This document shows, one piece after another, positions 1 through 42,185 of a DNA stretch of 42,185 nt. The notes under the pieces are model-generated. The model had not been told where the DNA came from and searched no databases. It worked only from the letters and a program-made list of their open reading frames with translations. Source of the stretch: a virus. The position numbers were made by a program, and so were the translations under genes. How positions within the stretch are numbered: the first letter of the stretch is position 1; each line of letters opens with the position of its first letter. Location: the IMG/VR virus record IMGVR_UViG_3300033141_001004, positions 1 to 42,185 of that record, one strand, 5' to 3'.

Positions 1-114
1 CTAGAATTCACCCAATTTGTCCAACCAGCCCACCGCATCACAAACATCACACTTACCCTTGCCCTTGATAAACTTGAACCCATGACACTGGTGGCATTTT
101 ACAACTTCCCTTAC
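1..114. repeat. Terminal direct repeat, copy 1
   Basis: Identical over 114 bases to 42072-42185. The leftward helicase gene and the small gene at 41978-42061 lie in normal operon spacing across the join, so this is either assembly overlap of a circular or permuted genome or a short terminal redundancy. Reads spanning the join would separate these. Confidence 0.97.
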
Positions 115-1008
115 GTTTACAATTTTAGTTCCCGTGTTCCTTATCTCGTATGCCCAACTTCTCCCCGATATACCCTTGCCCCCCTTCGCTTTACCAACCG
201 TCAACCTGCTCTCATAATCGTTATGCCTGTCTATGAGCAATTCAAGGTCAGCATAAAATCTGGTAGGGCTACCGCCATACCCCGAATCCTTCCCTTCGTT
301 CTTCTGAATAACAGCTATAACAACACCCTGTCCTACAGCTCTTTTCAAACCCTTACTTACATCTTTTATCTTCCAAGGTTCATCTTCAAGGTCTATCCAG
401 TCTATGGCGTTAATCCTATCACGCCTGATATTATCTTCAAAATCCTCATGTATCGGCACGAGTTCAAATCTATCACCACCATCACCATTAGTCCATTGAA
501 CCCAGTCCATCGCAAGCAGTCGGTCTAAAAACCTATCCTTCGGTTGCCCATCAGTGTTTGTGTATTCGTTGCCCATTAAAACGGGGTTCTTATCTAGGTT
601 CTCTGCGATAAAATTCATAATCAGCGTTGTCTTGCCATAGTCGCTCTGCCCTGCCACTAATACCAAATCACCTTGCTTACACGACCAATTACAAGCAAAC
701 GGAAGCTCCATCCCCGTATCCATATCTTTAGGAAAAACCAAATCAAAATTGGGGGTTCTTTCACGGGGAACCCCAAAAACATTTACAGACTCAGCGTAGT
801 TAATTACTTTATAAATGCCGTCCCTCCTCCCGGACGGCTTAACTACACGGGACTTCCCCTCTGACAACTGATACATGATATTTCTTACGGCATCCCATGA
901 CCTCGTTCCCCTCTCTATCCCAAACTCCCCCCTGATAGTGTTCAAATCTATCTCACCACGAACCCTTTTCAAGAACTGTTTTATTTCGCCAGTGGTTATC
1001 TCAGCCAC
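1..1008 (-). CDS. RecA/DnaB-like replicative ATPase (putative helicase) with C-terminal zinc ribbon
   Basis: Probable ATP-driven DNA helicase or loader. Residues 1-70 look like a winged helix. Walker A is GQSDYGKT at 120-127, a Walker B-like acidic strand (NAIDWIDLED) lies at 200-209, and a QKNEGKDSGYGG segment at 235-246 resembles the sensor region of phage RepA/DnaB-type ATPases. The C-terminus carries CHQC (305-308) and CDVC (320-323), a zinc ribbon unusual for DnaB. At 335 residues it is shorter than full DnaB (about 450) and lacks the usual N-terminal helical domain. The TAG stop is at bases 1-3. The gene leads into 41978-42061 across the circle join, and an iteron array lies directly upstream, which supports a replication role. 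A RepA-like ATPase is the main alternative. Confidence 0.8.
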   Translation of the reverse strand: MAEITTGEIKQFLKRVRGEIDLNTIRGEFGIERGTRSWDAVRNIMYQLSEGKSRVVKPSGRRDGIYKVINYAESVNVFGVPRERTPNFDLVFPKDMDTGMELPFACNWSCKQGDLVLVAGQSDYGKTTLIMNFIAENLDKNPVLMGNEYTNTDGQPKDRFLDRLLAMDWVQWTNGDGGDRFELVPIHEDFEDNIRRDRINAIDWIDLEDEPWKIKDVSKGLKRAVGQGVVIAVIQKNEGKDSGYGGSPTRFYADLELLIDRHNDYESRLTVGKAKGGKGISGRSWAYEIRNTGTKIVNVREVVKCHQCHGFKFIKGKGKCDVCDAVGWLDKLGEF

Positions 1009-1020
1009 GATACCCCCTTA

Positions 1021-1116
1021 CAACTATTACAACTATACACGTAAGCAGGGCTAGTATTTACAACTATACAACTATTCACAACTTTAACTGAGGCTAATTT
1101 ACAACTATACAACTAT
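1021..1116. repeat. Iteron array (CAACTAT), candidate replication origin
   Basis: CAACTAT occurs at 1021, 1030, 1061, 1069, 1102 and 1110, with a variant CAACTTT at 1079. The copies form three tandem pairs (8-9 bp apart), and the pairs repeat every 40-41 bp, about four helical turns. The last two pairs share about 20 bp of flank (GGCTA, then TTTACAACTATACAACTAT). An AT-rich stretch with CTATATAGAG and AATAGAATAAAAG follows at 1167-1197. This is the only sizeable gap beside the helicase gene, so an origin or a binding site for its regulator is the natural reading. Confidence 0.65.
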
Positions 1117-1197
1117 GACCTCCACGCCTGACGCACGCACAAAACTTTGGGCAAGATGTAATCCCCCTATATAGAGTATAGTTAATAGAATAAAAGA

Positions 1198-1425
1198 TTA
1201 TTTGAATACCCATAGACTCTTAATCTCCGATACATCAAGTATTATTTTCTCTATAGGATTTGTCTCGGGTTTATAGGAAGCCTCCGAATAATTCAATACC
1301 ACAAAGCCATCTCCTATTCCCTCTAAAATGGCAATGTAACTTTCGGGTTCACCCGATGGTTTATTCCTATTTAGCATCACTGACAGTTTTCTACCAATTA
1401 ATCCACTAAATGCCTCAATATGCAA
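1198..1425 (-). CDS. Small hypothetical protein (75 aa)
   Basis: Not recognised. It starts with TTG at 1425, chosen because AAGGAGG lies 6 bases upstream and no ATG is better placed. The sequence alternates short hydrophobic strands with Gly and Asp turns (AILEGIGDGFVVLNY), which suggests a small beta-barrel like those of Sm or KOW folds, but no motif proves it. It is the last gene before the iteron region in the leftward operon. Confidence 0.7.
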   Translation of the reverse strand: MHIEAFSGLIGRKLSVMLNRNKPSGEPESYIAILEGIGDGFVVLNYSEASYKPETNPIEKIILDVSEIKSLWVFK

Positions 1426-1436
1426 TTCAATCCTCC

Positions 1437-1718
1437 TTAATCATATCTAGACTTCTTTTTCTTATCAGTGGTTAGGCGGTTGACCTTCTCTTGTAAAGAG
1501 TGAACTTGTGCTTGGAGTTGGAGGAATTTACCATCTGTTAAGTTCTCCCTATAGACGGTCTTTCTTTCTATGATGGGGGGTGTTTCACCAATTGGGAAAA
1601 CTGGCATATTCATCATCAATTCTTCATAGAGGACGTTCATCATACCCTCATTGGCATATTCGGGATTTTTCAATGCCTCATAGTGGAAGCGTTGCATCTC
1701 ACCATGACTTTCTTCCAT
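1437..1718 (-). CDS. Hypothetical protein with C-terminal coiled coil (93 aa)
   Basis: The ATG abuts the TAG of the upstream gene (TAGATGG), so the two are translationally coupled, with AAAGGAG inside that gene. Residues 1-40 are Met- and Glu-rich, and residues 65-85 form a heptad-like helix (LQLQAQVHSLQEKVNRL) followed by a basic KKKKSR tail. No known family is evident. Oligomerisation or nucleic-acid contact by the tail is plausible but unproven. Confidence 0.75.
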   Translation of the reverse strand: MEESHGEMQRFHYEALKNPEYANEGMMNVLYEELMMNMPVFPIGETPPIIERKTVYRENLTDGKFLQLQAQVHSLQEKVNRLTTDKKKKSRYD

Positions 1719-2009
1719 CTATCCTTCTCCTTTGAGGGCTTGCCATGCACCTGTGGTTAAGCCTAAGATTTTAACGCCCAATGAATCAGTGACTTCTATA
1801 ATGTGCTCATCAATCTCCTTAAGCAACCTCCCCCTCTCAGCCTTACGGATTATGGGAATAACCTTAAGCAACATTAAAGCCGTCAAATCATAGGCAGGCT
1901 GTTCGTATCCTTCGCCCAGGTATTCACATAAGATTTTGCTGGTTTCTGCTACCAATTTCATTTCCTCATCCGTCAAGGTGCACTTCCGAAGTAGTTCATC
2001 GTTAGTCAT
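1719..2009 (-). CDS. Hypothetical protein, paralogue of the next gene (96 aa)
   Basis: Helical protein whose core VIPIIRKAERGRLL (about residues 50-63) and C-terminus WQALKGEG match the C-terminal half of the protein at 2002-2475 (VIPIIQKAERERI, WQALKGEG). The two genes overlap by 8 bases and look like a tandem duplication with divergence. This copy lacks the paired cysteines of its neighbour. The function is unknown; such proteins are common in phage early regions. Confidence 0.8.
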   Translation of the reverse strand: MTNDELLRKCTLTDEEMKLVAETSKILCEYLGEGYEQPAYDLTALMLLKVIPIIRKAERGRLLKEIDEHIIEVTDSLGVKILGLTTGAWQALKGEG

Positions 2010-2475
2010 CGCCTTCTCCTTTCAGGGCTTGCCAGCACTTATAACAGCATCTTCTGACTTGCCCACCTAGCTTCAATACCCTATCGTAGTGCGCATGACA
2101 TATCTCGCCACCCCATGCGTATATCCTTTCCCTCTCCGCCTTCTGGATAATGGGGATGACAGCTTTAGCTGCTTTGCAATAACAGCATGGGTCGTCTACT
2201 GGGTCTTTGAAGTATTCGGCTAGTTTGTCTGCAACCTCCACTTCTAGTCTCTCATCACTAATCACTGGCAATTCATCTGGTATAGGGGATAGGGAGAGGA
2301 TAGTAGTTACACATTCATCCGTTTTTTTCTGCATAACTTCAAGACAATAACTGTTCCCTGTATAATGTTCATCTGTGGTATAGCTCGCCCACCAATTTGC
2401 GAAGCGTTGCAACTCTTGACGTATCCCCGCTATCGCTTCCCTCTTGTTCTCTATTGCTTCTTCTCTACTTGTCAT
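2002..2475 (-). CDS. Cys-rich hypothetical protein with SREEAI start (157 aa)
   Basis: It begins MTSREEAIENKR and so shares the repeated 5' coding block found at five gene starts in this operon. Cysteines occur as CCYC (about 97-100) and CHAH with RCCYKC near residues 128-147, which suggests a metal site. The tail WQALKGEGDD is shared with the gene downstream. No catalytic motif is visible. Confidence 0.8.
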   Translation of the reverse strand: MTSREEAIENKREAIAGIRQELQRFANWWASYTTDEHYTGNSYCLEVMQKKTDECVTTILSLSPIPDELPVISDERLEVEVADKLAEYFKDPVDDPCCYCKAAKAVIPIIQKAERERIYAWGGEICHAHYDRVLKLGGQVRRCCYKCWQALKGEGDD

Positions 2476-2478
2476 GGG

Positions 2479-2817
2479 TTAGACCTCCTCAATTCGCTTA
2501 ACTTCACCAACCGATAATATTCTCTTGTAGCTATTTAGTTTTGTTAGAAAGACGCTGATAGCATCCAAACAAGCATTATTATATTCCGTATTTCTATATG
2601 GCTGGAAAGTGTATTGTCTCCATCCACCATACCAAGATATATGACCTATTGCTCTATGGCTCGATTTATTCATAACAGCCCAAGATTGCGTTTTGCCAGT
2701 ATCTCCTAGCAACTTAAAGCAAATGTACTGATTGCCATCGATTCGGAGATTAGTTTTTGCCCTCCATTCTTGTGTTGCCACACTATCCTTGCCATTCCTT
2801 GATTCTTCTCTACTCAT
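2479..2817 (-). CDS. Phage protein with WYGGWRQYTF motif (112 aa)
   Basis: The middle carries GHISWYGGWRQYTFQP, a signature I recognise from many small phage proteins of unknown function, in which a WY-x-x-WRQY-x-F block follows a conserved IG or LG. The N-terminus MSREES is a degenerate form of the repeated SREEAI start. Probably a compact alpha/beta protein; its role is unknown. It lies 2 bases after the methyltransferase gene, in the same operon. Confidence 0.8.
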   Translation of the reverse strand: MSREESRNGKDSVATQEWRAKTNLRIDGNQYICFKLLGDTGKTQSWAVMNKSSHRAIGHISWYGGWRQYTFQPYRNTEYNNACLDAISVFLTKLNSYKRILSVGEVKRIEEV

Positions 2818-2819
2818 TG

Positions 2820-3401
2820 TTAGCCTCCCAAATCTATATCACTTTCTACTTCATTTCCCCAACAATCCCAACCTTCTGCTTTTTGACGTGCAAATAGTTC
2901 AATGCGTGGCAAGTCACCGCAAAGTTCAACAATTTTATCCCTAACTTCATAGGGTTTTTGGCTATGCCCTTCCCTTGGAGAGAGTATAACTTGCGAAATA
3001 CTCCTAGTTTGCCTATTTAATTTCCCGCCCGCAACCAAACACCCTAGACAAAGTTCCGCATTGGAAGCAGTCCAATGCCCACCTCCGAAAAACGGGGCAA
3101 AGTTTTTCCTGTTTGTCTTGACCCACGTAAAGGCAACCGTTTTATATTCAAAACCCCACGATTTTATTACACGGAAAGATTGTTCAAGGAAAGGCGGAGT
3201 AACCCACAGGAATAACTTGCAATCCCTATCCGCTATTGAACTAACATCAAGGTCGCATATTTCGTTTATATCCATTGTCTTATAATGGTTTTCAGCCCTG
3301 AATTGTGCCAACTCCCCTGCTTCGCTCCAAACCTTATAAGCCCAAGGCGGGTCAGCATATATTATTTGGTACTTCTTTTGGATTGCTTCTTCTCTACTCA
3401 T
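2820..3401 (-). CDS. MT-A70 family adenine-N6 methyltransferase
   Basis: Transfers a methyl group from S-adenosylmethionine to adenine N6, presumably in phage DNA. The catalytic DPPW sits at residues 17-20 (IIYADPPWAYK). Family features follow: a LFLWVTPPFL strand, a WGFEYKTVAFTWVK strand, and SPREGHSQKPYEVRDKI, which is typical of MT-A70 phage enzymes. At 193 residues it is close to the usual phage length (180-220). DPPW comes unusually near the start because the SREEAI block (residues 2-7) forms the N-terminus. A likely use is protection from host restriction, or methyl marking. Confidence 0.93.
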   Translation of the reverse strand: MSREEAIQKKYQIIYADPPWAYKVWSEAGELAQFRAENHYKTMDINEICDLDVSSIADRDCKLFLWVTPPFLEQSFRVIKSWGFEYKTVAFTWVKTNRKNFAPFFGGGHWTASNAELCLGCLVAGGKLNRQTRSISQVILSPREGHSQKPYEVRDKIVELCGDLPRIELFARQKAEGWDCWGNEVESDIDLGG

Positions 3402-3404
3402 TGG

Positions 3405-3824
3405 TTACACTCCTTTGTTATGGGGGAAGGTATTGCCCTTAAGAACTGCCCTCCGAAGTTTCTCATTGTCAATTATAGTATTTCTGGTGAATAGGTAATA
3501 ACCCACAATCTTATCGACAGACACCTCTTTTAGATAATGGACTTGCCAATTAGCTGGTAATCCCTCAGTTTTGAATACTACCTCAAATATATGAAGCCCC
3601 CCATACCATATTGCATCCTCTAGGTGCCTAGCAAACCAAGTACCTGCCCTAAAACCTTCCCTAAGGATATTATTAGCCGATGCCTCATTTGTTCCATGAA
3701 AACAGATACATTCTGGCATTATCCTTTCTAAAAACTCTCCACATTCAGGGCATCTTTTTACATTACGATAACGAAGCTCATTATAACCGCAAGCGTAACA
3801 TTGCACTTGGTAATAACTTGGCAT
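3405..3824 (-). CDS. Zinc ribbon fused to ADP-ribosyltransferase-like fold (139 aa)
   Basis: The N-terminus holds a four-Cys ribbon (C9, C12, C25, C28). The rest has HGT at 43-45, a helix with NNILREGF, then GTWFARHLEDAIWYGG. This pattern (HGT, I-x-x-x-G, GT-x-FA) resembles the NAD-binding core of KptA/PARP-type ADP-ribosyltransferase folds. The third catalytic residue is not obvious, so activity is uncertain. The ATG at 3824 follows GGGGGGAG in the overlapping minigene. Possible roles are modification of host protein or nucleic acid; it could also be a catalytically dead binding domain. Confidence 0.55.
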   Translation of the reverse strand: MPSYYQVQCYACGYNELRYRNVKRCPECGEFLERIMPECICFHGTNEASANNILREGFRAGTWFARHLEDAIWYGGLHIFEVVFKTEGLPANWQVHYLKEVSVDKIVGYYLFTRNTIIDNEKLRRAVLKGNTFPHNKGV

Positions 3825-3826
3825 TA

Positions 3827-3859
3827 TTATCTCCCCCCTATTGCTTCTTCTCTATTCAT
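3827..3859 (-). CDS. Ten-codon minigene MNREEAIGGR
   Basis: ATG to TAA in 11 codons. Its ATG overlaps the upstream TGA by 4 bases (ATGA), and its last codons (GGGGGGAGA) supply the ribosome binding site of the gene at 3824. The start is a copy of the SREEAI block repeated elsewhere. It may be the remnant of a truncated gene or a translational coupler. Confidence 0.5.
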   Translation of the reverse strand: MNREEAIGGR

Positions 3860-4074
3860 TGTTTGCCTCCAATCTCGTATTCATCATCCCCACAATTAGG
3901 GCACTTCTCGACCATGTAGTTATCTCGCCACATCCGATATGTACCGCAGTTCCCACACTTTACAGAATCCTCTACTTGTTCAGAATATAGGGGTGCTTCG
4001 CATACGTCACACCCACACTCCTGAAAGCAATCGGGATAATCCCTTAAGTGAGGCTCGTAGCATTTCCTAAACAT
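3856..4074 (-). CDS. Small multi-zinc-ribbon protein (72 aa)
   Basis: Nine cysteines, including CGCDVC (20-25), CGNC (40-43) and CPNCG (58-62), consistent with one or two zinc ribbons. The start follows AAAGGAGG with a 7-base spacer. A nucleic-acid or protein adaptor is likely; no enzyme domain is present. It ends in ATGA overlap with the minigene. Confidence 0.8.
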   Translation of the reverse strand: MFRKCYEPHLRDYPDCFQECGCDVCEAPLYSEQVEDSVKCGNCGTYRMWRDNYMVEKCPNCGDDEYEIGGKQ

Positions 4075-4098
4075 CCTTGCACCTCCTTTGGTTTTACC

Positions 4099-4245
4099 TT
4101 ACTTATCGAGGGCTTCAATTATCTCCCGTGATAGTTGGTCGAGGTATCTATCAATGAAGTGAGGGACATTTGTTTCTGACCGATTCCAACACGGCGATTT
4201 CTTGATTATCTCTTTTAACCTCTCTATTGCTTCTTCTCTACTCAT
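4099..4245 (-). CDS. Small SREEAI protein (48 aa)
   Basis: ATG at 4245 after AAGGGAG, stop TAA at 4099. It begins MSREEAIERLKEIIKK and is predicted largely helical, ending in REIIEALDK. It contains a single Cys. It directly follows the 286-base structured non-coding segment, so its translation could be controlled by that RNA. The function is unknown. Confidence 0.75.
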   Translation of the reverse strand: MSREEAIERLKEIIKKSPCWNRSETNVPHFIDRYLDQLSREIIEALDK

Positions 4246-4268
4246 TGGTTTGTCTCCCTTGATTTATG

Positions 4269-4456
4269 GCTCTGGGGGCTGGTCTTACCCAAACGGGTCT
4301 CTTAATGAGATGCGTCTAAAAAAGCATTAACCCCCGACCCCCAGAGCTTTTGCCAGCCATGTTAGGAATGCTACCACTAATCTCGTTTACTTTCGGTGCG
4401 TGGCATCCTTCTAACCCGATTTGACGCCTAACACTTTGCCCTTTCGGGTGGCTGGC
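4269..4456 (-). ncRNA. Structured RNA segment, two adjacent long-stem domains
   Basis: The 286-base gap 4246-4531 holds no convincing gene. Read leftward it has a domain closed by seven perfect pairs (4450-4456 with 4352-4358). Inside that lie a CCC-GAAA-GGG tetraloop hairpin and an imperfect long helix built from GTTAG/CTAAC, ATGC/GCAT and CCAC/GTGG. A second domain four bases on is closed by ten perfect pairs (4338-4347 with 4269-4278). No T-run follows, so it is not an ordinary terminator. It is co-oriented with the operon; a leader, an attenuator or a free small RNA are all possible. I do not recognise a known family. Confidence 0.55.
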
Positions 4457-4531
4457 TTTTGCTGGCTCGGTCTTTATACTGCCTGCCAGTTCCATCTCTA
4501 CAACGCCGATATATCAGGACACCAGCAATAT

Positions 4532-4993
4532 TTACTCCTTCTCTATTTTTATATCAAGCACCGAGAACATCTCAGCGAAGTAAGCCTTTCTTAGTGCCTT
4601 GCCCGTTTCGGTGGTTTTGTCAATGTGCCCACTTCTCAAATCGTCACCGAGCTGCTTCCACCAAACATGACGGGCTATTATTTCATCCTTCGTGGCAGTT
4701 TTAGGGGCACTTTCGGCTTCATGTTTAGGGGGTAGGGCACTTTCAACAATAGGTGGTTTGACGGGTGGGGGTAGTGCATCCCCGTCTAGTAAGATGTCGT
4801 AGCAATTCCAGTTATCCTCCTTGTCCAGCTTGAGGTCAACGGCAACCCCCACTTGACACAGTTCCCACTTCTCCTTCAATTTGTCGAAGATAGCCTTCCC
4901 CGCATCTTTCCCGTCAGGTTTAACCCCCTTAACGTAAAGGTACTGCCCGTTAGCCCCATCCCTAATCTCCCGCTGTGTTATTTTGATTTTCAT
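4532..4993 (-). CDS. Hypothetical protein, possible OB-like domain plus helical tail (153 aa)
   Basis: Residues 1-70 are beta-rich with aromatic and basic positions (QYLYVKGVKPDGKD, ELCQVGVAVDLKL). A Pro-rich linker (LPPPVKPP) follows at about 74-81, then a helical, acidic C-terminal domain. This layout, a beta domain plus linker plus helical tail in an early operon, would suit an ssDNA- or RNA-binding protein, but no sequence signature confirms it. Confidence 0.6.
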   Translation of the reverse strand: MKIKITQREIRDGANGQYLYVKGVKPDGKDAGKAIFDKLKEKWELCQVGVAVDLKLDKEDNWNCYDILLDGDALPPPVKPPIVESALPPKHEAESAPKTATKDEIIARHVWWKQLGDDLRSGHIDKTTETGKALRKAYFAEMFSVLDIKIEKE

Positions 4994-5141
4994 TTTCAGC
5001 CTCCCGTTTTATTTCTTCCCATATTCTACACTCCTCCCCGCTTTGGAGCATACAAGGGTGTATTCTACCTGAAGGTTTTTCGGATAATTCGCAGTAATCC
5101 CAACCCTCACACTTAGTTATTATATGTGGGCATCTATCCAT
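4962..5141 (-). CDS. Small Cys-rich protein (59 aa)
   Basis: ATG at 5141 after GGAGGT with a 5-base spacer; TAG at 4962, overlapping the next gene by 32 bases. Cysteines at 4, 11, 17, 30 and 38 (CPHIITKCEGWDYC, HPCML, EECRIW) resemble the metal-binding microproteins of phage early regions. A consensus promoter (5155-5183) sits just upstream, so it heads a secondary transcript. Confidence 0.75.
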   Translation of the reverse strand: MDRCPHIITKCEGWDYCELSEKPSGRIHPCMLQSGEECRIWEEIKREAENENQNNTAGD

Positions 5142-5154
5142 CTTTTACCTCCTT

Positions 5155-5183
5155 AGTATAGAGTATTCAAACTACTTTGTCAA
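5155..5183 (-). promoter_or_regulatory. Leftward sigma70-type promoter
   Basis: On the minus strand: TTGACA (5178-5183), 17-base spacer, TATACT (5155-5160). It overlaps the 3' end of the gene at 5167-5319 and points at the gene starting at 5141. Confidence 0.75.
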
Positions 5184-5319
5184 GCCATAACAGACTTTCA
5201 GGGTCAACGATTACATCTTTTAGTCTTTCCATGTGCTGTACCACTTTGGAGATTTCCTCTCCGAGTTCATCCCAACTGTCAGCCTCTACAGAGCATTTTA
5301 TAGTTAAATCGCACTCCAT
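5167..5319 (-). CDS. Small acidic hypothetical protein (50 aa)
   Basis: ATG at 5319 follows GAGGTAGT; stop TGA at 5167. It overlaps the upstream gene end by 16 bases. The sequence (DSWDELGEEISKVVQHMERL) predicts an amphipathic acidic helix. Nothing identifies a family. Its 3' end doubles as a promoter. Confidence 0.7.
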   Translation of the reverse strand: MECDLTIKCSVEADSWDELGEEISKVVQHMERLKDVIVDPESLLWLDKVV

Positions 5320-5522
5320 ACTACCTCCTCTGGGAATTTATACTTAACTGTTTCCCTTAATAAATCTTCGTTAATATCAGCTACACTAGCCCAGAATGAT
5401 AGAGACTCCCCGTGTTCCAGCCACTTTCTATCCTTATCCTTAAAGGCTTGGTGTATTACGTGCATACCCAAATATCTGTAGGGGTCTGAAATGTTTTCTT
5501 CTGTATCTCTCTTGAATTTCAT
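5304..5522 (-). CDS. Hypothetical protein (72 aa)
   Basis: ATG at 5522 preceded by AGGAGGTG at good distance. A mixed helical protein with aromatic residues (DPYRYLGMHVIHQAF, WLEHGESLSFWAS). No Cys pair and no recognisable motif. It sits in an unbroken run of overlapping small genes. Confidence 0.75.
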   Translation of the reverse strand: MKFKRDTEENISDPYRYLGMHVIHQAFKDKDRKWLEHGESLSFWASVADINEDLLRETVKYKFPEEVVWSAI

Positions 5523-5530
5523 AACACCTC

Positions 5531-5662
5531 CTAATTAACATTAAAGTCTCCAGCTTCCAATGGTTCTACAAATCTAAAAACGTAATCTTTAAGAAAGAAA
5601 TCATCAACATGTGGTATGCCCAATTCATACAAATTCCAGTGTAGCCATAGTTTATAATTCAT
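5531..5662 (-). CDS. Small hypothetical protein (43 aa)
   Basis: ATG at 5662 with GAGGGGTG seven bases upstream, encoded inside the end of the preceding gene; TAG at 5531. Aromatic-rich (YKLWLHWNLYELG, DDFFLKDYVFRFVE). No family recognised, but the ribosome binding site and tight packing support it. Confidence 0.65.
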   Translation of the reverse strand: MNYKLWLHWNLYELGIPHVDDFFLKDYVFRFVEPLEAGDFNVN

Positions 5663-5663
5663 T

Positions 5664-5840
5664 TCACCCCTCAAATTCATCAAAAATTATCATATCTATA
5701 CTAGATGCCTCAAAGCAAGTGCGACATACAATTTCAAATGAATGAGAATTCTTTGCTGTATCTTCTAGTCTAACTTCATTGCCACACTTGGAGCATTTCC
5801 TGTCTTGAGACTCCCAAACCTGTTCCCATAAAGACTTCAC
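5664..5840 (-). CDS. Zinc-ribbon protein (58 aa, GTG start)
   Basis: Start taken at GTG 5840, eight bases after GAGGAG, rather than at an ATG 21 bases further up that lacks a site. CSKCG and CRTC flank a beta hairpin, a classic ribbon. The C-terminus IIFDEFEG echoes the upstream protein's IIDEFEEK; in both, the DEFE codons (GAATTTGAGG) form the ribosome binding site of the next gene. Confidence 0.75.
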   Translation of the reverse strand: MKSLWEQVWESQDRKCSKCGNEVRLEDTAKNSHSFEIVCRTCFEASSIDMIIFDEFEG

Positions 5841-5841
5841 C

Positions 5842-6060
5842 TTATTTCTCCTCAAATTCATCTATAATCTGGATAGCCCTTCGGATAGCCATGTCGGGTT
5901 CCAGTACCATTTCCCATTCCTTCGCCAATTCCTCTAGGCAGCGAGAGTATGTCTGTGTCAGGATAAGTGCAGGCATAAAGTAACCGTCATCCCTGTAAAC
6001 CATGACCGAGATATGCTTCTTGCGAAATTCGCCCTTTGCCTCTTGATAGATAAGTTTCAT
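5842..6060 (-). CDS. Hypothetical protein (72 aa)
   Basis: Begins MKLIYQEAKGEFRKK and ends IQIIDEFEEK. Predicted strand-strand-helix layout with YRDDGYFMPALILTQ in the middle. Starts in a 4-base ATGA overlap with the preceding gene. No known family. Confidence 0.75.
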   Translation of the reverse strand: MKLIYQEAKGEFRKKHISVMVYRDDGYFMPALILTQTYSRCLEELAKEWEMVLEPDMAIRRAIQIIDEFEEK

Positions 6061-6284
6061 TTTATACCCCCTGTAAATTGGTTTCCGTATGGTCTAAATG
6101 GTTCATCCCATCCTAAAAAGTCTTTACAATTCTGGCAGGCTTTATAGACTAATGGATGGTTCGCATCGCACTTTTGCGGGTTGATATTGCCATTACCTAA
6201 CTTATGCCCTTTTCTACACCATATATAGAAGTGGTTTATATTATCTGGGTAACGGGCTTCTTGACAGTCATAGAGCGATTTCAT
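6057..6284 (-). CDS. Cys/His-rich hypothetical protein (75 aa)
   Basis: Cysteines at 7, 23, 39, 50 and 53, with CQNC close to the C-terminus, suggest a metal site. Start ATG at 6284 follows AAAGGTG inside the upstream gene and overlaps its TGA by 4 bases. No catalytic motif. Confidence 0.72.
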   Translation of the reverse strand: MKSLYDCQEARYPDNINHFYIWCRKGHKLGNGNINPQKCDANHPLVYKACQNCKDFLGWDEPFRPYGNQFTGGIK

Positions 6285-6370
6285 TTATTCAAACACCTTT
6301 CACACCAAATAAACTTGTAATTTATCTTCTTAAAACATCCCTTGCATTTGTGTAATCTATGTATTTTCAA
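6281..6370 (-). CDS. Tiny zinc-ribbon protein (29 aa, TTG start)
   Basis: TTG at 6370 to TGA at 6281. Two Cys pairs (CKGC and CERC) 14 residues apart make a minimal ribbon. The start overlaps the preceding stop (TTGA), and its own stop overlaps the next ATG. Coupled overlaps on both sides support translation despite the length. Confidence 0.6.
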   Translation of the reverse strand: MKIHRLHKCKGCFKKINYKFIWCERCLNK

Positions 6371-6507
6371 TTCTTACTCACCTCAATCCAAGGCATTGGT
6401 GCTGGTCTGGTTGTCATTCTTTTCAGAAAGCATAGTTTAGAGTCCAGAACCGTCCATGCTACATATTGATTGGGTGTTACGACTTCAAATTTCATTGTGC
6501 GTTCCAT
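6367..6507 (-). CDS. Small hypothetical protein (46 aa)
   Basis: GGAGGG is followed by ATGATG; the second ATG (6507) is better spaced. It contains FEVVTPNQYVAWTVLDSKL and ends PWIEVSKN. No recognised domain. Terminal TGA overlaps the TTG start of the next gene. Confidence 0.6.
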   Translation of the reverse strand: MERTMKFEVVTPNQYVAWTVLDSKLCFLKRMTTRPAPMPWIEVSKN

Positions 6508-6531
6508 CATCCCTCCTTCTTATTAGTGGGG

Positions 6532-6684
6532 CTAGTATGGGCTTACCTCTTTCCATATAATCTCGCCATTCCTCTCATGGTAAATGTCGGTATGCTTCCC
6601 ACAGATGTCGCAAGGTTCTTGGATAACATTTATCTCATCTTTTTCCTCGACATCCAGTTCCCTGCCATTGACTTGTATTATCAT
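6532..6684 (-). CDS. Small hypothetical protein with one CxxC (50 aa)
   Basis: ATG at 6684, TAG at 6532. It has CDIC followed by a His and acidic residues (GKHTDIYHERNGE), possibly a CCHH-type metal site. The GGGGGG before the start is rather far (about 9-14 bases). Confidence 0.65.
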   Translation of the reverse strand: MIIQVNGRELDVEEKDEINVIQEPCDICGKHTDIYHERNGEIIWKEVSPY

Positions 6685-6701
6685 CTTCCATTCCCCCCTA
6701 T

Positions 6702-6762
6702 TAGGGGCTAGGGCTATATGTTATCGGGTTATAAAATGTAATATTCAAAACCCTAACCCCTA
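6702..6762. repeat. Inverted repeat before the 6684 gene
   Basis: TAGGGGCTAGGG (6702-6713) and CCCTAACCCCTA (6751-6762) pair over 12 positions with one mismatch and a 37-base AT-rich loop. No T-run follows on either strand, so it is a leader structure or a protein site rather than a simple terminator. Confidence 0.5.
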
Positions 6763-6786
6763 CTAAACCACCAAATTATTAATGTG

Positions 6787-6975
6787 CTAGCTTACCCTTG
6801 TTGCTCTATGTTCCTTAATATCATTAAGCGCCTCGCTGGAATAATATATTATCTCTTTGCAAAGGTCATACGGCAGTAGAGATTTTCTCTTTGCCATACC
6901 CCGCATTGTCCTAAGATAATAATTAAGGTTAATAAGCAATCTCTCCGTATCTTTATCCACTCCCTTCGCCTCCAT
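6787..6975 (-). CDS. First gene of the leftward operon, helical hypothetical protein (62 aa)
   Basis: The ATG at 6975 has no good ribosome binding site. A GTG at 6960 lies about 9 bases after GGAGG and may be the true start (57 aa, VDKDTERLL). All-helical, basic in the middle (MRGMAKRKSLLPYD). It lies just downstream of the divergent promoter pair, a position often held by an early regulator, but it has no clear helix-turn-helix. Confidence 0.65.
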   Translation of the reverse strand: MEAKGVDKDTERLLINLNYYLRTMRGMAKRKSLLPYDLCKEIIYYSSEALNDIKEHRATRVS

Positions 6976-6992
6976 TTATTCTATTTACTCTA

Positions 6993-7021
6993 AATCTACA
7001 CCCTTTTTACGCACATGTCAA
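6993..7021 (-). promoter_or_regulatory. Main leftward promoter
   Basis: On the minus strand: TTGACA (7016-7021), 17 bases, TAGATT (6993-6998). It is divergent from the rightward promoter at 7080, with about 58 bp of very AT-rich DNA between the two -35 boxes. It drives the early operon that wraps round the circle. Confidence 0.65.
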
Positions 7022-7079
7022 TAGTTTATAAAGAAAAAACGGACTATTTTTTAGAAAATAATCAAAAATAATTGAGGTA

Positions 7080-7108
7080 TTGACAAACCATGATTTCTAT
7101 TATAATAT
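7080..7108 (+). promoter_or_regulatory. Rightward promoter
   Basis: TTGACA (7080-7085), 17 bases, TAATAT (7103-7108); a TATAAT with a 15-base spacer overlaps it. The gene at 7126 follows with GGAGGTG. Confidence 0.75.
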
Positions 7109-7125
7109 TTGAATGGAGGTGATAT

Positions 7126-7551
7126 ATGATGTCTTGGTCAAACGTGTGTGTTGAGGGATTTTGTTTTGGCGATAAAGATGATAGTGGTAATTACCCGTGT
7201 GGGCGGAGTTGCCCCTCTTGTCTTTGCCTTGAAAACGGGCACTGCCCCCATTTTGCATATTCGGAAACCACAGAGCGGATGGTCGCTGTATTCCCTCCGT
7301 TGCGCCTTGTCTTGTGGGATAGGCTTATTATTTTTGTTACTGAAACTCTATATTGGAAGCTGAGGTGGTGGTTCTGGGATTGTTTATGGTTCAATCGTAG
7401 GAAAACGAGGGCTTTCTTTGCCAATATCCCCATTGCGACCAAAGAGAACTGTCCTATTGTAGAAGACCTTGATAGGGAGGTAACGGAGGCAACTGAAAAA
7501 TTCCCCGATTGGTTTTCTGGGGTAAAAAACAAGGCGAATGGTGTGCTATAA
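7126..7551 (+). CDS. Cys-rich N-terminus plus Trp-rich hydrophobic segment (141 aa)
   Basis: Seven cysteines fall in the first 40 residues (8, 13, 25, 29, 32, 34, 40), suggesting a metal cluster such as a compact zinc or iron-sulfur site. Residues 54-90 are hydrophobic and aromatic (LVLWDRLIIFVTETLYW, RWWFWDCLWF) and could associate with the membrane. The tail is soluble and acidic. Two ATGs follow GGAGGTG; the first is used. It is first in the short rightward unit, opposite the main leftward promoter. Function unknown. Confidence 0.75.
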   Translation: MMSWSNVCVEGFCFGDKDDSGNYPCGRSCPSCLCLENGHCPHFAYSETTERMVAVFPPLRLVLWDRLIIFVTETLYWKLRWWFWDCLWFNRRKTRAFFANIPIATKENCPIVEDLDREVTEATEKFPDWFSGVKNKANGVL

Positions 7552-7552
7552 T
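7544..7552 (+). promoter_or_regulatory. Extended -10 promoter before the structured leader
   Basis: TGCTATAAT overlaps the stop of the upstream gene. There is no -35 box at 17 bases. It resembles the late promoters at 12220 and 21330 (consensus TGTG-C/G-TATAAT). Confidence 0.55.
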
Positions 7553-7567
7553 ATATTAGGAGGTTGA

Positions 7568-7591
7568 ATGACCTACCTTTATGCTGGGTGA
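7568..7591 (+). CDS. Seven-residue leader peptide MTYLYAG
   Basis: AGGAGG (7558-7563) is four bases before ATG; the ORF reads ATG ACC TAC CTT TAT GCT GGG TGA. Its last codons and stop (7583-7590) are the 5' arm of the first stem in the RNA that follows, so a translating ribosome would open that stem. This is the geometry of a translation-controlled attenuator. Confidence 0.55.
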   Translation: MTYLYAG

Positions 7592-7757
7592 GTTCTAAGA
7601 TTTCAAATTAGGCGTAAGCACCCAGCCACTAATTAAGTGGAGTGGCGAAATCGTTAAAGACGCTTAGTAGGGCAGGCTGCCGCCTATGGGCGACACCCTG
7701 TTCCGAAAGGTTAAATGAGCTTAACCATCTGGGGGTGGAAGTCCCCTAGCTCCACTT
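7583..7757 (+). ncRNA. Structured leader RNA with alternative stems
   Basis: P1 is eight perfect pairs (GCTGGGTG 7583-7590 with 7619-7626). The segment AAGTGGAG (7635-7642) can pair with CTCCACTT (7750-7757), closing a 123-base domain. Its bases also take part in, or lie within the loop of, local hairpins formed by CCACT 7626-7630 or GCCACT 7625-7630, so the two states exclude each other. Inside lie CGCC-TATG-GGCG (7681-7692), a CCGAAAGG tetraloop, GGTTAA/TTAACC (7709-7726) and GGGG/CCCC (7731-7746). The small gene at 7769 starts 12 bases after. No known family recognised. Confidence 0.6.
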
Positions 7758-7768
7758 TAAGGATTGAG

Positions 7769-7936
7769 ATGCACTTTAGAATAAATGGGTTTAAGAAGTA
7801 TAGATTGCCCAATCCGCCTAAAAAGACCACCTCATCTTGGGTAGTGGGGCATCAGGTTCTCTTCTATTACAAATTGGACTGGTGTCATTTAACCGAACAT
7901 TGGATGGTAGACCCGTATATAATGTATCTTAATTGA
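7769..7936 (+). CDS. Small basic/aromatic protein downstream of the structured leader (55 aa)
   Basis: ATG at 7769 after AAGGA. Begins MHFRINGFKKYRLPNPPKK, then aromatic strands (VVGHQVLFYYKLDWCH). The basic patch and prolines suit nucleic-acid binding, without proof. A longer reading of the frame from 7715 would run through the hairpins and is less likely. Its ribosome site is next to the switchable stem. Confidence 0.6.
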   Translation: MHFRINGFKKYRLPNPPKKTTSSWVVGHQVLFYYKLDWCHLTEHWMVDPYIMYLN

Positions 7937-7947
7937 TGTAGCGGACG

Positions 7948-8024
7948 TGCGGAGTGGAGCAGTGGTTTAGCTCACTAGGCTCATAACCTAGAGGTCGGAG
8001 GTTCAAATCCTCCCTCCGCTACCA
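7948..8024 (+). tRNA. tRNA-Met(CAT), initiator-like, CCA encoded
   Basis: A full cloverleaf of 77 bases: acceptor TGCGGAG with CTCCGCT, D-stem GAGC/GCTC, anticodon arm CTAGG-CTCATAA-CCTAG, T-arm GGAGG-TTCAAAT-CCTCC, then ACCA. Initiator features are an unpaired 1:72 position (U:U here), A11:U24 in the D-stem, and the TGGAGCAG opening of bacterial fMet tRNAs. The anticodon stem keeps two of the three usual G:C pairs (30:40 and 31:39); 29:41 is A:U. An elongator Met or Ile2 tRNA is less likely given A11:U24 and the mismatch. Confidence 0.93.
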
Positions 8025-8036
8025 TTGTGAATTGAT

Positions 8037-8264
8037 ATGAAACAATCAGAGAAGTGGTTATTCAAAGACAGGGAAGCCCTAACCTCAATAGATAAGGGCA
8101 TGAAAGAGTCAAAGAGCGGACAAGTGGTGAAGCGTGGCTCATTTGCCCAATGGTGTCCCCAACATGGTTATCCTGAGCCTTGTGTTAAGTGCAATGGCAT
8201 GACGGCGGAGGAAAGGGAGGAATTTTTTAGGAGTCTGGCGGAAGCCGTAAGCAATGAAGAATAA
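8037..8264 (+). CDS. Small hypothetical protein with HxC / CxxC motif (75 aa)
   Basis: Begins 12 bases after the tRNA and has no evident ribosome binding site, so the start is uncertain. The N-terminal half (DREALTSIDKGMKESKSGQVV) is helical with a GQVV turn, like some small antitoxin tails. The middle has WCPQHGYPEPCVKC, a probable metal site. Function unknown. Confidence 0.6.
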   Translation: MKQSEKWLFKDREALTSIDKGMKESKSGQVVKRGSFAQWCPQHGYPEPCVKCNGMTAEEREEFFRSLAEAVSNEE

Positions 8265-8451
8265 GGGTGTAATCAAAAAAGAAGCACAGATTCCCTTTCC
8301 GGAGTGGAAGCGTAAAGCATTAAAAATCTCAAACTGGAATATAACTCACTTCATACCCATTAAAACTTTACACGAGATGTATGGTGATGATTTATCTTTA
8401 ATTAATTATTCCAAGCCTGACTATGATGACAACAATGGTAAACCAATTTAG
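8254..8451 (+). CDS. Small basic hypothetical protein (65 aa)
   Basis: Overlaps the previous gene by 11 bases. A basic N-terminus (KNKGVIKKEAQ) and an acidic, Asn-rich C-terminus (SKPDYDDNNGKPI). No motif. Last gene before the terminator at 8515. Confidence 0.6.
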   Translation: MKNKGVIKKEAQIPFPEWKRKALKISNWNITHFIPIKTLHEMYGDDLSLINYSKPDYDDNNGKPI

Positions 8452-8514
8452 ACGCAATACGATTAGATTCTAGTGGCATTAAAAGATAAAGTAATACTAT
8501 TGGTCAAATAAAAT

Positions 8515-8541
8515 GGGGGAGGACTTATTCGGCCCTCCCCC
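8515..8541. terminator. Bidirectional hairpin terminator between convergent genes
   Basis: GGGGGAGG (8515-8522) pairs perfectly with CCTCCCCC (8534-8541), 11-base loop. On the minus strand ATTTTATTT follows directly; on the plus strand a T-rich tract ending in TTTTT comes 17 or more bases later. It separates the 7126-8451 unit from the leftward genes 8589-9623. Confidence 0.7.
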
Positions 8542-8588
8542 TGTTCAGCTTATTCTTTTTACTCTCCTTTCTTATTTAGACTTGGGGG

Positions 8589-8858
8589 CTAATATGACAT
8601 TTCGGGGATATGGATTGTCTTTAGTTCCTTTACTGACTTAGAAGCTAAGAATTTATCTATTGTCTCTTGTATTGTGTCGCTGTTGAATTCGTTGGAAGAT
8701 AATATTGTTAAACCTATACCCGCAGCCTTAGAGCAACCCAACTCGTAAGGGCAGCCAGTGCAATTTTCATGGGTTAAATGCCATTCCCTACATTCTTGCT
8801 CCCCTTGCTTAACAGTATCGCCCTGAAGTTCAACCAATTTTTTAACATCATCCATCAT
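8589..8858 (-). CDS. Cys-rich phage protein with ENCTGCPYELGCSKA motif (89 aa)
   Basis: Four Cys in a tight block (C23, C33, C36, C42, the last three within CTGCPYELGC) preceded by WHLTH, probably a metal centre. Such WH-x-T-H-x-x-C-x-x-C proteins are common, uncharacterised phage genes. Two ATGs (8858, 8855) follow AGGAGGAG; the second may be used. Last gene of the three-gene leftward unit. Confidence 0.78.
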   Translation of the reverse strand: MMDDVKKLVELQGDTVKQGEQECREWHLTHENCTGCPYELGCSKAAGIGLTILSSNEFNSDTIQETIDKFLASKSVKELKTIHIPEMSY

Positions 8859-8889
8859 ATTCCTGTCTCCTCCTTTATACTTGATACTA

Positions 8890-9123
8890 CTATTGCCTCA
8901 CTCTATTTATCTGTGCTATGGTTGCGTAATCACCCCAAGCTAACATCACAGTTCTTTGGTTGCGTGGTGTATCTGGTTTTATGCCTGTTAGTTTGCGTGC
9001 TTGTGCTAGTGTAAAAAACCCCTTGTCCCTTATCCAGAAACCACCCTTGCCATATATTACGTCATAGTGGTGCTTGCCTAATTGTTCAGCTAATGTGTGG
9101 GCTAATACTTGATGCCTAACCAT
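8890..9123 (-). CDS. Hypothetical protein (77 aa)
   Basis: ATG at 9123, six bases after GGGGG, preferred to a TTG six bases further up. Sequence features: YGKGGFWIRDKGFFTLAQARKLTGI, a small strand then helix. LAQARKLTGI resembles a DNA-contact helix, and a weak regulator role is possible. The conserved leader box at 9130-9160 precedes it. Confidence 0.7.
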   Translation of the reverse strand: MVRHQVLAHTLAEQLGKHHYDVIYGKGGFWIRDKGFFTLAQARKLTGIKPDTPRNQRTVMLAWGDYATIAQINRVRQ

Positions 9124-9129
9124 ATTCAA

Positions 9130-9160
9130 CCCCCATAATGTATTTAATACCTAAGATTTA
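9130..9160 (-). repeat. Leader box repeat, copy 1
   Basis: On the minus strand it reads CTTAGGTATTAAATACATTA then TGGGGG, ending in the ribosome binding site of the gene at 9123. A near-identical copy is at 9371-9400 and a divergent one at 9631-9655. Confidence 0.6.
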
Positions 9161-9361
9161 TATAATTGCTTGTAATCTCTCTGCCTGTGCCGTTAGTGTA
9201 GCGATGTACGACTCTTTGTGCTCTGGTGTGATACCTATGCAGACTAGGTATTCAGGGTTGTTCTCTATCATCTCTAGTTCTTCTTTGGTCTGGCGTAGTG
9301 CTAACTTGTCCCCTTCTTTACCATCAACCCATTTTTGTTCTTCGTAGTCATAAGCATTCAT
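9158..9361 (-). CDS. Small helical hypothetical protein (67 aa)
   Basis: ATG at 9361, preceded by GGAGGTAAAGGATT. Highly charged helix (ALRQTKEELEMIENN) and an Ala/Gln-rich C-terminal helix (IATLTAQAERLQAII), likely coiled coil. No family recognised. Confidence 0.72.
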   Translation of the reverse strand: MNAYDYEEQKWVDGKEGDKLALRQTKEELEMIENNPEYLVCIGITPEHKESYIATLTAQAERLQAII

Positions 9362-9370
9362 AATCCTTTA

Positions 9371-9400
9371 CCTCCATAATGTATTTATACCTAAGATTAG
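9371..9400 (-). repeat. Leader box repeat, copy 2
   Basis: Minus strand CTTAGGTATAAATACATTA then TGGAGG. It differs from copy 1 by loss of one T and by the G-run. It provides the ribosome site of the gene at 9361. A related AAATACATTAGGAGG occurs before the gene starting at 35363. Confidence 0.6.
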
Positions 9401-9404
9401 TATT

Positions 9405-9623
9405 TTATTTTAGGTATTCGTAGCCTTGCCAGTTTTCGGGTGTTCTCATTGCAGATTCAATCGCTTCACTGCAAGTTATAGCATCGCCGAAGGTTAATAT
9501 GTCATAAGCGTGGTTGACTATATTCTTAGCGACTATGTAGGCGTGCTCTTTGCGTTCGGGGTCGGAGCAGACAGCGTTTATTAATTCGTTGTCAGGCTCT
9601 AGTGTCTTAGGTGTTCTTATCAT
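9405..9623 (-). CDS. Small hypothetical protein (72 aa)
   Basis: ATG at 9623 follows GGGGGT; the reading frame runs further up but through the promoter, so this start is preferred. Helical, with EHAYIVAKNIVNHAYDILTFGDAI. First gene of the leftward three-gene unit. No known domain. Confidence 0.72.
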   Translation of the reverse strand: MIRTPKTLEPDNELINAVCSDPERKEHAYIVAKNIVNHAYDILTFGDAITCSEAIESAMRTPENWQGYEYLK

Positions 9624-9654
9624 CTTGTAACCCCCAATATACTTTAATACCTCT

Positions 9655-9683
9655 ATTATACAATCAGAACAGGCAAAAGTCAA
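9655..9683 (-). promoter_or_regulatory. Leftward promoter of the 9623-8589 unit
   Basis: Minus strand TTGACT (9678-9683), 17 bases, TATAAT (9655-9660). The third, divergent leader box forms the start of its transcript. Confidence 0.8.
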
Positions 9684-9695
9684 GCGATATGGCAC

Positions 9696-10236
9696 TATTT
9701 TTATTCAGTTTCTAAAGTCTTTATACTTTAGCACGGATGTTCTAATACAATGACGGAACTATGACTGCCTAGATAGATGTACCCGATTGCCTATATCATG
9801 CCTAAACCCTAAAATATACACTAAGAAGATACATCATTAGAATATGAGACACGCTACAATCAATATCTGAGCGTTTATATAACAAAGTAATAGGATAGGG
9901 GGTATCCGGTAGCTGTTTACTTGTTAGCGTTATGCTTGGGGTTAAACACTCGGGTCTCGAGGTTATTGTTGGTTCGGGTTAAACCCCCCTAACTAACACA
10001 TTAGGGACACCTAAACTAAATGTTAGGACACCCTAAACCTCCCATTTAGAGTGATAATTCAGGTCTGCAGTTCTATTCGTGCCTGCAATAACGCACATAA
10101 CTCCTATTATACGCCCCCATAGAGAGTAAGTCCAGATGCGAAGGGTTGTGGTGGGTAGCTTTGGATTATATATGTTTAACCCATTTCCAACAATTTAGGT
10201 TTAGGGTATTCTGAGGGATGGGGTAATTAGGGGGTA
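9696..10236. other. 541-bp non-coding region between divergent units
   Basis: No gene with a credible start is seen. It contains GGGTTAAACCC (9976-9986, odd palindrome), GGGGTTAAAC at 9938, and repeated TTAGG/CCTAA elements: CCTAAACCCTAAA at 9801, CCTAA at 9988, the two palindromes at 10001-10036, and TTTAGGTTTAGGG at 10194. This looks like a control region or second origin rather than decayed genes. Confidence 0.6.
10001..10036. promoter_or_regulatory. Paired operator-like palindromes TTAGG-N4-CCTAA
   Basis: TTAGG-GACA-CCTAA (10001-10014) and TTAGG-ACAC-CCTAA (10023-10036), each with perfect 5-base arms. Centres are 22 bp apart, two helical turns, as for dimers binding the same face. They lie 200 bp before the first rightward promoter. 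Confidence 0.55.
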
Positions 10237-10265
10237 TTGACAAAGTAAAATAAAGAGTTTATAAT
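10237..10265 (+). promoter_or_regulatory. Perfect-consensus rightward promoter
   Basis: TTGACA (10237-10242), 17 bases, TATAAT (10260-10265). Its downstream part TTTATAATAGTAAAGG recurs at 10800-10815, without the -35 box. Confidence 0.9.
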
Positions 10266-10283
10266 AGTAAAGGGGGGTGAGAT

Positions 10284-10485
10284 ATGCACATATTTTGTCC
10301 AGAGTGCAATGCGGAATACGTTGTGAGATGGGGGTAGGATAGGGGCGGAATTCAATTGTTACTCGTGCGGGTTTCCCTTATTGTTAAAGATGGAAAGGTT
10401 AGTTCGGATATATGAGGTTCGTATGGATGACAGTGGGAAAATCATTCATGTAGCAGAGGATTGCTTGGAGCATTCAGGGTCTTGA
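10284..10485 (+). pseudogene. Split zinc-ribbon ORF needing a +1 shift
   Basis: The ATG at 10284 after GGGGGGTG opens MHIFCPECNAEYVVRWG then TAG (17 aa). Shifting +1 within the G-run at 10330-10334 avoids the stop and continues, through RIGAEFNCYSCGFPLL, to TGA at 10483, giving 66 residues with a complete CPEC...CYSC ribbon. Either a one-base indel in a homopolymer (error or decay) or +1 frameshifting at TGG GGG TAG. Confidence 0.6.
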
Positions 10486-10510
10486 CAAAGTAATTAGAGG
10501 GGTTTATAAT
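10482..10510 (+). promoter_or_regulatory. Perfect-consensus promoter overlapping the preceding stop
   Basis: TTGACA (10482-10487), 17 bases, TATAAT (10505-10510). The TGA of the split ORF lies inside the -35 box. Confidence 0.88.
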
Positions 10511-10516
10511 GGAGAT

Positions 10517-10792
10517 ATGAAAATAACACCAAGGAGTAAGCACTATGATATGTCCACGAAGAACCTCACCCATAAAGCTGTTATCTTATTAAGGAGACAG
10601 GAATGGGACAATTGGGATGATGATAATGGACGTCAGGCGCATAGCGTAGAGGAATATATAAGGGTAGTGGATTCTGCCATAGAGAGGTATAACGGTAAGT
10701 GTATAAGGGTAAATGGGCTTGGCAAATATGCCCTTGTTCCAACGAAGGATGGTAAATGGGATGTCAGGGTTTCTGATAAAAAGTGGTGGTGA
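10517..10792 (+). CDS. Hypothetical protein (91 aa), possibly from a leaderless mRNA
   Basis: The ATG at 10517 is only 7 bases after the -10 box, just where transcription should begin, so the mRNA may be leaderless. An internal ATG at 10550, about 13 bases after AAGGAG, is the alternative. The protein is basic and Trp-rich (RRQEWDNWDDDNG, DGKWDVRVSDKKWW). No known domain. Confidence 0.65.
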   Translation: MKITPRSKHYDMSTKNLTHKAVILLRRQEWDNWDDDNGRQAHSVEEYIRVVDSAIERYNGKCIRVNGLGKYALVPTKDGKWDVRVSDKKWW

Positions 10793-10824
10793 GGAGATGT
10801 TTATAATAGTAAAGGAGGTGAAAG

Positions 10825-11112
10825 ATGGAAACAACGACAATGTATTCAATAAACCCGAAGAATGGGAAGGTAGTGGTTCACAGGTTACCGTGGAGTATTG
10901 ACACTAATGACAGGGAGTTGAGGGAGTTACATCAGGAGAGGTTACAGTCTTATTTAAGCAAGGGGTATACATTAGAACCGCCGATTATGGATGAAGTTGC
11001 TGAATGCCCCACTGAGACGTCTACTGGGGTTACTTGCCCTCAATGCGGAAAGGTATGCAAGTCAGAATTTGGGTTAAAAAGTCACATAAGGGGGCATAAG
11101 AATGAGGGATGA
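10825..11112 (+). CDS. Protein with C-terminal classical C2H2 zinc finger (95 aa)
   Basis: GGAGGTG precedes the ATG. Residues 1-65 form an uncharacterised helical region (ELRELHQERLQSYLSKGY). The C-terminus has C-x2-C-x12-H-x3-H (CPQC...HIRGH), with Phe and Leu at the hydrophobic core positions of a true C2H2 finger, a fold rare in bacterial viruses. Likely DNA binding. A TATAAT at 10802 copies the first promoter's -10 region but lacks a -35. Confidence 0.8.
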   Translation: METTTMYSINPKNGKVVVHRLPWSIDTNDRELRELHQERLQSYLSKGYTLEPPIMDEVAECPTETSTGVTCPQCGKVCKSEFGLKSHIRGHKNEG

Positions 11113-11407
11113 AGAAGCGAGGGGGAGGATAGCGAGGTTAGAAGACGGGGTATACGGTAGTTACGATTACCAATCGGGTTACTCTATTTCCAGCAGGTTA
11201 AACTTTCTGGAGGAAAGGATTGTATCTGGTATCTCTATTAAAGACTGCCCCAGATGTAAACACCCCGTAATGGCTAAGGAGGAAATATATCCCGATGATG
11301 ATTGGAGGGATAAGAACCTCCAGTCTTGGTGGCGTTGTCTAACCTGCGGCTGTAGATTCACCTGTAGTAATGAGTGTGTTTGCAGAGAGGTGAGAGATGA
11401 AAGATAA
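11102..11407 (+). CDS. Double zinc-ribbon protein, tandem paralogue A (101 aa)
   Basis: Helical N-terminus (MRDEEARGRIARLE), then DCPRCKHPVMAK and a second block WRCLTCGCRFTCSNECVCREV. Cys spacing fits two linked metal sites. The next gene repeats the plan (DCPKCKHPVLAK, CLTCSCKFACSKEWVCREV). It overlaps both neighbours by 11 bases, so the genes are translationally coupled. Role unknown; a nucleic-acid adaptor is plausible. Confidence 0.8.
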   Translation: MRDEEARGRIARLEDGVYGSYDYQSGYSISSRLNFLEERIVSGISIKDCPRCKHPVMAKEEIYPDDDWRDKNLQSWWRCLTCGCRFTCSNECVCREVRDER

Positions 11408-11678
11408 AGAGGCAAGGAGAGACATACTAGATGTCTTACAAGAGTTGCGTGACCACAAAAGAAAGGGGGCACTAGCTGATGTGGTTATCAGGGACTGCCC
11501 CAAGTGCAAACACCCTGTATTGGCAAAGGGGACTCGCAAGGCATATACGGAAAATGGGTCTACATTCTATATCAGCGATTATGATTGGTCTCCTGACAAG
11601 GGGGTGTCTTACCAATGTCTCACTTGTAGTTGTAAGTTCGCTTGTAGTAAAGAATGGGTATGCAGGGAAGTCAAGTAA
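11397..11678 (+). CDS. Double zinc-ribbon protein, tandem paralogue B (93 aa)
   Basis: Same order as its neighbour: charged helix, DCPKCKHPVLAK, Tyr-rich linker, CLTCSCKFACS, VCREVK. Clear local gene duplication with divergence in the N-terminus and linker. Its TAA shares bases with the next ATG (TAATG). Confidence 0.8.
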   Translation: MKDKEARRDILDVLQELRDHKRKGALADVVIRDCPKCKHPVLAKGTRKAYTENGSTFYISDYDWSPDKGVSYQCLTCSCKFACSKEWVCREVK

Positions 11679-11845
11679 TGAAGGTGTCTTGTTTTACAAG
11701 TTTTTACTTATCTAAGCTATTAGTTGAGTTGGGGGCTGTTGGTTCTAGGGCTTCTGCACTGAGGTTAATAAAGCAGGGGGCGGTAGAGATTGATGGGGAA
11801 AAGTGTTATGATGACAAATGGAGGTATTATGATACAATGTCCTGA
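11678..11845 (+). CDS. Standalone S4-type RNA-binding domain (55 aa)
   Basis: Residues 10-42 (YLSKLLVELGAVGSR, then ASALRLIKQGAVEIDGEK) match the S4 fold: helix-turn-helix, then a GAV-x-x-DG strand, as in the C-terminus of tyrosyl-tRNA synthetase and in RluB/HslR proteins. Almost nothing else is present. Start at ATG 11678 after AGGGAAG. Expected to bind structured RNA such as tRNA or rRNA, of interest beside a phage tRNA and leader RNAs. Confidence 0.8.
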   Translation: MKVSCFTSFYLSKLLVELGAVGSRASALRLIKQGAVEIDGEKCYDDKWRYYDTMS

Positions 11846-11990
11846 TTGTAATGGGAGAGGATACAATATAGTAACAGTTGTAAGTGGTGAGCTTAAAGTC
11901 ATAAAGGAGTGGTGTATTAAATGTAAAGGTACTGGGATGATAAAGTTACCCCCTGAAAATAGAGATGGTATGGAATGGGAGAGGGAATGA
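11829..11990 (+). CDS. DnaJ-type zinc centre protein (53 aa)
   Basis: CPDCNGRG (4-11) and CIKCKGTG (29-36) are two CxxCxGxG half-sites, the pattern of DnaJ's cysteine-rich domain, spaced for a single zinc. No J-domain. GGAGG lies 4 bases before the chosen ATG; the frame extends up but through the S4 gene. Possibly a chaperone-like or RNA-linked adaptor, as in anti-TRAP. Confidence 0.78.
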   Translation: MIQCPDCNGRGYNIVTVVSGELKVIKEWCIKCKGTGMIKLPPENRDGMEWERE

Positions 11991-12172
11991 AGTATAGGCC
12001 CGATAATTGGAGTAATCCGTATAGCGAACACGGGGCTGACTTAGATGAAATGGGGTGGGAGATAGCATTTGAAGCTGGTGCCGATGCTATGTTAGATGGG
12101 TTACTGAAAGGTGAGTCATTTGAGGGGAAGGTTTACGATAAATTAGGGAGGTGGGTATTTATACCTGAATAG
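11987..12172 (+). CDS. MKYRPxNWxNPY family protein (61 aa)
   Basis: ATG at 11987 (ATGA overlap, GGGAGAGG site). MKYRPDNWSNPYSEHG and EAGADAMLDGLLK match the leftward gene at 38142-38342 (MKYRPENWDNPYMDTG, EAGADAEWQAV). A helical protein of the kind frequent in phage genomes; function unknown. It ends just before a terminator. Confidence 0.82.
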   Translation: MKYRPDNWSNPYSEHGADLDEMGWEIAFEAGADAMLDGLLKGESFEGKVYDKLGRWVFIPE

Positions 12173-12191
12173 ATAAAGCAGGCACAATATT

Positions 12192-12216
12192 GCCCCCGAA
12201 ATGGGGCTTTATTTTT
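12192..12216 (+). terminator. Intrinsic terminator
   Basis: GCCCC (12192-12196) pairs with GGGGC (12203-12207), 6-base loop, followed by TTTATTTTT. It closes the small-gene unit before the late promoter. Confidence 0.85.
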
Positions 12217-12219
12217 ATG

Positions 12220-12228
12220 TGGTATAAT
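12220..12228 (+). promoter_or_regulatory. Late promoter, extended -10
   Basis: TGTGGTATAATGATAG context: TG-G-TATAAT (12220-12228) with no -35 match. Near-identical to TGTGGTATAATAA at 21328. It drives the terminase genes. Confidence 0.65.
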
Positions 12229-12247
12229 GATAGATAGGGGGTGCTAT

Positions 12248-12385
12248 ATGCCTTGGAAGGTCGTAAAAGCCAAGACGGGCTGGAACATAGTTAAATCCGA
12301 TACAGGCAAGGTTGTCGGGCATTCCGACACCAAAGCCAAAGCGGAGGCGTCTGTAAGAGCGAGATATAGGGGTTATAAGAAATGA
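12248..12385 (+). CDS. Small basic protein, first late gene (45 aa)
   Basis: ATG after GGGGGTG; the TGA overlaps the next ATG by 4 bases. MPWKVVKAKTGWNIVKSDTG followed by TKAKAEASVRARYRGYKK is a pattern I know from small phage proteins (two-strand beta plus basic helix) at the head of terminase operons. Role unknown; DNA contact by the basic tail is plausible. Confidence 0.8.
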   Translation: MPWKVVKAKTGWNIVKSDTGKVVGHSDTKAKAEASVRARYRGYKK

Positions 12386-12912
12386 GTAGAACTTACCCCG
12401 TTCATCCGCAAAAAGAAGAACACCGCAGATTAATGACCGACCCCTCATATAGACCTGAAGTGTCAAGGGATGTTGCGAATATTTGCAGTATACTTGATAT
12501 AAAAAGCCCCAACACTCATTACAGATGGCTCAGGGAATATGAGAGGGGTAATGGGGAGTTTGATTTAAGAAAAGCCCTTAATGATAATAAGGAAGAACTC
12601 TTTGATGCCTTAATGAAGGCTGTTAAAAATGGGAGACCGAATTCACAGATATTAAAGCTATTCACCCAATTAACGGGTGATTTAGTAGATAGGAAAGAGG
12701 AGAGTATAAGGGTTGACTTTACCCCAACAGACAGAATTAGAATCGGTGCCGAACTCAGAGACCACCTTAGACGAGAATGGGAAACTACTGGAAACTGCCC
12801 TGTGTGTGGGCAGTGTAAAGCACTTCGCCACGAAGTATGCGTGGATTCAAAATCAGAACTCCCTGAAGATAGAGAAGTGGCAACCCTGGGATTACCTGCT
12901 GGACTTGATTGA
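12382..12912 (+). CDS. terS: Putative small terminase subunit (176 aa)
   Basis: The position, directly before the large terminase, and a helical N-terminal domain (VSRDVANICSILDI, THYRWLREYERG) suit a DNA-recognition terminase subunit. The middle has KALNDNKEELFDALMKAVKNG. The last 66 codons overlap the large-subunit ORF by 200 bases, and the tail contains CPVCGQC. The unusual overlap makes the true C-terminus uncertain. Assigned by context more than by motif. Confidence 0.6.
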   Translation: MSRTYPVHPQKEEHRRLMTDPSYRPEVSRDVANICSILDIKSPNTHYRWLREYERGNGEFDLRKALNDNKEELFDALMKAVKNGRPNSQILKLFTQLTGDLVDRKEESIRVDFTPTDRIRIGAELRDHLRREWETTGNCPVCGQCKALRHEVCVDSKSELPEDREVATLGLPAGLD

Positions 12913-14317
12913 CATAATCAAAACATATAACCTCGTTTATATATTAAAAGCGTCCCAGTTGGGTATTTCGTGGTTAATGGCGATTATAAACGACCACATA
13001 GCTAATTTTAATGAGACGGCTAAGTGTTTGCTTTTAAGTCAGGGGCAGGTAGAAGCTCAGGATTTGCTCTCTAAAGTTAATTTCATACATGAGAGATTGC
13101 CCGATTGGCTCAAACTCCCCGTAGATAAGGACAATCGTGAACTATTTGCTCTTAAAGGGAATAGGGCTGAGGTCAGGGCTTTACCCTCCACCGAGAAAGC
13201 GGGGCATGGATTTCAGGGTTCTTTGATAACAAGGGATGAGTTGGCAAGGCACGAATATGCCAGAGACAATTACAGGGCTGTAGCTCGTTCTGGAGCCCCG
13301 ATGGTGGAACTCTCAACGGCTAACAAGCAAGACCCGACCAACTACTTCCAAGAGAAGACCGAGGAATACTATTATCACCCCGAAACAGTAAAGAGGGTTT
13401 TGCCCTCTGGGGTAGAGATATACACCAATCCAACCAAACCAGGGACTTGCCTTGTGTTTCTGGCGTGGTGGTTGAGACCTGTCAGGGAAGAGGGGTTGAC
13501 CCTTCAGGAATGGTGGGATAGTAGGATAGCCCCACGGTTCACTTCATTAGAGATTGAGGAGCAGTTCCCCTCGTCAATTCAAGACGTCTTCAAGCCATCA
13601 ATCACAAAGGCTTATTTTGAAACTCAAGCCCTAGAAGATATGGGATATGATGTTATGCCTCCGATTAAACAGGATACTATAAACACATTTAACAATGTGG
13701 TAAGGGTGTATAAACTACCTATAGCTGGGAGGAAGTATTTAGTTTTCACCGACCCCTCCGATGGTGTAGAAGACCCCTTTGTTACTGGGGTGATGGACTT
13801 TGTTACAGGGGAAATCGTCTGCTCCGCTACGGGGATGGAACGGATAGACCGAGTAGCCGAGATACACGATTATTTGGTAAGAGAATATAAGGCTACCAAT
13901 TCGTTCGAGTATAATGGGAGTGTCGGGGGTGCTTTCTGGAAATGCCTGCAAGACCTCAACACCCCCCATCAAGCCCCAAGAAGGAAGACTGACGGCTCAA
14001 TTGACATTGGCAAGAAGGGGCAAACCGTGTCAGGTCAGCATAAGGAAAAGATTATCGGCGATTTAGCCTCTTTAGGTGTTGCTAAAAGACAGATAGTGTG
14101 CCATGACCGAGAGTTTATGCAACAGGCAAAGATGGTTCAAAGGGATGGGGGCAAACCCATAATGGACAGAAACCAAACCTACGATTGGGTAATGATGATG
14201 GCTGGATTATGGCAGTTACAAAAATACACGCCCAGAGTTTCATTTAAGGCGTATACATTAGAACCAGATATGGATGGTAATTATGGGAATACCCTCGAAC
14301 CAGGAGTGTTTAGATGA
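12713..14317 (+). CDS. terL: Terminase large subunit (534 aa)
   Basis: Packages DNA into the prohead: an N-terminal ATPase and a C-terminal RNase H-like nuclease. The Walker A variant KASQLGIS is at 79-86; the Walker B-type DE is in LITRDELARHEY; coupling motif III is in VELSTANKQDP. Nuclease acids lie in VFTDPSDGVEDPF and in YDWVMMMAGLW. The TTG start at 12713 has GAGGAG ten bases upstream; the only other start in frame, a GTG near residue 32, lacks a site. The 200-base overlap with the preceding ORF is large. Confidence 0.9.
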   Translation: MTLPQQTELESVPNSETTLDENGKLLETALCVGSVKHFATKYAWIQNQNSLKIEKWQPWDYLLDLIDIIKTYNLVYILKASQLGISWLMAIINDHIANFNETAKCLLLSQGQVEAQDLLSKVNFIHERLPDWLKLPVDKDNRELFALKGNRAEVRALPSTEKAGHGFQGSLITRDELARHEYARDNYRAVARSGAPMVELSTANKQDPTNYFQEKTEEYYYHPETVKRVLPSGVEIYTNPTKPGTCLVFLAWWLRPVREEGLTLQEWWDSRIAPRFTSLEIEEQFPSSIQDVFKPSITKAYFETQALEDMGYDVMPPIKQDTINTFNNVVRVYKLPIAGRKYLVFTDPSDGVEDPFVTGVMDFVTGEIVCSATGMERIDRVAEIHDYLVREYKATNSFEYNGSVGGAFWKCLQDLNTPHQAPRRKTDGSIDIGKKGQTVSGQHKEKIIGDLASLGVAKRQIVCHDREFMQQAKMVQRDGGKPIMDRNQTYDWVMMMAGLWQLQKYTPRVSFKAYTLEPDMDGNYGNTLEPGVFR

Positions 14318-15996
14318 CAACAAAAAAGGAAGCCCAAAGTTTCAAGCAGTATATTGTAGATAAACGTCATTCGCAGAGGATTTATGAGCAAGAGATAGAC
14401 ATGAAGTTCTTTGAAGATAAGTACGACATGCCGTTTATAAAAAATCCCAAGTATCAATTAAGAACTGGCTATGTATCGGGGATGCTAAATACTGTTGCTT
14501 CTCAAATGATAGGCAATAACCCAAGATGCTTTACTAAACCAAGGAGCGATAATAATGAAAAAACAAAAGAGGCTGCCGATAGAGTAGCGGCGGAGGGAAA
14601 CAGGTGGTTAAGGGCTTGGCTTAGAACATACCGAAACCCGTATAGAAAAACATTCAAGATGGTCAATGCGGTGGGTCAGGCGTGGATTTATATGGTACAC
14701 GATGAACGCCTTTTAAGGATGGATGATTGGCAGAAGAAAGAACCTGACTCTATCCCTGTCGTGCCGATATTCCACCATCCGACTGTGGTATTCTGTGAAC
14801 CCACAGAAATTGATGCCAACGGGCAACCCCAAAGGGTGGTAGTTTCCTTCAAGAGAATGGCGGGTGATATAATCCATGACCACCCCGACAAGGCAAAACT
14901 ATTTAGGGGTAAATACGAAAATGATACTGACCTAATAGATTACTTCTTATATGTAGATGATACTTTAGTCTATGCCGAGGCAGGCGGCGTAACGATAGTT
15001 GATAAGCCAAATATATACAAAGAGGTAACATTTGTTCAAATTGATACAGGGTGGGGGATAGAAACCGCAGATAAAGACCCTGCATTAATGGCATTTTCAA
15101 GGTCAAGGATGATGAGGGACTTGATTGTTGAGACATCTACCATGAATTCTGACATTGCCACCAGTGCCCATCGGGAAGCGCACAATACGCAAACGGTAAT
15201 TCTTCCAGCGGGTGAAGAGAAGCCAGGGGATATGCTGGATGGGTACAAACACCAAGCTGATGACTCTGTAAACGTTATAGTCCTCCCACCTGGCTCAGAG
15301 TGGAGACAGGATGCACCCTTAAAATTGAGTTCGGATGTTTATGCCCACGTTGCCATGTTAGAAAATAAAATGAATAACAACTTCCCTGGCGTATTACAAG
15401 GTGGTGTGGCACCTTCGGGGAGGGAGGGCGATAGGGCAAGTGGCTCCGCCCATTCAATTTACGACTCTCCAATGGAGAATAATAACATATTATGGGCTAC
15501 TGCCATAGATTTGGGGATGAAGATATGCTCTAAAGTAGCGGGGATGAAGCCCCCGAAATTACAGAAGGGTGATGCGGACTCTTACTGCGAATTAACAGTT
15601 GATTTGAGTAAGGAAGACCCGATAGCATTAAGCAGAAGGACGGCGGAGGGTGAAGCATTGTGGACTAGGGGTGTGATAGACTTTGAAGAGTTCCACATGA
15701 ACTATATGGGTAAGACGAAGGATGAGGCGACTAAGGCAAAGGCTAAGGTGTGGATAGAAAGAGCCATGAGGGAAAGTCCCGCCTTCCAACAGTTGATTAT
15801 TCAGACCGCCGCAGAGGAAATGGGGAAAGAGGAAGAACTTGCCCAAATAGAGGCGGAACTTCAGGGTGGTGCTATAAGCCCCGTTCCCAAGACTGGTTCT
15901 AGGGGTGGAGAGCCACGAAACCGAAACATAAAAACACCTCTGGGCGCTGAGATGGCAGACCAAGCTGCATTCCACGAGCCGAGGGAGAGGGCGTAA
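14314..15996 (+). CDS. Portal protein (560 aa)
   Basis: Dodecameric ring at one head vertex through which DNA enters. The position after terL, the length, and features such as GYVSGMLNTVASQMIGNNP, the long helix EKTKEAADRVAAEGNRWLRAWL, the central beta domain with HHPTVVFCEP, and the late helical SAHSIYDSPMENNN support it. The C-terminal 80 residues are charged and helical. It overlaps terL by 4 bases. Confidence 0.85.
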   Translation: MTTKKEAQSFKQYIVDKRHSQRIYEQEIDMKFFEDKYDMPFIKNPKYQLRTGYVSGMLNTVASQMIGNNPRCFTKPRSDNNEKTKEAADRVAAEGNRWLRAWLRTYRNPYRKTFKMVNAVGQAWIYMVHDERLLRMDDWQKKEPDSIPVVPIFHHPTVVFCEPTEIDANGQPQRVVVSFKRMAGDIIHDHPDKAKLFRGKYENDTDLIDYFLYVDDTLVYAEAGGVTIVDKPNIYKEVTFVQIDTGWGIETADKDPALMAFSRSRMMRDLIVETSTMNSDIATSAHREAHNTQTVILPAGEEKPGDMLDGYKHQADDSVNVIVLPPGSEWRQDAPLKLSSDVYAHVAMLENKMNNNFPGVLQGGVAPSGREGDRASGSAHSIYDSPMENNNILWATAIDLGMKICSKVAGMKPPKLQKGDADSYCELTVDLSKEDPIALSRRTAEGEALWTRGVIDFEEFHMNYMGKTKDEATKAKAKVWIERAMRESPAFQQLIIQTAAEEMGKEEELAQIEAELQGGAISPVPKTGSRGGEPRNRNIKTPLGAEMADQAAFHEPRERA

Positions 15997-16241
15997 TGGA
16001 AGACGGATTTGCAAATATATTAACCGATGAATTAAAGGTTGCCATACGAGAGTTACGTGGTGCTACTCAGGATATGTTTAAGGGCACTAGACCATATCGG
16101 AGAACGAGAATGTCCAATGAAGAAGCGGTTGCCCGATACATGGTCATACCAGAAGAGCAAAAGATGCAGTTAAGGCAAAATCCTGACTTTAATTTATTTG
16201 AGCAGGAAGTCCAGAAGATAATGGAGGGATACAATGGCTGA
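15996..16241 (+). CDS. Small hypothetical virion-operon protein (81 aa)
   Basis: Starts within the portal stop (TAATG) and overlaps the next gene by 8 bases. Helical and basic, with NEEAVARYMVIPEEQKMQ and a tail NLFEQEVQKIMEGYNG. It may be a small assembly or internal protein; no family is recognised. Confidence 0.72.
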   Translation: MEDGFANILTDELKVAIRELRGATQDMFKGTRPYRRTRMSNEEAVARYMVIPEEQKMQLRQNPDFNLFEQEVQKIMEGYNG

Positions 16242-17802
16242 TATAGGAGAACAATTTAAGGCTTTCGGGCAACAATTCAGTGATGAATGGAAATATCAGC
16301 AGTTTCTTGCTAGTGTTTATGGTGATTGGCTATTAGGTTTGGGGTATAGAGCCATGACATCATTCACCCGAACCCCCCTTTATAATTGGTGGTTAAGAAA
16401 CGGGAAACCGACTAATGCTTCTGGATATAGAAAGGAATTTCCCAAGTTAAAAGAAATGGCTCAGGAAGAAGCAGATTTGGCTAAATCATTAAGCGAATAT
16501 GGCGTTGAACTAAATCCTGATAACCCGCAACAGATTGCGTTACCCGATGGGAGGGTCGCTACGTTATCGTGGTGGCAAGGGCTTACGGACGGACAGAAGA
16601 TGCAAGTCACTGGTGGTAGAGTTATTGGTGGTGTTGTTTACACCCCCGATGGTAGGGCTGTAACAGCAGGGTCTTTGGGGCTTTCGGGTGATGCTACTAC
16701 GGCGGATGTATTAAGAAGTTTACCCACCAAGGAACCAGACGAACCCACATTTGACCCTAATGCCATGACGGATTTTCAAGCGGAACAAGTGGCAAGATGG
16801 GAAAGGCAAGACGCATTGCAAGCGCAACAGTTTCAAGCACAACTAGCACAGCAAAGGGCAGAAGAACAGAGGGCGGCGGATATAAGTGGTCTTACGGCAG
16901 CACGGCAGAGGGGTGAGGCTTTCAGGCAGAGACTTGGTGCTAGAAAGGATATGTATGCCCGTGAAGAATGGGAGAAACGGGCAGAACAAGAAGAAGCGCA
17001 ATTAGAGCAAAATATCGCTGGTGCTAGAAACTGGGTGGAGAGAGCACAGGCGCAAGGGCAAAGACAAGCGTGGCAAAGACCCCAATTAAGACTAACTGAT
17101 GAGGAAAGATACAAGGAACTTGAGGCAGAAAGAAAGGCACTCCTTAACATGAGGAAGGAGATAATGGAGGAGGTTGACCCCTCCAATATATCGGGTAGTA
17201 TGCTGAGGATATTCCCAGATGCTGGAGAAGCTGAGGCTATTTTAGACCAGATTGATGCGACATTAGATGCTAATCGTGTCCAGAGATTTAATATAGATGC
17301 CAGAAGGACGGGGTTGGTACAACAGGCAGCCCCTGGCTTTTTGGAGGGGGCAAACTTGAGTGCAGGTGCTGCTGAGGCTATGGCGGGGAGATTTGCATTT
17401 AACCCCCAATCAACTGAATTCGCTAAGTTCACCCCTAAGGGGAGAGATGCTTTAACTAATATAGGCAGGGTAGCAGGGGTTACTTCTATGGGCGGAGGTG
17501 GTGGTTTGCCAACTCCTGAATTTAAGGGGGTTGAATTCCCGAATTGGTTAAGACCTTTTACGGGGGGATATAAGGGTAAGTATATCCCAGGCACTGGTAC
17601 AACTAGAGGTACAGCGCCTCAACTGGGTATACCCAGCGGAAGACAGTTAGCTAGTATTCTCCCCACGCAGAGAGAACAGTTAATCGGATATGGGCAGTTT
17701 ACGGGTCGGAATTGGGCAGATGTAGCGCAATTAGGGCGTAGGCAAATACCTCAGAATTTAAGGCTCGGCAGGACATTTCGGACTGCTCGCCAGTGGGCAT
17801 GA
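16234..17802 (+). CDS. Gln/Ala-rich coiled-coil virion-type protein (522 aa)
   Basis: Residues 1-60 are aromatic and partly hydrophobic (FLASVYGDWLLGLGYRAM, PLYNWWLRNG). About 170-310 form a long coiled coil full of Gln, Ala, Arg and Glu (AQLAQQRAEEQRAADIS, AEQEEAQLEQNIAG). The C-terminus is Gly/Thr-rich and low in complexity. This resembles internal or ejection proteins encoded near portal genes in short-tailed phages. Not recognised at family level. Confidence 0.65.
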   Translation: MADIGEQFKAFGQQFSDEWKYQQFLASVYGDWLLGLGYRAMTSFTRTPLYNWWLRNGKPTNASGYRKEFPKLKEMAQEEADLAKSLSEYGVELNPDNPQQIALPDGRVATLSWWQGLTDGQKMQVTGGRVIGGVVYTPDGRAVTAGSLGLSGDATTADVLRSLPTKEPDEPTFDPNAMTDFQAEQVARWERQDALQAQQFQAQLAQQRAEEQRAADISGLTAARQRGEAFRQRLGARKDMYAREEWEKRAEQEEAQLEQNIAGARNWVERAQAQGQRQAWQRPQLRLTDEERYKELEAERKALLNMRKEIMEEVDPSNISGSMLRIFPDAGEAEAILDQIDATLDANRVQRFNIDARRTGLVQQAAPGFLEGANLSAGAAEAMAGRFAFNPQSTEFAKFTPKGRDALTNIGRVAGVTSMGGGGGLPTPEFKGVEFPNWLRPFTGGYKGKYIPGTGTTRGTAPQLGIPSGRQLASILPTQREQLIGYGQFTGRNWADVAQLGRRQIPQNLRLGRTFRTARQWA

Positions 17803-17813
17803 GGAGATAATTT

Positions 17814-20800
17814 GTGAGCGATAGATGGTGGAAACCTAAAAGCGTTTTCTTAGACGAAGAATTAACTGAGGCTGAGGGGCAGAGGAACTGGGCTTTGCCT
17901 ATGACCCAAACCGTTCCAGCTTACGAGAAACCGAAACAGTGGTTTGAGCAAGTATCTGAAAAGATGGGGGAGGGTATTGCCAAAGTCCCCATTTTGCCAA
18001 AAGCGTTAGAGTTTATCGCTCCAGCCTTTGAGTTTATTCACGAGCATATAGAACAACCCTTTGCGGCGATTATCACTTCACCTTGGGCACCTGACCTCCC
18101 TTGGAAGAAGGGGGAGTCTTGGTCTGAGCATAAAACACGAGAATATAAAGCATGGGACGCACCGACCTATGTTAAGGGTCTGGCTGAGTTTGCCATGCCT
18201 TTGTGGTGGCTTCCTTATTTCAGTTGGGCTGGTGCAGGCGCAAGGGCTTTAGGTGTTGGTTCAAAGGCTGCCTCCAAGATTGCCAAATCAGGCAAGATGT
18301 TGCGTGTTAGCGATAAAGGTTTTCTCCCCCCACCCGAACTCTTGGATAATGTTCTATTCAGGGCGGGTCGTTTAACGAGGGCAATGGAGCACGTTCCCAT
18401 TGTTAATAAAATAGTGAAAATGGTTGGGGGTGAAGGGGCATTTATCTCTAAAAAAGAAGCGGGGAGAATATCACAATTAGCCAAAGCGGGTGAGATTGCA
18501 GGGGGTAAGGATGCCTTAACACTTGCTAAAATGGAACTGGTGAAACTGGGCTTTCTTAATAGTATGAGAGACGGTGTGTCAAGGTTACTCGTTCCTAAAT
18601 TACAGGTATTAGAACACGCTACAAAGGGGGGATTGCCCAGATTGCTTGCGATGGATGCTAGGGGTGTTGTTGGTAATATTGTTAGCAAAACAGGCAAGAG
18701 CCAGTATTTGTATGATGTTTTAGAGGGTGCTATCAAGAACAAGCAAGGCTATAAATTCCTCACTAAAGAAGCCGAGAAATATGTTGATACCTTAACTGAA
18801 GTTGTAGATGACATTTGGAAGATGGCAAAGCAAGAGGGTTTAAGGATGCCCAAGGAGAAGTTCCTCCATAGAATAGTCAAGGGTAAGTTAAACCCCGATA
18901 CTGGTAAATTTGAAAAGTCTGAGTTCGGTTCGTTTATTTCCAAGAGCCGTATACATGAAACCATGAAAGAGGGCGTGGAGCAAGCTGAGAAGATAGGGTC
19001 AAGATTGGAATACGGGTTGGATATTTCGGAGAGTATCACATCTACTATTAGTCATTATATGAGACAGATAGCTAAAAAAAGGTTTAATAAAGCCCTTCAC
19101 CCATTAGGGAAAACTCCGAGGGCGAAGGTTTTGGAAGCAATGGGGGAAGAGGGCACTGAACTTATGATGATGAGGACAGCACAGAAAATGGGTGCGGGGG
19201 TTGCTAACCCTGAGAGGTATTCCCAACTCATAGATTTAGAAAAACAAATCACAAGGCATTATAAAGGCAAGCAGATAATCGGTGAGGATTTGGTTCAATT
19301 TACCAAGCACCCATCATTTAAGAATAAACTATTCCCCACAGAGGTTGTAAAAACAGCCGAGAAGATTTTAGGCGATGAGGGGCAGAAGTGGCTCACCACA
19401 ATGGCGCAAATATCTGGTACGTCTCGTATGTTGGTGGCGGCGATGGACTTATCAGCCCCGTTCATTCAGGGGTTGGCTGTGGCTGGCAGAAACCCCGCAG
19501 CGTGGGCGGGTATGCTAAAGAGGAATTTGGAGTTCTTTATAAAACCTGAGAACTTCTATAAATATATGACCGACCCCAAAACAATGGCAATCGCCTCGGA
19601 AAGAATATCAGCAGGCGGTTCGGGTTCTACCTTTGAGTTCTTTAATGCACTTTTACCCCTACAAAGAGGACTGGGTAAAGTTCCAACAGTTGGTAAACCA
19701 TTAAAGGGATTGGTTGGGCAAACCTATGGTAGGGCGGAGGCTGCATTTTCAGGTGGTGGTGAAGCTGCTAGGAATTATATGTGGCAAGCGATGAGGCATA
19801 GAGCTCTTAATCCTGATGGGACATTAAACCGTGCCTTAGCTATGGATTTAGCCAGAACGATAGATAGAATGACGGGTGTTATGTCTACTGAGGCTTTAGC
19901 GATAGGAAGGACACAGCAGGACTTTGAAAACGCCTTCGTATTCTTTGCCCCACGTTACACTAGGGCTGGTCTGTCATTCGTCTCAGACGCTCTCAGGGGT
20001 GGTATGGCTGGGGCGGAGGCACGTAAATCGCTGGCTGCTTTAACGGCTGGCGGGGCATCAATGTATTATGGTGTGTGTAAGGCATTGGGGCAACAGCCAA
20101 ACTTAAATCCCAATTCTGGCAGGTTTATGACTATAAAAGTGGGGGATACTCACATCGGAATAGGCGGAATAATGGTCGCATTAATGAGGTTTGGTTATGA
20201 TGTGGCGGCTACAGCGTTAGAAGACCCGATTAATTTAGTTAAACCCCTAAGTGAAGGTTCGGTAAATAGGTGGGATAACCCGTTTATAAGGTTTCTATAT
20301 GCAAGGACAGCCCCATTAACATCAACTCTATATGGAACATTGGTAGAACAAGCGGATTACTTCGGTGAGCCATTTGAAAGTGTAGGAGATTGGGCTAATT
20401 TCATGGCAGATAAAGTTACCCCGATTGCCGTTCAGGGTGTGATAGACGACCCTTCTATAGAATTGGGTGTGGCTGAGTTCGCTGGTTTAAGAGCGTTTCC
20501 TAAGAGTGCGTGGGAACTTTTAGACGAAGAGAGGGATGACATTGCGTTAAGGGAATTTAATGATGTCTATGACAATCTAAACGATTTAGAACAGACAAGG
20601 GTGGATAAGTTCCCCACAGTTCAAAGGCTACAGAAGGATATAGATGCCCAGACTGTAGCGAGGGGAGATGCCACAAGCGTAGCGTGGCTTAACTGGGAAC
20701 GTGAAAAGAACGTAGCGAGAGAAGTTTACGAAGAAACATTACATAATTTACAGAGAGCCTATGATGATGGCGTTATTACGGGTGTTCAGTTTAGGGAGAG

Positions 20801-21317
20801 GATGTCTGATGCTGGATACGGGCTTGGGGCGACTTATGAGCACATAAATAAACAACCCGAATACAAAGAGGTTATGGAAACTCTTAAAAAGCCTCGCAAA
20901 ATAACCGACAGGCACATTAAAGACATAGCCTCTGCCGAATTCATGGATAGGATGTATAGAAAGGATGAAGATGGCAGGACTGAGTTTGAGGATAAATACG
21001 GGCTATTCCAATATGACAAATACAACGCCTACATAGAGGAATTCAGGGCTAAATACGGTGAGGAAATCTACCAGTATGTTCTCGAAGAAAAGCGGGAGAG
21101 GGATGAGAACCTACCTCCGCTAGCGAAAGAATACCAAAGGTCTAAAGAAATAATGAAACCCTATTGGGCAATTAAGGATAGGGTTATAAAGCAGTTCGGC
21201 AGGGCTTTTGCGGAGAGTTCACGGGGTCAGAGTTTAATAACCAAGATGAGAAAGGCACTGCGCCTCCAGAACCCTTTAATTGAAAAATATTACCAGATGT
21301 TCTATGCCCAAAAGTAG
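17814..21317 (+). CDS. Very large virion-associated protein (1167 aa), polyvalent/ejection-type
   Basis: GTG start with GAGGAG seven bases before. A 3.5-kb gene between portal and scaffold. A region near 120-150 is hydrophobic (FAMPLWWLPYFSWAGAG). The middle has ISGTSRMLVAAMDLSAPFI and NAFVFFAPRYTRAGLSFVSD, a pattern found in the LPD38-like part of large phage polyvalent proteins, with hydrophobic stretches near ALTAGGASMYYG. The last 300 residues are charged helices. No lysozyme or protease motif was found. A DNA-ejection protein that enters or crosses the host envelope is the best guess. Confidence 0.65.
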   Translation: MSDRWWKPKSVFLDEELTEAEGQRNWALPMTQTVPAYEKPKQWFEQVSEKMGEGIAKVPILPKALEFIAPAFEFIHEHIEQPFAAIITSPWAPDLPWKKGESWSEHKTREYKAWDAPTYVKGLAEFAMPLWWLPYFSWAGAGARALGVGSKAASKIAKSGKMLRVSDKGFLPPPELLDNVLFRAGRLTRAMEHVPIVNKIVKMVGGEGAFISKKEAGRISQLAKAGEIAGGKDALTLAKMELVKLGFLNSMRDGVSRLLVPKLQVLEHATKGGLPRLLAMDARGVVGNIVSKTGKSQYLYDVLEGAIKNKQGYKFLTKEAEKYVDTLTEVVDDIWKMAKQEGLRMPKEKFLHRIVKGKLNPDTGKFEKSEFGSFISKSRIHETMKEGVEQAEKIGSRLEYGLDISESITSTISHYMRQIAKKRFNKALHPLGKTPRAKVLEAMGEEGTELMMMRTAQKMGAGVANPERYSQLIDLEKQITRHYKGKQIIGEDLVQFTKHPSFKNKLFPTEVVKTAEKILGDEGQKWLTTMAQISGTSRMLVAAMDLSAPFIQGLAVAGRNPAAWAGMLKRNLEFFIKPENFYKYMTDPKTMAIASERISAGGSGSTFEFFNALLPLQRGLGKVPTVGKPLKGLVGQTYGRAEAAFSGGGEAARNYMWQAMRHRALNPDGTLNRALAMDLARTIDRMTGVMSTEALAIGRTQQDFENAFVFFAPRYTRAGLSFVSDALRGGMAGAEARKSLAALTAGGASMYYGVCKALGQQPNLNPNSGRFMTIKVGDTHIGIGGIMVALMRFGYDVAATALEDPINLVKPLSEGSVNRWDNPFIRFLYARTAPLTSTLYGTLVEQADYFGEPFESVGDWANFMADKVTPIAVQGVIDDPSIELGVAEFAGLRAFPKSAWELLDEERDDIALREFNDVYDNLNDLEQTRVDKFPTVQRLQKDIDAQTVARGDATSVAWLNWEREKNVAREVYEETLHNLQRAYDDGVITGVQFRERMSDAGYGLGATYEHINKQPEYKEVMETLKKPRKITDRHIKDIASAEFMDRMYRKDEDGRTEFEDKYGLFQYDKYNAYIEEFRAKYGEEIYQYVLEEKRERDENLPPLAKEYQRSKEIMKPYWAIKDRVIKQFGRAFAESSRGQSLITKMRKALRLQNPLIEKYYQMFYAQK

Positions 21318-21329
21318 TTAAAAATAGTG

Positions 21330-21338
21330 TGGTATAAT
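21330..21338 (+). promoter_or_regulatory. Internal late promoter, extended -10
   Basis: TG-G-TATAAT at 21330-21338 in the context GTGTGGTATAATAAGGATAG, closely matching 12218-12234. No -35 match. It would give a separate head-gene transcript starting with the structured leader. Confidence 0.65.
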
Positions 21339-21375
21339 AAGGATAGAGAACCTTAACAACATAATGCTTGCTGGG

Positions 21376-21553
21376 TGGGAACTTGGCGGTAGGGGTTGGC
21401 TTCCCTGTCTGGTTAATCTACCTAGTTGGGTATCCCAAGACGAATCCCAACCTAGCCCAGTAAGTTAAATAATCTGCACATAAGAGGTCGGGAGCTTGCT
21501 TAACTTATAGGCGTGTGTTTCCCGACCTCGCCTATTTGAAGGGCAAGTTCCCA
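21376..21553 (+). ncRNA. Structured leader upstream of the scaffold gene
   Basis: The 255-base gap 21318-21572 is closed by a 10-pair long-range helix: TGGGAACTTG (21376-21385) with CAAGTTCCCA (21544-21553). Inside are GGTTGG (21394-21399) with CCAACC (21447-21452), TTGGG-TAT-CCCAA (21426-21438), and GAGGTCGGGA (21484-21493) with TCCCGACCTC (21520-21529). ATAGGCG (21507-21513) can instead pair with CGCCTAT (21529-21535), which traps the previous 3' arm, so the two hairpins compete. The scaffold's AAGGAGG follows within 10 bases. An ORF of 34 codons (21364-21468) has no ribosome site. Confidence 0.6.
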
Positions 21554-21572
21554 AAATAAAAAGGAGGAAATC

Positions 21573-22283
21573 ATGGATACAGAGGAGAAGGTTACTGAAG
21601 GTACAGTACCAACAGAACCAACCCCAGAGGAGAAAGTGGCTTCTCTACAGAAAGAACTTGAGGCTAAGGCTCGTGAGGCTGAAATAGCCACTAAAAGGGC
21701 ACAAGGTCTTGAGGGTTCACTAAAGGAAAAGGACAGACTTTTACGAGACCAATCCAGCATCGACTCAAGGTTCGGCAATATTGAGGACACACTCCAAATC
21801 CTCACCTACGCCGTTGGCAAGGGGGGTGATATAGAAGCCCCCGATGGGGAAACCCTTTCAAAACATATAACTAGCTTAAAAAGGGAGAGGGAGCTAAAGG
21901 AGAAAGAATCCAAGAAAATGGCTGAACAGGCTGAATACAATGCCCAAGCCAACGCTGTCTGGGCGGAAGCTCAAACAAATATCACTGACAAGAAAGACTT
22001 AAAAATGATTGAATTACTACTCTTAAATGGTGATATAGCGGGGGCAAAGGAATTGATAGGAAGCCCCAAAGAGGAGGCTAAAGTGGAAACTGAGGCAGAG
22101 ATGAAGGAAAGGTTAGAAAAGGAATTCTTAATAAAACACAATCTTGCAAAACCAGAAACTGCCCAAGCATCAAGCGCAGGCAAGAGGTTCTATACACGGG
22201 CGGAGATAGATAATCCCGATTTCTACGCTAAAAATAGAGAGGACATCTTGGAAGCGACACGGGAGGGCAGAGTCAAAGATTAA
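21573..22283 (+). CDS. Scaffolding protein (236 aa)
   Basis: Guides coat assembly and leaves before or during packaging. Immediately before the coat gene, with acidic, helical, Ala/Lys/Glu-rich sequence: KVASLQKELEAKAREAE and LKRERELKEKESKKMAEQ give strong coiled coils. Disordered acidic N-terminus (EEKVTEGTVPTEPTPEE). AAGGAGG is seven bases before the ATG. Confidence 0.82.
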   Translation: MDTEEKVTEGTVPTEPTPEEKVASLQKELEAKAREAEIATKRAQGLEGSLKEKDRLLRDQSSIDSRFGNIEDTLQILTYAVGKGGDIEAPDGETLSKHITSLKRERELKEKESKKMAEQAEYNAQANAVWAEAQTNITDKKDLKMIELLLLNGDIAGAKELIGSPKEEAKVETEAEMKERLEKEFLIKHNLAKPETAQASSAGKRFYTRAEIDNPDFYAKNREDILEATREGRVKD

Positions 22284-22295
22284 AGGAGAAAAATC

Positions 22296-23153
22296 ATGGC
22301 ATATGACGGTGGAACAGACCCTACCCTAGCAGAACTAATATCTAGGTATTGGGTTCCACAGGTTTATTCACAGGAAGCCTTGGTAGCTACGAAATCACAT
22401 CTCGTATGCGCAAATGCTTTCACGCATCGGTTCAAGAAACAACTCAAGAGGGGGCATACCGTCTATATACCCGTAACGGCTAATGTCTCCACCACTGAGG
22501 TAACGCCTGGCACAGAGCCAACAGCGGCAGACGCCTCTACTACTGGTGTTACAATCGCCATAGACAAGTGGCGTGAGGCTACCGCCAACATTTCCCCGCT
22601 TATGGAAGTTGAGGAACTCGCTGACTACCTCCAAGCTGCCACGGTGGAAATCGCTTACGCATTGGACAAGCACGTTGATACCACAGTCGGGGCGTTATTC
22701 TCAACACTCAACGGGAGTTCGGTTCAGGGTTCGGACGGGCAGACGTTCACAGACGAAATCTTCAGGACGTTAATCCAAGACATGGACGAAAACGATGTCC
22801 CCGATGAAGGCAGGTTCATAATTGGAGACCCGTCAACCAAGAACGATATGCTTGGCATTGATAAGTTCGTCAGGCAAGACTACATCAACGGCTCACCAAC
22901 ATCAAACGGGAGATTCGGGCAACTGTATAATGCAACCGTCTACATCACCAATAACCTGACGGCTGCGTCAACGGGTAACTACGGTGTCTATGCCCACCCA
23001 GACGCAATCGGTGTTGTTATCCAGATGGGGCCGAACATGAAATACCATGACCTTAGCTGGAAGTTCAAGCATCAGATTACAGGCGATATTGCCTATGGTG
23101 CTGCCGAACTCAGAGACGGCTTCGGTGAGGCGTTTTACACGAGGTCTAGCTAG
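22296..23153 (+). CDS. Major capsid protein (285 aa)
   Basis: HK97-fold coat expected. Key traits: AYDGGTDPTLAELISRYW start, KRGHTVYIPV, a T/A/E-rich strand, DKHVDTTVGALFSTLNG, and FIIGDPSTKNDMLGIDKFV, which recall the N4-gp56/P22-like coat families. Length fits (280-320). It follows the scaffold by 12 bases with a strong AAAGGAG site. Confidence 0.88.
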   Translation: MAYDGGTDPTLAELISRYWVPQVYSQEALVATKSHLVCANAFTHRFKKQLKRGHTVYIPVTANVSTTEVTPGTEPTAADASTTGVTIAIDKWREATANISPLMEVEELADYLQAATVEIAYALDKHVDTTVGALFSTLNGSSVQGSDGQTFTDEIFRTLIQDMDENDVPDEGRFIIGDPSTKNDMLGIDKFVRQDYINGSPTSNGRFGQLYNATVYITNNLTAASTGNYGVYAHPDAIGVVIQMGPNMKYHDLSWKFKHQITGDIAYGAAELRDGFGEAFYTRSS

Positions 23154-23386
23154 TGCCCATATATCAATATAGGTGCGAGGGGTGTGGTAAAACCATTGAT
23201 TTGGTGCAACTGGGGAATTCAAAAAGCCCTATATGTTGCAGTATACCGATGAGAAGGTTATTCTCTCCCCCCGCACTTATAAAGATTAAAGGGCAACCCT
23301 TGCCCGCCAGAAGGAAGTGGATGGACAACTGGACGCCAGACTCACCCAAGTTCTCCACGGGTTCATATCATGGGGCGAGGTATTAA
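23153..23386 (+). CDS. FmdB-type zinc ribbon protein (77 aa)
   Basis: MPIYQYRCEGCGK (C8, C11) and CC at 28-29 followed by MRRLFSPPAL match the FmdB regulatory family (MP-x-Y-E-Y-x-C-x-x-C). GTG start inside the coat stop (TAGTG). The C-terminus is longer than the FmdB core and positively charged (PARRKWMDNW). FmdB genes lie near metabolism operons in bacteria, so its place directly after the coat gene is odd; it may be a virion or assembly component. Confidence 0.82.
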   Translation: MPIYQYRCEGCGKTIDLVQLGNSKSPICCSIPMRRLFSPPALIKIKGQPLPARRKWMDNWTPDSPKFSTGSYHGARY

Positions 23387-23418
23387 ACTCGCAGGTGAAT
23401 TGCCGTTCTCAAGCGAGT
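23387..23418 (+). other. Hairpin between FmdB-like and surface-protein genes
   Basis: ACTCGC (23387-23392) pairs with GCGAGT (23413-23418), 20-base loop. No T-tract follows. It may protect or separate mRNA segments. Confidence 0.35.
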
Positions 23419-23445
23419 ATAAAAAAATAGACAGGAGGAAAAAAT

Positions 23446-24207
23446 ATGTCTCAACAAGTATTCGTATCCGACAGAGTTGAGTTTCAGGGGAAGGCTCTGC
23501 ACAATGGTAATATAACTGGCCCCTTAATCACGAAACTCAAAATATTCGACTGCGGGTTTAGTGCCGATGCGTCTGAATCCGACTGGGTTTCCACTACGGG
23601 TTCTAATGGTTTAACTCTTTCTCACTCAGCTACAGATGGTGGGGTAACACTAATGACACTCGGCTCTACCAATGATGACTGTGGAGAGTTTTATCATACG
23701 GCTCAGTGGAGTGCCGCATCAAACTGTGGTGCGTTATTCAAGGCATACATAGGCACGGTAACTAATGTGTGTGCCTGCTTCGGGTTTGTAGATGCCTACG
23801 AGAACACAAACGACCATGTAGCTATGGAGATGAATGGGGCGGCTGCATACGCCGCCGCTAACACGAAGGACTACGCAGGTATGTGCTTCGATACTGATGC
23901 GACAACCGATGTGTGGTATTGCATGGCATCGGAAAACGGCACGGAGGCTACCCCAGTTGCGGCTATCGGGTCTCTTACGCCAACAGCGGAGGAATTCTTC
24001 TACATTGTCGTCCAGACAAACACAAATGGCGATGTGGACTACTACTACGGCAGTAATATCGACAACCTCAAGTTTGTAGGTCATCAAGAGGGAGCCATTG
24101 CTTCCGCCTCAACAGACCTGCTCACCCCGTATGTTGGTTTCATAACCAGAACAACTGCCGCAAACACTATCTACATCTCACGGATAATAACATGGCAAGA
24201 CAATTAA
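23446..24207 (+). CDS. Beta-rich head or surface protein (253 aa)
   Basis: A long beta-sandwich-like sequence with alternating Asp, Gly, Thr and aromatics (WVSTTGSNGLTLSHSATDGG, FFYIVVQTNTNGDVDYYY, TPYVGFITRTT), similar to jelly-roll or LamG-like domains. AGGAGG before ATG. Position after the coat gene suggests a decoration or fibre protein. No enzyme site. Confidence 0.6.
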   Translation: MSQQVFVSDRVEFQGKALHNGNITGPLITKLKIFDCGFSADASESDWVSTTGSNGLTLSHSATDGGVTLMTLGSTNDDCGEFYHTAQWSAASNCGALFKAYIGTVTNVCACFGFVDAYENTNDHVAMEMNGAAAYAAANTKDYAGMCFDTDATTDVWYCMASENGTEATPVAAIGSLTPTAEEFFYIVVQTNTNGDVDYYYGSNIDNLKFVGHQEGAIASASTDLLTPYVGFITRTTAANTIYISRIITWQDN

Positions 24208-24216
24208 GGAGGGGAT

Positions 24217-24615
24217 ATGAACAGATTGCTTGTATTTCATCTTCACGGTCATGCGGGTAACGGAACTCGTTTATCTCCCTCCGCCTACTACTTGGAAGCC
24301 GACTACTCAAAAGTGGCGGTGAGAATCTACGCTGAAACCGCCCCCGACACTGATGCCAAATTTGATATATTTACAGATGGCGTTAGTATCTTCACGGAGG
24401 ACACAGGGCAAACCCTGAATAAAACGACAGGTGAAATAAGTTCCTGGAGTTTGGGTAGCACGGTAATTCTTCCAGCGGGCTCTAATTCTGAGGAGGATGC
24501 TGAAAACTTCAACGATAATGAGTTGACAGCAGGTTCATGGATATATTGTGAGGCTGCCGACACTGGTAATGGTAGAGACTTCACGGTAATCCTTGAGTTG
24601 GAGCCAAGCGAATAA
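24217..24615 (+). CDS. Small beta-rich virion protein (132 aa)
   Basis: The middle has LEADYSKVAVRIYAETAPD, DIFTDGVSIFTED and LNKTTGEI, an immunoglobulin-like or decoration-like pattern. The C-terminus ends FTVILELEPSE. Presumed capsid decoration or head-fibre subunit based on location; family unknown. Confidence 0.55.
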   Translation: MNRLLVFHLHGHAGNGTRLSPSAYYLEADYSKVAVRIYAETAPDTDAKFDIFTDGVSIFTEDTGQTLNKTTGEISSWSLGSTVILPAGSNSEEDAENFNDNELTAGSWIYCEAADTGNGRDFTVILELEPSE

Positions 24616-24666
24616 GTCTTTGGTAGCAGACTATAAGGAACTACTAATAAAAAATAGGAGAAACTA

Positions 24667-25359
24667 ATGTCAAAACCAAATCTACTGGCAGCACAGGTAG
24701 ACCCCACAGCCATCTCTAAAAATGGGGATGGTAGAATTCAAGGAACAATGCAGGGGGCAATCTACACGGGAGACTGGATTGAACAGGCTATCCGAGCGGG
24801 TTACGGATGGTCAGTCACGGTCGGCACACTGAATACTGGTGGAAGTGGAATGGGACTGATTACTGGTGGGGGTGCAGGCACCTGTATTGACCAAGACCAG
24901 CCTGAATTGGCAATCGGTCTTGGTTCAGGGTTACTTGTCCCGATAAGGATAGGCGTTACTACCCACAGTGATATTGATGCCGCAGACGATGATGCTGACA
25001 TTCTAATCACCGTAGATACGGCAGCCAACGGTATGGCCTCAGCACCTACTGGAACCCTAGAAACACCAGCGAATATGCTGGATGGTGCTGGTGGGTCATG
25101 TTCGGCTGTTGTATACAGTGCAATCACAGCCGACATCACCGACCCGACTGTTAGCCAAATCCTTGACTACTCCAACAGACACTCTGATGGTTCAAACGTA
25201 GACTCACATGAGCTTAAGTTAGTCTATGAGCCGCTGCGCCCAAAGAGGTTTGCAGGCCCTTGCACCATCTATGTGTATTGGGGAGGTGTAGCGGCTTGCA
25301 CAGGTCTCTGTGTGGCAGACTTCCTCGTTCTACCAACCAGTTGGATGCCCACTAGCTAA
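24667..25359 (+). CDS. Virion structural protein, Gly/Ala/Asp-rich (230 aa)
   Basis: Contains GTMQGAIYTGDWIEQAIRAGY, GMGLITGGGAG and a strand-rich C-terminal half (SHELKLVYEPL, GPCTIYVYWGG). Common in head regions of uncultured phages; proposed decoration or minor capsid protein. Start ATG follows AGGAG. Confidence 0.55.
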   Translation: MSKPNLLAAQVDPTAISKNGDGRIQGTMQGAIYTGDWIEQAIRAGYGWSVTVGTLNTGGSGMGLITGGGAGTCIDQDQPELAIGLGSGLLVPIRIGVTTHSDIDAADDDADILITVDTAANGMASAPTGTLETPANMLDGAGGSCSAVVYSAITADITDPTVSQILDYSNRHSDGSNVDSHELKLVYEPLRPKRFAGPCTIYVYWGGVAACTGLCVADFLVLPTSWMPTS

Positions 25360-25370
25360 AAGAAAGGTGA

Positions 25371-25394
25371 GGGGGAGGGTTAATTCTCTCCCCC
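25371..25394 (+). other. Strong hairpin just before the 25406 gene
   Basis: GGGGGAG (25371-25377) pairs with CTCCCCC (25388-25394), 10-base loop. It ends 11 bases before the ATG and hides the only G-rich ribosome site, so it may repress that gene. No T-run. Confidence 0.5.
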
Positions 25395-25405
25395 CATCCG
25401 TTAAA

Positions 25406-25960
25406 ATGACCACTGCGAAAGATGTGCTTAAACAGTTAAGACCACACCTCGAAACGAACACGGTTGCCAACGACATCAACCGTAAAAGGCGAGGGTATTT
25501 TATCAAGTTGAAAGTCCCCCTGTTAAATGCGTTTCGTAAGGTTGGGCAGGGGTGTAATGGACTTTGGTTGTTCCTTGCGTTAATTCAAATAGCATGGTTG
25601 GCAAGGAAATTCCCCGAACCCACAAGAGATAGAGTGCGCAAGATAAACTCTCATGCACTAATGGACATTTTTGACGAGTATGTTAAGTATGAAAAGGACG
25701 GGCGTATTAGAGCTGTGGTATCGGCGTTCAGGCGTTTAATTATCGGGATGATTGAACACAGCTCACCGTACACTCAAAGGGTTAATTGGTTCGCCGAGAG
25801 GTTGGGGGAGAAGATTCTTAACGGAGACTGGAAACCCGACCACCCGTGGAACCCCGCCCAAGCATGGGATGAGCCAAGCGTTCTAATCGCACAGGATAGA
25901 AGAAACAGGGAAATCATAGAGAAATTCAACAGATGTAAAGAAATACTAAATAAAGCATAG
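25406..25960 (+). CDS. Helical hypothetical protein in the structural operon (184 aa)
   Basis: ATG at 25406; the frame extends up to 25310, but through the preceding gene and hairpin. An all-helical, basic and Trp-containing protein (GLWLFLALIQIAWLARKFPE, RLGEKILNGDWKPDHPW), unlike its beta-rich neighbours. It may be a morphogenesis factor rather than a virion part. No family recognised. Confidence 0.65.
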   Translation: MTTAKDVLKQLRPHLETNTVANDINRKRRGYFIKLKVPLLNAFRKVGQGCNGLWLFLALIQIAWLARKFPEPTRDRVRKINSHALMDIFDEYVKYEKDGRIRAVVSAFRRLIIGMIEHSSPYTQRVNWFAERLGEKILNGDWKPDHPWNPAQAWDEPSVLIAQDRRNREIIEKFNRCKEILNKA

Positions 25961-26019
25961 CCTTCCTCAGCGATAAAAGTGCGACCTGGGAAGCTGATGA
26001 GTAGGTCAAGGAGGGAAAC

Positions 26020-26562
26020 ATGGCACGAGAAGTAGCCACCAAAATCCGCACCATTTACACGACAAAGGCATTAGACGCCTCAATAGGGGCATACGCCGCA
26101 GAAGATGTCCTTTCCAACAGTGATTGCACCACAGCGGGGGTTGCAACGGTATGGACATTTTCAAATGTGGTTGACACCAATGGCAAGGGCGGTTATATCA
26201 CCAAGGCAATGGTTGTCAGCGAGTCAGAGGACATCACCCCAAGACTAACGCTGTTCCTTTTCAATAGCAGTTCGTTAAGTTGCAACCTCATAGACAACTC
26301 TGCGTCCACTGCCCCCAATCACGCAGATTTGGCAGAGTTCATCGGGGCAATAGAATTCCCCGCCATGATAGATGCGGGGGATGACTCTTATACAATCGCC
26401 ACCCCATCAACTTACGGGAATCTACCGTTAGCGTTTCAGTGTGCGGTTGACGACAACGACATCTACGGTATTTTAATCACAAGGGACGCCTTTACCCAGA
26501 CTGCCACAGATGACATGACGGTCTTTTTAACCATAGAAGAATCTATTGTCGGCGGGAGATAA
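26020..26562 (+). CDS. Beta-rich structural protein (180 aa)
   Basis: MAREVATKIRTIYTTKALDASIGAY start, strand pairs with Asn/Asp turns (ITKAMVVSESEDITPRLTLF, DDDSYTIA-like), and a final DDMTVFLTIEES. I recognise this shape from phage virion proteins near the adaptor, but have no function. GGAGGG precedes the ATG. Confidence 0.6.
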   Translation: MAREVATKIRTIYTTKALDASIGAYAAEDVLSNSDCTTAGVATVWTFSNVVDTNGKGGYITKAMVVSESEDITPRLTLFLFNSSSLSCNLIDNSASTAPNHADLAEFIGAIEFPAMIDAGDDSYTIATPSTYGNLPLAFQCAVDDNDIYGILITRDAFTQTATDDMTVFLTIEESIVGGR

Positions 26563-27603
26563 GTGAATAGTGCGTCTTTTGTCAAGGGGAAGCCCCGTAT
26601 CTCCTCAATGCCCTACACCCATGATATAGCCGAAGGGAACATATCGGGGCATAAACCATTAAGGGTGATAGGCTCTAACATTGATGTGGATGCTGCCATT
26701 GAGGATTTGTGGTCTATCGGGGGTTCGTATGTATTCCCTACCGCAGCAATGGGTATGGAAGTGGTTTCAAGCGAGGCGCAGGACGCAGGCGTTGTTATAA
26801 AGTCAGGCACGTCAGATAGTATCACTTCAGTTGAGGGAACAGACAATGCTTGGATTATGACATTGACCGATGCTGATGTTAATTTCACGGACGCAACTGC
26901 CGTAGTACAGGGTGATGCGGTATTGTTTGACGGCGATTGCATAAAAGGGCAAGTCCAGACCGTAGCAGCCCATGTCTTAACTGTAAGGATTTGGGCAACT
27001 GAGGCGGCAACATCAGTTCAAGCCTATCGGGTTGAAGACCACTCTGCTGGGGGCACTGGTGTCCGTGTCGTTCAAATCCATTACCTTGATGCCGACTACG
27101 CTGAGAAGTGCGAATTTGTAGTAATGAATGGCGCAACTCCTGTAGCCACAACCGCTACCGATATACTGAGAGTTAATAGTCTGCACTCTGTAAAAGACGG
27201 CTCAGGGATGGTGGCTGCTGGCAGGATTGATTTAAGGCATTTAGATGATACCCCCATATATAGAAGTATTCCAGCGGGGTTGAATACAGATGAGGATTGT
27301 ATATGGACTGTGCCTACGGGTAAAACCGCTTATATTACACTATGGCAAGCAGCAGGTGGAAATAAGACGGCTGGGAGACCAGTTAGGTTTTGGCTGAGAA
27401 TGACGTGCGACCATCATCCAGACTATACTGGTAATAAACCCCACACCAAAGACCTTACAATAGTACAAGACGGGATGGAACCTATGCCGAAATCGTGTCC
27501 CATTAAAGCCCCTGCGAGAACTGACATTAAAATAAGTACCAGTTGCGCTGAAACCAATGCAATTACGGCTGGACTGTTTGAAGGTTGGTATGAGAACGCT
27601 TAA
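26563..27603 (+). CDS. Surface or tail-associated protein (346 aa)
   Basis: GTG start in overlap with the preceding TAA. Sequence alternates beta strands, with HSVKDGSGMVAAGRIDLRHL and WTVPTGKTAYITLWQAAGGN, which recall phage fibre or baseplate-like domains, and a Pro/Lys-rich C-terminus. Receptor or head-fibre role inferred from context only. Confidence 0.55.
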   Translation: MNSASFVKGKPRISSMPYTHDIAEGNISGHKPLRVIGSNIDVDAAIEDLWSIGGSYVFPTAAMGMEVVSSEAQDAGVVIKSGTSDSITSVEGTDNAWIMTLTDADVNFTDATAVVQGDAVLFDGDCIKGQVQTVAAHVLTVRIWATEAATSVQAYRVEDHSAGGTGVRVVQIHYLDADYAEKCEFVVMNGATPVATTATDILRVNSLHSVKDGSGMVAAGRIDLRHLDDTPIYRSIPAGLNTDEDCIWTVPTGKTAYITLWQAAGGNKTAGRPVRFWLRMTCDHHPDYTGNKPHTKDLTIVQDGMEPMPKSCPIKAPARTDIKISTSCAETNAITAGLFEGWYENA

Positions 27604-27754
27604 ACTTTGTCCAGTAATACACAGTTGGGGAAGAAAGAAACAGTGGAATGGTATTCAGACCAAGAAGTGCCGTAATTGCGGTGCGTTAAAAGAAGAAAAT
27701 AGGGTTATAGATAGAATAAAATTACTAATTACTAAAATGAGGAACTTAAGATGA
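27590..27754 (+). CDS. Small zinc-finger-like protein (54 aa)
   Basis: Chosen ATG lies 14 bases before the end of the upstream gene, with AAGGTTGG ahead. Cys at 7, 28 and 31 with His11 (LCPVIHSWGRKKQW, CRNCGAL) could make a CHCC site. Basic. Overlaps the next start by 4 bases. Confidence 0.6.
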   Translation: MRTLKLCPVIHSWGRKKQWNGIQTKKCRNCGALKEENRVIDRIKLLITKMRNLR

Positions 27755-28443
27755 TTTCGCCAGCCTTAAGATACCCCAAAAGCCTCTGGTCGTACAACCC
27801 CCTCCCAACAGGGTGTGTTCTATATTTACCATTATGGCATCCTAACTTACATGGCCCTGTGTTTAAGTCTATTGATGGATACGGGCATACCTGTACTAGA
27901 ACTGGTGGGGTTATGGATGGGAGTGGGTTTACGGCAGATGGCGATGATTATATCAATGTTGCTGGCCCATCTACTTCATTAGACCCATTCACATTAATTG
28001 TTTGGGCTAAGGAAACCACTCAAGACAGGAACACTAGATTTGTAATGATTAATACCGAGCATGGTGATGGGACGAAGCAGGGAATGGGGATTGCAAGTAA
28101 CGCAGCCAATAATTACCTGATGGTGATTTATGAGGGTGTTGCATTTGGTAATGGGACAACTGTAGCCTCAAATAATACTTGGTATTTCCTATCAATGACT
28201 CGTAACGGAAATGTAAGCAATCTATACCTAAATGATGGGGCTGGTGTAATATCCACTTTAGATGCCGCCCCCGAAGACGGGGGGGGGGAGACACGAATAG
28301 GCATAGGCATTGACCCTAGTGGGGATTATGACCCCCACAGTGGACTTATAGGCTCAGTGAATGAAGTGTGGGTTTACAATCGCATTTTGACCTCATCCGA
28401 AATAAAGCACATCTACTATTCTACGAAAGGACGGTGCGTATGA
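27751..28443 (+). CDS. LamG/concanavalin-like carbohydrate-binding protein (230 aa)
   Basis: GCVLYLPLWHPNL, DPFTLIVWAKETTQ, WYFLSMTRNGNVSNLYLNDG and EVWVYNRILTSSEIKHIYY are the standard strands of a Laminin-G-3/ConA-like lectin domain, filling most of the protein. Likely binds host glycans as a receptor-binding or decoration protein. A run of ten G (28279-28288) encodes DGGGE in it and could change length. Confidence 0.85.
   Translation: MISPALRYPKSLWSYNPLPTGCVLYLPLWHPNLHGPVFKSIDGYGHTCTRTGGVMDGSGFTADGDDYINVAGPSTSLDPFTLIVWAKETTQDRNTRFVMINTEHGDGTKQGMGIASNAANNYLMVIYEGVAFGNGTTVASNNTWYFLSMTRNGNVSNLYLNDGAGVISTLDAAPEDGGGETRIGIGIDPSGDYDPHSGLIGSVNEVWVYNRILTSSEIKHIYYSTKGRCV
28279..28288 (+). repeat. 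Homopolymer G10 inside the lectin gene
   Basis: Ten G in a row coding GAC GGG GGG GGG GAG. It is by far the longest G-run seen in the window. Gain or loss of one G would truncate the protein before its last strands. Confidence 0.9.
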
Positions 28444-28670
28444 AATACAGAGTAAAAATAGACGAGAGCTTTGATAAAGAAGCAGACGCAAGGAGTCTTA
28501 TGGACTTCGCCCGTAATTTAATGTCTAAAGCATCAAGTATAAATGAGGGTTTAGCGAATGAGGAAATCGGTTATGTAGACATCCATCTCTGCGGGCATGA
28601 TGAGGGGAAGCCATGTGTGAAGTTGGAGAGGGAAGAACTTAGAGAGAAGAAGATAATGACTGTGAGGTAA
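28440..28670 (+). CDS. Hypothetical protein (76 aa)
   Basis: ATG at 28440 overlaps the preceding TGA (ATGA); the frame is open further up inside the lectin gene. Helix (SLMDFARNLMSKASSI) followed by a strand with DIHLCGHDEGKPCVKL. No known family; might assist tail assembly. Confidence 0.68.
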   Translation: MKYRVKIDESFDKEADARSLMDFARNLMSKASSINEGLANEEIGYVDIHLCGHDEGKPCVKLEREELREKKIMTVR

Positions 28671-28674
28671 TAAA

Positions 28675-30012
28675 GTGAGTATAGCCACGACTACGTTTTT
28701 GAACCTAAAGAAATATCTCATGCAAGCTTGTGGGGACTGGCTTCAAGTTCCCCTAACCACAGCCATAGCTGCTTCTAAGGTCCTTGTGTCTACTAATCTA
28801 AACGAATACGACAATGCCTCGGATGGTAATTTTGATGGGTACTGGGCTTACATTGAAGACTACCAAAACGCAGGCGTAGAGAGAATGACAGGTCTCCCAG
28901 GCACGACAACCTACGCCACATCTACTGGGACTTTAACTTGTCTGGGGGCGAACTTCACATCAGACAGCGCTAACAAAGCTACTATCAGGCTATCAAGGTA
29001 CAAGCCTGAACATTATAAAAACGCTTTGATAAGAGCTTGCGAGGAATGTTACCCCACTTTACACAAACCAGTAGATAATATAACCCTAGTAACGGGAAAC
29101 ATCATACCAGACGGTCATTTGGAATCATGGTCTAGTGCAACGGCATTAAATCATTGGACAGCCACCAATATTACTCTAGCCCGCACGTCAACCGCAGGGG
29201 AAACAAGGGGGGGTACTTATGCTGCCAAGTGTACGGCTACCGCAGCTAATGGGTATATTTCTATTCACTCTAACAACTTCCCCAAACTGTTAGAATTGCA
29301 AAATAAAACAGTAGACGCCTACGCTCAAGCCCTTCCAGAGACGGCGGATGATGCCACTATCATAATTTACACCAAGCAAGCTGATGGTACGGCACAAACC
29401 TTAACATCAACAACATCCAATCCCGCAGGTGAGTTTACCCTAATTAAGTTGGAAAACCAGACATTAAATGATGATTTGGTAGAGGTTGAATTTAGGTTGA
29501 AAGTTGCCACTAGTGGTCAATATGTTATCTATGATGATGTTTATTTGGGGGATAAAAGCCTATCGGAATATCTTTTACCAGATGATTTCGTGGGGGGTAA
29601 GTTATTAAGGGTGGTTTTGCAATTAGTGGGGACATCTTCGGAGGTATTCTATGACGCCAACCCCTTCCTCATGGCTTCAGCGGGTAGGGATATTCCCTTT
29701 GATATAAGGAATGACGGGACTAATCAATACCTGAAGCTCTTAGAACCTGTACCTACAGAGAGAAGGCTAAGATTAATCGGGCACAGACCATTAGAGGTTT
29801 TAAGCGATGATACCGATACTTTAACTTTAGACGTCTGGAGAATACCCCTGTTAATCGCCTACGCTAGAGAGATTTTCTGGGAGAGAGAGGTCGTTCCGTT
29901 AAGTTCCGAAGATAGGGATTTATGCGAACGTGAGGCGTCAAGAGCCAGAAAGGACAAAAGGCGTTTAATGACACAAAGGATGCCCGAACCGATAGAAACA
30001 TGGAAGAGGTGA
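28675..30012 (+). CDS. Head-tail adaptor with inserted carbohydrate-binding-like domain (445 aa)
   Basis: N-terminal LNLKKYLMQACGDWLQVPL, then YKPEHYKNALIRACEECYP, and the C-terminal WRIPLLIAYAREIFWERE with a basic tail resemble gp6-type connector subunits that sit below the portal. Between about residues 145 and 293 lies a separate beta sandwich (HLESWSSATALNHWT, GEFTLIKLENQTLNDD, VEFRLKVATSGQYVIYDDVYL), as in CBM-like jelly-rolls. GTG start. The insert would project from the neck. Confidence 0.65.
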   Translation: MSIATTTFLNLKKYLMQACGDWLQVPLTTAIAASKVLVSTNLNEYDNASDGNFDGYWAYIEDYQNAGVERMTGLPGTTTYATSTGTLTCLGANFTSDSANKATIRLSRYKPEHYKNALIRACEECYPTLHKPVDNITLVTGNIIPDGHLESWSSATALNHWTATNITLARTSTAGETRGGTYAAKCTATAANGYISIHSNNFPKLLELQNKTVDAYAQALPETADDATIIIYTKQADGTAQTLTSTTSNPAGEFTLIKLENQTLNDDLVEVEFRLKVATSGQYVIYDDVYLGDKSLSEYLLPDDFVGGKLLRVVLQLVGTSSEVFYDANPFLMASAGRDIPFDIRNDGTNQYLKLLEPVPTERRLRLIGHRPLEVLSDDTDTLTLDVWRIPLLIAYAREIFWEREVVPLSSEDRDLCEREASRARKDKRRLMTQRMPEPIETWKR

Positions 30013-30015
30013 ATT

Positions 30016-30519
30016 ATGTGGAATTGGCTTAAAAAACAAATGGGTCTAGGTGGGGCTATGCGTGCCCATACCGAACTCATCGCCAGAAAGAAAGTATTGA
30101 ATAATGGGGTTTATGAATATACTGATGTTCGCAGGGTTGTTAGAGACAAGGTTGTCACGGATGCTTTCGTAAACTTCGTTGTAGACCAACTACAAACCGA
30201 GGACTCCACTTTTGGGGATTTCAAATATCACGACTCTGGTATTGGGACAGGGAACGAAGCGGCGGGGGATACTGCTTTAGGGACACCCTGGGGTGGGTCA
30301 AGGGATGTGGGGACTCAAACCGAGGGGGCTTCGGCTAACATTTATAAAAGCGTAGCCACCACGACCTACAACGCCTCCAAAGCGATTACTGAACATGGTC
30401 TATTCAATGCCTCTTCTGGGGGAACGTTAATGGATAGGACAAAATTCACTGCAATAAACGTGGTAGATACAAACCAAATAGAATTCACATTCCAGATAAC
30501 CTTTAGTTCAGGTGGATAA
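30016..30519 (+). CDS. Structural protein, neck or tail (167 aa)
   Basis: MWNWLKKQMGLGG amphipathic start, ARKKVLNNGVYEYTDVRRVV and a segment FKYHDSGIGTGN with TALGTPWGG, then LMDRTKFTAINVVDTNQIEFTF. I have seen this layout in phage structural modules next to adaptor genes; exact role unknown. Confidence 0.6.
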   Translation: MWNWLKKQMGLGGAMRAHTELIARKKVLNNGVYEYTDVRRVVRDKVVTDAFVNFVVDQLQTEDSTFGDFKYHDSGIGTGNEAAGDTALGTPWGGSRDVGTQTEGASANIYKSVATTTYNASKAITEHGLFNASSGGTLMDRTKFTAINVVDTNQIEFTFQITFSSGG

Positions 30520-31313
30520 TGCCTACAGAGATTTTAAGACCAAATGCTGCTGGGGACGAGTGTAGTATATCAGATGAGGGAACCACTGCCTGCCCGAATC
30601 ACTGGCAAGATGTTGATGATGAGAGTGCCGATGATGCGACCACTGAAATTAAGGATGGTTCTGGTAGTTATAAACGAGATTTATATAATTTAACAGCAAG
30701 TTCGGGCAGTGGGACTATCAATTTCATAAAGGTCTACTTTCGTATTCATAAGAACTACGATTATGAAAATGGTGCTGCTAAACCATCAATAAAATCCAAT
30801 AGCACCATAACCGATGGGTCGGCAGTGTCTTGCCCCCATGCTTCTTGGGTAACTTATTCTCAACAATGGAATACCAACCCCGCTGATAGTGAAGCTTGGG
30901 AGTGGGCTGATATAGATGATTTGCAAATTGGTGTCTCCCTGTATGCGTCAATAGGTACTGCTCAGTGCACCCAAGTCTACGTAGTAGTTGATTATACGGT
31001 TGCCCCAACTGAACAAGCAGTGGGTGGTGGTTCGGTCTCAATCGCTGGGGCATTAGTTGGTATTCTAAAGCATATAAGTGCTGTGGGTTCGGGTTCAATC
31101 GCAATCGCTGGTGCTTTAGGCAGGAATATCGCTATCGGGGTGGGAACAGGGGCAGTTACTATTACGGGGGCTTTAGCGGCAGGGATGAAACGATTACTCT
31201 CTGTAGGTAGTGGTGCAGTTACAATGTCCAGTTTACTATTTAGAAACGTTATTACTTACGCCTCTGAAGGGATAGGTGGAAAGATAAAAAGACTCTGGGT
31301 GGGGAGGCGATAA
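30519..31313 (+). CDS. Fibre-like protein with Gly-rich tandem repeat (264 aa)
   Basis: N-terminal 165 residues are a beta domain. The C-terminal 90 contain four copies of a 20-25-residue unit, VG-x-G-x-V-x-I-x-GAL (GGGSVSIAGALVG, GSGSIAIAGALGR, GTGAVTITGALAA, GSGAVTMSSLLFR). Such repeats build beta-helical shafts or glue domains on virions. Start overlaps previous stop (TAATG). Confidence 0.7.
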   Translation: MPTEILRPNAAGDECSISDEGTTACPNHWQDVDDESADDATTEIKDGSGSYKRDLYNLTASSGSGTINFIKVYFRIHKNYDYENGAAKPSIKSNSTITDGSAVSCPHASWVTYSQQWNTNPADSEAWEWADIDDLQIGVSLYASIGTAQCTQVYVVVDYTVAPTEQAVGGGSVSIAGALVGILKHISAVGSGSIAIAGALGRNIAIGVGTGAVTITGALAAGMKRLLSVGSGAVTMSSLLFRNVITYASEGIGGKIKRLWVGRR

Positions 31314-33676
31314 TGGCAGACGTACACTTCCAAGTGGCGAAGCATGACCTCTCAATTTTAGACCCGTCAACTGGTAACACCATAGGTTTCGTTTTATCCA
31401 AAGACGAACAAGGAAACCCGTTTTATCAGGAACTTGACGGGCAGGCGTTGGTAGATTTATACTCCACTTCACCCACTCAGATTTCAACCAACCCAGAGGA
31501 AGAACTTATTCTCGGAACATCGTCTTATCATGCGGGGTTTGGATTACAATACGGTGATTTGAAAGACCCGTATAGATATTTCCAGTCTTATAATATGTTC
31601 ATGTGGCAGAAGGGTGTGGCGATGGCGGGGTGGGACTCTACCGCACTTACGGTAGACCAGATAACGTGGACTTCTCCTACGGGGCATGTTGATGGTGGCA
31701 GTGTTTGGGCTAACGAAACCAATGCCTATGACGATAATACGGGAACATACGCCACTGACACAGCTGTTGGTCAAAATACATACACCGATTATCTTGAATT
31801 AACAATGTCGTCTGCGGATATTACGGGTGTCAGGGTTTGGGGGAGTTGTGAAGCTGCGACTGTTCTATCTGGGATGGACGTGGACATTTATTACGGCTCT
31901 GCATGGCATGATGTTTTTGAGGGTACATGCCTTGAGGATGCGTGGAACTATTTTGTCTGCCAAGCCTCCGCCGTTACCGCAATGAGGGTTAGGATAAAGC
32001 ACAACGATAGTGACCCCCATGACCTCTATTTACACGAGGCTGATTTTGGTGTGGTAACATCGGGCGGGACTAAGGGTGTTCCGTATGTTCACGCTGACTT
32101 TGATGATAAGATGTTTGTTGGGTGTGATGATACCTTATTCGTTCTTGACTCTACTGGGGCAAAGATACAACCCATATATACTTTCGGGGCGAACATAACT
32201 GCTTTACAGCCGTTCCAAATAGCGGGGGTTGATTATTTATTTGTAGCGTTAGGCACAGGGACAGCCTATGAATACTTCGGGACAATGACGGGGAATACAG
32301 CGAGGCTTGTTACTAGCACGGCTACGGATAACAAATTCAAATACTTTGCATGGGTAAACACTACTGTAGATACTTTATATGGGGCGGTTGAAGATGATGG
32401 AACTAACACAATACGTTCTACTGTAAACCCCTTGAACGGTGGCACGGCGTGGTCTGCTCAGACGATAGTGGGGGATGCGGCTACCGCCATAACTAATTTA
32501 TTGGAAAAAGACGGGGCACTCTTAATAGACAAAGAGGATATGCCCTATTACTTAGACTCTTCGGGGAATGTCCAGAAAGATTTAGCGCCTGAATGTATCT
32601 CAGGCAAATCAACTCATTCAGGAAAGAACTCAACGGTATGGCAAGGCGTCTACTACAGACCTACAGGAGACCAAGCCCTTTTAAGCTCAGGTAAGTATTC
32701 TGATGGCTCTATAGGTTACAACCAATGGATACAGCCGTCTAAATTCACATCAAATAACTCGGACTTCTCAGGTCAGGTTGAAGCGTGTGCTGGTGATGAG
32801 GAATTCCTATACGTAGCCACTGATAATGACACAAAAGTGGAAATATGGCAAACCAGGGAAGAGGTAATTGACGGCTCTAGAAGGGTGTGGCACCCGATAC
32901 ACGAACTCACATTAAGTGGCGTTGAGACGATGTGGGTTTCCAGTGTGTATAAAAAGAGGTTATGGATAGCTTCTACGAATTCTAGTGATAGCATTTACTA
33001 TCTTCCTTTACCAACAAAGTATGGCGATTTAACCTCAGATGATGAGAGGAACTTTAAGGACGGCGCTTACTTTGTTACCCCGTTCTATGACGGCGGTTTC
33101 CCGAAAGATACAAAGGCTTTAATAAAAGTTACCGCTACTTTAGGGCACGCTTACGATGCCAACATTTACTTTGAGTGCCATTATCAAAAATTAGGTGATT
33201 CATCATGGACTGATATGGGGGATTTGAAGGGTTCAGCTACCAGCAGAACTCATACTTTATATATAACCTCCTCCACATCCTCCCCAATGTTTAGATTTAA
33301 GCTAGTCGCCAAGACAGACGACTCTAATAAAACACCTGAGTTATTGGGTTTCTCTGCGAAGTGTTTACTCTACCCAGACGTTAAAGATTTAGTATTAATG
33401 AAAGTAAGGGTGGGGCAGAACACATTAGATAAGAATGGGCAACCATATTCCAGCAATTATGAACTCCAAAAGACTTGTCTGGATAATGTTAAAGCAGCTA
33501 CATACACTGTAACCATAAAGGAATATATCGTTGAGAAGGGGAGCGGAACCACTTTTTACGGCAAGCGTCTACCTTTACCCAGAAACGTGCCATGGCGCAG
33601 ACCCGTTAAAAAGGAAAAGGGTAGGGACGTAGAGTGGGAGTATACGCTCCTTTTCCTAAAAGTGCCTAGGTCTTAA
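31313..33676 (+). CDS. Large tail protein, possible tail nozzle or tube (787 aa)
   Basis: A mostly beta protein with repeated VDYLFVALGTGTAYEYFGTM, LWIASTNSSDSIYYL and FMVGCDDTLF-like strands that resemble beta-propeller blades. The size is close to T7 gp12 (about 794) and the place after the adaptor fits a nozzle in a short-tailed virion. A domain at about 110-230 has DYLELTMSSADITGVRVWG, a lectin-like strand set. No tape measure is present nearby. Role inferred. Confidence 0.55.
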   Translation: MADVHFQVAKHDLSILDPSTGNTIGFVLSKDEQGNPFYQELDGQALVDLYSTSPTQISTNPEEELILGTSSYHAGFGLQYGDLKDPYRYFQSYNMFMWQKGVAMAGWDSTALTVDQITWTSPTGHVDGGSVWANETNAYDDNTGTYATDTAVGQNTYTDYLELTMSSADITGVRVWGSCEAATVLSGMDVDIYYGSAWHDVFEGTCLEDAWNYFVCQASAVTAMRVRIKHNDSDPHDLYLHEADFGVVTSGGTKGVPYVHADFDDKMFVGCDDTLFVLDSTGAKIQPIYTFGANITALQPFQIAGVDYLFVALGTGTAYEYFGTMTGNTARLVTSTATDNKFKYFAWVNTTVDTLYGAVEDDGTNTIRSTVNPLNGGTAWSAQTIVGDAATAITNLLEKDGALLIDKEDMPYYLDSSGNVQKDLAPECISGKSTHSGKNSTVWQGVYYRPTGDQALLSSGKYSDGSIGYNQWIQPSKFTSNNSDFSGQVEACAGDEEFLYVATDNDTKVEIWQTREEVIDGSRRVWHPIHELTLSGVETMWVSSVYKKRLWIASTNSSDSIYYLPLPTKYGDLTSDDERNFKDGAYFVTPFYDGGFPKDTKALIKVTATLGHAYDANIYFECHYQKLGDSSWTDMGDLKGSATSRTHTLYITSSTSSPMFRFKLVAKTDDSNKTPELLGFSAKCLLYPDVKDLVLMKVRVGQNTLDKNGQPYSSNYELQKTCLDNVKAATYTVTIKEYIVEKGSGTTFYGKRLPLPRNVPWRRPVKKEKGRDVEWEYTLLFLKVPRS

Positions 33677-33686
33677 GGAGGTTGCT

Positions 33687-33911
33687 ATGGATGCCAAAAC
33701 GAGGGATGAACTTTTAATACGGATTGATGAGCGCCTTAAAGCCATTAAAGATGGAGATGAGGGCGATATACCTGAAATAAAAGAGAGCATGGCAAACCTC
33801 AATAGTAAGGTAAGCAAAAATACAACATTCCGCAAGGTTGGCACTTGGATAGGTGGTATACTATTTATAGCGTTACTTACGCTAGCTGGTAATCTGATGT
33901 TTGGAGGGTAA
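33687..33911 (+). CDS. XhlA-like membrane-associated lysis protein (74 aa)
   Basis: N-terminal charged coiled coil (ELLIRIDERLKAIKDGDEGDI, MANLNSKVSKNTT) and a C-terminal membrane segment at about 52-71 (WIGGILFIALLTLAGNLMF). This is the plan of the hemolysin XhlA/holin-partner family. AAGGAGG site. First of four lysis-position genes. Confidence 0.75.
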   Translation: MDAKTRDELLIRIDERLKAIKDGDEGDIPEIKESMANLNSKVSKNTTFRKVGTWIGGILFIALLTLAGNLMFGG

Positions 33912-33915
33912 AACG

Positions 33916-34059
33916 ATGCCTGAATGTGATAACTGCGGATTTCCAATGGAATACGTTAGAATGATTCACGGAATAGCTATTTACGAATGTCCCAATTGTG
34001 GTTTCAAGGCGCCCGCCCCATCGGATTCTGATTCTATAGAGGCTTACAAGGAGGAATAA
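33916..34059 (+). CDS. Zinc-ribbon microprotein (47 aa)
   Basis: CDNCGFP and CPNCGFKAP 21 residues apart give a complete four-Cys ribbon; acidic tail. GGAGGG is eight bases before the ATG. Sits oddly inside the lysis cassette. Its last codons hold AAGGAGG for the next gene. Confidence 0.78.
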   Translation: MPECDNCGFPMEYVRMIHGIAIYECPNCGFKAPAPSDSDSIEAYKEE

Positions 34060-34284
34060 ATGAACTGGGAATTAATACTTTTAATAGTGGTAGTTGTTTT
34101 GGGTTCTCTGAGTGCATGGGCTGGATTTAAGAAGCTCATTAATAGTATGAGGGACTTAATGGTTACGGTGGCTGATGCAATAGCTGACGACAATATAGAC
34201 AATGCCGAGATTATACAAATACTTAAAGACGCAAAAGGTGTAGCAAAATCTTTCATGGAGATTGTAAAACTATTTAACAAATGA
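34060..34284 (+). CDS. Putative holin (74 aa)
   Basis: An N-terminal membrane segment (LILLIVVVVLGSLSAWAGF, residues 5-23) and an acidic helical cytoplasmic part (DAIADDNIDNAEIIQIL). Length and place match single-pass holins or pinholin-like proteins. AAGGAGG directly before ATG. The DDNIDNAE stretch resembles an EF-type acidic loop, without proof of metal binding. Confidence 0.65.
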   Translation: MNWELILLIVVVVLGSLSAWAGFKKLINSMRDLMVTVADAIADDNIDNAEIIQILKDAKGVAKSFMEIVKLFNK

Positions 34285-34781
34285 ACACTATCGGGCAAAT
34301 AGGCTGTGCTATCGGCAGGGGGTTGAACAGTTGCCATTATGAACTATTACCCCCACCCCCAATATGCACACGGGTCATAAACGCTAACGGCATCAGGGAA
34401 CTTTTAAGGGGTGTTACCGATTGCCCCATAATGGTTGGCGATTATAACTACGAACTACCAAGCATTGAAGATTACGGAAGATTTTTAGAGTGGTTCGTAA
34501 AAAGCCACAGTTATACAGGCGATGATTGGGACTGTGAAAATATTAGCCTTGAGCTTTTCTTCATGATGTCCAAGTGGTCTGGGGGTAAGAGCCCTTCGGG
34601 GTGGGTATGGGCTTATGGCAAAAACCCCAAGCATTCATTCGGTAGTCATGGATTTAACTTCGTCATTACAGACGAACTAACTATCGCATATTGTGATGAA
34701 TTGAAAGTTGCTGCGCCTCACGATGACTTCTTTTTAGAATCTGAGGTAGAATACAAGAAGCAATTAATGGTGGTTGTCTAA
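34281..34781 (+). CDS. Cys/His hydrolase-like protein, candidate lysis enzyme (166 aa)
   Basis: DWDCENISLELFFMMSKW, then GSHGFNFVITDE and AYCDEL place Cys, His and an acid in papain-like order, as in MOA-related cysteine hydrolase domains found in phages. It follows the putative holin with a 4-base overlap, so it may be the cell-wall lysis enzyme. No amidase or lysozyme signature is seen. Last rightward gene. Confidence 0.5.
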   Translation: MNTIGQIGCAIGRGLNSCHYELLPPPPICTRVINANGIRELLRGVTDCPIMVGDYNYELPSIEDYGRFLEWFVKSHSYTGDDWDCENISLELFFMMSKWSGGKSPSGWVWAYGKNPKHSFGSHGFNFVITDELTIAYCDELKVAAPHDDFFLESEVEYKKQLMVVV

Positions 34782-34844
34782 GCGCAAAACCCGTTATTCT
34801 CTCCTCAAATCAAAATCCTGTGTTATGGGTATCTATGTATTACT

Positions 34845-35072
34845 TTAGGGCTTAAACCCCTTTCTCGTTGATTTCCCACGCCTAGTGACAGGCTTCTGTA
34901 AACTAGCCAAGACTTCCCTTGCGCTTTCATATCCTTCCACTTTAGACCATGCTTTCAATAACTTTATCTCAAGGGTAGCATTTTCAACCCCCTTTTCCTT
35001 GATGTCATTAGCCAAGCACTGGATTTCATACCATGCACCCTTTTCACTACCCTTGGATTTACATTCTGGCAT
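34845..35072 (-). CDS. Hypothetical protein with basic tail (75 aa)
   Basis: Begins MPECKSKGSEKGAWYEIQ; helical middle (VENATLEIKLLKAWSKVEGY) and a very basic C-terminus (TRRGKSTRKGFKP). The ATG follows TTAGGTATTAATC, so its ribosome site is only AGGT and overlaps a leader-box-like sequence. Last gene of the wrapped leftward operon. Confidence 0.7.
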   Translation of the reverse strand: MPECKSKGSEKGAWYEIQCLANDIKEKGVENATLEIKLLKAWSKVEGYESAREVLASLQKPVTRRGKSTRKGFKP

Positions 35073-35081
35073 GATTAATAC

Positions 35082-35363
35082 CTAATGTTTATTTGCCATC
35101 TCGTAGGTTTGTTCAAAAATATCTGGCTTACAGGGATAGAACTCACCCTTGACCCCTTTGATTATCCAATCTCCTACGATTGCGGTATGCGTCCCTTCTA
35201 GCGTATCTATCTGTAAGTAGCAACCAGTGGGGTTCTTTCGTGTTGGTTCTAAGACGGGACTCTCCACCACCCTGTTCCCCGACCAATTTTTCAATTCATG
35301 CCCATTATGACCGTTATACTGAACTGCCTCGATTATTACTGGTTTCTTTTTGAATTTCACCAT
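35082..35363 (-). CDS. Phage protein with GDWIIKGVKGEFYPCKPDIF motif (93 aa)
   Basis: Common phage family: a KKPVIIEAVQYNG start, LQIDTLEGTH, then GDWIIKGVKGEFYPCKPDIF and a final QTYE. Small beta barrel expected. Function unknown though widespread. AGGAGGGG precedes the ATG, within an AAATACATTAGGAGG box like that upstream of 9123 and 9361. Confidence 0.88.
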   Translation of the reverse strand: MVKFKKKPVIIEAVQYNGHNGHELKNWSGNRVVESPVLEPTRKNPTGCYLQIDTLEGTHTAIVGDWIIKGVKGEFYPCKPDIFEQTYEMANKH

Positions 35364-35444
35364 CCCCTCCTAATGTATTTTACTGCATACCCAAGCACAT
35401 ACAAGAACACATTATATGGCACGCTTCCGTTAAGATAGACTCAA

Positions 35445-35756
35445 TCATTTCGTAGGAATACCGCTAAAGTCTAATTCGATATTGAGGTTATTAAGTAGAA
35501 CACACAGCCCCTCAGCTAATCTGTCAATCTCTACATCATCGAAACTATTAACCCATATCCTTTCTACGCAATGCAGGTATTCGTGCAGGAAAACCTCCAC
35601 CAATTCGCTGCGTGGAAGATTCTTTGACAGGATTATCTCCTTGTAGTAATGCTTAGTAAGACCACTTGACCCCGCCGATTCAAGTTGGCGTGGGCTGAAT
35701 AACACATCGTAGGTATGGCTTGCGATTTCAATCCTCTTCGGAACTTTTATCTTCAT
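35445..35756 (-). CDS. HExxH metallopeptidase-like protein (103 aa)
   Basis: HEYLH at 58-62 in VEVFLHEYLHCVERI, followed by VEIDRLAEGL with a Glu in position for the third zinc ligand (HExxH...E). Minimal zincin, similar to ImmA/IrrE- or SprT-like phage proteins. It may cleave a host regulator, or be a fold without proteolysis. ATGA overlap with the next upstream gene. Confidence 0.78.
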   Translation of the reverse strand: MKIKVPKRIEIASHTYDVLFSPRQLESAGSSGLTKHYYKEIILSKNLPRSELVEVFLHEYLHCVERIWVNSFDDVEIDRLAEGLCVLLNNLNIELDFSGIPTK

Positions 35757-36073
35757 TTTTGCTCCTTCAAATAATCCGCTATTACCTGAGTTAATTTAAG
35801 GGTTACTTCCCTTGAGACTTTCCTGTTAGCATCATCAAAAATATCTTCCACGCACTCACCGAACGGGCAAGACGTGCTGCACACTATTGATACGCCAGCG
35901 ATTGCCATAACGTAAGGGCATATCTTTCGCTCTACGGGTTCAGCCATATCCTTCAGACACTTCGTGCAGTATTTAGACGGGTCAACATTCAACTGCGCCC
36001 CAAGTTTCTCCTTTAACGTATCATTTATCTTGGGGTTGAACTCATCCTTACAGTTGACGCATATACTCTTCAT
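35753..36073 (-). CDS. Multi-Cys zinc protein (106 aa)
   Basis: ATG at 36073 after AAGGGTG (a GTG nine bases up is possible). CVNC at the start, CTKC near 38-41, then CPYVMAIAG and CSTSCPFGEC; nine cysteines in total. The N-terminal pair and CTKC could be one treble-clef or ribbon. C-terminal helix (LKLTQVIADYLKEQ). Function unknown. Confidence 0.75.
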   Translation of the reverse strand: MKSICVNCKDEFNPKINDTLKEKLGAQLNVDPSKYCTKCLKDMAEPVERKICPYVMAIAGVSIVCSTSCPFGECVEDIFDDANRKVSREVTLKLTQVIADYLKEQK

Positions 36074-36074
36074 C

Positions 36075-36122
36075 TTAAACACCCTTAAATGGCTTTTTAG
36101 TAATCGGACAGTTTGTATTCAT
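36075..36122 (-). CDS. Possible minigene (15 aa)
   Basis: MNTNCPITKKPFKGV then TAA, overlapping the leader of the next gene. Its Cys and the next gene's CVNC lie in different frames, so it might be the lost N-terminus of that gene. Weak ribosome site (AAAGAT). Confidence 0.3.
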   Translation of the reverse strand: MNTNCPITKKPFKGV

Positions 36123-36131
36123 ATTATCTTT

Positions 36132-36881
36132 TTAATTATCAAACATAATACATTGAGCATCATTTACTTTGGGTTCACCCTTGCGAGAAAGCCAGTATCG
36201 CCAAGTGGCTTCATCAAACTTTCTAAGAAATGCCCTGTGCCACGCTTCGGCTAGTTTCGGGAAGCGCTTTATTTGCACCCTCCCTTGTTTCTCTGTACCC
36301 ATCGGGCAAAGGACACAACCAAGCCTCTTAAATAATGGCTTGCCATCTGCCCCTAGTTCATCATAGAGCGAACAATACGGCAAGTTATTCATGTGTATGT
36401 ATTCCCATACTTCTTTATCTGTCCAATCTATAATCGGGTTAAGGAACCAAGTCATATCATCTTTAGTACAGGCCTCGAAGTAACGGCGGGCTTTTCTTTG
36501 GGGTGATTCTTGCCATCGCACCCCTTGTATAATAATCCCTCCCCTATTTATCTCTTTAAGCAAACGGCAACACCAACGTCTTTGGCGAGTCGGATACCCT
36601 TGAGTTTCAAACCATCTCCAAAATGACCTCTCGGGTTTGCACCATTCTACATCGGGATGATAGTTCCTGATAAACTGGACTAATTCAGGGGCATCTAACC
36701 CCGTAACTGCATAATGAGATTTATATGGTATCCCAGAAACTTCACACAGGTGTTTAGCAGCTATACTATCTTTCCCCCCGCTAAAAGCAAGGTTCGCCTC
36801 AATATATACGTGTGTTTGTAGTCTCTTAATCGCCACTTCCACCTTATTCAATCCAGCAAAGTTAAGTTGTGCTAAGCCCAC
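36132..36881 (-). CDS. PAPS reductase-like PP-loop protein (249 aa)
   Basis: The ATP-pyrophosphatase loop SGGKDS is at 34-39. WCC (103-105) plus GCVLCP (188-193) could bind an iron-sulfur cluster as in CysH or DndC. LNPIIDWTDKEVWEYI is the conserved C-terminal segment of CysH-like phage proteins. Sulfur chemistry on nucleic acid or nucleotides is possible; no other dnd gene is visible. Neighbours are two deoxyribosyltransferase-fold genes. Confidence 0.85.
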   Translation of the reverse strand: MGLAQLNFAGLNKVEVAIKRLQTHVYIEANLAFSGGKDSIAAKHLCEVSGIPYKSHYAVTGLDAPELVQFIRNYHPDVEWCKPERSFWRWFETQGYPTRQRRWCCRLLKEINRGGIIIQGVRWQESPQRKARRYFEACTKDDMTWFLNPIIDWTDKEVWEYIHMNNLPYCSLYDELGADGKPLFKRLGCVLCPMGTEKQGRVQIKRFPKLAEAWHRAFLRKFDEATWRYWLSRKGEPKVNDAQCIMFDN

Positions 36882-37224
36882 TTAAATCCTCCACAGCCTT
36901 GCGGAAACAAGAATAAACCCTTTGGGAACACGCACAAAGAAAGGCGTTAATTCTATCATGCTCGTCAACATACCAAACTGGAATCCCTAGAATAGTTGCC
37001 CATCCGATTTCTTTGGCAAGCCCTAACCCCGAAGGATTTTCTAACTCAAAATAGGCAAAAACTAAATCGCAGGTTTTCATAGCTTCAATTTCTTGCAAAG
37101 TCCATTTATAGGCGAACCTTTGGTCAGCATCTGCCATAGGGTCAAAATATGTATGCTTATTCGCAATCTTCTTGACTTCTTCCTGCCAACCCGAATGAAA
37201 CCCACCAGCTAAATATATTTCCAT
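36862..37224 (-). CDS. Nucleoside deoxyribosyltransferase-like protein 1 (120 aa)
   Basis: ATG at 37224, preceded by GGCGGTGGGATGAA. MEIYLAGGFHSGWQ, FDPMADADQ, TCDLVFAYFELENPSGLGLAKEIGWA and GIPVWYV follow the fold's nucleotide-binding strand, D-x-V-x-A-x-x-E and final strand. Catalysis (base exchange or hydrolysis of nucleotides) is not certain. It overlaps the PP-loop gene by 20 bases. Confidence 0.75.
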   Translation of the reverse strand: MEIYLAGGFHSGWQEEVKKIANKHTYFDPMADADQRFAYKWTLQEIEAMKTCDLVFAYFELENPSGLGLAKEIGWATILGIPVWYVDEHDRINAFLCACSQRVYSCFRKAVEDLSGLSTT

Positions 37225-37225
37225 T

Positions 37226-37537
37226 TCATCCCACCGCCTTAATTTCTCCCCATGAATAGACTGGTATACCAAGTTTCCGAGCTACCTTTACTTCCAAATC
37301 ACCGCCTTTACTCTCGCCATCTAATCTCAAAACACAATCTACCCTTGCTAATAGAGCTAAGTCAATCTTCATCCAATCATCCCATGACTTTGGTGATATG
37401 AAGTGCCAAAAATGAGTTAGGTGTGGAATGAGTGGGATATGCCCCATTTCTAGAAGCGCATCACCAGTAAGGCAAGCTCTCCTAACATTCTCCCCTGTAT
37501 CGCCGTTTGTATAGGGCGATGAAACATAGACTATCAA
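37226..37537 (-). CDS. Nucleoside deoxyribosyltransferase-like protein 2, DUF4406 type (103 aa)
   Basis: MIVYVSSPYTNGDTGENVRRA, GHIPLIPHLTHFW, IDLALLARVDCVLRLDGESKGGDLEVKVA and a final GIPVYSW match the DUF4406/YtoQ-like branch of the same fold. Often in phages beside nucleotide metabolism genes. Placed head to tail with its relative. Confidence 0.87.
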   Translation of the reverse strand: MIVYVSSPYTNGDTGENVRRACLTGDALLEMGHIPLIPHLTHFWHFISPKSWDDWMKIDLALLARVDCVLRLDGESKGGDLEVKVARKLGIPVYSWGEIKAVG

Positions 37538-37806
37538 TCGTAAACCTCCCCATGTTCATCCCTCTTTTTATCCTCGTATTTGCTTACACGCCTTCTGTAA
37601 TACTCCTGCTTAACGGCTTCCAAAACTCCGAGCATAGCGTTATGCCCAGCGTAATTCACTCCATCTTTACCTACGAATTGCCTAACATATCCATCAATAA
37701 GTTTAGTTATACAATAGTTTAATTCCCCTACGCCCTTTAATTCGGGGAGTATCCTATCAATATAATGGTCAAATATGTGCCTTCGTTCTTCCGTGATATA
37801 CGGCAT
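37534..37806 (-). CDS. DUF6899-type phage protein (90 aa)
   Basis: ATG at 37806 after AGGAGAGGGA; the frame extends up across the membrane gene. MPYITEERR, ELKGVGELNYCITKLIDGY, MLGVLEAVKQEYYRRRVSKYEDKK and EHGEVY are the hallmark of this widespread, uncharacterised phage family. Confidence 0.88.
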   Translation of the reverse strand: MPYITEERRHIFDHYIDRILPELKGVGELNYCITKLIDGYVRQFVGKDGVNYAGHNAMLGVLEAVKQEYYRRRVSKYEDKKRDEHGEVYD

Positions 37807-37816
37807 TATCCCTCTC

Positions 37817-37984
37817 CTATAACCAATACAGAATCCCCCAGAAAAGAAATGCCCCCCAAAAAGTAGCAATGATTTCGGTTGTTCTTTTAACCTCCTTCTG
37901 CCTGTTGCCCTTACCAGCAGAATACATATTGAGCAACACCCCCGCACCAATAACCACCAACAATAAAATCTTAAACCAGTTCAT
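37817..37984 (-). CDS. Two-segment membrane microprotein (55 aa)
   Basis: ATG at 37984 after AGAAGG; TAG at 37817. Segments ILLLVVIGAGVLL (6-18) and IIATFWGAFLFWGILYWL (38-55) with a basic loop (GKGNRQKEVKR). Possible membrane modulator, exclusion factor or second holin. Start overlaps the preceding stop by 4 bases. Confidence 0.72.
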   Translation of the reverse strand: MNWFKILLLVVIGAGVLLNMYSAGKGNRQKEVKRTTEIIATFWGAFLFWGILYWL

Positions 37985-38145
37985 CTATCCTTCTCCTTTT
38001 CTAGCGGGCACCATTCAGGAATATCACCCCATAATTCTTTTATAACCCTGCGTTTTTTAGGACACTTCCACCTACCACTCGCATCATCTACCCAACAACA
38101 TTGACCACAATGTTTAATTTTGGTAGTAACAGTTAGTAGTCTCAT
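37981..38145 (-). CDS. Cys-rich zinc microprotein (54 aa)
   Basis: ATG at 38145 after AAGGAGGGGGG. CGQCCWVDDASGRWKC and WCPL form the phage zinc motif C-x-x-C-x(n)-W-x-C...CPL; a relative of the module at the start of the gene 41588-41977 (SRGNWNC). Function unknown. Confidence 0.78.
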   Translation of the reverse strand: MRLLTVTTKIKHCGQCCWVDDASGRWKCPKKRRVIKELWGDIPEWCPLEKEKDR

Positions 38146-38342
38146 CCCCCCTCCTTGGTAAGCCATAAGAATACCATCGTCCTGAACAATCTATCGTCTT
38201 TGCCTGCCTCTTCGCTGATTTTAGCGATTTTATTCTGAACCGCTTGCCATTCAGCATCGGCACCAGCTTCGTAGATATTGAATTCCTCTTCAAAGCCTGT
38301 ATCCATATATGGATTATCCCAATTCTCAGGTCTGTACTTCAT
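38142..38342 (-). CDS. MKYRPxNWxNPY family protein, second copy (66 aa)
   Basis: MKYRPENWDNPYMDTG, EAGADAEWQAV; paralogue of 11987-12172, which lies in the opposite orientation 26 kb away. C-terminus differs (FLWLTKEGG). AGGAGGAGA site and a consensus promoter directly ahead. Confidence 0.82.
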   Translation of the reverse strand: MKYRPENWDNPYMDTGFEEEFNIYEAGADAEWQAVQNKIAKISEEAGKDDRLFRTMVFLWLTKEGG

Positions 38343-38353
38343 TCTCTCCTCCT

Positions 38354-38382
38354 ATAATAGACTACTTCTCAGGGTTTGTCAA
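38354..38382 (-). promoter_or_regulatory. Internal leftward promoter
   Basis: Minus strand TTGACA (38377-38382), 17 bases, TATTAT (38354-38359). The TGA stop of the upstream membrane gene is inside the -35 box. Confidence 0.8.
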
Positions 38383-38516
38383 GACTTCATGTATGGTAAC
38401 CTATATGCCCAGTCATCATCACCAAAGTCTATTTTTTTACCCGTAATCAGTGAATAAATAGCAAGTATCGTTCCAATCAAAATCCCCAATGGGTAAAGTA
38501 GATATTTAAGTTTCAT
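38379..38516 (-). CDS. Single-pass membrane microprotein (45 aa)
   Basis: ATG at 38516 with AGGAAG ahead; TGA at 38379. One hydrophobic helix (LLYPLGILIGTILAIYSLI, 6-24) and an acidic outer part (DFGDDDWAYRL). No known family. Confidence 0.72.
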   Translation of the reverse strand: MKLKYLLYPLGILIGTILAIYSLITGKKIDFGDDDWAYRLPYMKS

Positions 38517-38528
38517 TCTTCCTCCCAT

Positions 38529-38759
38529 TTATTCTGTAATCCTCGGTTTAAGTTCATGCAATATATGAATAGGCGCATCATCCCCTCTTACAGCTTGCCC
38601 GAAGTTTTCAGACACCCTCATACATTCTTCAATGGCTTCGTCTACATGGGCATCCATACCATAACACTTAAAGACGTTTAATATAGAGGTGAACTGACCT
38701 CTAAGTTGAAACAGGAGTTTTCGGTACGATGCCTCATCTATTTTGTGATAAGAACTCAT
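38529..38759 (-). CDS. Helical hypothetical protein (76 aa)
   Basis: MSSYHKIDEASYRKLLFQLRGQ and VDEAIEECMRVSENFGQAV predict three helices. Overlaps the metallophosphoesterase end by 4 bases (ATGA). No motif. Confidence 0.75.
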   Translation of the reverse strand: MSSYHKIDEASYRKLLFQLRGQFTSILNVFKCYGMDAHVDEAIEECMRVSENFGQAVRGDDAPIHILHELKPRITE

Positions 38760-39862
38760 ACACTCACCAGCTTTTCGGGGATGAAGGCATCATCCACACA
38801 TAAATTATAACGCCATGTAATACCTCTATGGGGGTGTAAGCCATAAAGGGATTGAGACGGGTTGGATGATATGCCAAGTTTCTTTAATGCCCACCCATCA
38901 TCTGAAACCAAAGAACCGCACATGAAATGTTCCAATTTACTGGAAACCTCATTAGTGGCTTGCTTGTGCCAGTGCCCACTAAAGGCATAATTAAATCCCC
39001 CGTACTGCATATACCACGACTTTAGTTTCTTATCAAGGGCAAAGTATGGGATACCCGCTTGGCAGGGCATACCGTCACCATGAAAGCAGAACATCTTAAA
39101 GCCCGATATTTCTACAATCCCTGCCCATTCCTCGTGGACGTTTACCTTAATCCCCTTCTCCCTGCCTATACCAGCATCCAAAATATCATAAAGTAAAAGG
39201 TCATAGCTCGAGGTTTCGGGGGCTAGTTTATCATGCCCGTGATTGCCAGCGAAGCAGTCCATCTCCACTTCCTCAAATTCCTGCTTGAACGAGCCGAGTA
39301 TATCATTCCACATAGGGGCTACGAGGGTTTTAACTTGGTCTCTAGCCCCCATTGAAACCTCTCCAATAACTGAACCCTGATGCGGGTTTTCCCCCTGAAT
39401 GTTATCGCCCGTATTTATAATGTGGAGTTTCCTGATGGGGTATATCTGCCTGTGTAAATTAACAATAATCATAGCAGATTCAAACATTTTGCCCATGCGT
39501 GATTTATAGACATCATCATTGAATGTCTTGGTAATCTTGCCCCCATGCCCGTCTGAAGCATGTAGAATTGCTATTTCCTCATCACCCTTTCTCTTGGGGG
39601 CTTTATAGTTTAACAGATTCACGGGGGGCAACTCAACAACGGGGTTACGTTCTACTTTTATTTGGGGCGGTTCGGGTCTTGTTTGTTCACGCCTTGCCCC
39701 CAGCCTTTTCCGCATAGAAGCAACAAAGCTATCCCTACTACCATATCCGTATTCTCTTGCCAATGAGGGTATTTCAGAATCGGGACAAGATTGGTAACGC
39801 TCTATTAGCTTTAACCCCTCATCACTGTTCGGCTCTGGTAAATATGACTGATTAGTGCTCAT
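38756..39862 (-). CDS. Calcineurin-like metallophosphoesterase with N-terminal DNA-binding-like domain (368 aa)
   Basis: Metal-binding motifs DGH (104-106), GDN (152-154), GNHGHD (206-211), HGDG (261-264) and GHWH (296-299) match the two-metal phosphoesterase core. Residues 1-60 (SLAREYGYGSRDSFVASM) resemble a helix-turn-helix found fused to phage phosphoesterases. A nuclease or polymerase-accessory exonuclease role in replication is plausible. Close to NinG. Confidence 0.87.
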   Translation of the reverse strand: MSTNQSYLPEPNSDEGLKLIERYQSCPDSEIPSLAREYGYGSRDSFVASMRKRLGARREQTRPEPPQIKVERNPVVELPPVNLLNYKAPKRKGDEEIAILHASDGHGGKITKTFNDDVYKSRMGKMFESAMIIVNLHRQIYPIRKLHIINTGDNIQGENPHQGSVIGEVSMGARDQVKTLVAPMWNDILGSFKQEFEEVEMDCFAGNHGHDKLAPETSSYDLLLYDILDAGIGREKGIKVNVHEEWAGIVEISGFKMFCFHGDGMPCQAGIPYFALDKKLKSWYMQYGGFNYAFSGHWHKQATNEVSSKLEHFMCGSLVSDDGWALKKLGISSNPSQSLYGLHPHRGITWRYNLCVDDAFIPEKLVSV

Positions 39863-39877
39863 TAAAACAACCCCCTA

Positions 39878-40063
39878 TCACCAATTGTAGTGCTTCCTGA
39901 TACGAGAGGCGAGGTTTCTCACGGCGGGGGCGAGTGGGTCGACAAGCTCAAGGCGGGATAACCCAAGATAAATGTACCATGCCTGCCACTCGTTCATCCC
40001 ATCAAAGAAACTATCCCCCAAGGGCTTCTTTATATCCGTTGCCTCAGCCTGTAATTTCTCCAT
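39878..40063 (-). CDS. Small hypothetical protein (61 aa)
   Basis: GDSFFDGMNEWQAWYIYLGL and PAVRNLASRIRKHYNW: aromatic middle and basic end. AGGAGGTTG precedes the start. No family recognised. Confidence 0.7.
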   Translation of the reverse strand: MEKLQAEATDIKKPLGDSFFDGMNEWQAWYIYLGLSRLELVDPLAPAVRNLASRIRKHYNW

Positions 40064-40209
40064 TAATACAACCTCCTAGCCTGCTGTTTCGGACATCTGA
40101 GGCAGACCCGTTTTACCCAGCATCCGTAATTATCTATGAACCAGCCAGACCACTTATGAAAACCACAAAAACAAAGTAGGTTATGAAAATCTAATTTACC
40201 CCACATCAT
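40063..40209 (-). CDS. Cys-rich microprotein (48 aa)
   Basis: TAAATGATG start after GGAGGG; ATG 40206 also possible. LCFCGFHKW and CLRCPKQQ with Trp/Phe between predict a ribbon. TAATG overlap with the next gene. Confidence 0.7.
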   Translation of the reverse strand: MMWGKLDFHNLLCFCGFHKWSGWFIDNYGCWVKRVCLRCPKQQARRLY

Positions 40210-40521
40210 TTACCCTCCTACTTCCCATGCGCCTAGTTTCTTTTTATATTTCTCGGCGCAATCCTTACAGTAAAGACCCGATGTTACAGCTTTCTCTTTC
40301 TTATCAAATACACTGTCATACCAAGCTATATGAACTCCATCCTCACAGCCTGCCACCCAGTGCCCGCAGGAAAGCACAACGGGATAGAACTCCCCCAAGA
40401 TAGTCCTAACCAACCCCTCAATATCCCCTTGACGCAATAAGGGGGTTGCCTTTACGTGGTCGCACCAACGTTTAATCTCCCTCTCTAATACTTCTCGCTT
40501 CTCCTCTGATTCAATCATCAT
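40210..40521 (-). CDS. Hypothetical protein with C-terminal zinc site (103 aa)
   Basis: Helical N-terminus (REVLEREIKRWCDHVK), then VVLSCGHWVAGC and LYCKDCAEKYKKK: CGH plus CxxC gives a likely four-ligand site. Common phage zinc protein form. ATGATG start in overlap with the previous gene. Confidence 0.76.
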   Translation of the reverse strand: MMIESEEKREVLEREIKRWCDHVKATPLLRQGDIEGLVRTILGEFYPVVLSCGHWVAGCEDGVHIAWYDSVFDKKEKAVTSGLYCKDCAEKYKKKLGAWEVGG

Positions 40522-40655
40522 TTACCTCGCTTTCTACTATGGCGATACCGTGAGGGGTATTTCTGGTAGCCACATTCAAGGCAAGCCCCGTGTATTGACG
40601 TAGCGGTTTTCTTCCCACACCCAATGCAATCCGAGCCATATTTCTCTCCCATCAT
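40518..40655 (-). CDS. Zinc-ribbon microprotein (45 aa)
   Basis: CIGCGKK and CLECGYQ 12 residues apart; strongly basic tail (YRHSRKRGK). Start ATG 40655 or 40652 after GGAGGG, overlapping the NinG stop; TGA overlaps the next ATG. Confidence 0.75.
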   Translation of the reverse strand: MMGEKYGSDCIGCGKKTATSIHGACLECGYQKYPSRYRHSRKRGK

Positions 40656-41062
40656 TTACCCTCCATCTTTGAGATTTGTTCTTTATAAAAAGCCATTTTT
40701 TCTTCCAGTTCTGGTATGGTGAACTTTCTAGTTTGCCTCGCCTCTGCTTCTAGTTCCTCGTCAGCACCTTCACCGTAGAGTTTTATGATTTGCCTGCGGT
40801 ATTCAAGGGTGTTGCCCCTCAAATTGATGTTGCAGTTATAGCACTGGGCATGAACACCCTTTTCTGAGAAGAGACCAGCGTTGTGCCTACCCGCAACAAA
40901 GTGCCCCGCTTGCAAGAGTTTGATGTGATACCTTTTACCGCAGGTAATACAAAGCCCCCAATCCTTACAGCCTGTGGTTTTAAGACAATCCCTCATGCGG
41001 ACGTAAAGCGAAAAAATCACCCATGCCTTTTTCTTAACGCTACTTAATGTTTTTCTTTTCAT
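40652..41062 (-). CDS. ninG: NinG/Rap-like recombination endonuclease (136 aa)
   Basis: Structure-specific nuclease for recombination intermediates, related to lambda NinG. CITC, LQAGHFVAGRHN, AQCYNCNINLRGN and EYRRQIIKLYG are the conserved zinc and active-site segments of the family. ATG at 41062 follows AGGGAG and is preferred to the ATGs 24-36 bases upstream that lie in the preceding gene. It lacks lambda NinG's long N-terminal part. Confidence 0.88.
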   Translation of the reverse strand: MKRKTLSSVKKKAWVIFSLYVRMRDCLKTTGCKDWGLCITCGKRYHIKLLQAGHFVAGRHNAGLFSEKGVHAQCYNCNINLRGNTLEYRRQIIKLYGEGADEELEAEARQTRKFTIPELEEKMAFYKEQISKMEGK

Positions 41063-41213
41063 CAATCTCCCTATCTTCACTGCCATGTTTATAGCCATGA
41101 ATAAATGCGTCTATGTAGACCTTCTCCAATAGGGATGATAGCCAGTTCCAGTGCTCGCAAGCCAATTCACTCCCAGGGATTGTTTCGCCTACTTGCCAAA
41201 AATTACCTTTCAT
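41040..41213 (-). CDS. Small phage protein with DAFIHGYKHG motif (57 aa)
   Basis: MKGNFWQVGETIPG and HWNWLSSLLEKVYIDAFIHG, then YKHGSED, a pattern frequent in phage proteins of unknown role. Overlaps the NinG start by 23 bases. Confidence 0.78.
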   Translation of the reverse strand: MKGNFWQVGETIPGSELACEHWNWLSSLLEKVYIDAFIHGYKHGSEDREIDEKKNIK

Positions 41214-41214
41214 C

Positions 41215-41394
41215 TCAACACCCCCTACGCATATTAACGGTCATTGTCTTTTTGAAATTATCCATAATAAGCCTTCGGATACATGGTTCATGCTTGGCTA
41301 AATGCCTCAACTTATTGCCACCATCATAAAGAACCTTCTGGCAGTATGGGCAGACCCAATCATTTATACCGCTCTTTTTCATAGTCCTATCCAT
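41215..41394 (-). CDS. C2H2 zinc-finger microprotein (59 aa)
   Basis: C-x2-C-x12-H-x3-H exactly (C15, C18, H31, H35: CPYC...HLAKH), with Tyr and Leu at core positions; basic tail (FKKTMTVNMRRGC). Second classical C2H2 finger in this genome. ATG at 41394; stop one base before the next gene. Confidence 0.78.
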   Translation of the reverse strand: MDRTMKKSGINDWVCPYCQKVLYDGGNKLRHLAKHEPCIRRLIMDNFKKTMTVNMRRGC

Positions 41395-41405
41395 TTAACA
41401 CCCCC

Positions 41406-41609
41406 CTATCCTTTTGGTTGGAAGCCCCCCGTAGCCAAAAATATAGCTCCAAGTAGAGCGCAGATAAAAGGGGGAATGGCTAATGTAACTTTCCAATCCT
41501 CTTTCCACGCTTCCCAAAAAACGATGATAAGTGCAAGGAGACCGAGGCATACAAAGGGCAACGCCAATATCGCAGCTACCACTATCCCTAATATTTGCCA
41601 CCATTCCAT
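41406..41609 (-). CDS. Two-segment membrane protein (67 aa)
   Basis: ATG at 41609 after GGGGGTGTTGGG; the frame is open further up inside the preceding gene. Helices ILGIVVAAILALPFVCLGLL and TLAIPPFICALLGAIFLATG separated by a Trp-rich loop (FWEAWKEDWK). Role unknown. Confidence 0.75.
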   Translation of the reverse strand: MEWWQILGIVVAAILALPFVCLGLLALIIVFWEAWKEDWKVTLAIPPFICALLGAIFLATGGFQPKG

Positions 41610-41977
41610 CCCAACACCCCCTTGTAATATTCTATAATCACTAAGAGTTCTTTCTCTGTAGGCTCCCGATTGGTTTCTTCGCCCAAGAGTAATAGGCGTT
41701 CGGTTCTGCCCCTTCGTTTGTACCATTGAACATACAAACAGCCTATAAATTCTTCATCATCCCCAAAATCACATTCCCAAACATTTATAAGGGCAAAATT
41801 TTCATCTTCCCAGTGCATTAAAACAACCCCACGGGGCATTTCTTGAGAGCCATCACAGATGTCACGGATAGCGTTCACCGTAGCACAGTTCCAATTCCCC
41901 CTACTGTCGTCAAAGTAACAGACTGGGGCTGACCCGCTCCAGTCCTTACCCCGTTCCTCACACATTCTACAAGCCAT
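41588..41977 (-). CDS. Cys-rich hypothetical protein (129 aa)
   Basis: MACRMCEERGKDW, CYFDDSRGNWNC and DICDGSQEMPRG resemble the phage C-x-x-C...W-x-C zinc module, followed by a beta-rich domain (FIGCLYVQWYKRRG) and acidic helix (EPTEKELLVIIEYY). Overlaps the membrane gene by 22 bases. Confidence 0.75.
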   Translation of the reverse strand: MACRMCEERGKDWSGSAPVCYFDDSRGNWNCATVNAIRDICDGSQEMPRGVVLMHWEDENFALINVWECDFGDDEEFIGCLYVQWYKRRGRTERLLLLGEETNREPTEKELLVIIEYYKGVLGWNGGKY

Positions 41978-42061
41978 TTAACACCCCCTTGTAACCCATA
42001 TAACACCGCATACTATCATTAAAAGTATTAAACCAGCACACATATCAGCATATCTATCCAT
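41978..42061 (-). CDS. Tiny membrane protein (27 aa)
   Basis: ATG at 42061 follows TAGGGGGT; the G-run is just after the helicase stop on the circle. One hydrophobic helix (CAGLILLMIVCGVIWV). Gene order across the join (helicase, then this) supports circularity. Confidence 0.6.
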   Translation of the reverse strand: MDRYADMCAGLILLMIVCGVIWVTRGC

Positions 42062-42071
42062 GTATTACCCC

Positions 42072-42185
42072 CTAGAATTCACCCAATTTGTCCAACCAGC
42101 CCACCGCATCACAAACATCACACTTACCCTTGCCCTTGATAAACTTGAACCCATGACACTGGTGGCATTTTACAACTTCCCTTAC
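42072..42185. repeat. Terminal direct repeat, copy 2
   Basis: Exact copy of 1-114, covering the 3' end of the helicase gene. Counts only once in the circular genome. Confidence 0.97.

Follow-up and report, generated by a model that had tools for sequence, protein, structure and literature searches.

An initiator-type tRNA with an A29:U41 anticodon-stem pair encoded by a virus in IMG/VR

The 42,185-base stretch of viral DNA analyzed here, hereafter the window (IMG/VR record IMGVR_UViG_3300033141_001004, positions 1 to 42,185), carries a single tRNA gene, which ARAGORN, applied to the whole window, located at 7948-8024 (+) and assigned to Met with the anticodon cat. Judged by its sequence, it is a phage copy of a bacterial initiator tRNA, one more member of a kind already known. 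We consider it best explained, with a probability of roughly 0.7, as a phage-encoded bacterial initiator tRNA that may keep up the initiator pool, its A29:U41 pair probably reflecting relaxed constraint.

Identity of the window tRNA

The RF00005 match of the gene reached 66.8 bits (E 1.5e-12; cut-off 29), which rules out a chance match for a 77-nt cloverleaf, and the 1:72 pair was flagged as non-standard in the Rfam alignment. All stems are intact, the variable loop is AGGUC, and the acceptor pairs read from the sequence after U1:U72 are G2:C71, C3:G70, G4:C69 and G5:C68. In the anticodon stem, A29:U41 replaces the third G:C pair. Thus, the U1:U72 mismatch, A11:U24, the CAT anticodon and two of three anticodon-stem G:C pairs listed in the original prediction were all recovered from the sequence, ARAGORN and Rfam.

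Table 1. Coordinates of the window tRNA, its arms and the adjacent features.
Feature	Position	Strand	Evidence
tRNA-like element, unannotated, possible companion	7635..7758	+	fold, shuffles, covariance model
55-aa ORF, function unknown, between tRNA-like element and tRNA, same strand	7769..7936	+	
Initiator-type tRNA (tRNA-fMet, CAU), 77 nt, CCA encoded	7948..8024	+	sequence, ARAGORN, Rfam, E. coli comparison
Acceptor 5' strand UGCGGAG; U1 opposite U72 (8020), mismatch	7948..7954	+	sequence, Rfam alignment
D arm GAGC-AGUGGUUUA-GCUC, A11:U24	7957..7973	+	sequence
Anticodon arm CUAGG-CUCAUAA-CCUAG; A29:U41, G30:C40, G31:C39; CAU = 7982-7984	7975..7991	+	sequence, ARAGORN
T arm GGAGG-UUCAAAU-CCUCC	7997..8013	+	sequence
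Acceptor 3' strand CUCCGCU, then discriminator A73	8014..8021	+	sequence
75-aa ORF, function unknown, just 3' of tRNA, same strand	8037..8264	+	

Formylation is favoured by a 1:72 mismatch, G2:C71, C3:G70 and A11:U24, whose roles as initiator determinants are described (PMC7949028); the three pairs are all present in the window tRNA. Alignment with E. coli K-12 tRNAs gave 60 identical positions out of 79 columns for the initiator metZ, against 49/79 for the elongator metU and 47/77 for ileX (Ile2). Initiator identity, as originally predicted, is therefore supported: metZ is the nearest of the three, all formylation and P-site determinants checked are present except G29:C41, and the elongator Met or Ile2 match named in advance as refuting was not seen. 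The idea of an elongator tRNA-Met or a TilS-modified tRNA-Ile2, to which the CAU anticodon and the bare ARAGORN label Met would be open, is strongly disfavoured by sequence and scarcely credible, as the hallmarks of both (G1:C72 and a GCUC/GAGC D stem) are replaced by U1:U72 and GAGC/GCUC and metZ is closest; these features and the lower metU and ileX identity led us to discard both candidates.

The window tRNA shares with E. coli metZ, metW and metV its length, the A11:U24 D stem, the CUCAUAA loop, G30:C40, G31:C39, the AGGUC variable loop, the UUCAAAU T loop, GCGG at positions 2-5 and A73-CCA. The E. coli initiators differ in having C1:A72, G29:C41 and another D-loop arrangement, where the window tRNA has U1:U72 and A29:U41.

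The U1:U72 mismatch is ordinary, since at least 81 cellular initiator genes share it, several of them with A29:U41, in a pattern scan for U-starting initiators that returned at least 120 loci; its treatment as an oddity was dropped. Examples are the initiators of Luteibacter (L003), a Pseudomonadales genome (L109) and a Bacillota MAG (L108), all three of which retain G29:C41, unlike the window tRNA. The D loop of the Bacillota MAG initiator (AGUGGUUA) is similar to that of the window tRNA, a likeness too weak to claim as a host assignment. Conversely, alphaproteobacterial initiators and those of L005, L078 and L093 carry A29:U41, G30:C40 and G31:C39 as in the window, but within a UCAGG/CCUGA stem instead of CUAGG/CCUAG. 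An anticodon stem identical to that of the window was found in 33 viral contigs, 14 of these with U1:U72.

The 29:41 pair in viral and cellular initiators

A canonical fMet query matched 429 of 50,697 phage records, some of which are already annotated as tRNA-fMet. The expectation that initiators are rare in phages is thus a fair one, yet the kind is well known, and phage initiator tRNAs are, from these matches, a known minority kind. Pectobacterium phage CBB (tRNA26A), Cronobacter phage GAP32 and Erwinia phage SNUABM_47 encode initiators with A29:U41 like the window tRNA; theirs have a CAAGG/CCUUG stem and U:A at 1:72, and these large phages carry other tRNAs too.

To compare viruses with cells, we ran a pattern with A11:U24 and CUCAUAA fixed and positions 27-31 and 39-43 free on viral contigs and cellular genomes. 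The viral set comprised 101 distinct, well-folded tRNAs among the matches listed (L132-L251), all with the standard loop that the pattern requires, loop variants being uncounted. Among these matches, position 30:40 was G:C in 97/101 and 31:39 in 80/101, and 1:72 was non-Watson-Crick in 77/101 and G:C in 3/101. The 29:41 pair, by comparison, was A:U in 50, G:C in 31, U:A in 19 and C:A in one. C29:G41 was never found among the 101 viral initiators listed, though A:U and U:A were common, which hints at a residual constraint on viral 29:41.

Cellular initiators, among the matches listed, appear nearly always to carry G29:C41, with the exception of Alphaproteobacteria (A29:U41). G29:C41 was present in 117 of the 119 matching Bacteroidota genomes in the pattern scan; set against the viral counts (31 vs 70 in viruses, 117 vs 2 in Bacteroidota), this gives a Fisher p of ~5e-30 in a post hoc comparison, made after the data had been seen, with phylogeny not corrected and the viral sample uncorrected for relatedness. 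Host-derived copies at prophage edges may be present in the viral sample and would mask, not create, a difference between viruses and cells. Actinomycetota and Bacillota among the matches listed likewise had G29:C41, with exceptions in one and two genomes, respectively, and Pseudomonadota fell into an A29:U41 group and a G29:C41 group, whose Alphaproteobacteria-like and Gammaproteobacteria-like labels were inferred from the sequences. The U29:A41 form, counted in 0 of 398 Pseudomonadota genomes versus at least 120 viral contigs, seems almost absent from cells. A 29:41 pair of the viral kind was seen in rare cellular initiator-type tRNAs, those of two Bacteroidota genomes (G383, G415) and one of Actinomycetota (G664:C149); in the last, the pair sits in a second, odd copy, perhaps prophage-derived.

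Among named phages, A29:U41 or U29:A41 occurs in those of Pectobacterium, Cronobacter, Erwinia, Pseudomonas, Aeromonas, E. coli, Xanthomonas and Gordonia, and G29:C41 is retained in phages of Prevotella, Mycobacterium smegmatis and Campylobacter. G30:C40 was present in every named-phage initiator examined. Three G:C pairs do not appear to be a strict requirement for the initiator class; the window tRNA has two of the three, and A29:U41 is found in Alphaproteobacteria, other cells and half of the viral initiators listed (50/101).

In E. coli 70S complexes, 16S A1339 contacts G30:C40 by a type I A-minor interaction, and swapping this pair lowers initiation ~20-fold, while G1338 reaches 29:41 mainly via the 2'-OH of C41 (PMC11497404). 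Since the pair read most strictly by the ribosome is the one that viruses keep, the pattern points to viral initiators being selected for initiation rather than decaying, with the change at 29:41 tolerated. On this evidence the viral tRNAs seem to be functional initiators whose stem has been relaxed or altered, and the simplest account of the A29:U41 pair, typical of viral initiators, is that constraint has loosened at the one of the three pairs that is read least strictly. We also entertain, tentatively and with more doubt than belief, that viral initiators form a class, with the window tRNA as a member, which keeps G30:C40 and the 1:72 mismatch and in which selection would have systematically exchanged G29:C41 for A:U or for the U:A form that is almost absent from cells, for example to evade nucleases that recognise the host tRNA-fMet anticodon stem or to alter the stringency of initiation in infected cells.

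Proposed function and competing explanations

The presence of tRNA genes in phages is a long-standing puzzle. Codon usage cannot account for an initiator, which therefore directs attention to initiation capacity or to the replacement of an attacked host tRNA; the difference between viruses and cells at one pair, 29:41, would offer a simple molecular handle on the tRNA-replacement idea. From established biochemistry, the window tRNA would be charged by the host methionyl-tRNA synthetase via CAU, its unpaired 1:72 would allow formylation by the host formyltransferase, and EF-Tu would largely ignore it. Delivery by IF2 to the P site of the 30S subunit would then place G30:C40 in the grip of 16S A1339. 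With less confidence, we suggest that during infection it may maintain the initiator pool, replacing or supplementing host tRNA-fMet if this is cleaved or limiting. Its most likely function would be to supplement the initiators of the infected host or to stand in for them. Replacement of lost host tRNA-fMet appears plausible because VapC toxins of several bacteria cleave the anticodon loop of initiator tRNA, and extra copies of metZWV, which encodes tRNA-fMet, partly relieve their toxicity (PMC8522696). No formylation or RNA-repair gene was recognised among the window ORFs scanned.

A different reading takes the weakened 29:41 pair as an adaptation in itself, in which the altered stem would protect the viral tRNA from VapC-type nucleases recognising the anticodon stem-loop of host tRNA-fMet. 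We regard this as unlikely, although a departure from the cellular stem recurs in viruses unrelated to one another and the distribution of U29:A41 described above fits. The departure extends to phages whose hosts are expected to have G29:C41: CBB, GAP32, SNUABM_47, Milchi (Pseudomonas), Aeh1 (Aeromonas), ESCO9 (E. coli), DoCa5 (Xanthomonas) and GodonK (Gordonia). However, A29:U41 is native to Alphaproteobacteria, and we are aware of no nuclease that requires a particular 29:41 pair. Evasion of anticodon nucleases by phage tRNAs has indeed been proposed, but through loop mutations at the cut site (PMC10264068); such mutations are absent from the window tRNA, whose loop is the standard CUCAUAA, and escape by loop mutation is therefore not supported. 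That proposal concerns the tRNAs of mycobacteriophage cluster C, suggested to stand in for host tRNAs that nucleases attack, much as proposed for the window tRNA; they bear loop mutations where the window tRNA loop is wild type (PMC10264068).

Initiators are sporadic among phages, as would be expected of a passenger gene captured from a host and now drifting, of scant or no use to the phage. Capsid and terminase comparisons gave three viral contigs as the nearest relatives of the window virus, two of which are short fragments. No tRNA was found in any of the three, so the gene looks optional in this virus lineage. Against such a passenger stand the intact stems and encoded CCA of the window tRNA, and the viral class as a whole retains the 1:72 mismatch and G30:C40, which would not be expected under free drift; we consider this explanation quite improbable. 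A search for DNA relatives of the tRNA neighbourhood gave no convincing phage match, only weak, short matches in one related contig. The downstream 75-aa ORF led to no relatives, and neither the exact pattern of the window tRNA nor that of the D arm in the upstream element had a match in viral contigs.

The original prediction also raised a bias of initiation towards the phage's own GTG and TTG mRNAs. Start codons were estimated with a simple home-made gene choice, w/o curated annotation: of 68 estimated genes, 55 (81%) start with ATG, 10 (15%) with GTG and 3 (4%) with TTG, matching the bacterial average of 82/14/4% (PMC11497404). With GTG and TTG not in excess, this claim was abandoned. That the window tRNA shifts initiation to such starts is very improbable: a change of G30:C40 to C:G does alter start-codon discrimination (PMC11497404), but G30:C40 is intact in the window tRNA, and an initiator alone cannot distinguish phage from host mRNAs.

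Transfer RNA genes are frequent phage integration sites, which could suggest that a host tRNA gene was left behind here as the remnant of a prophage attachment site; this is next to excluded by the full length of the gene and by its CUAGG stem, recurrent in viral contigs as noted and unseen among the cellular matches listed, and no integrase was recognised among the window ORFs scanned.

The upstream tRNA-like element and other window genes

Upstream of the initiator tRNA, the element at 7635-7758 (+) comprises an acceptor, a Leu-like D arm (GGCGAAAUCGUUAAAGACGC), an extra-long anticodon arm, a 6-bp variable arm and a T-like arm with the loop UGGAAGU, and has no CCA. Its fold has a z of -2.45, and a comparable shape arose in 3/1000 shuffles. 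It was missed by ARAGORN and Rfam, and allowing introns or lowered thresholds in ARAGORN gave no sensible tRNA. A covariance model built from this single sequence matched, with E 0.003, an element of a second virus, L291, that lies 4 bases upstream of an initiator tRNA, scores 38.5 bits as an Rfam tRNA and is missed by ARAGORN as well. The window element is a possible companion of the initiator tRNA and a candidate relative of the L291-type elements; viral elements resembling it aligned too poorly with it for covariation analysis.

In related viral contigs, expanded tRNAs located only a few bases ahead of an initiator tRNA were seen in L291 at 8344-8470 (-), L190 at ~4243-4365 (+), L289 at ~2091-2212 (-) and L297 at 3981-4111 (+), with a similar element upstream of the initiator tRNA in L302 and L283. 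Those of L291 and L297 are 125-131 nt long, score above the Rfam tRNA cut-off and escape ARAGORN. The acceptor and mostly the T arm are conserved in expanded tRNAs, and the middle is wholly different between close relatives, as if repeatedly replaced. In another viral contig, L279, a tmRNA at 3352-3709 (+) (RF00023, 76.5 bits) precedes the initiator tRNA by ~1.9 kb.

Elsewhere in the window, an MT-A70 adenine methyltransferase is encoded at 2820-3401 (-) (PF05063, E 4e-27; PADLOC type II MTase, E 1.9e-66). A PAPS-reductase-like protein at 36132-36881 (-) (PF01507, E 6.5e-25; BrxP-like, E 2.7e-19) adjoins a weak nucleoside deoxyribosyltransferase-like protein at 36862-37272 (-), a pair possibly involved in DNA modification or sulfur chemistry.

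Follow-up and report, generated by a model that had tools for sequence, protein, structure and literature searches.

The noncoding leader in front of the head genes of an uncultivated phage holds a G-rich arm (A) that can pair with either of two downstream arms (B or C), and this two-way fold recurs in relatives whose letters have largely changed. It is therefore probably a real RNA switch, and one that would help to set the amount of head protein. Head proteins are required in large and balanced amounts late in infection, and to our knowledge the way in which uncultivated phages with host-type promoters reach such a balanced supply is poorly understood. That two alternative folds survive a heavy turnover of sequence speaks clearly for a functional RNA switch.

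The record analysed, which we call the window, is a virus sequence of 42185 bases (IMG/VR IMGVR_UViG_3300033141_001004). Its features relevant to the leader are:

12713-14317, large-terminase-like protein, upstream of the leader
17814-21317, gene for a 1167-aa protein, directly 5' of the leader
21318-21572, noncoding leader of 255 nt, between the 1167-aa gene and the scaffold gene
21330-21338, + strand, extended -10 promoter match TGGTATAAT, by pattern match, with no clear -35
21345-21368, + strand, boxA-like element AGAGAACCTTAACAACATAATGCT, where the transcript is expected to begin
21366-21465, + strand, first structured domain, formed by helix 21366-21376 : 21455-21465 and inner pairs, predicted probability 0.93
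21376-21553, + strand, long-range helix 21376-21385 : 21544-21553, 10 Watson-Crick pairs
21484-21501, + strand, arm A, G-rich, common to both competing helices
21507-21535, + strand, 7-pair hairpin 21507-21513 : 21529-21535, inside A:C, predicted probability 0.93
21519-21529, + strand, arm B, pairs with 21484-21494 (state A:B)
21541-21552, + strand, arm C, pairs with 21490-21501 (state A:C)
21562-21567, + strand, Shine-Dalgarno site AGGAGG of the scaffold gene, read from the sequence
21573-22283, + strand, scaffold-like gene, 236 aa, first after the leader, so called from its position before the coat gene
22296-23153, + strand, major head protein (coat), 285 aa, phrog_267 major head protein, E 1e-29

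The two open reading frames (ORFs) between the terminase-like gene and the 1167-aa gene have no PHROGs match. The scaffold-like protein matches no family in PHROGs and none at the Pfam cut-off, and it resembles the proteins encoded at this position in relatives. Among sequenced phages, the window has no nucleotide relative, the 1167-aa protein has no relative, and the coat protein has relatives of only 22-27% identity, in cyanophages; searches of bacterial and archaeal genomes with either of two alignments gave no relatives. The relatives used here (L-numbered) are IMG/VR contigs found through the 1167-aa protein and two coat-protein groups. In L009, the coat gene (9303-10055) is apparently interrupted just past its start by an intron-like insert, which holds a 158-aa ORF (9430-9906) that might encode an endonuclease, although this is only a guess. 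In L022 (~3971-4140), L029 (~3950-4100), L053 and L059, the large-protein gene is followed, before the head promoter, by a short ORF that is cysteine-rich and zinc-ribbon-like. We also observed tRNA-like stretches: at 7544-7760 of the window, a promoter match (TGCTATAAT) is followed by a class II tRNA-like stretch (~7640-7758) with an odd insert, called by neither ARAGORN nor Rfam, and the head-gene leader of L023 contains a tRNA-like gene with an inserted stretch (4016-4120; Rfam 39.4 bits) upstream of a boxA-like site.

An initial annotation of this DNA had described a 10-pair long-range helix and two mutually exclusive hairpins, at 21484-21529 and 21507-21535. The complementarity behind the long-range helix is real, but with an ensemble probability of 0.002 and about 5 kcal/mol above the best fold it is predicted to be a minor conformer and not the main fold; its 5' arm belongs to the first half of the leader, a part that does not align with relatives. 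Both hairpins are present and could conceivably combine into a pseudoknot, but the helix that truly competes with the 21484 hairpin had been missed: it is the 12-pair A:C (21490-21501 : 21541-21552). A:C is the predicted ground state with a probability of 0.93, and A:B (21484-21494 : 21519-21529; 11 pairs, of which 10 are Watson-Crick and one is G-U) has a probability of 0.06. The predicted dominant state combines A:C, the 7-pair hairpin enclosed by it and helix 21366-21376 : 21455-21465, whose domain is window-specific, with no counterpart in the aligned relatives. From the end of arm C to AGGAGG the distance is 9 nt.

The folding energy of the whole leader is modestly low (z -1.64; 10/200 shuffles equally stable), and its best single helix is matched by 3/200 shuffles. 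The best pair of helices sharing an arm is matched by none of 200, and no such element elsewhere in the 42-kb window, on either strand, is as strong. No Rfam 15 family (riboswitch, r-protein leader) reaches its gathering score in the window, and the best permissive match, SCARNA15 at E 7.4, is attributable to chance. A decayed gene, which the initial annotation had raised as a possible refutation, was examined and rejected: the longest ORF that lies wholly within the leader on the sense strand has 34 aa, and the part of L013 that aligns with 21463-21575 is a noncoding leader. For this ORF (21364-21468) as a leader-peptide candidate, no Shine-Dalgarno site was seen 5' of it.

The alignment with L013 covers the last 113 nt of this region (21463-21575). 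The large protein of L013 is 44% identical to the 1167-aa protein, and its coat was not recovered by the coat searches of the window. Although 17 of 37 arm positions differ between the two leaders, all 12 pairs of A:C are kept (3 double and 3 single changes), as are all 9 shared pairs of A:B (4 double changes, 1 single), with pairs counted by arm position and MAFFT having set B one column out of register. Random changes at those positions would keep both helices with a probability of 3e-5. The earlier suggestion that alternative RNA folding tunes head-gene output thus gains support, as both exclusive helices are maintained by compensatory changes and the element keeps its position with respect to the Shine-Dalgarno site in related phages.

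A covariance model built on the window and L013 retrieved the leaders of L026 (in 368 kb, E 0.0046) and L104 (in 174 kb, E 0.012) and, weakly, that of L110 at the same place (E 0.47). A direct layout test, for which arms A, B and C were defined after the sequences had been seen and leader limits were drawn manually, with the -10 site and the Shine-Dalgarno site as the two ends, found A/B/C in 8/19 head leaders, window included, in a set that consists mostly of metagenome fragments and is not fully independent. Seven of these leaders (window, L013, L026, L104, L110, L109, L003) were matched by 0/300 shuffles; the eighth, L005, is weak (30/300 in a strict gapless test). Six of the seven share a span of 66-69 nt and an A-B loop of 21-24 nt, the gap from arm B to arm C in A/B/C leaders is 11-17 nt, and 7-14 nt separate the end of arm C from the Shine-Dalgarno site. 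At most pair positions, two to five pair types occur across the seven leaders, and in every one of these leaders A:C is predicted to be more stable than A:B and to enclose 11-17 further pairs. L027 has no A/B/C, yet retains the promoter, boxA and the Shine-Dalgarno site; the element is therefore a module that can be absent.

State A:B resembles a terminator in most relatives. In the window, the U tract after arm B is degenerate (GCCUAUUUGA), and no intrinsic terminator (GC-rich hairpin plus U-rich tract) was found in the leader. The 10 nt after arm B contain 4 U in the window and 3 in L110, compared with 5 to 7 in L013, L026, L104, L109 and L003, so that five of six strong relatives have a U-rich tract after A:B. 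A terminator-like hairpin with a U-rich tract lies between promoter and scaffold gene in 14/25 leaders (among them L003, L004, L005, L020-L023, L026, L029 and L053), against 1.65 expected. Read by eye, the terminator stems of L029/L053 and of L021/L022 change in letters and stay paired. An informal look, as opposed to a systematic scan, revealed no second promoter 3' of the leader terminators; if so, the head genes are reached by readthrough. The A/B/C leaders show no antiterminator pairing made before the terminator, and A:C cannot be a classical antiterminator because arm C lies downstream of it. As a separate observation, L029 (4150-4210) and L053 (4190-4250) carry, in pairs, small stem-loops whose loop is UUAG (GCUU-UUAG-GAAGC and similar), which precede the terminator in these head leaders and are possible protein sites.

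The same features allow other readings. A:C could be an RNase III processing stem or a 5'-stabilising stem that trims and protects the head-gene mRNA, with A:B a by-product or a terminator for upstream transcription. The rank of A:C as ground state in all seven leaders, its additional inner pairs and its place close to, and outside, the Shine-Dalgarno site would all suit such a stem, for which the RNase III-modulated leader of lambda N offers a precedent (PMC5725501, its reference 29). We consider this unlikely, though deserving of weight, since it explains neither the compensatory upkeep of A:B nor the U-rich tract that follows B in most members. Promoter and terminator might instead yield an abundant small phage RNA acting in trans, the head genes being transcribed by readthrough; the 14 leaders with a terminator in this position speak for it, but it appears improbable given that the would-be RNA has no conserved sequence except boxA and that the window and L110 lack the U-rich tract.

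The start of the leader bears on which host factors may be involved. The extended -10 match is present where the initial annotation had placed a promoter, at 21330; no -10/-35 pair at this promoter reached the scan cut-off, and an extended -10 site stands at the equivalent place in L013, L017, L022, L026, L027 and L029. Immediately 3' of the -10 site, many leaders contain a motif near GNAC[C/T]TTAACAACTGAATA, and in the window CCTTAACAACATAAT at 21351-21365, within the 5' leader, carries a boxA core of the CTTTAACAA type. With a matrix trained on 15 sites, some chosen by eye and the window excluded, the window site scores 20.2, the second best in 42 kb scores 9.0, and 0/200 shuffles of the 42 kb reach the score of the window site. 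The E. coli rrn boxA, whose sequence we verified at about seven places per E. coli genome, scores 13.0 with this phage matrix.

A boxA pattern search in 30 records gave 14 matches, compared with 2 for the reversed control, and L108 and L121, recovered later by protein similarity alone, also bear a boxA-like site. Away from head leaders, 8/11 boxA-like sites are wholly noncoding. A good match is absent from L003, L004, L005, L017, L104 and L110, so that boxA is frequent and not obligatory; as L003, L005, L104 and L110 are A/B/C leaders, boxA and A/B/C are separable. A boxC-like GCTGGGTGGG at 21370 seemed striking after boxA at first. It carries 2 mismatches (P 0.07), a quality of match that occurs 49 times in the window; it did not stand out in a shuffle test over 18 sites, and the other sites lend it no support. 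Further boxA-like sequences were observed elsewhere: CTTTAGAAACTGAATA on the - strand of the window (9702-9717, score 9.0) is weaker and lies upstream of a leftward promoter match, and in the L013 phage GCACCTTAACAA occurs three times in ~480 bases (G001 30019-30493; L073, L082, L092), at or near gene edges.

The boxA-like 5' end points to transcription factors of the NusB/S10 type, and not to scaffold, coat or S4. The last three had been suggested as ligands of the leader, and a structured leader directly before the scaffold gene would indeed suit an autogenous translational operator bound by one of them. No sequence-conserved loop or bulge common to the A/B/C leaders was found, however, and we rate such an operator as less probable still than an RNA acting in trans. 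The E. coli rRNA antitermination complex does contain S4 (PMC6614801), which is not evidence that S4 binds here. That the inverted repeats are functionless products of chance in a spacer, a reading compatible with the modest folding energy and with the short spacers of L015, L016 (both almost leaderless) and L027, which lack the element, is already very unlikely given the shuffle tests, the compensatory changes in both helices between window and L013, and the constant position and spacing.

With slightly less than even confidence, we favor the reading that the head-gene mRNA begins with a bistable leader of the attenuator type that bears a boxA. From the sequence comparison we infer the following course of events. 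Transcription would start right after the extended -10 site, so that the transcript would open with the boxA-like element, which may recruit host NusB/S10 and render RNA polymerase more processive. As boxA, A, B and C would be synthesized in this order, A:B would have to form first, C not yet being made. In relatives with a U-rich tract, A:B would act as a partial terminator that ends part of the transcripts; in the window, because the U tract is degenerate, it would at most pause the polymerase and, with arm C left free to touch the Shine-Dalgarno site, delay translation. NusB/S10 at boxA would favor readthrough, which adds arm C, and the RNA would refold into the more stable A:C under dismantling of A:B. 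In E. coli, the rRNA complex resists Rho and can lower intrinsic termination in vitro (PMC6614801).

State A:C would then form a stable stem that caps the mRNA a short way upstream of the ribosome site, a site that it is predicted to leave more open in several members. The predicted openness of the Shine-Dalgarno site rises from 0.52 with A:B forced to 0.84 with A:C in the window, from 0.34 to 0.81 in L013 and from 0.19 to 0.94 in L104; in L003 and L110 it hardly depends on the state, and in L109 the difference is reversed. Owing to this inconsistency, the translational half of the model is weaker than the pairing. It is possible, if rather doubtful, that the A/B/C leaders of uncultivated phages form a hitherto undescribed class of two-state RNA element, marked out by its geometry and double complementarity rather than by its letters, which would couple Nus-assisted readthrough of a terminator hairpin to a refolding that opens and protects the ribosome site of the head genes. 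Together with boxA, the fold suggests that such phages may borrow the rRNA antitermination machinery of the host for their head genes.

Several known systems share parts of this design. In lambda, nutL lies ~200 bp upstream of N, with a structured, RNase III-modulated leader between them (PMC5725501). The phage leader likewise places a boxA-type site near the transcript start, followed by a structured stretch and a ribosome site ~200 nt downstream; unlike in lambda, we found no constant boxB-like hairpin and recognised no N-like phage protein, the gene controlled would be scaffold/coat, and a competition such as A/B/C is not described for N. With the boxA (NusB/S10) of rRNA operon leaders it shares the CTTTAACAA core soon after the promoter, but it precedes a protein-coding gene, and the boxC-like match of the window did not stand out in the shuffle test. 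Attenuators with mutually exclusive hairpins show the same succession of promoter, leader, terminator-type hairpin and alternative pairing of one arm, but here arm C follows the terminator, making A:C a readthrough conformer and not an antiterminator, and the U-rich tract of the window is degenerate. At tI/sib of lambda, a short terminator hairpin gives way to a longer one when polymerase reads through, much as A:B would give way to A:C; sib acts on the upstream gene int, whereas the phage element directly precedes the gene that it presumably controls.
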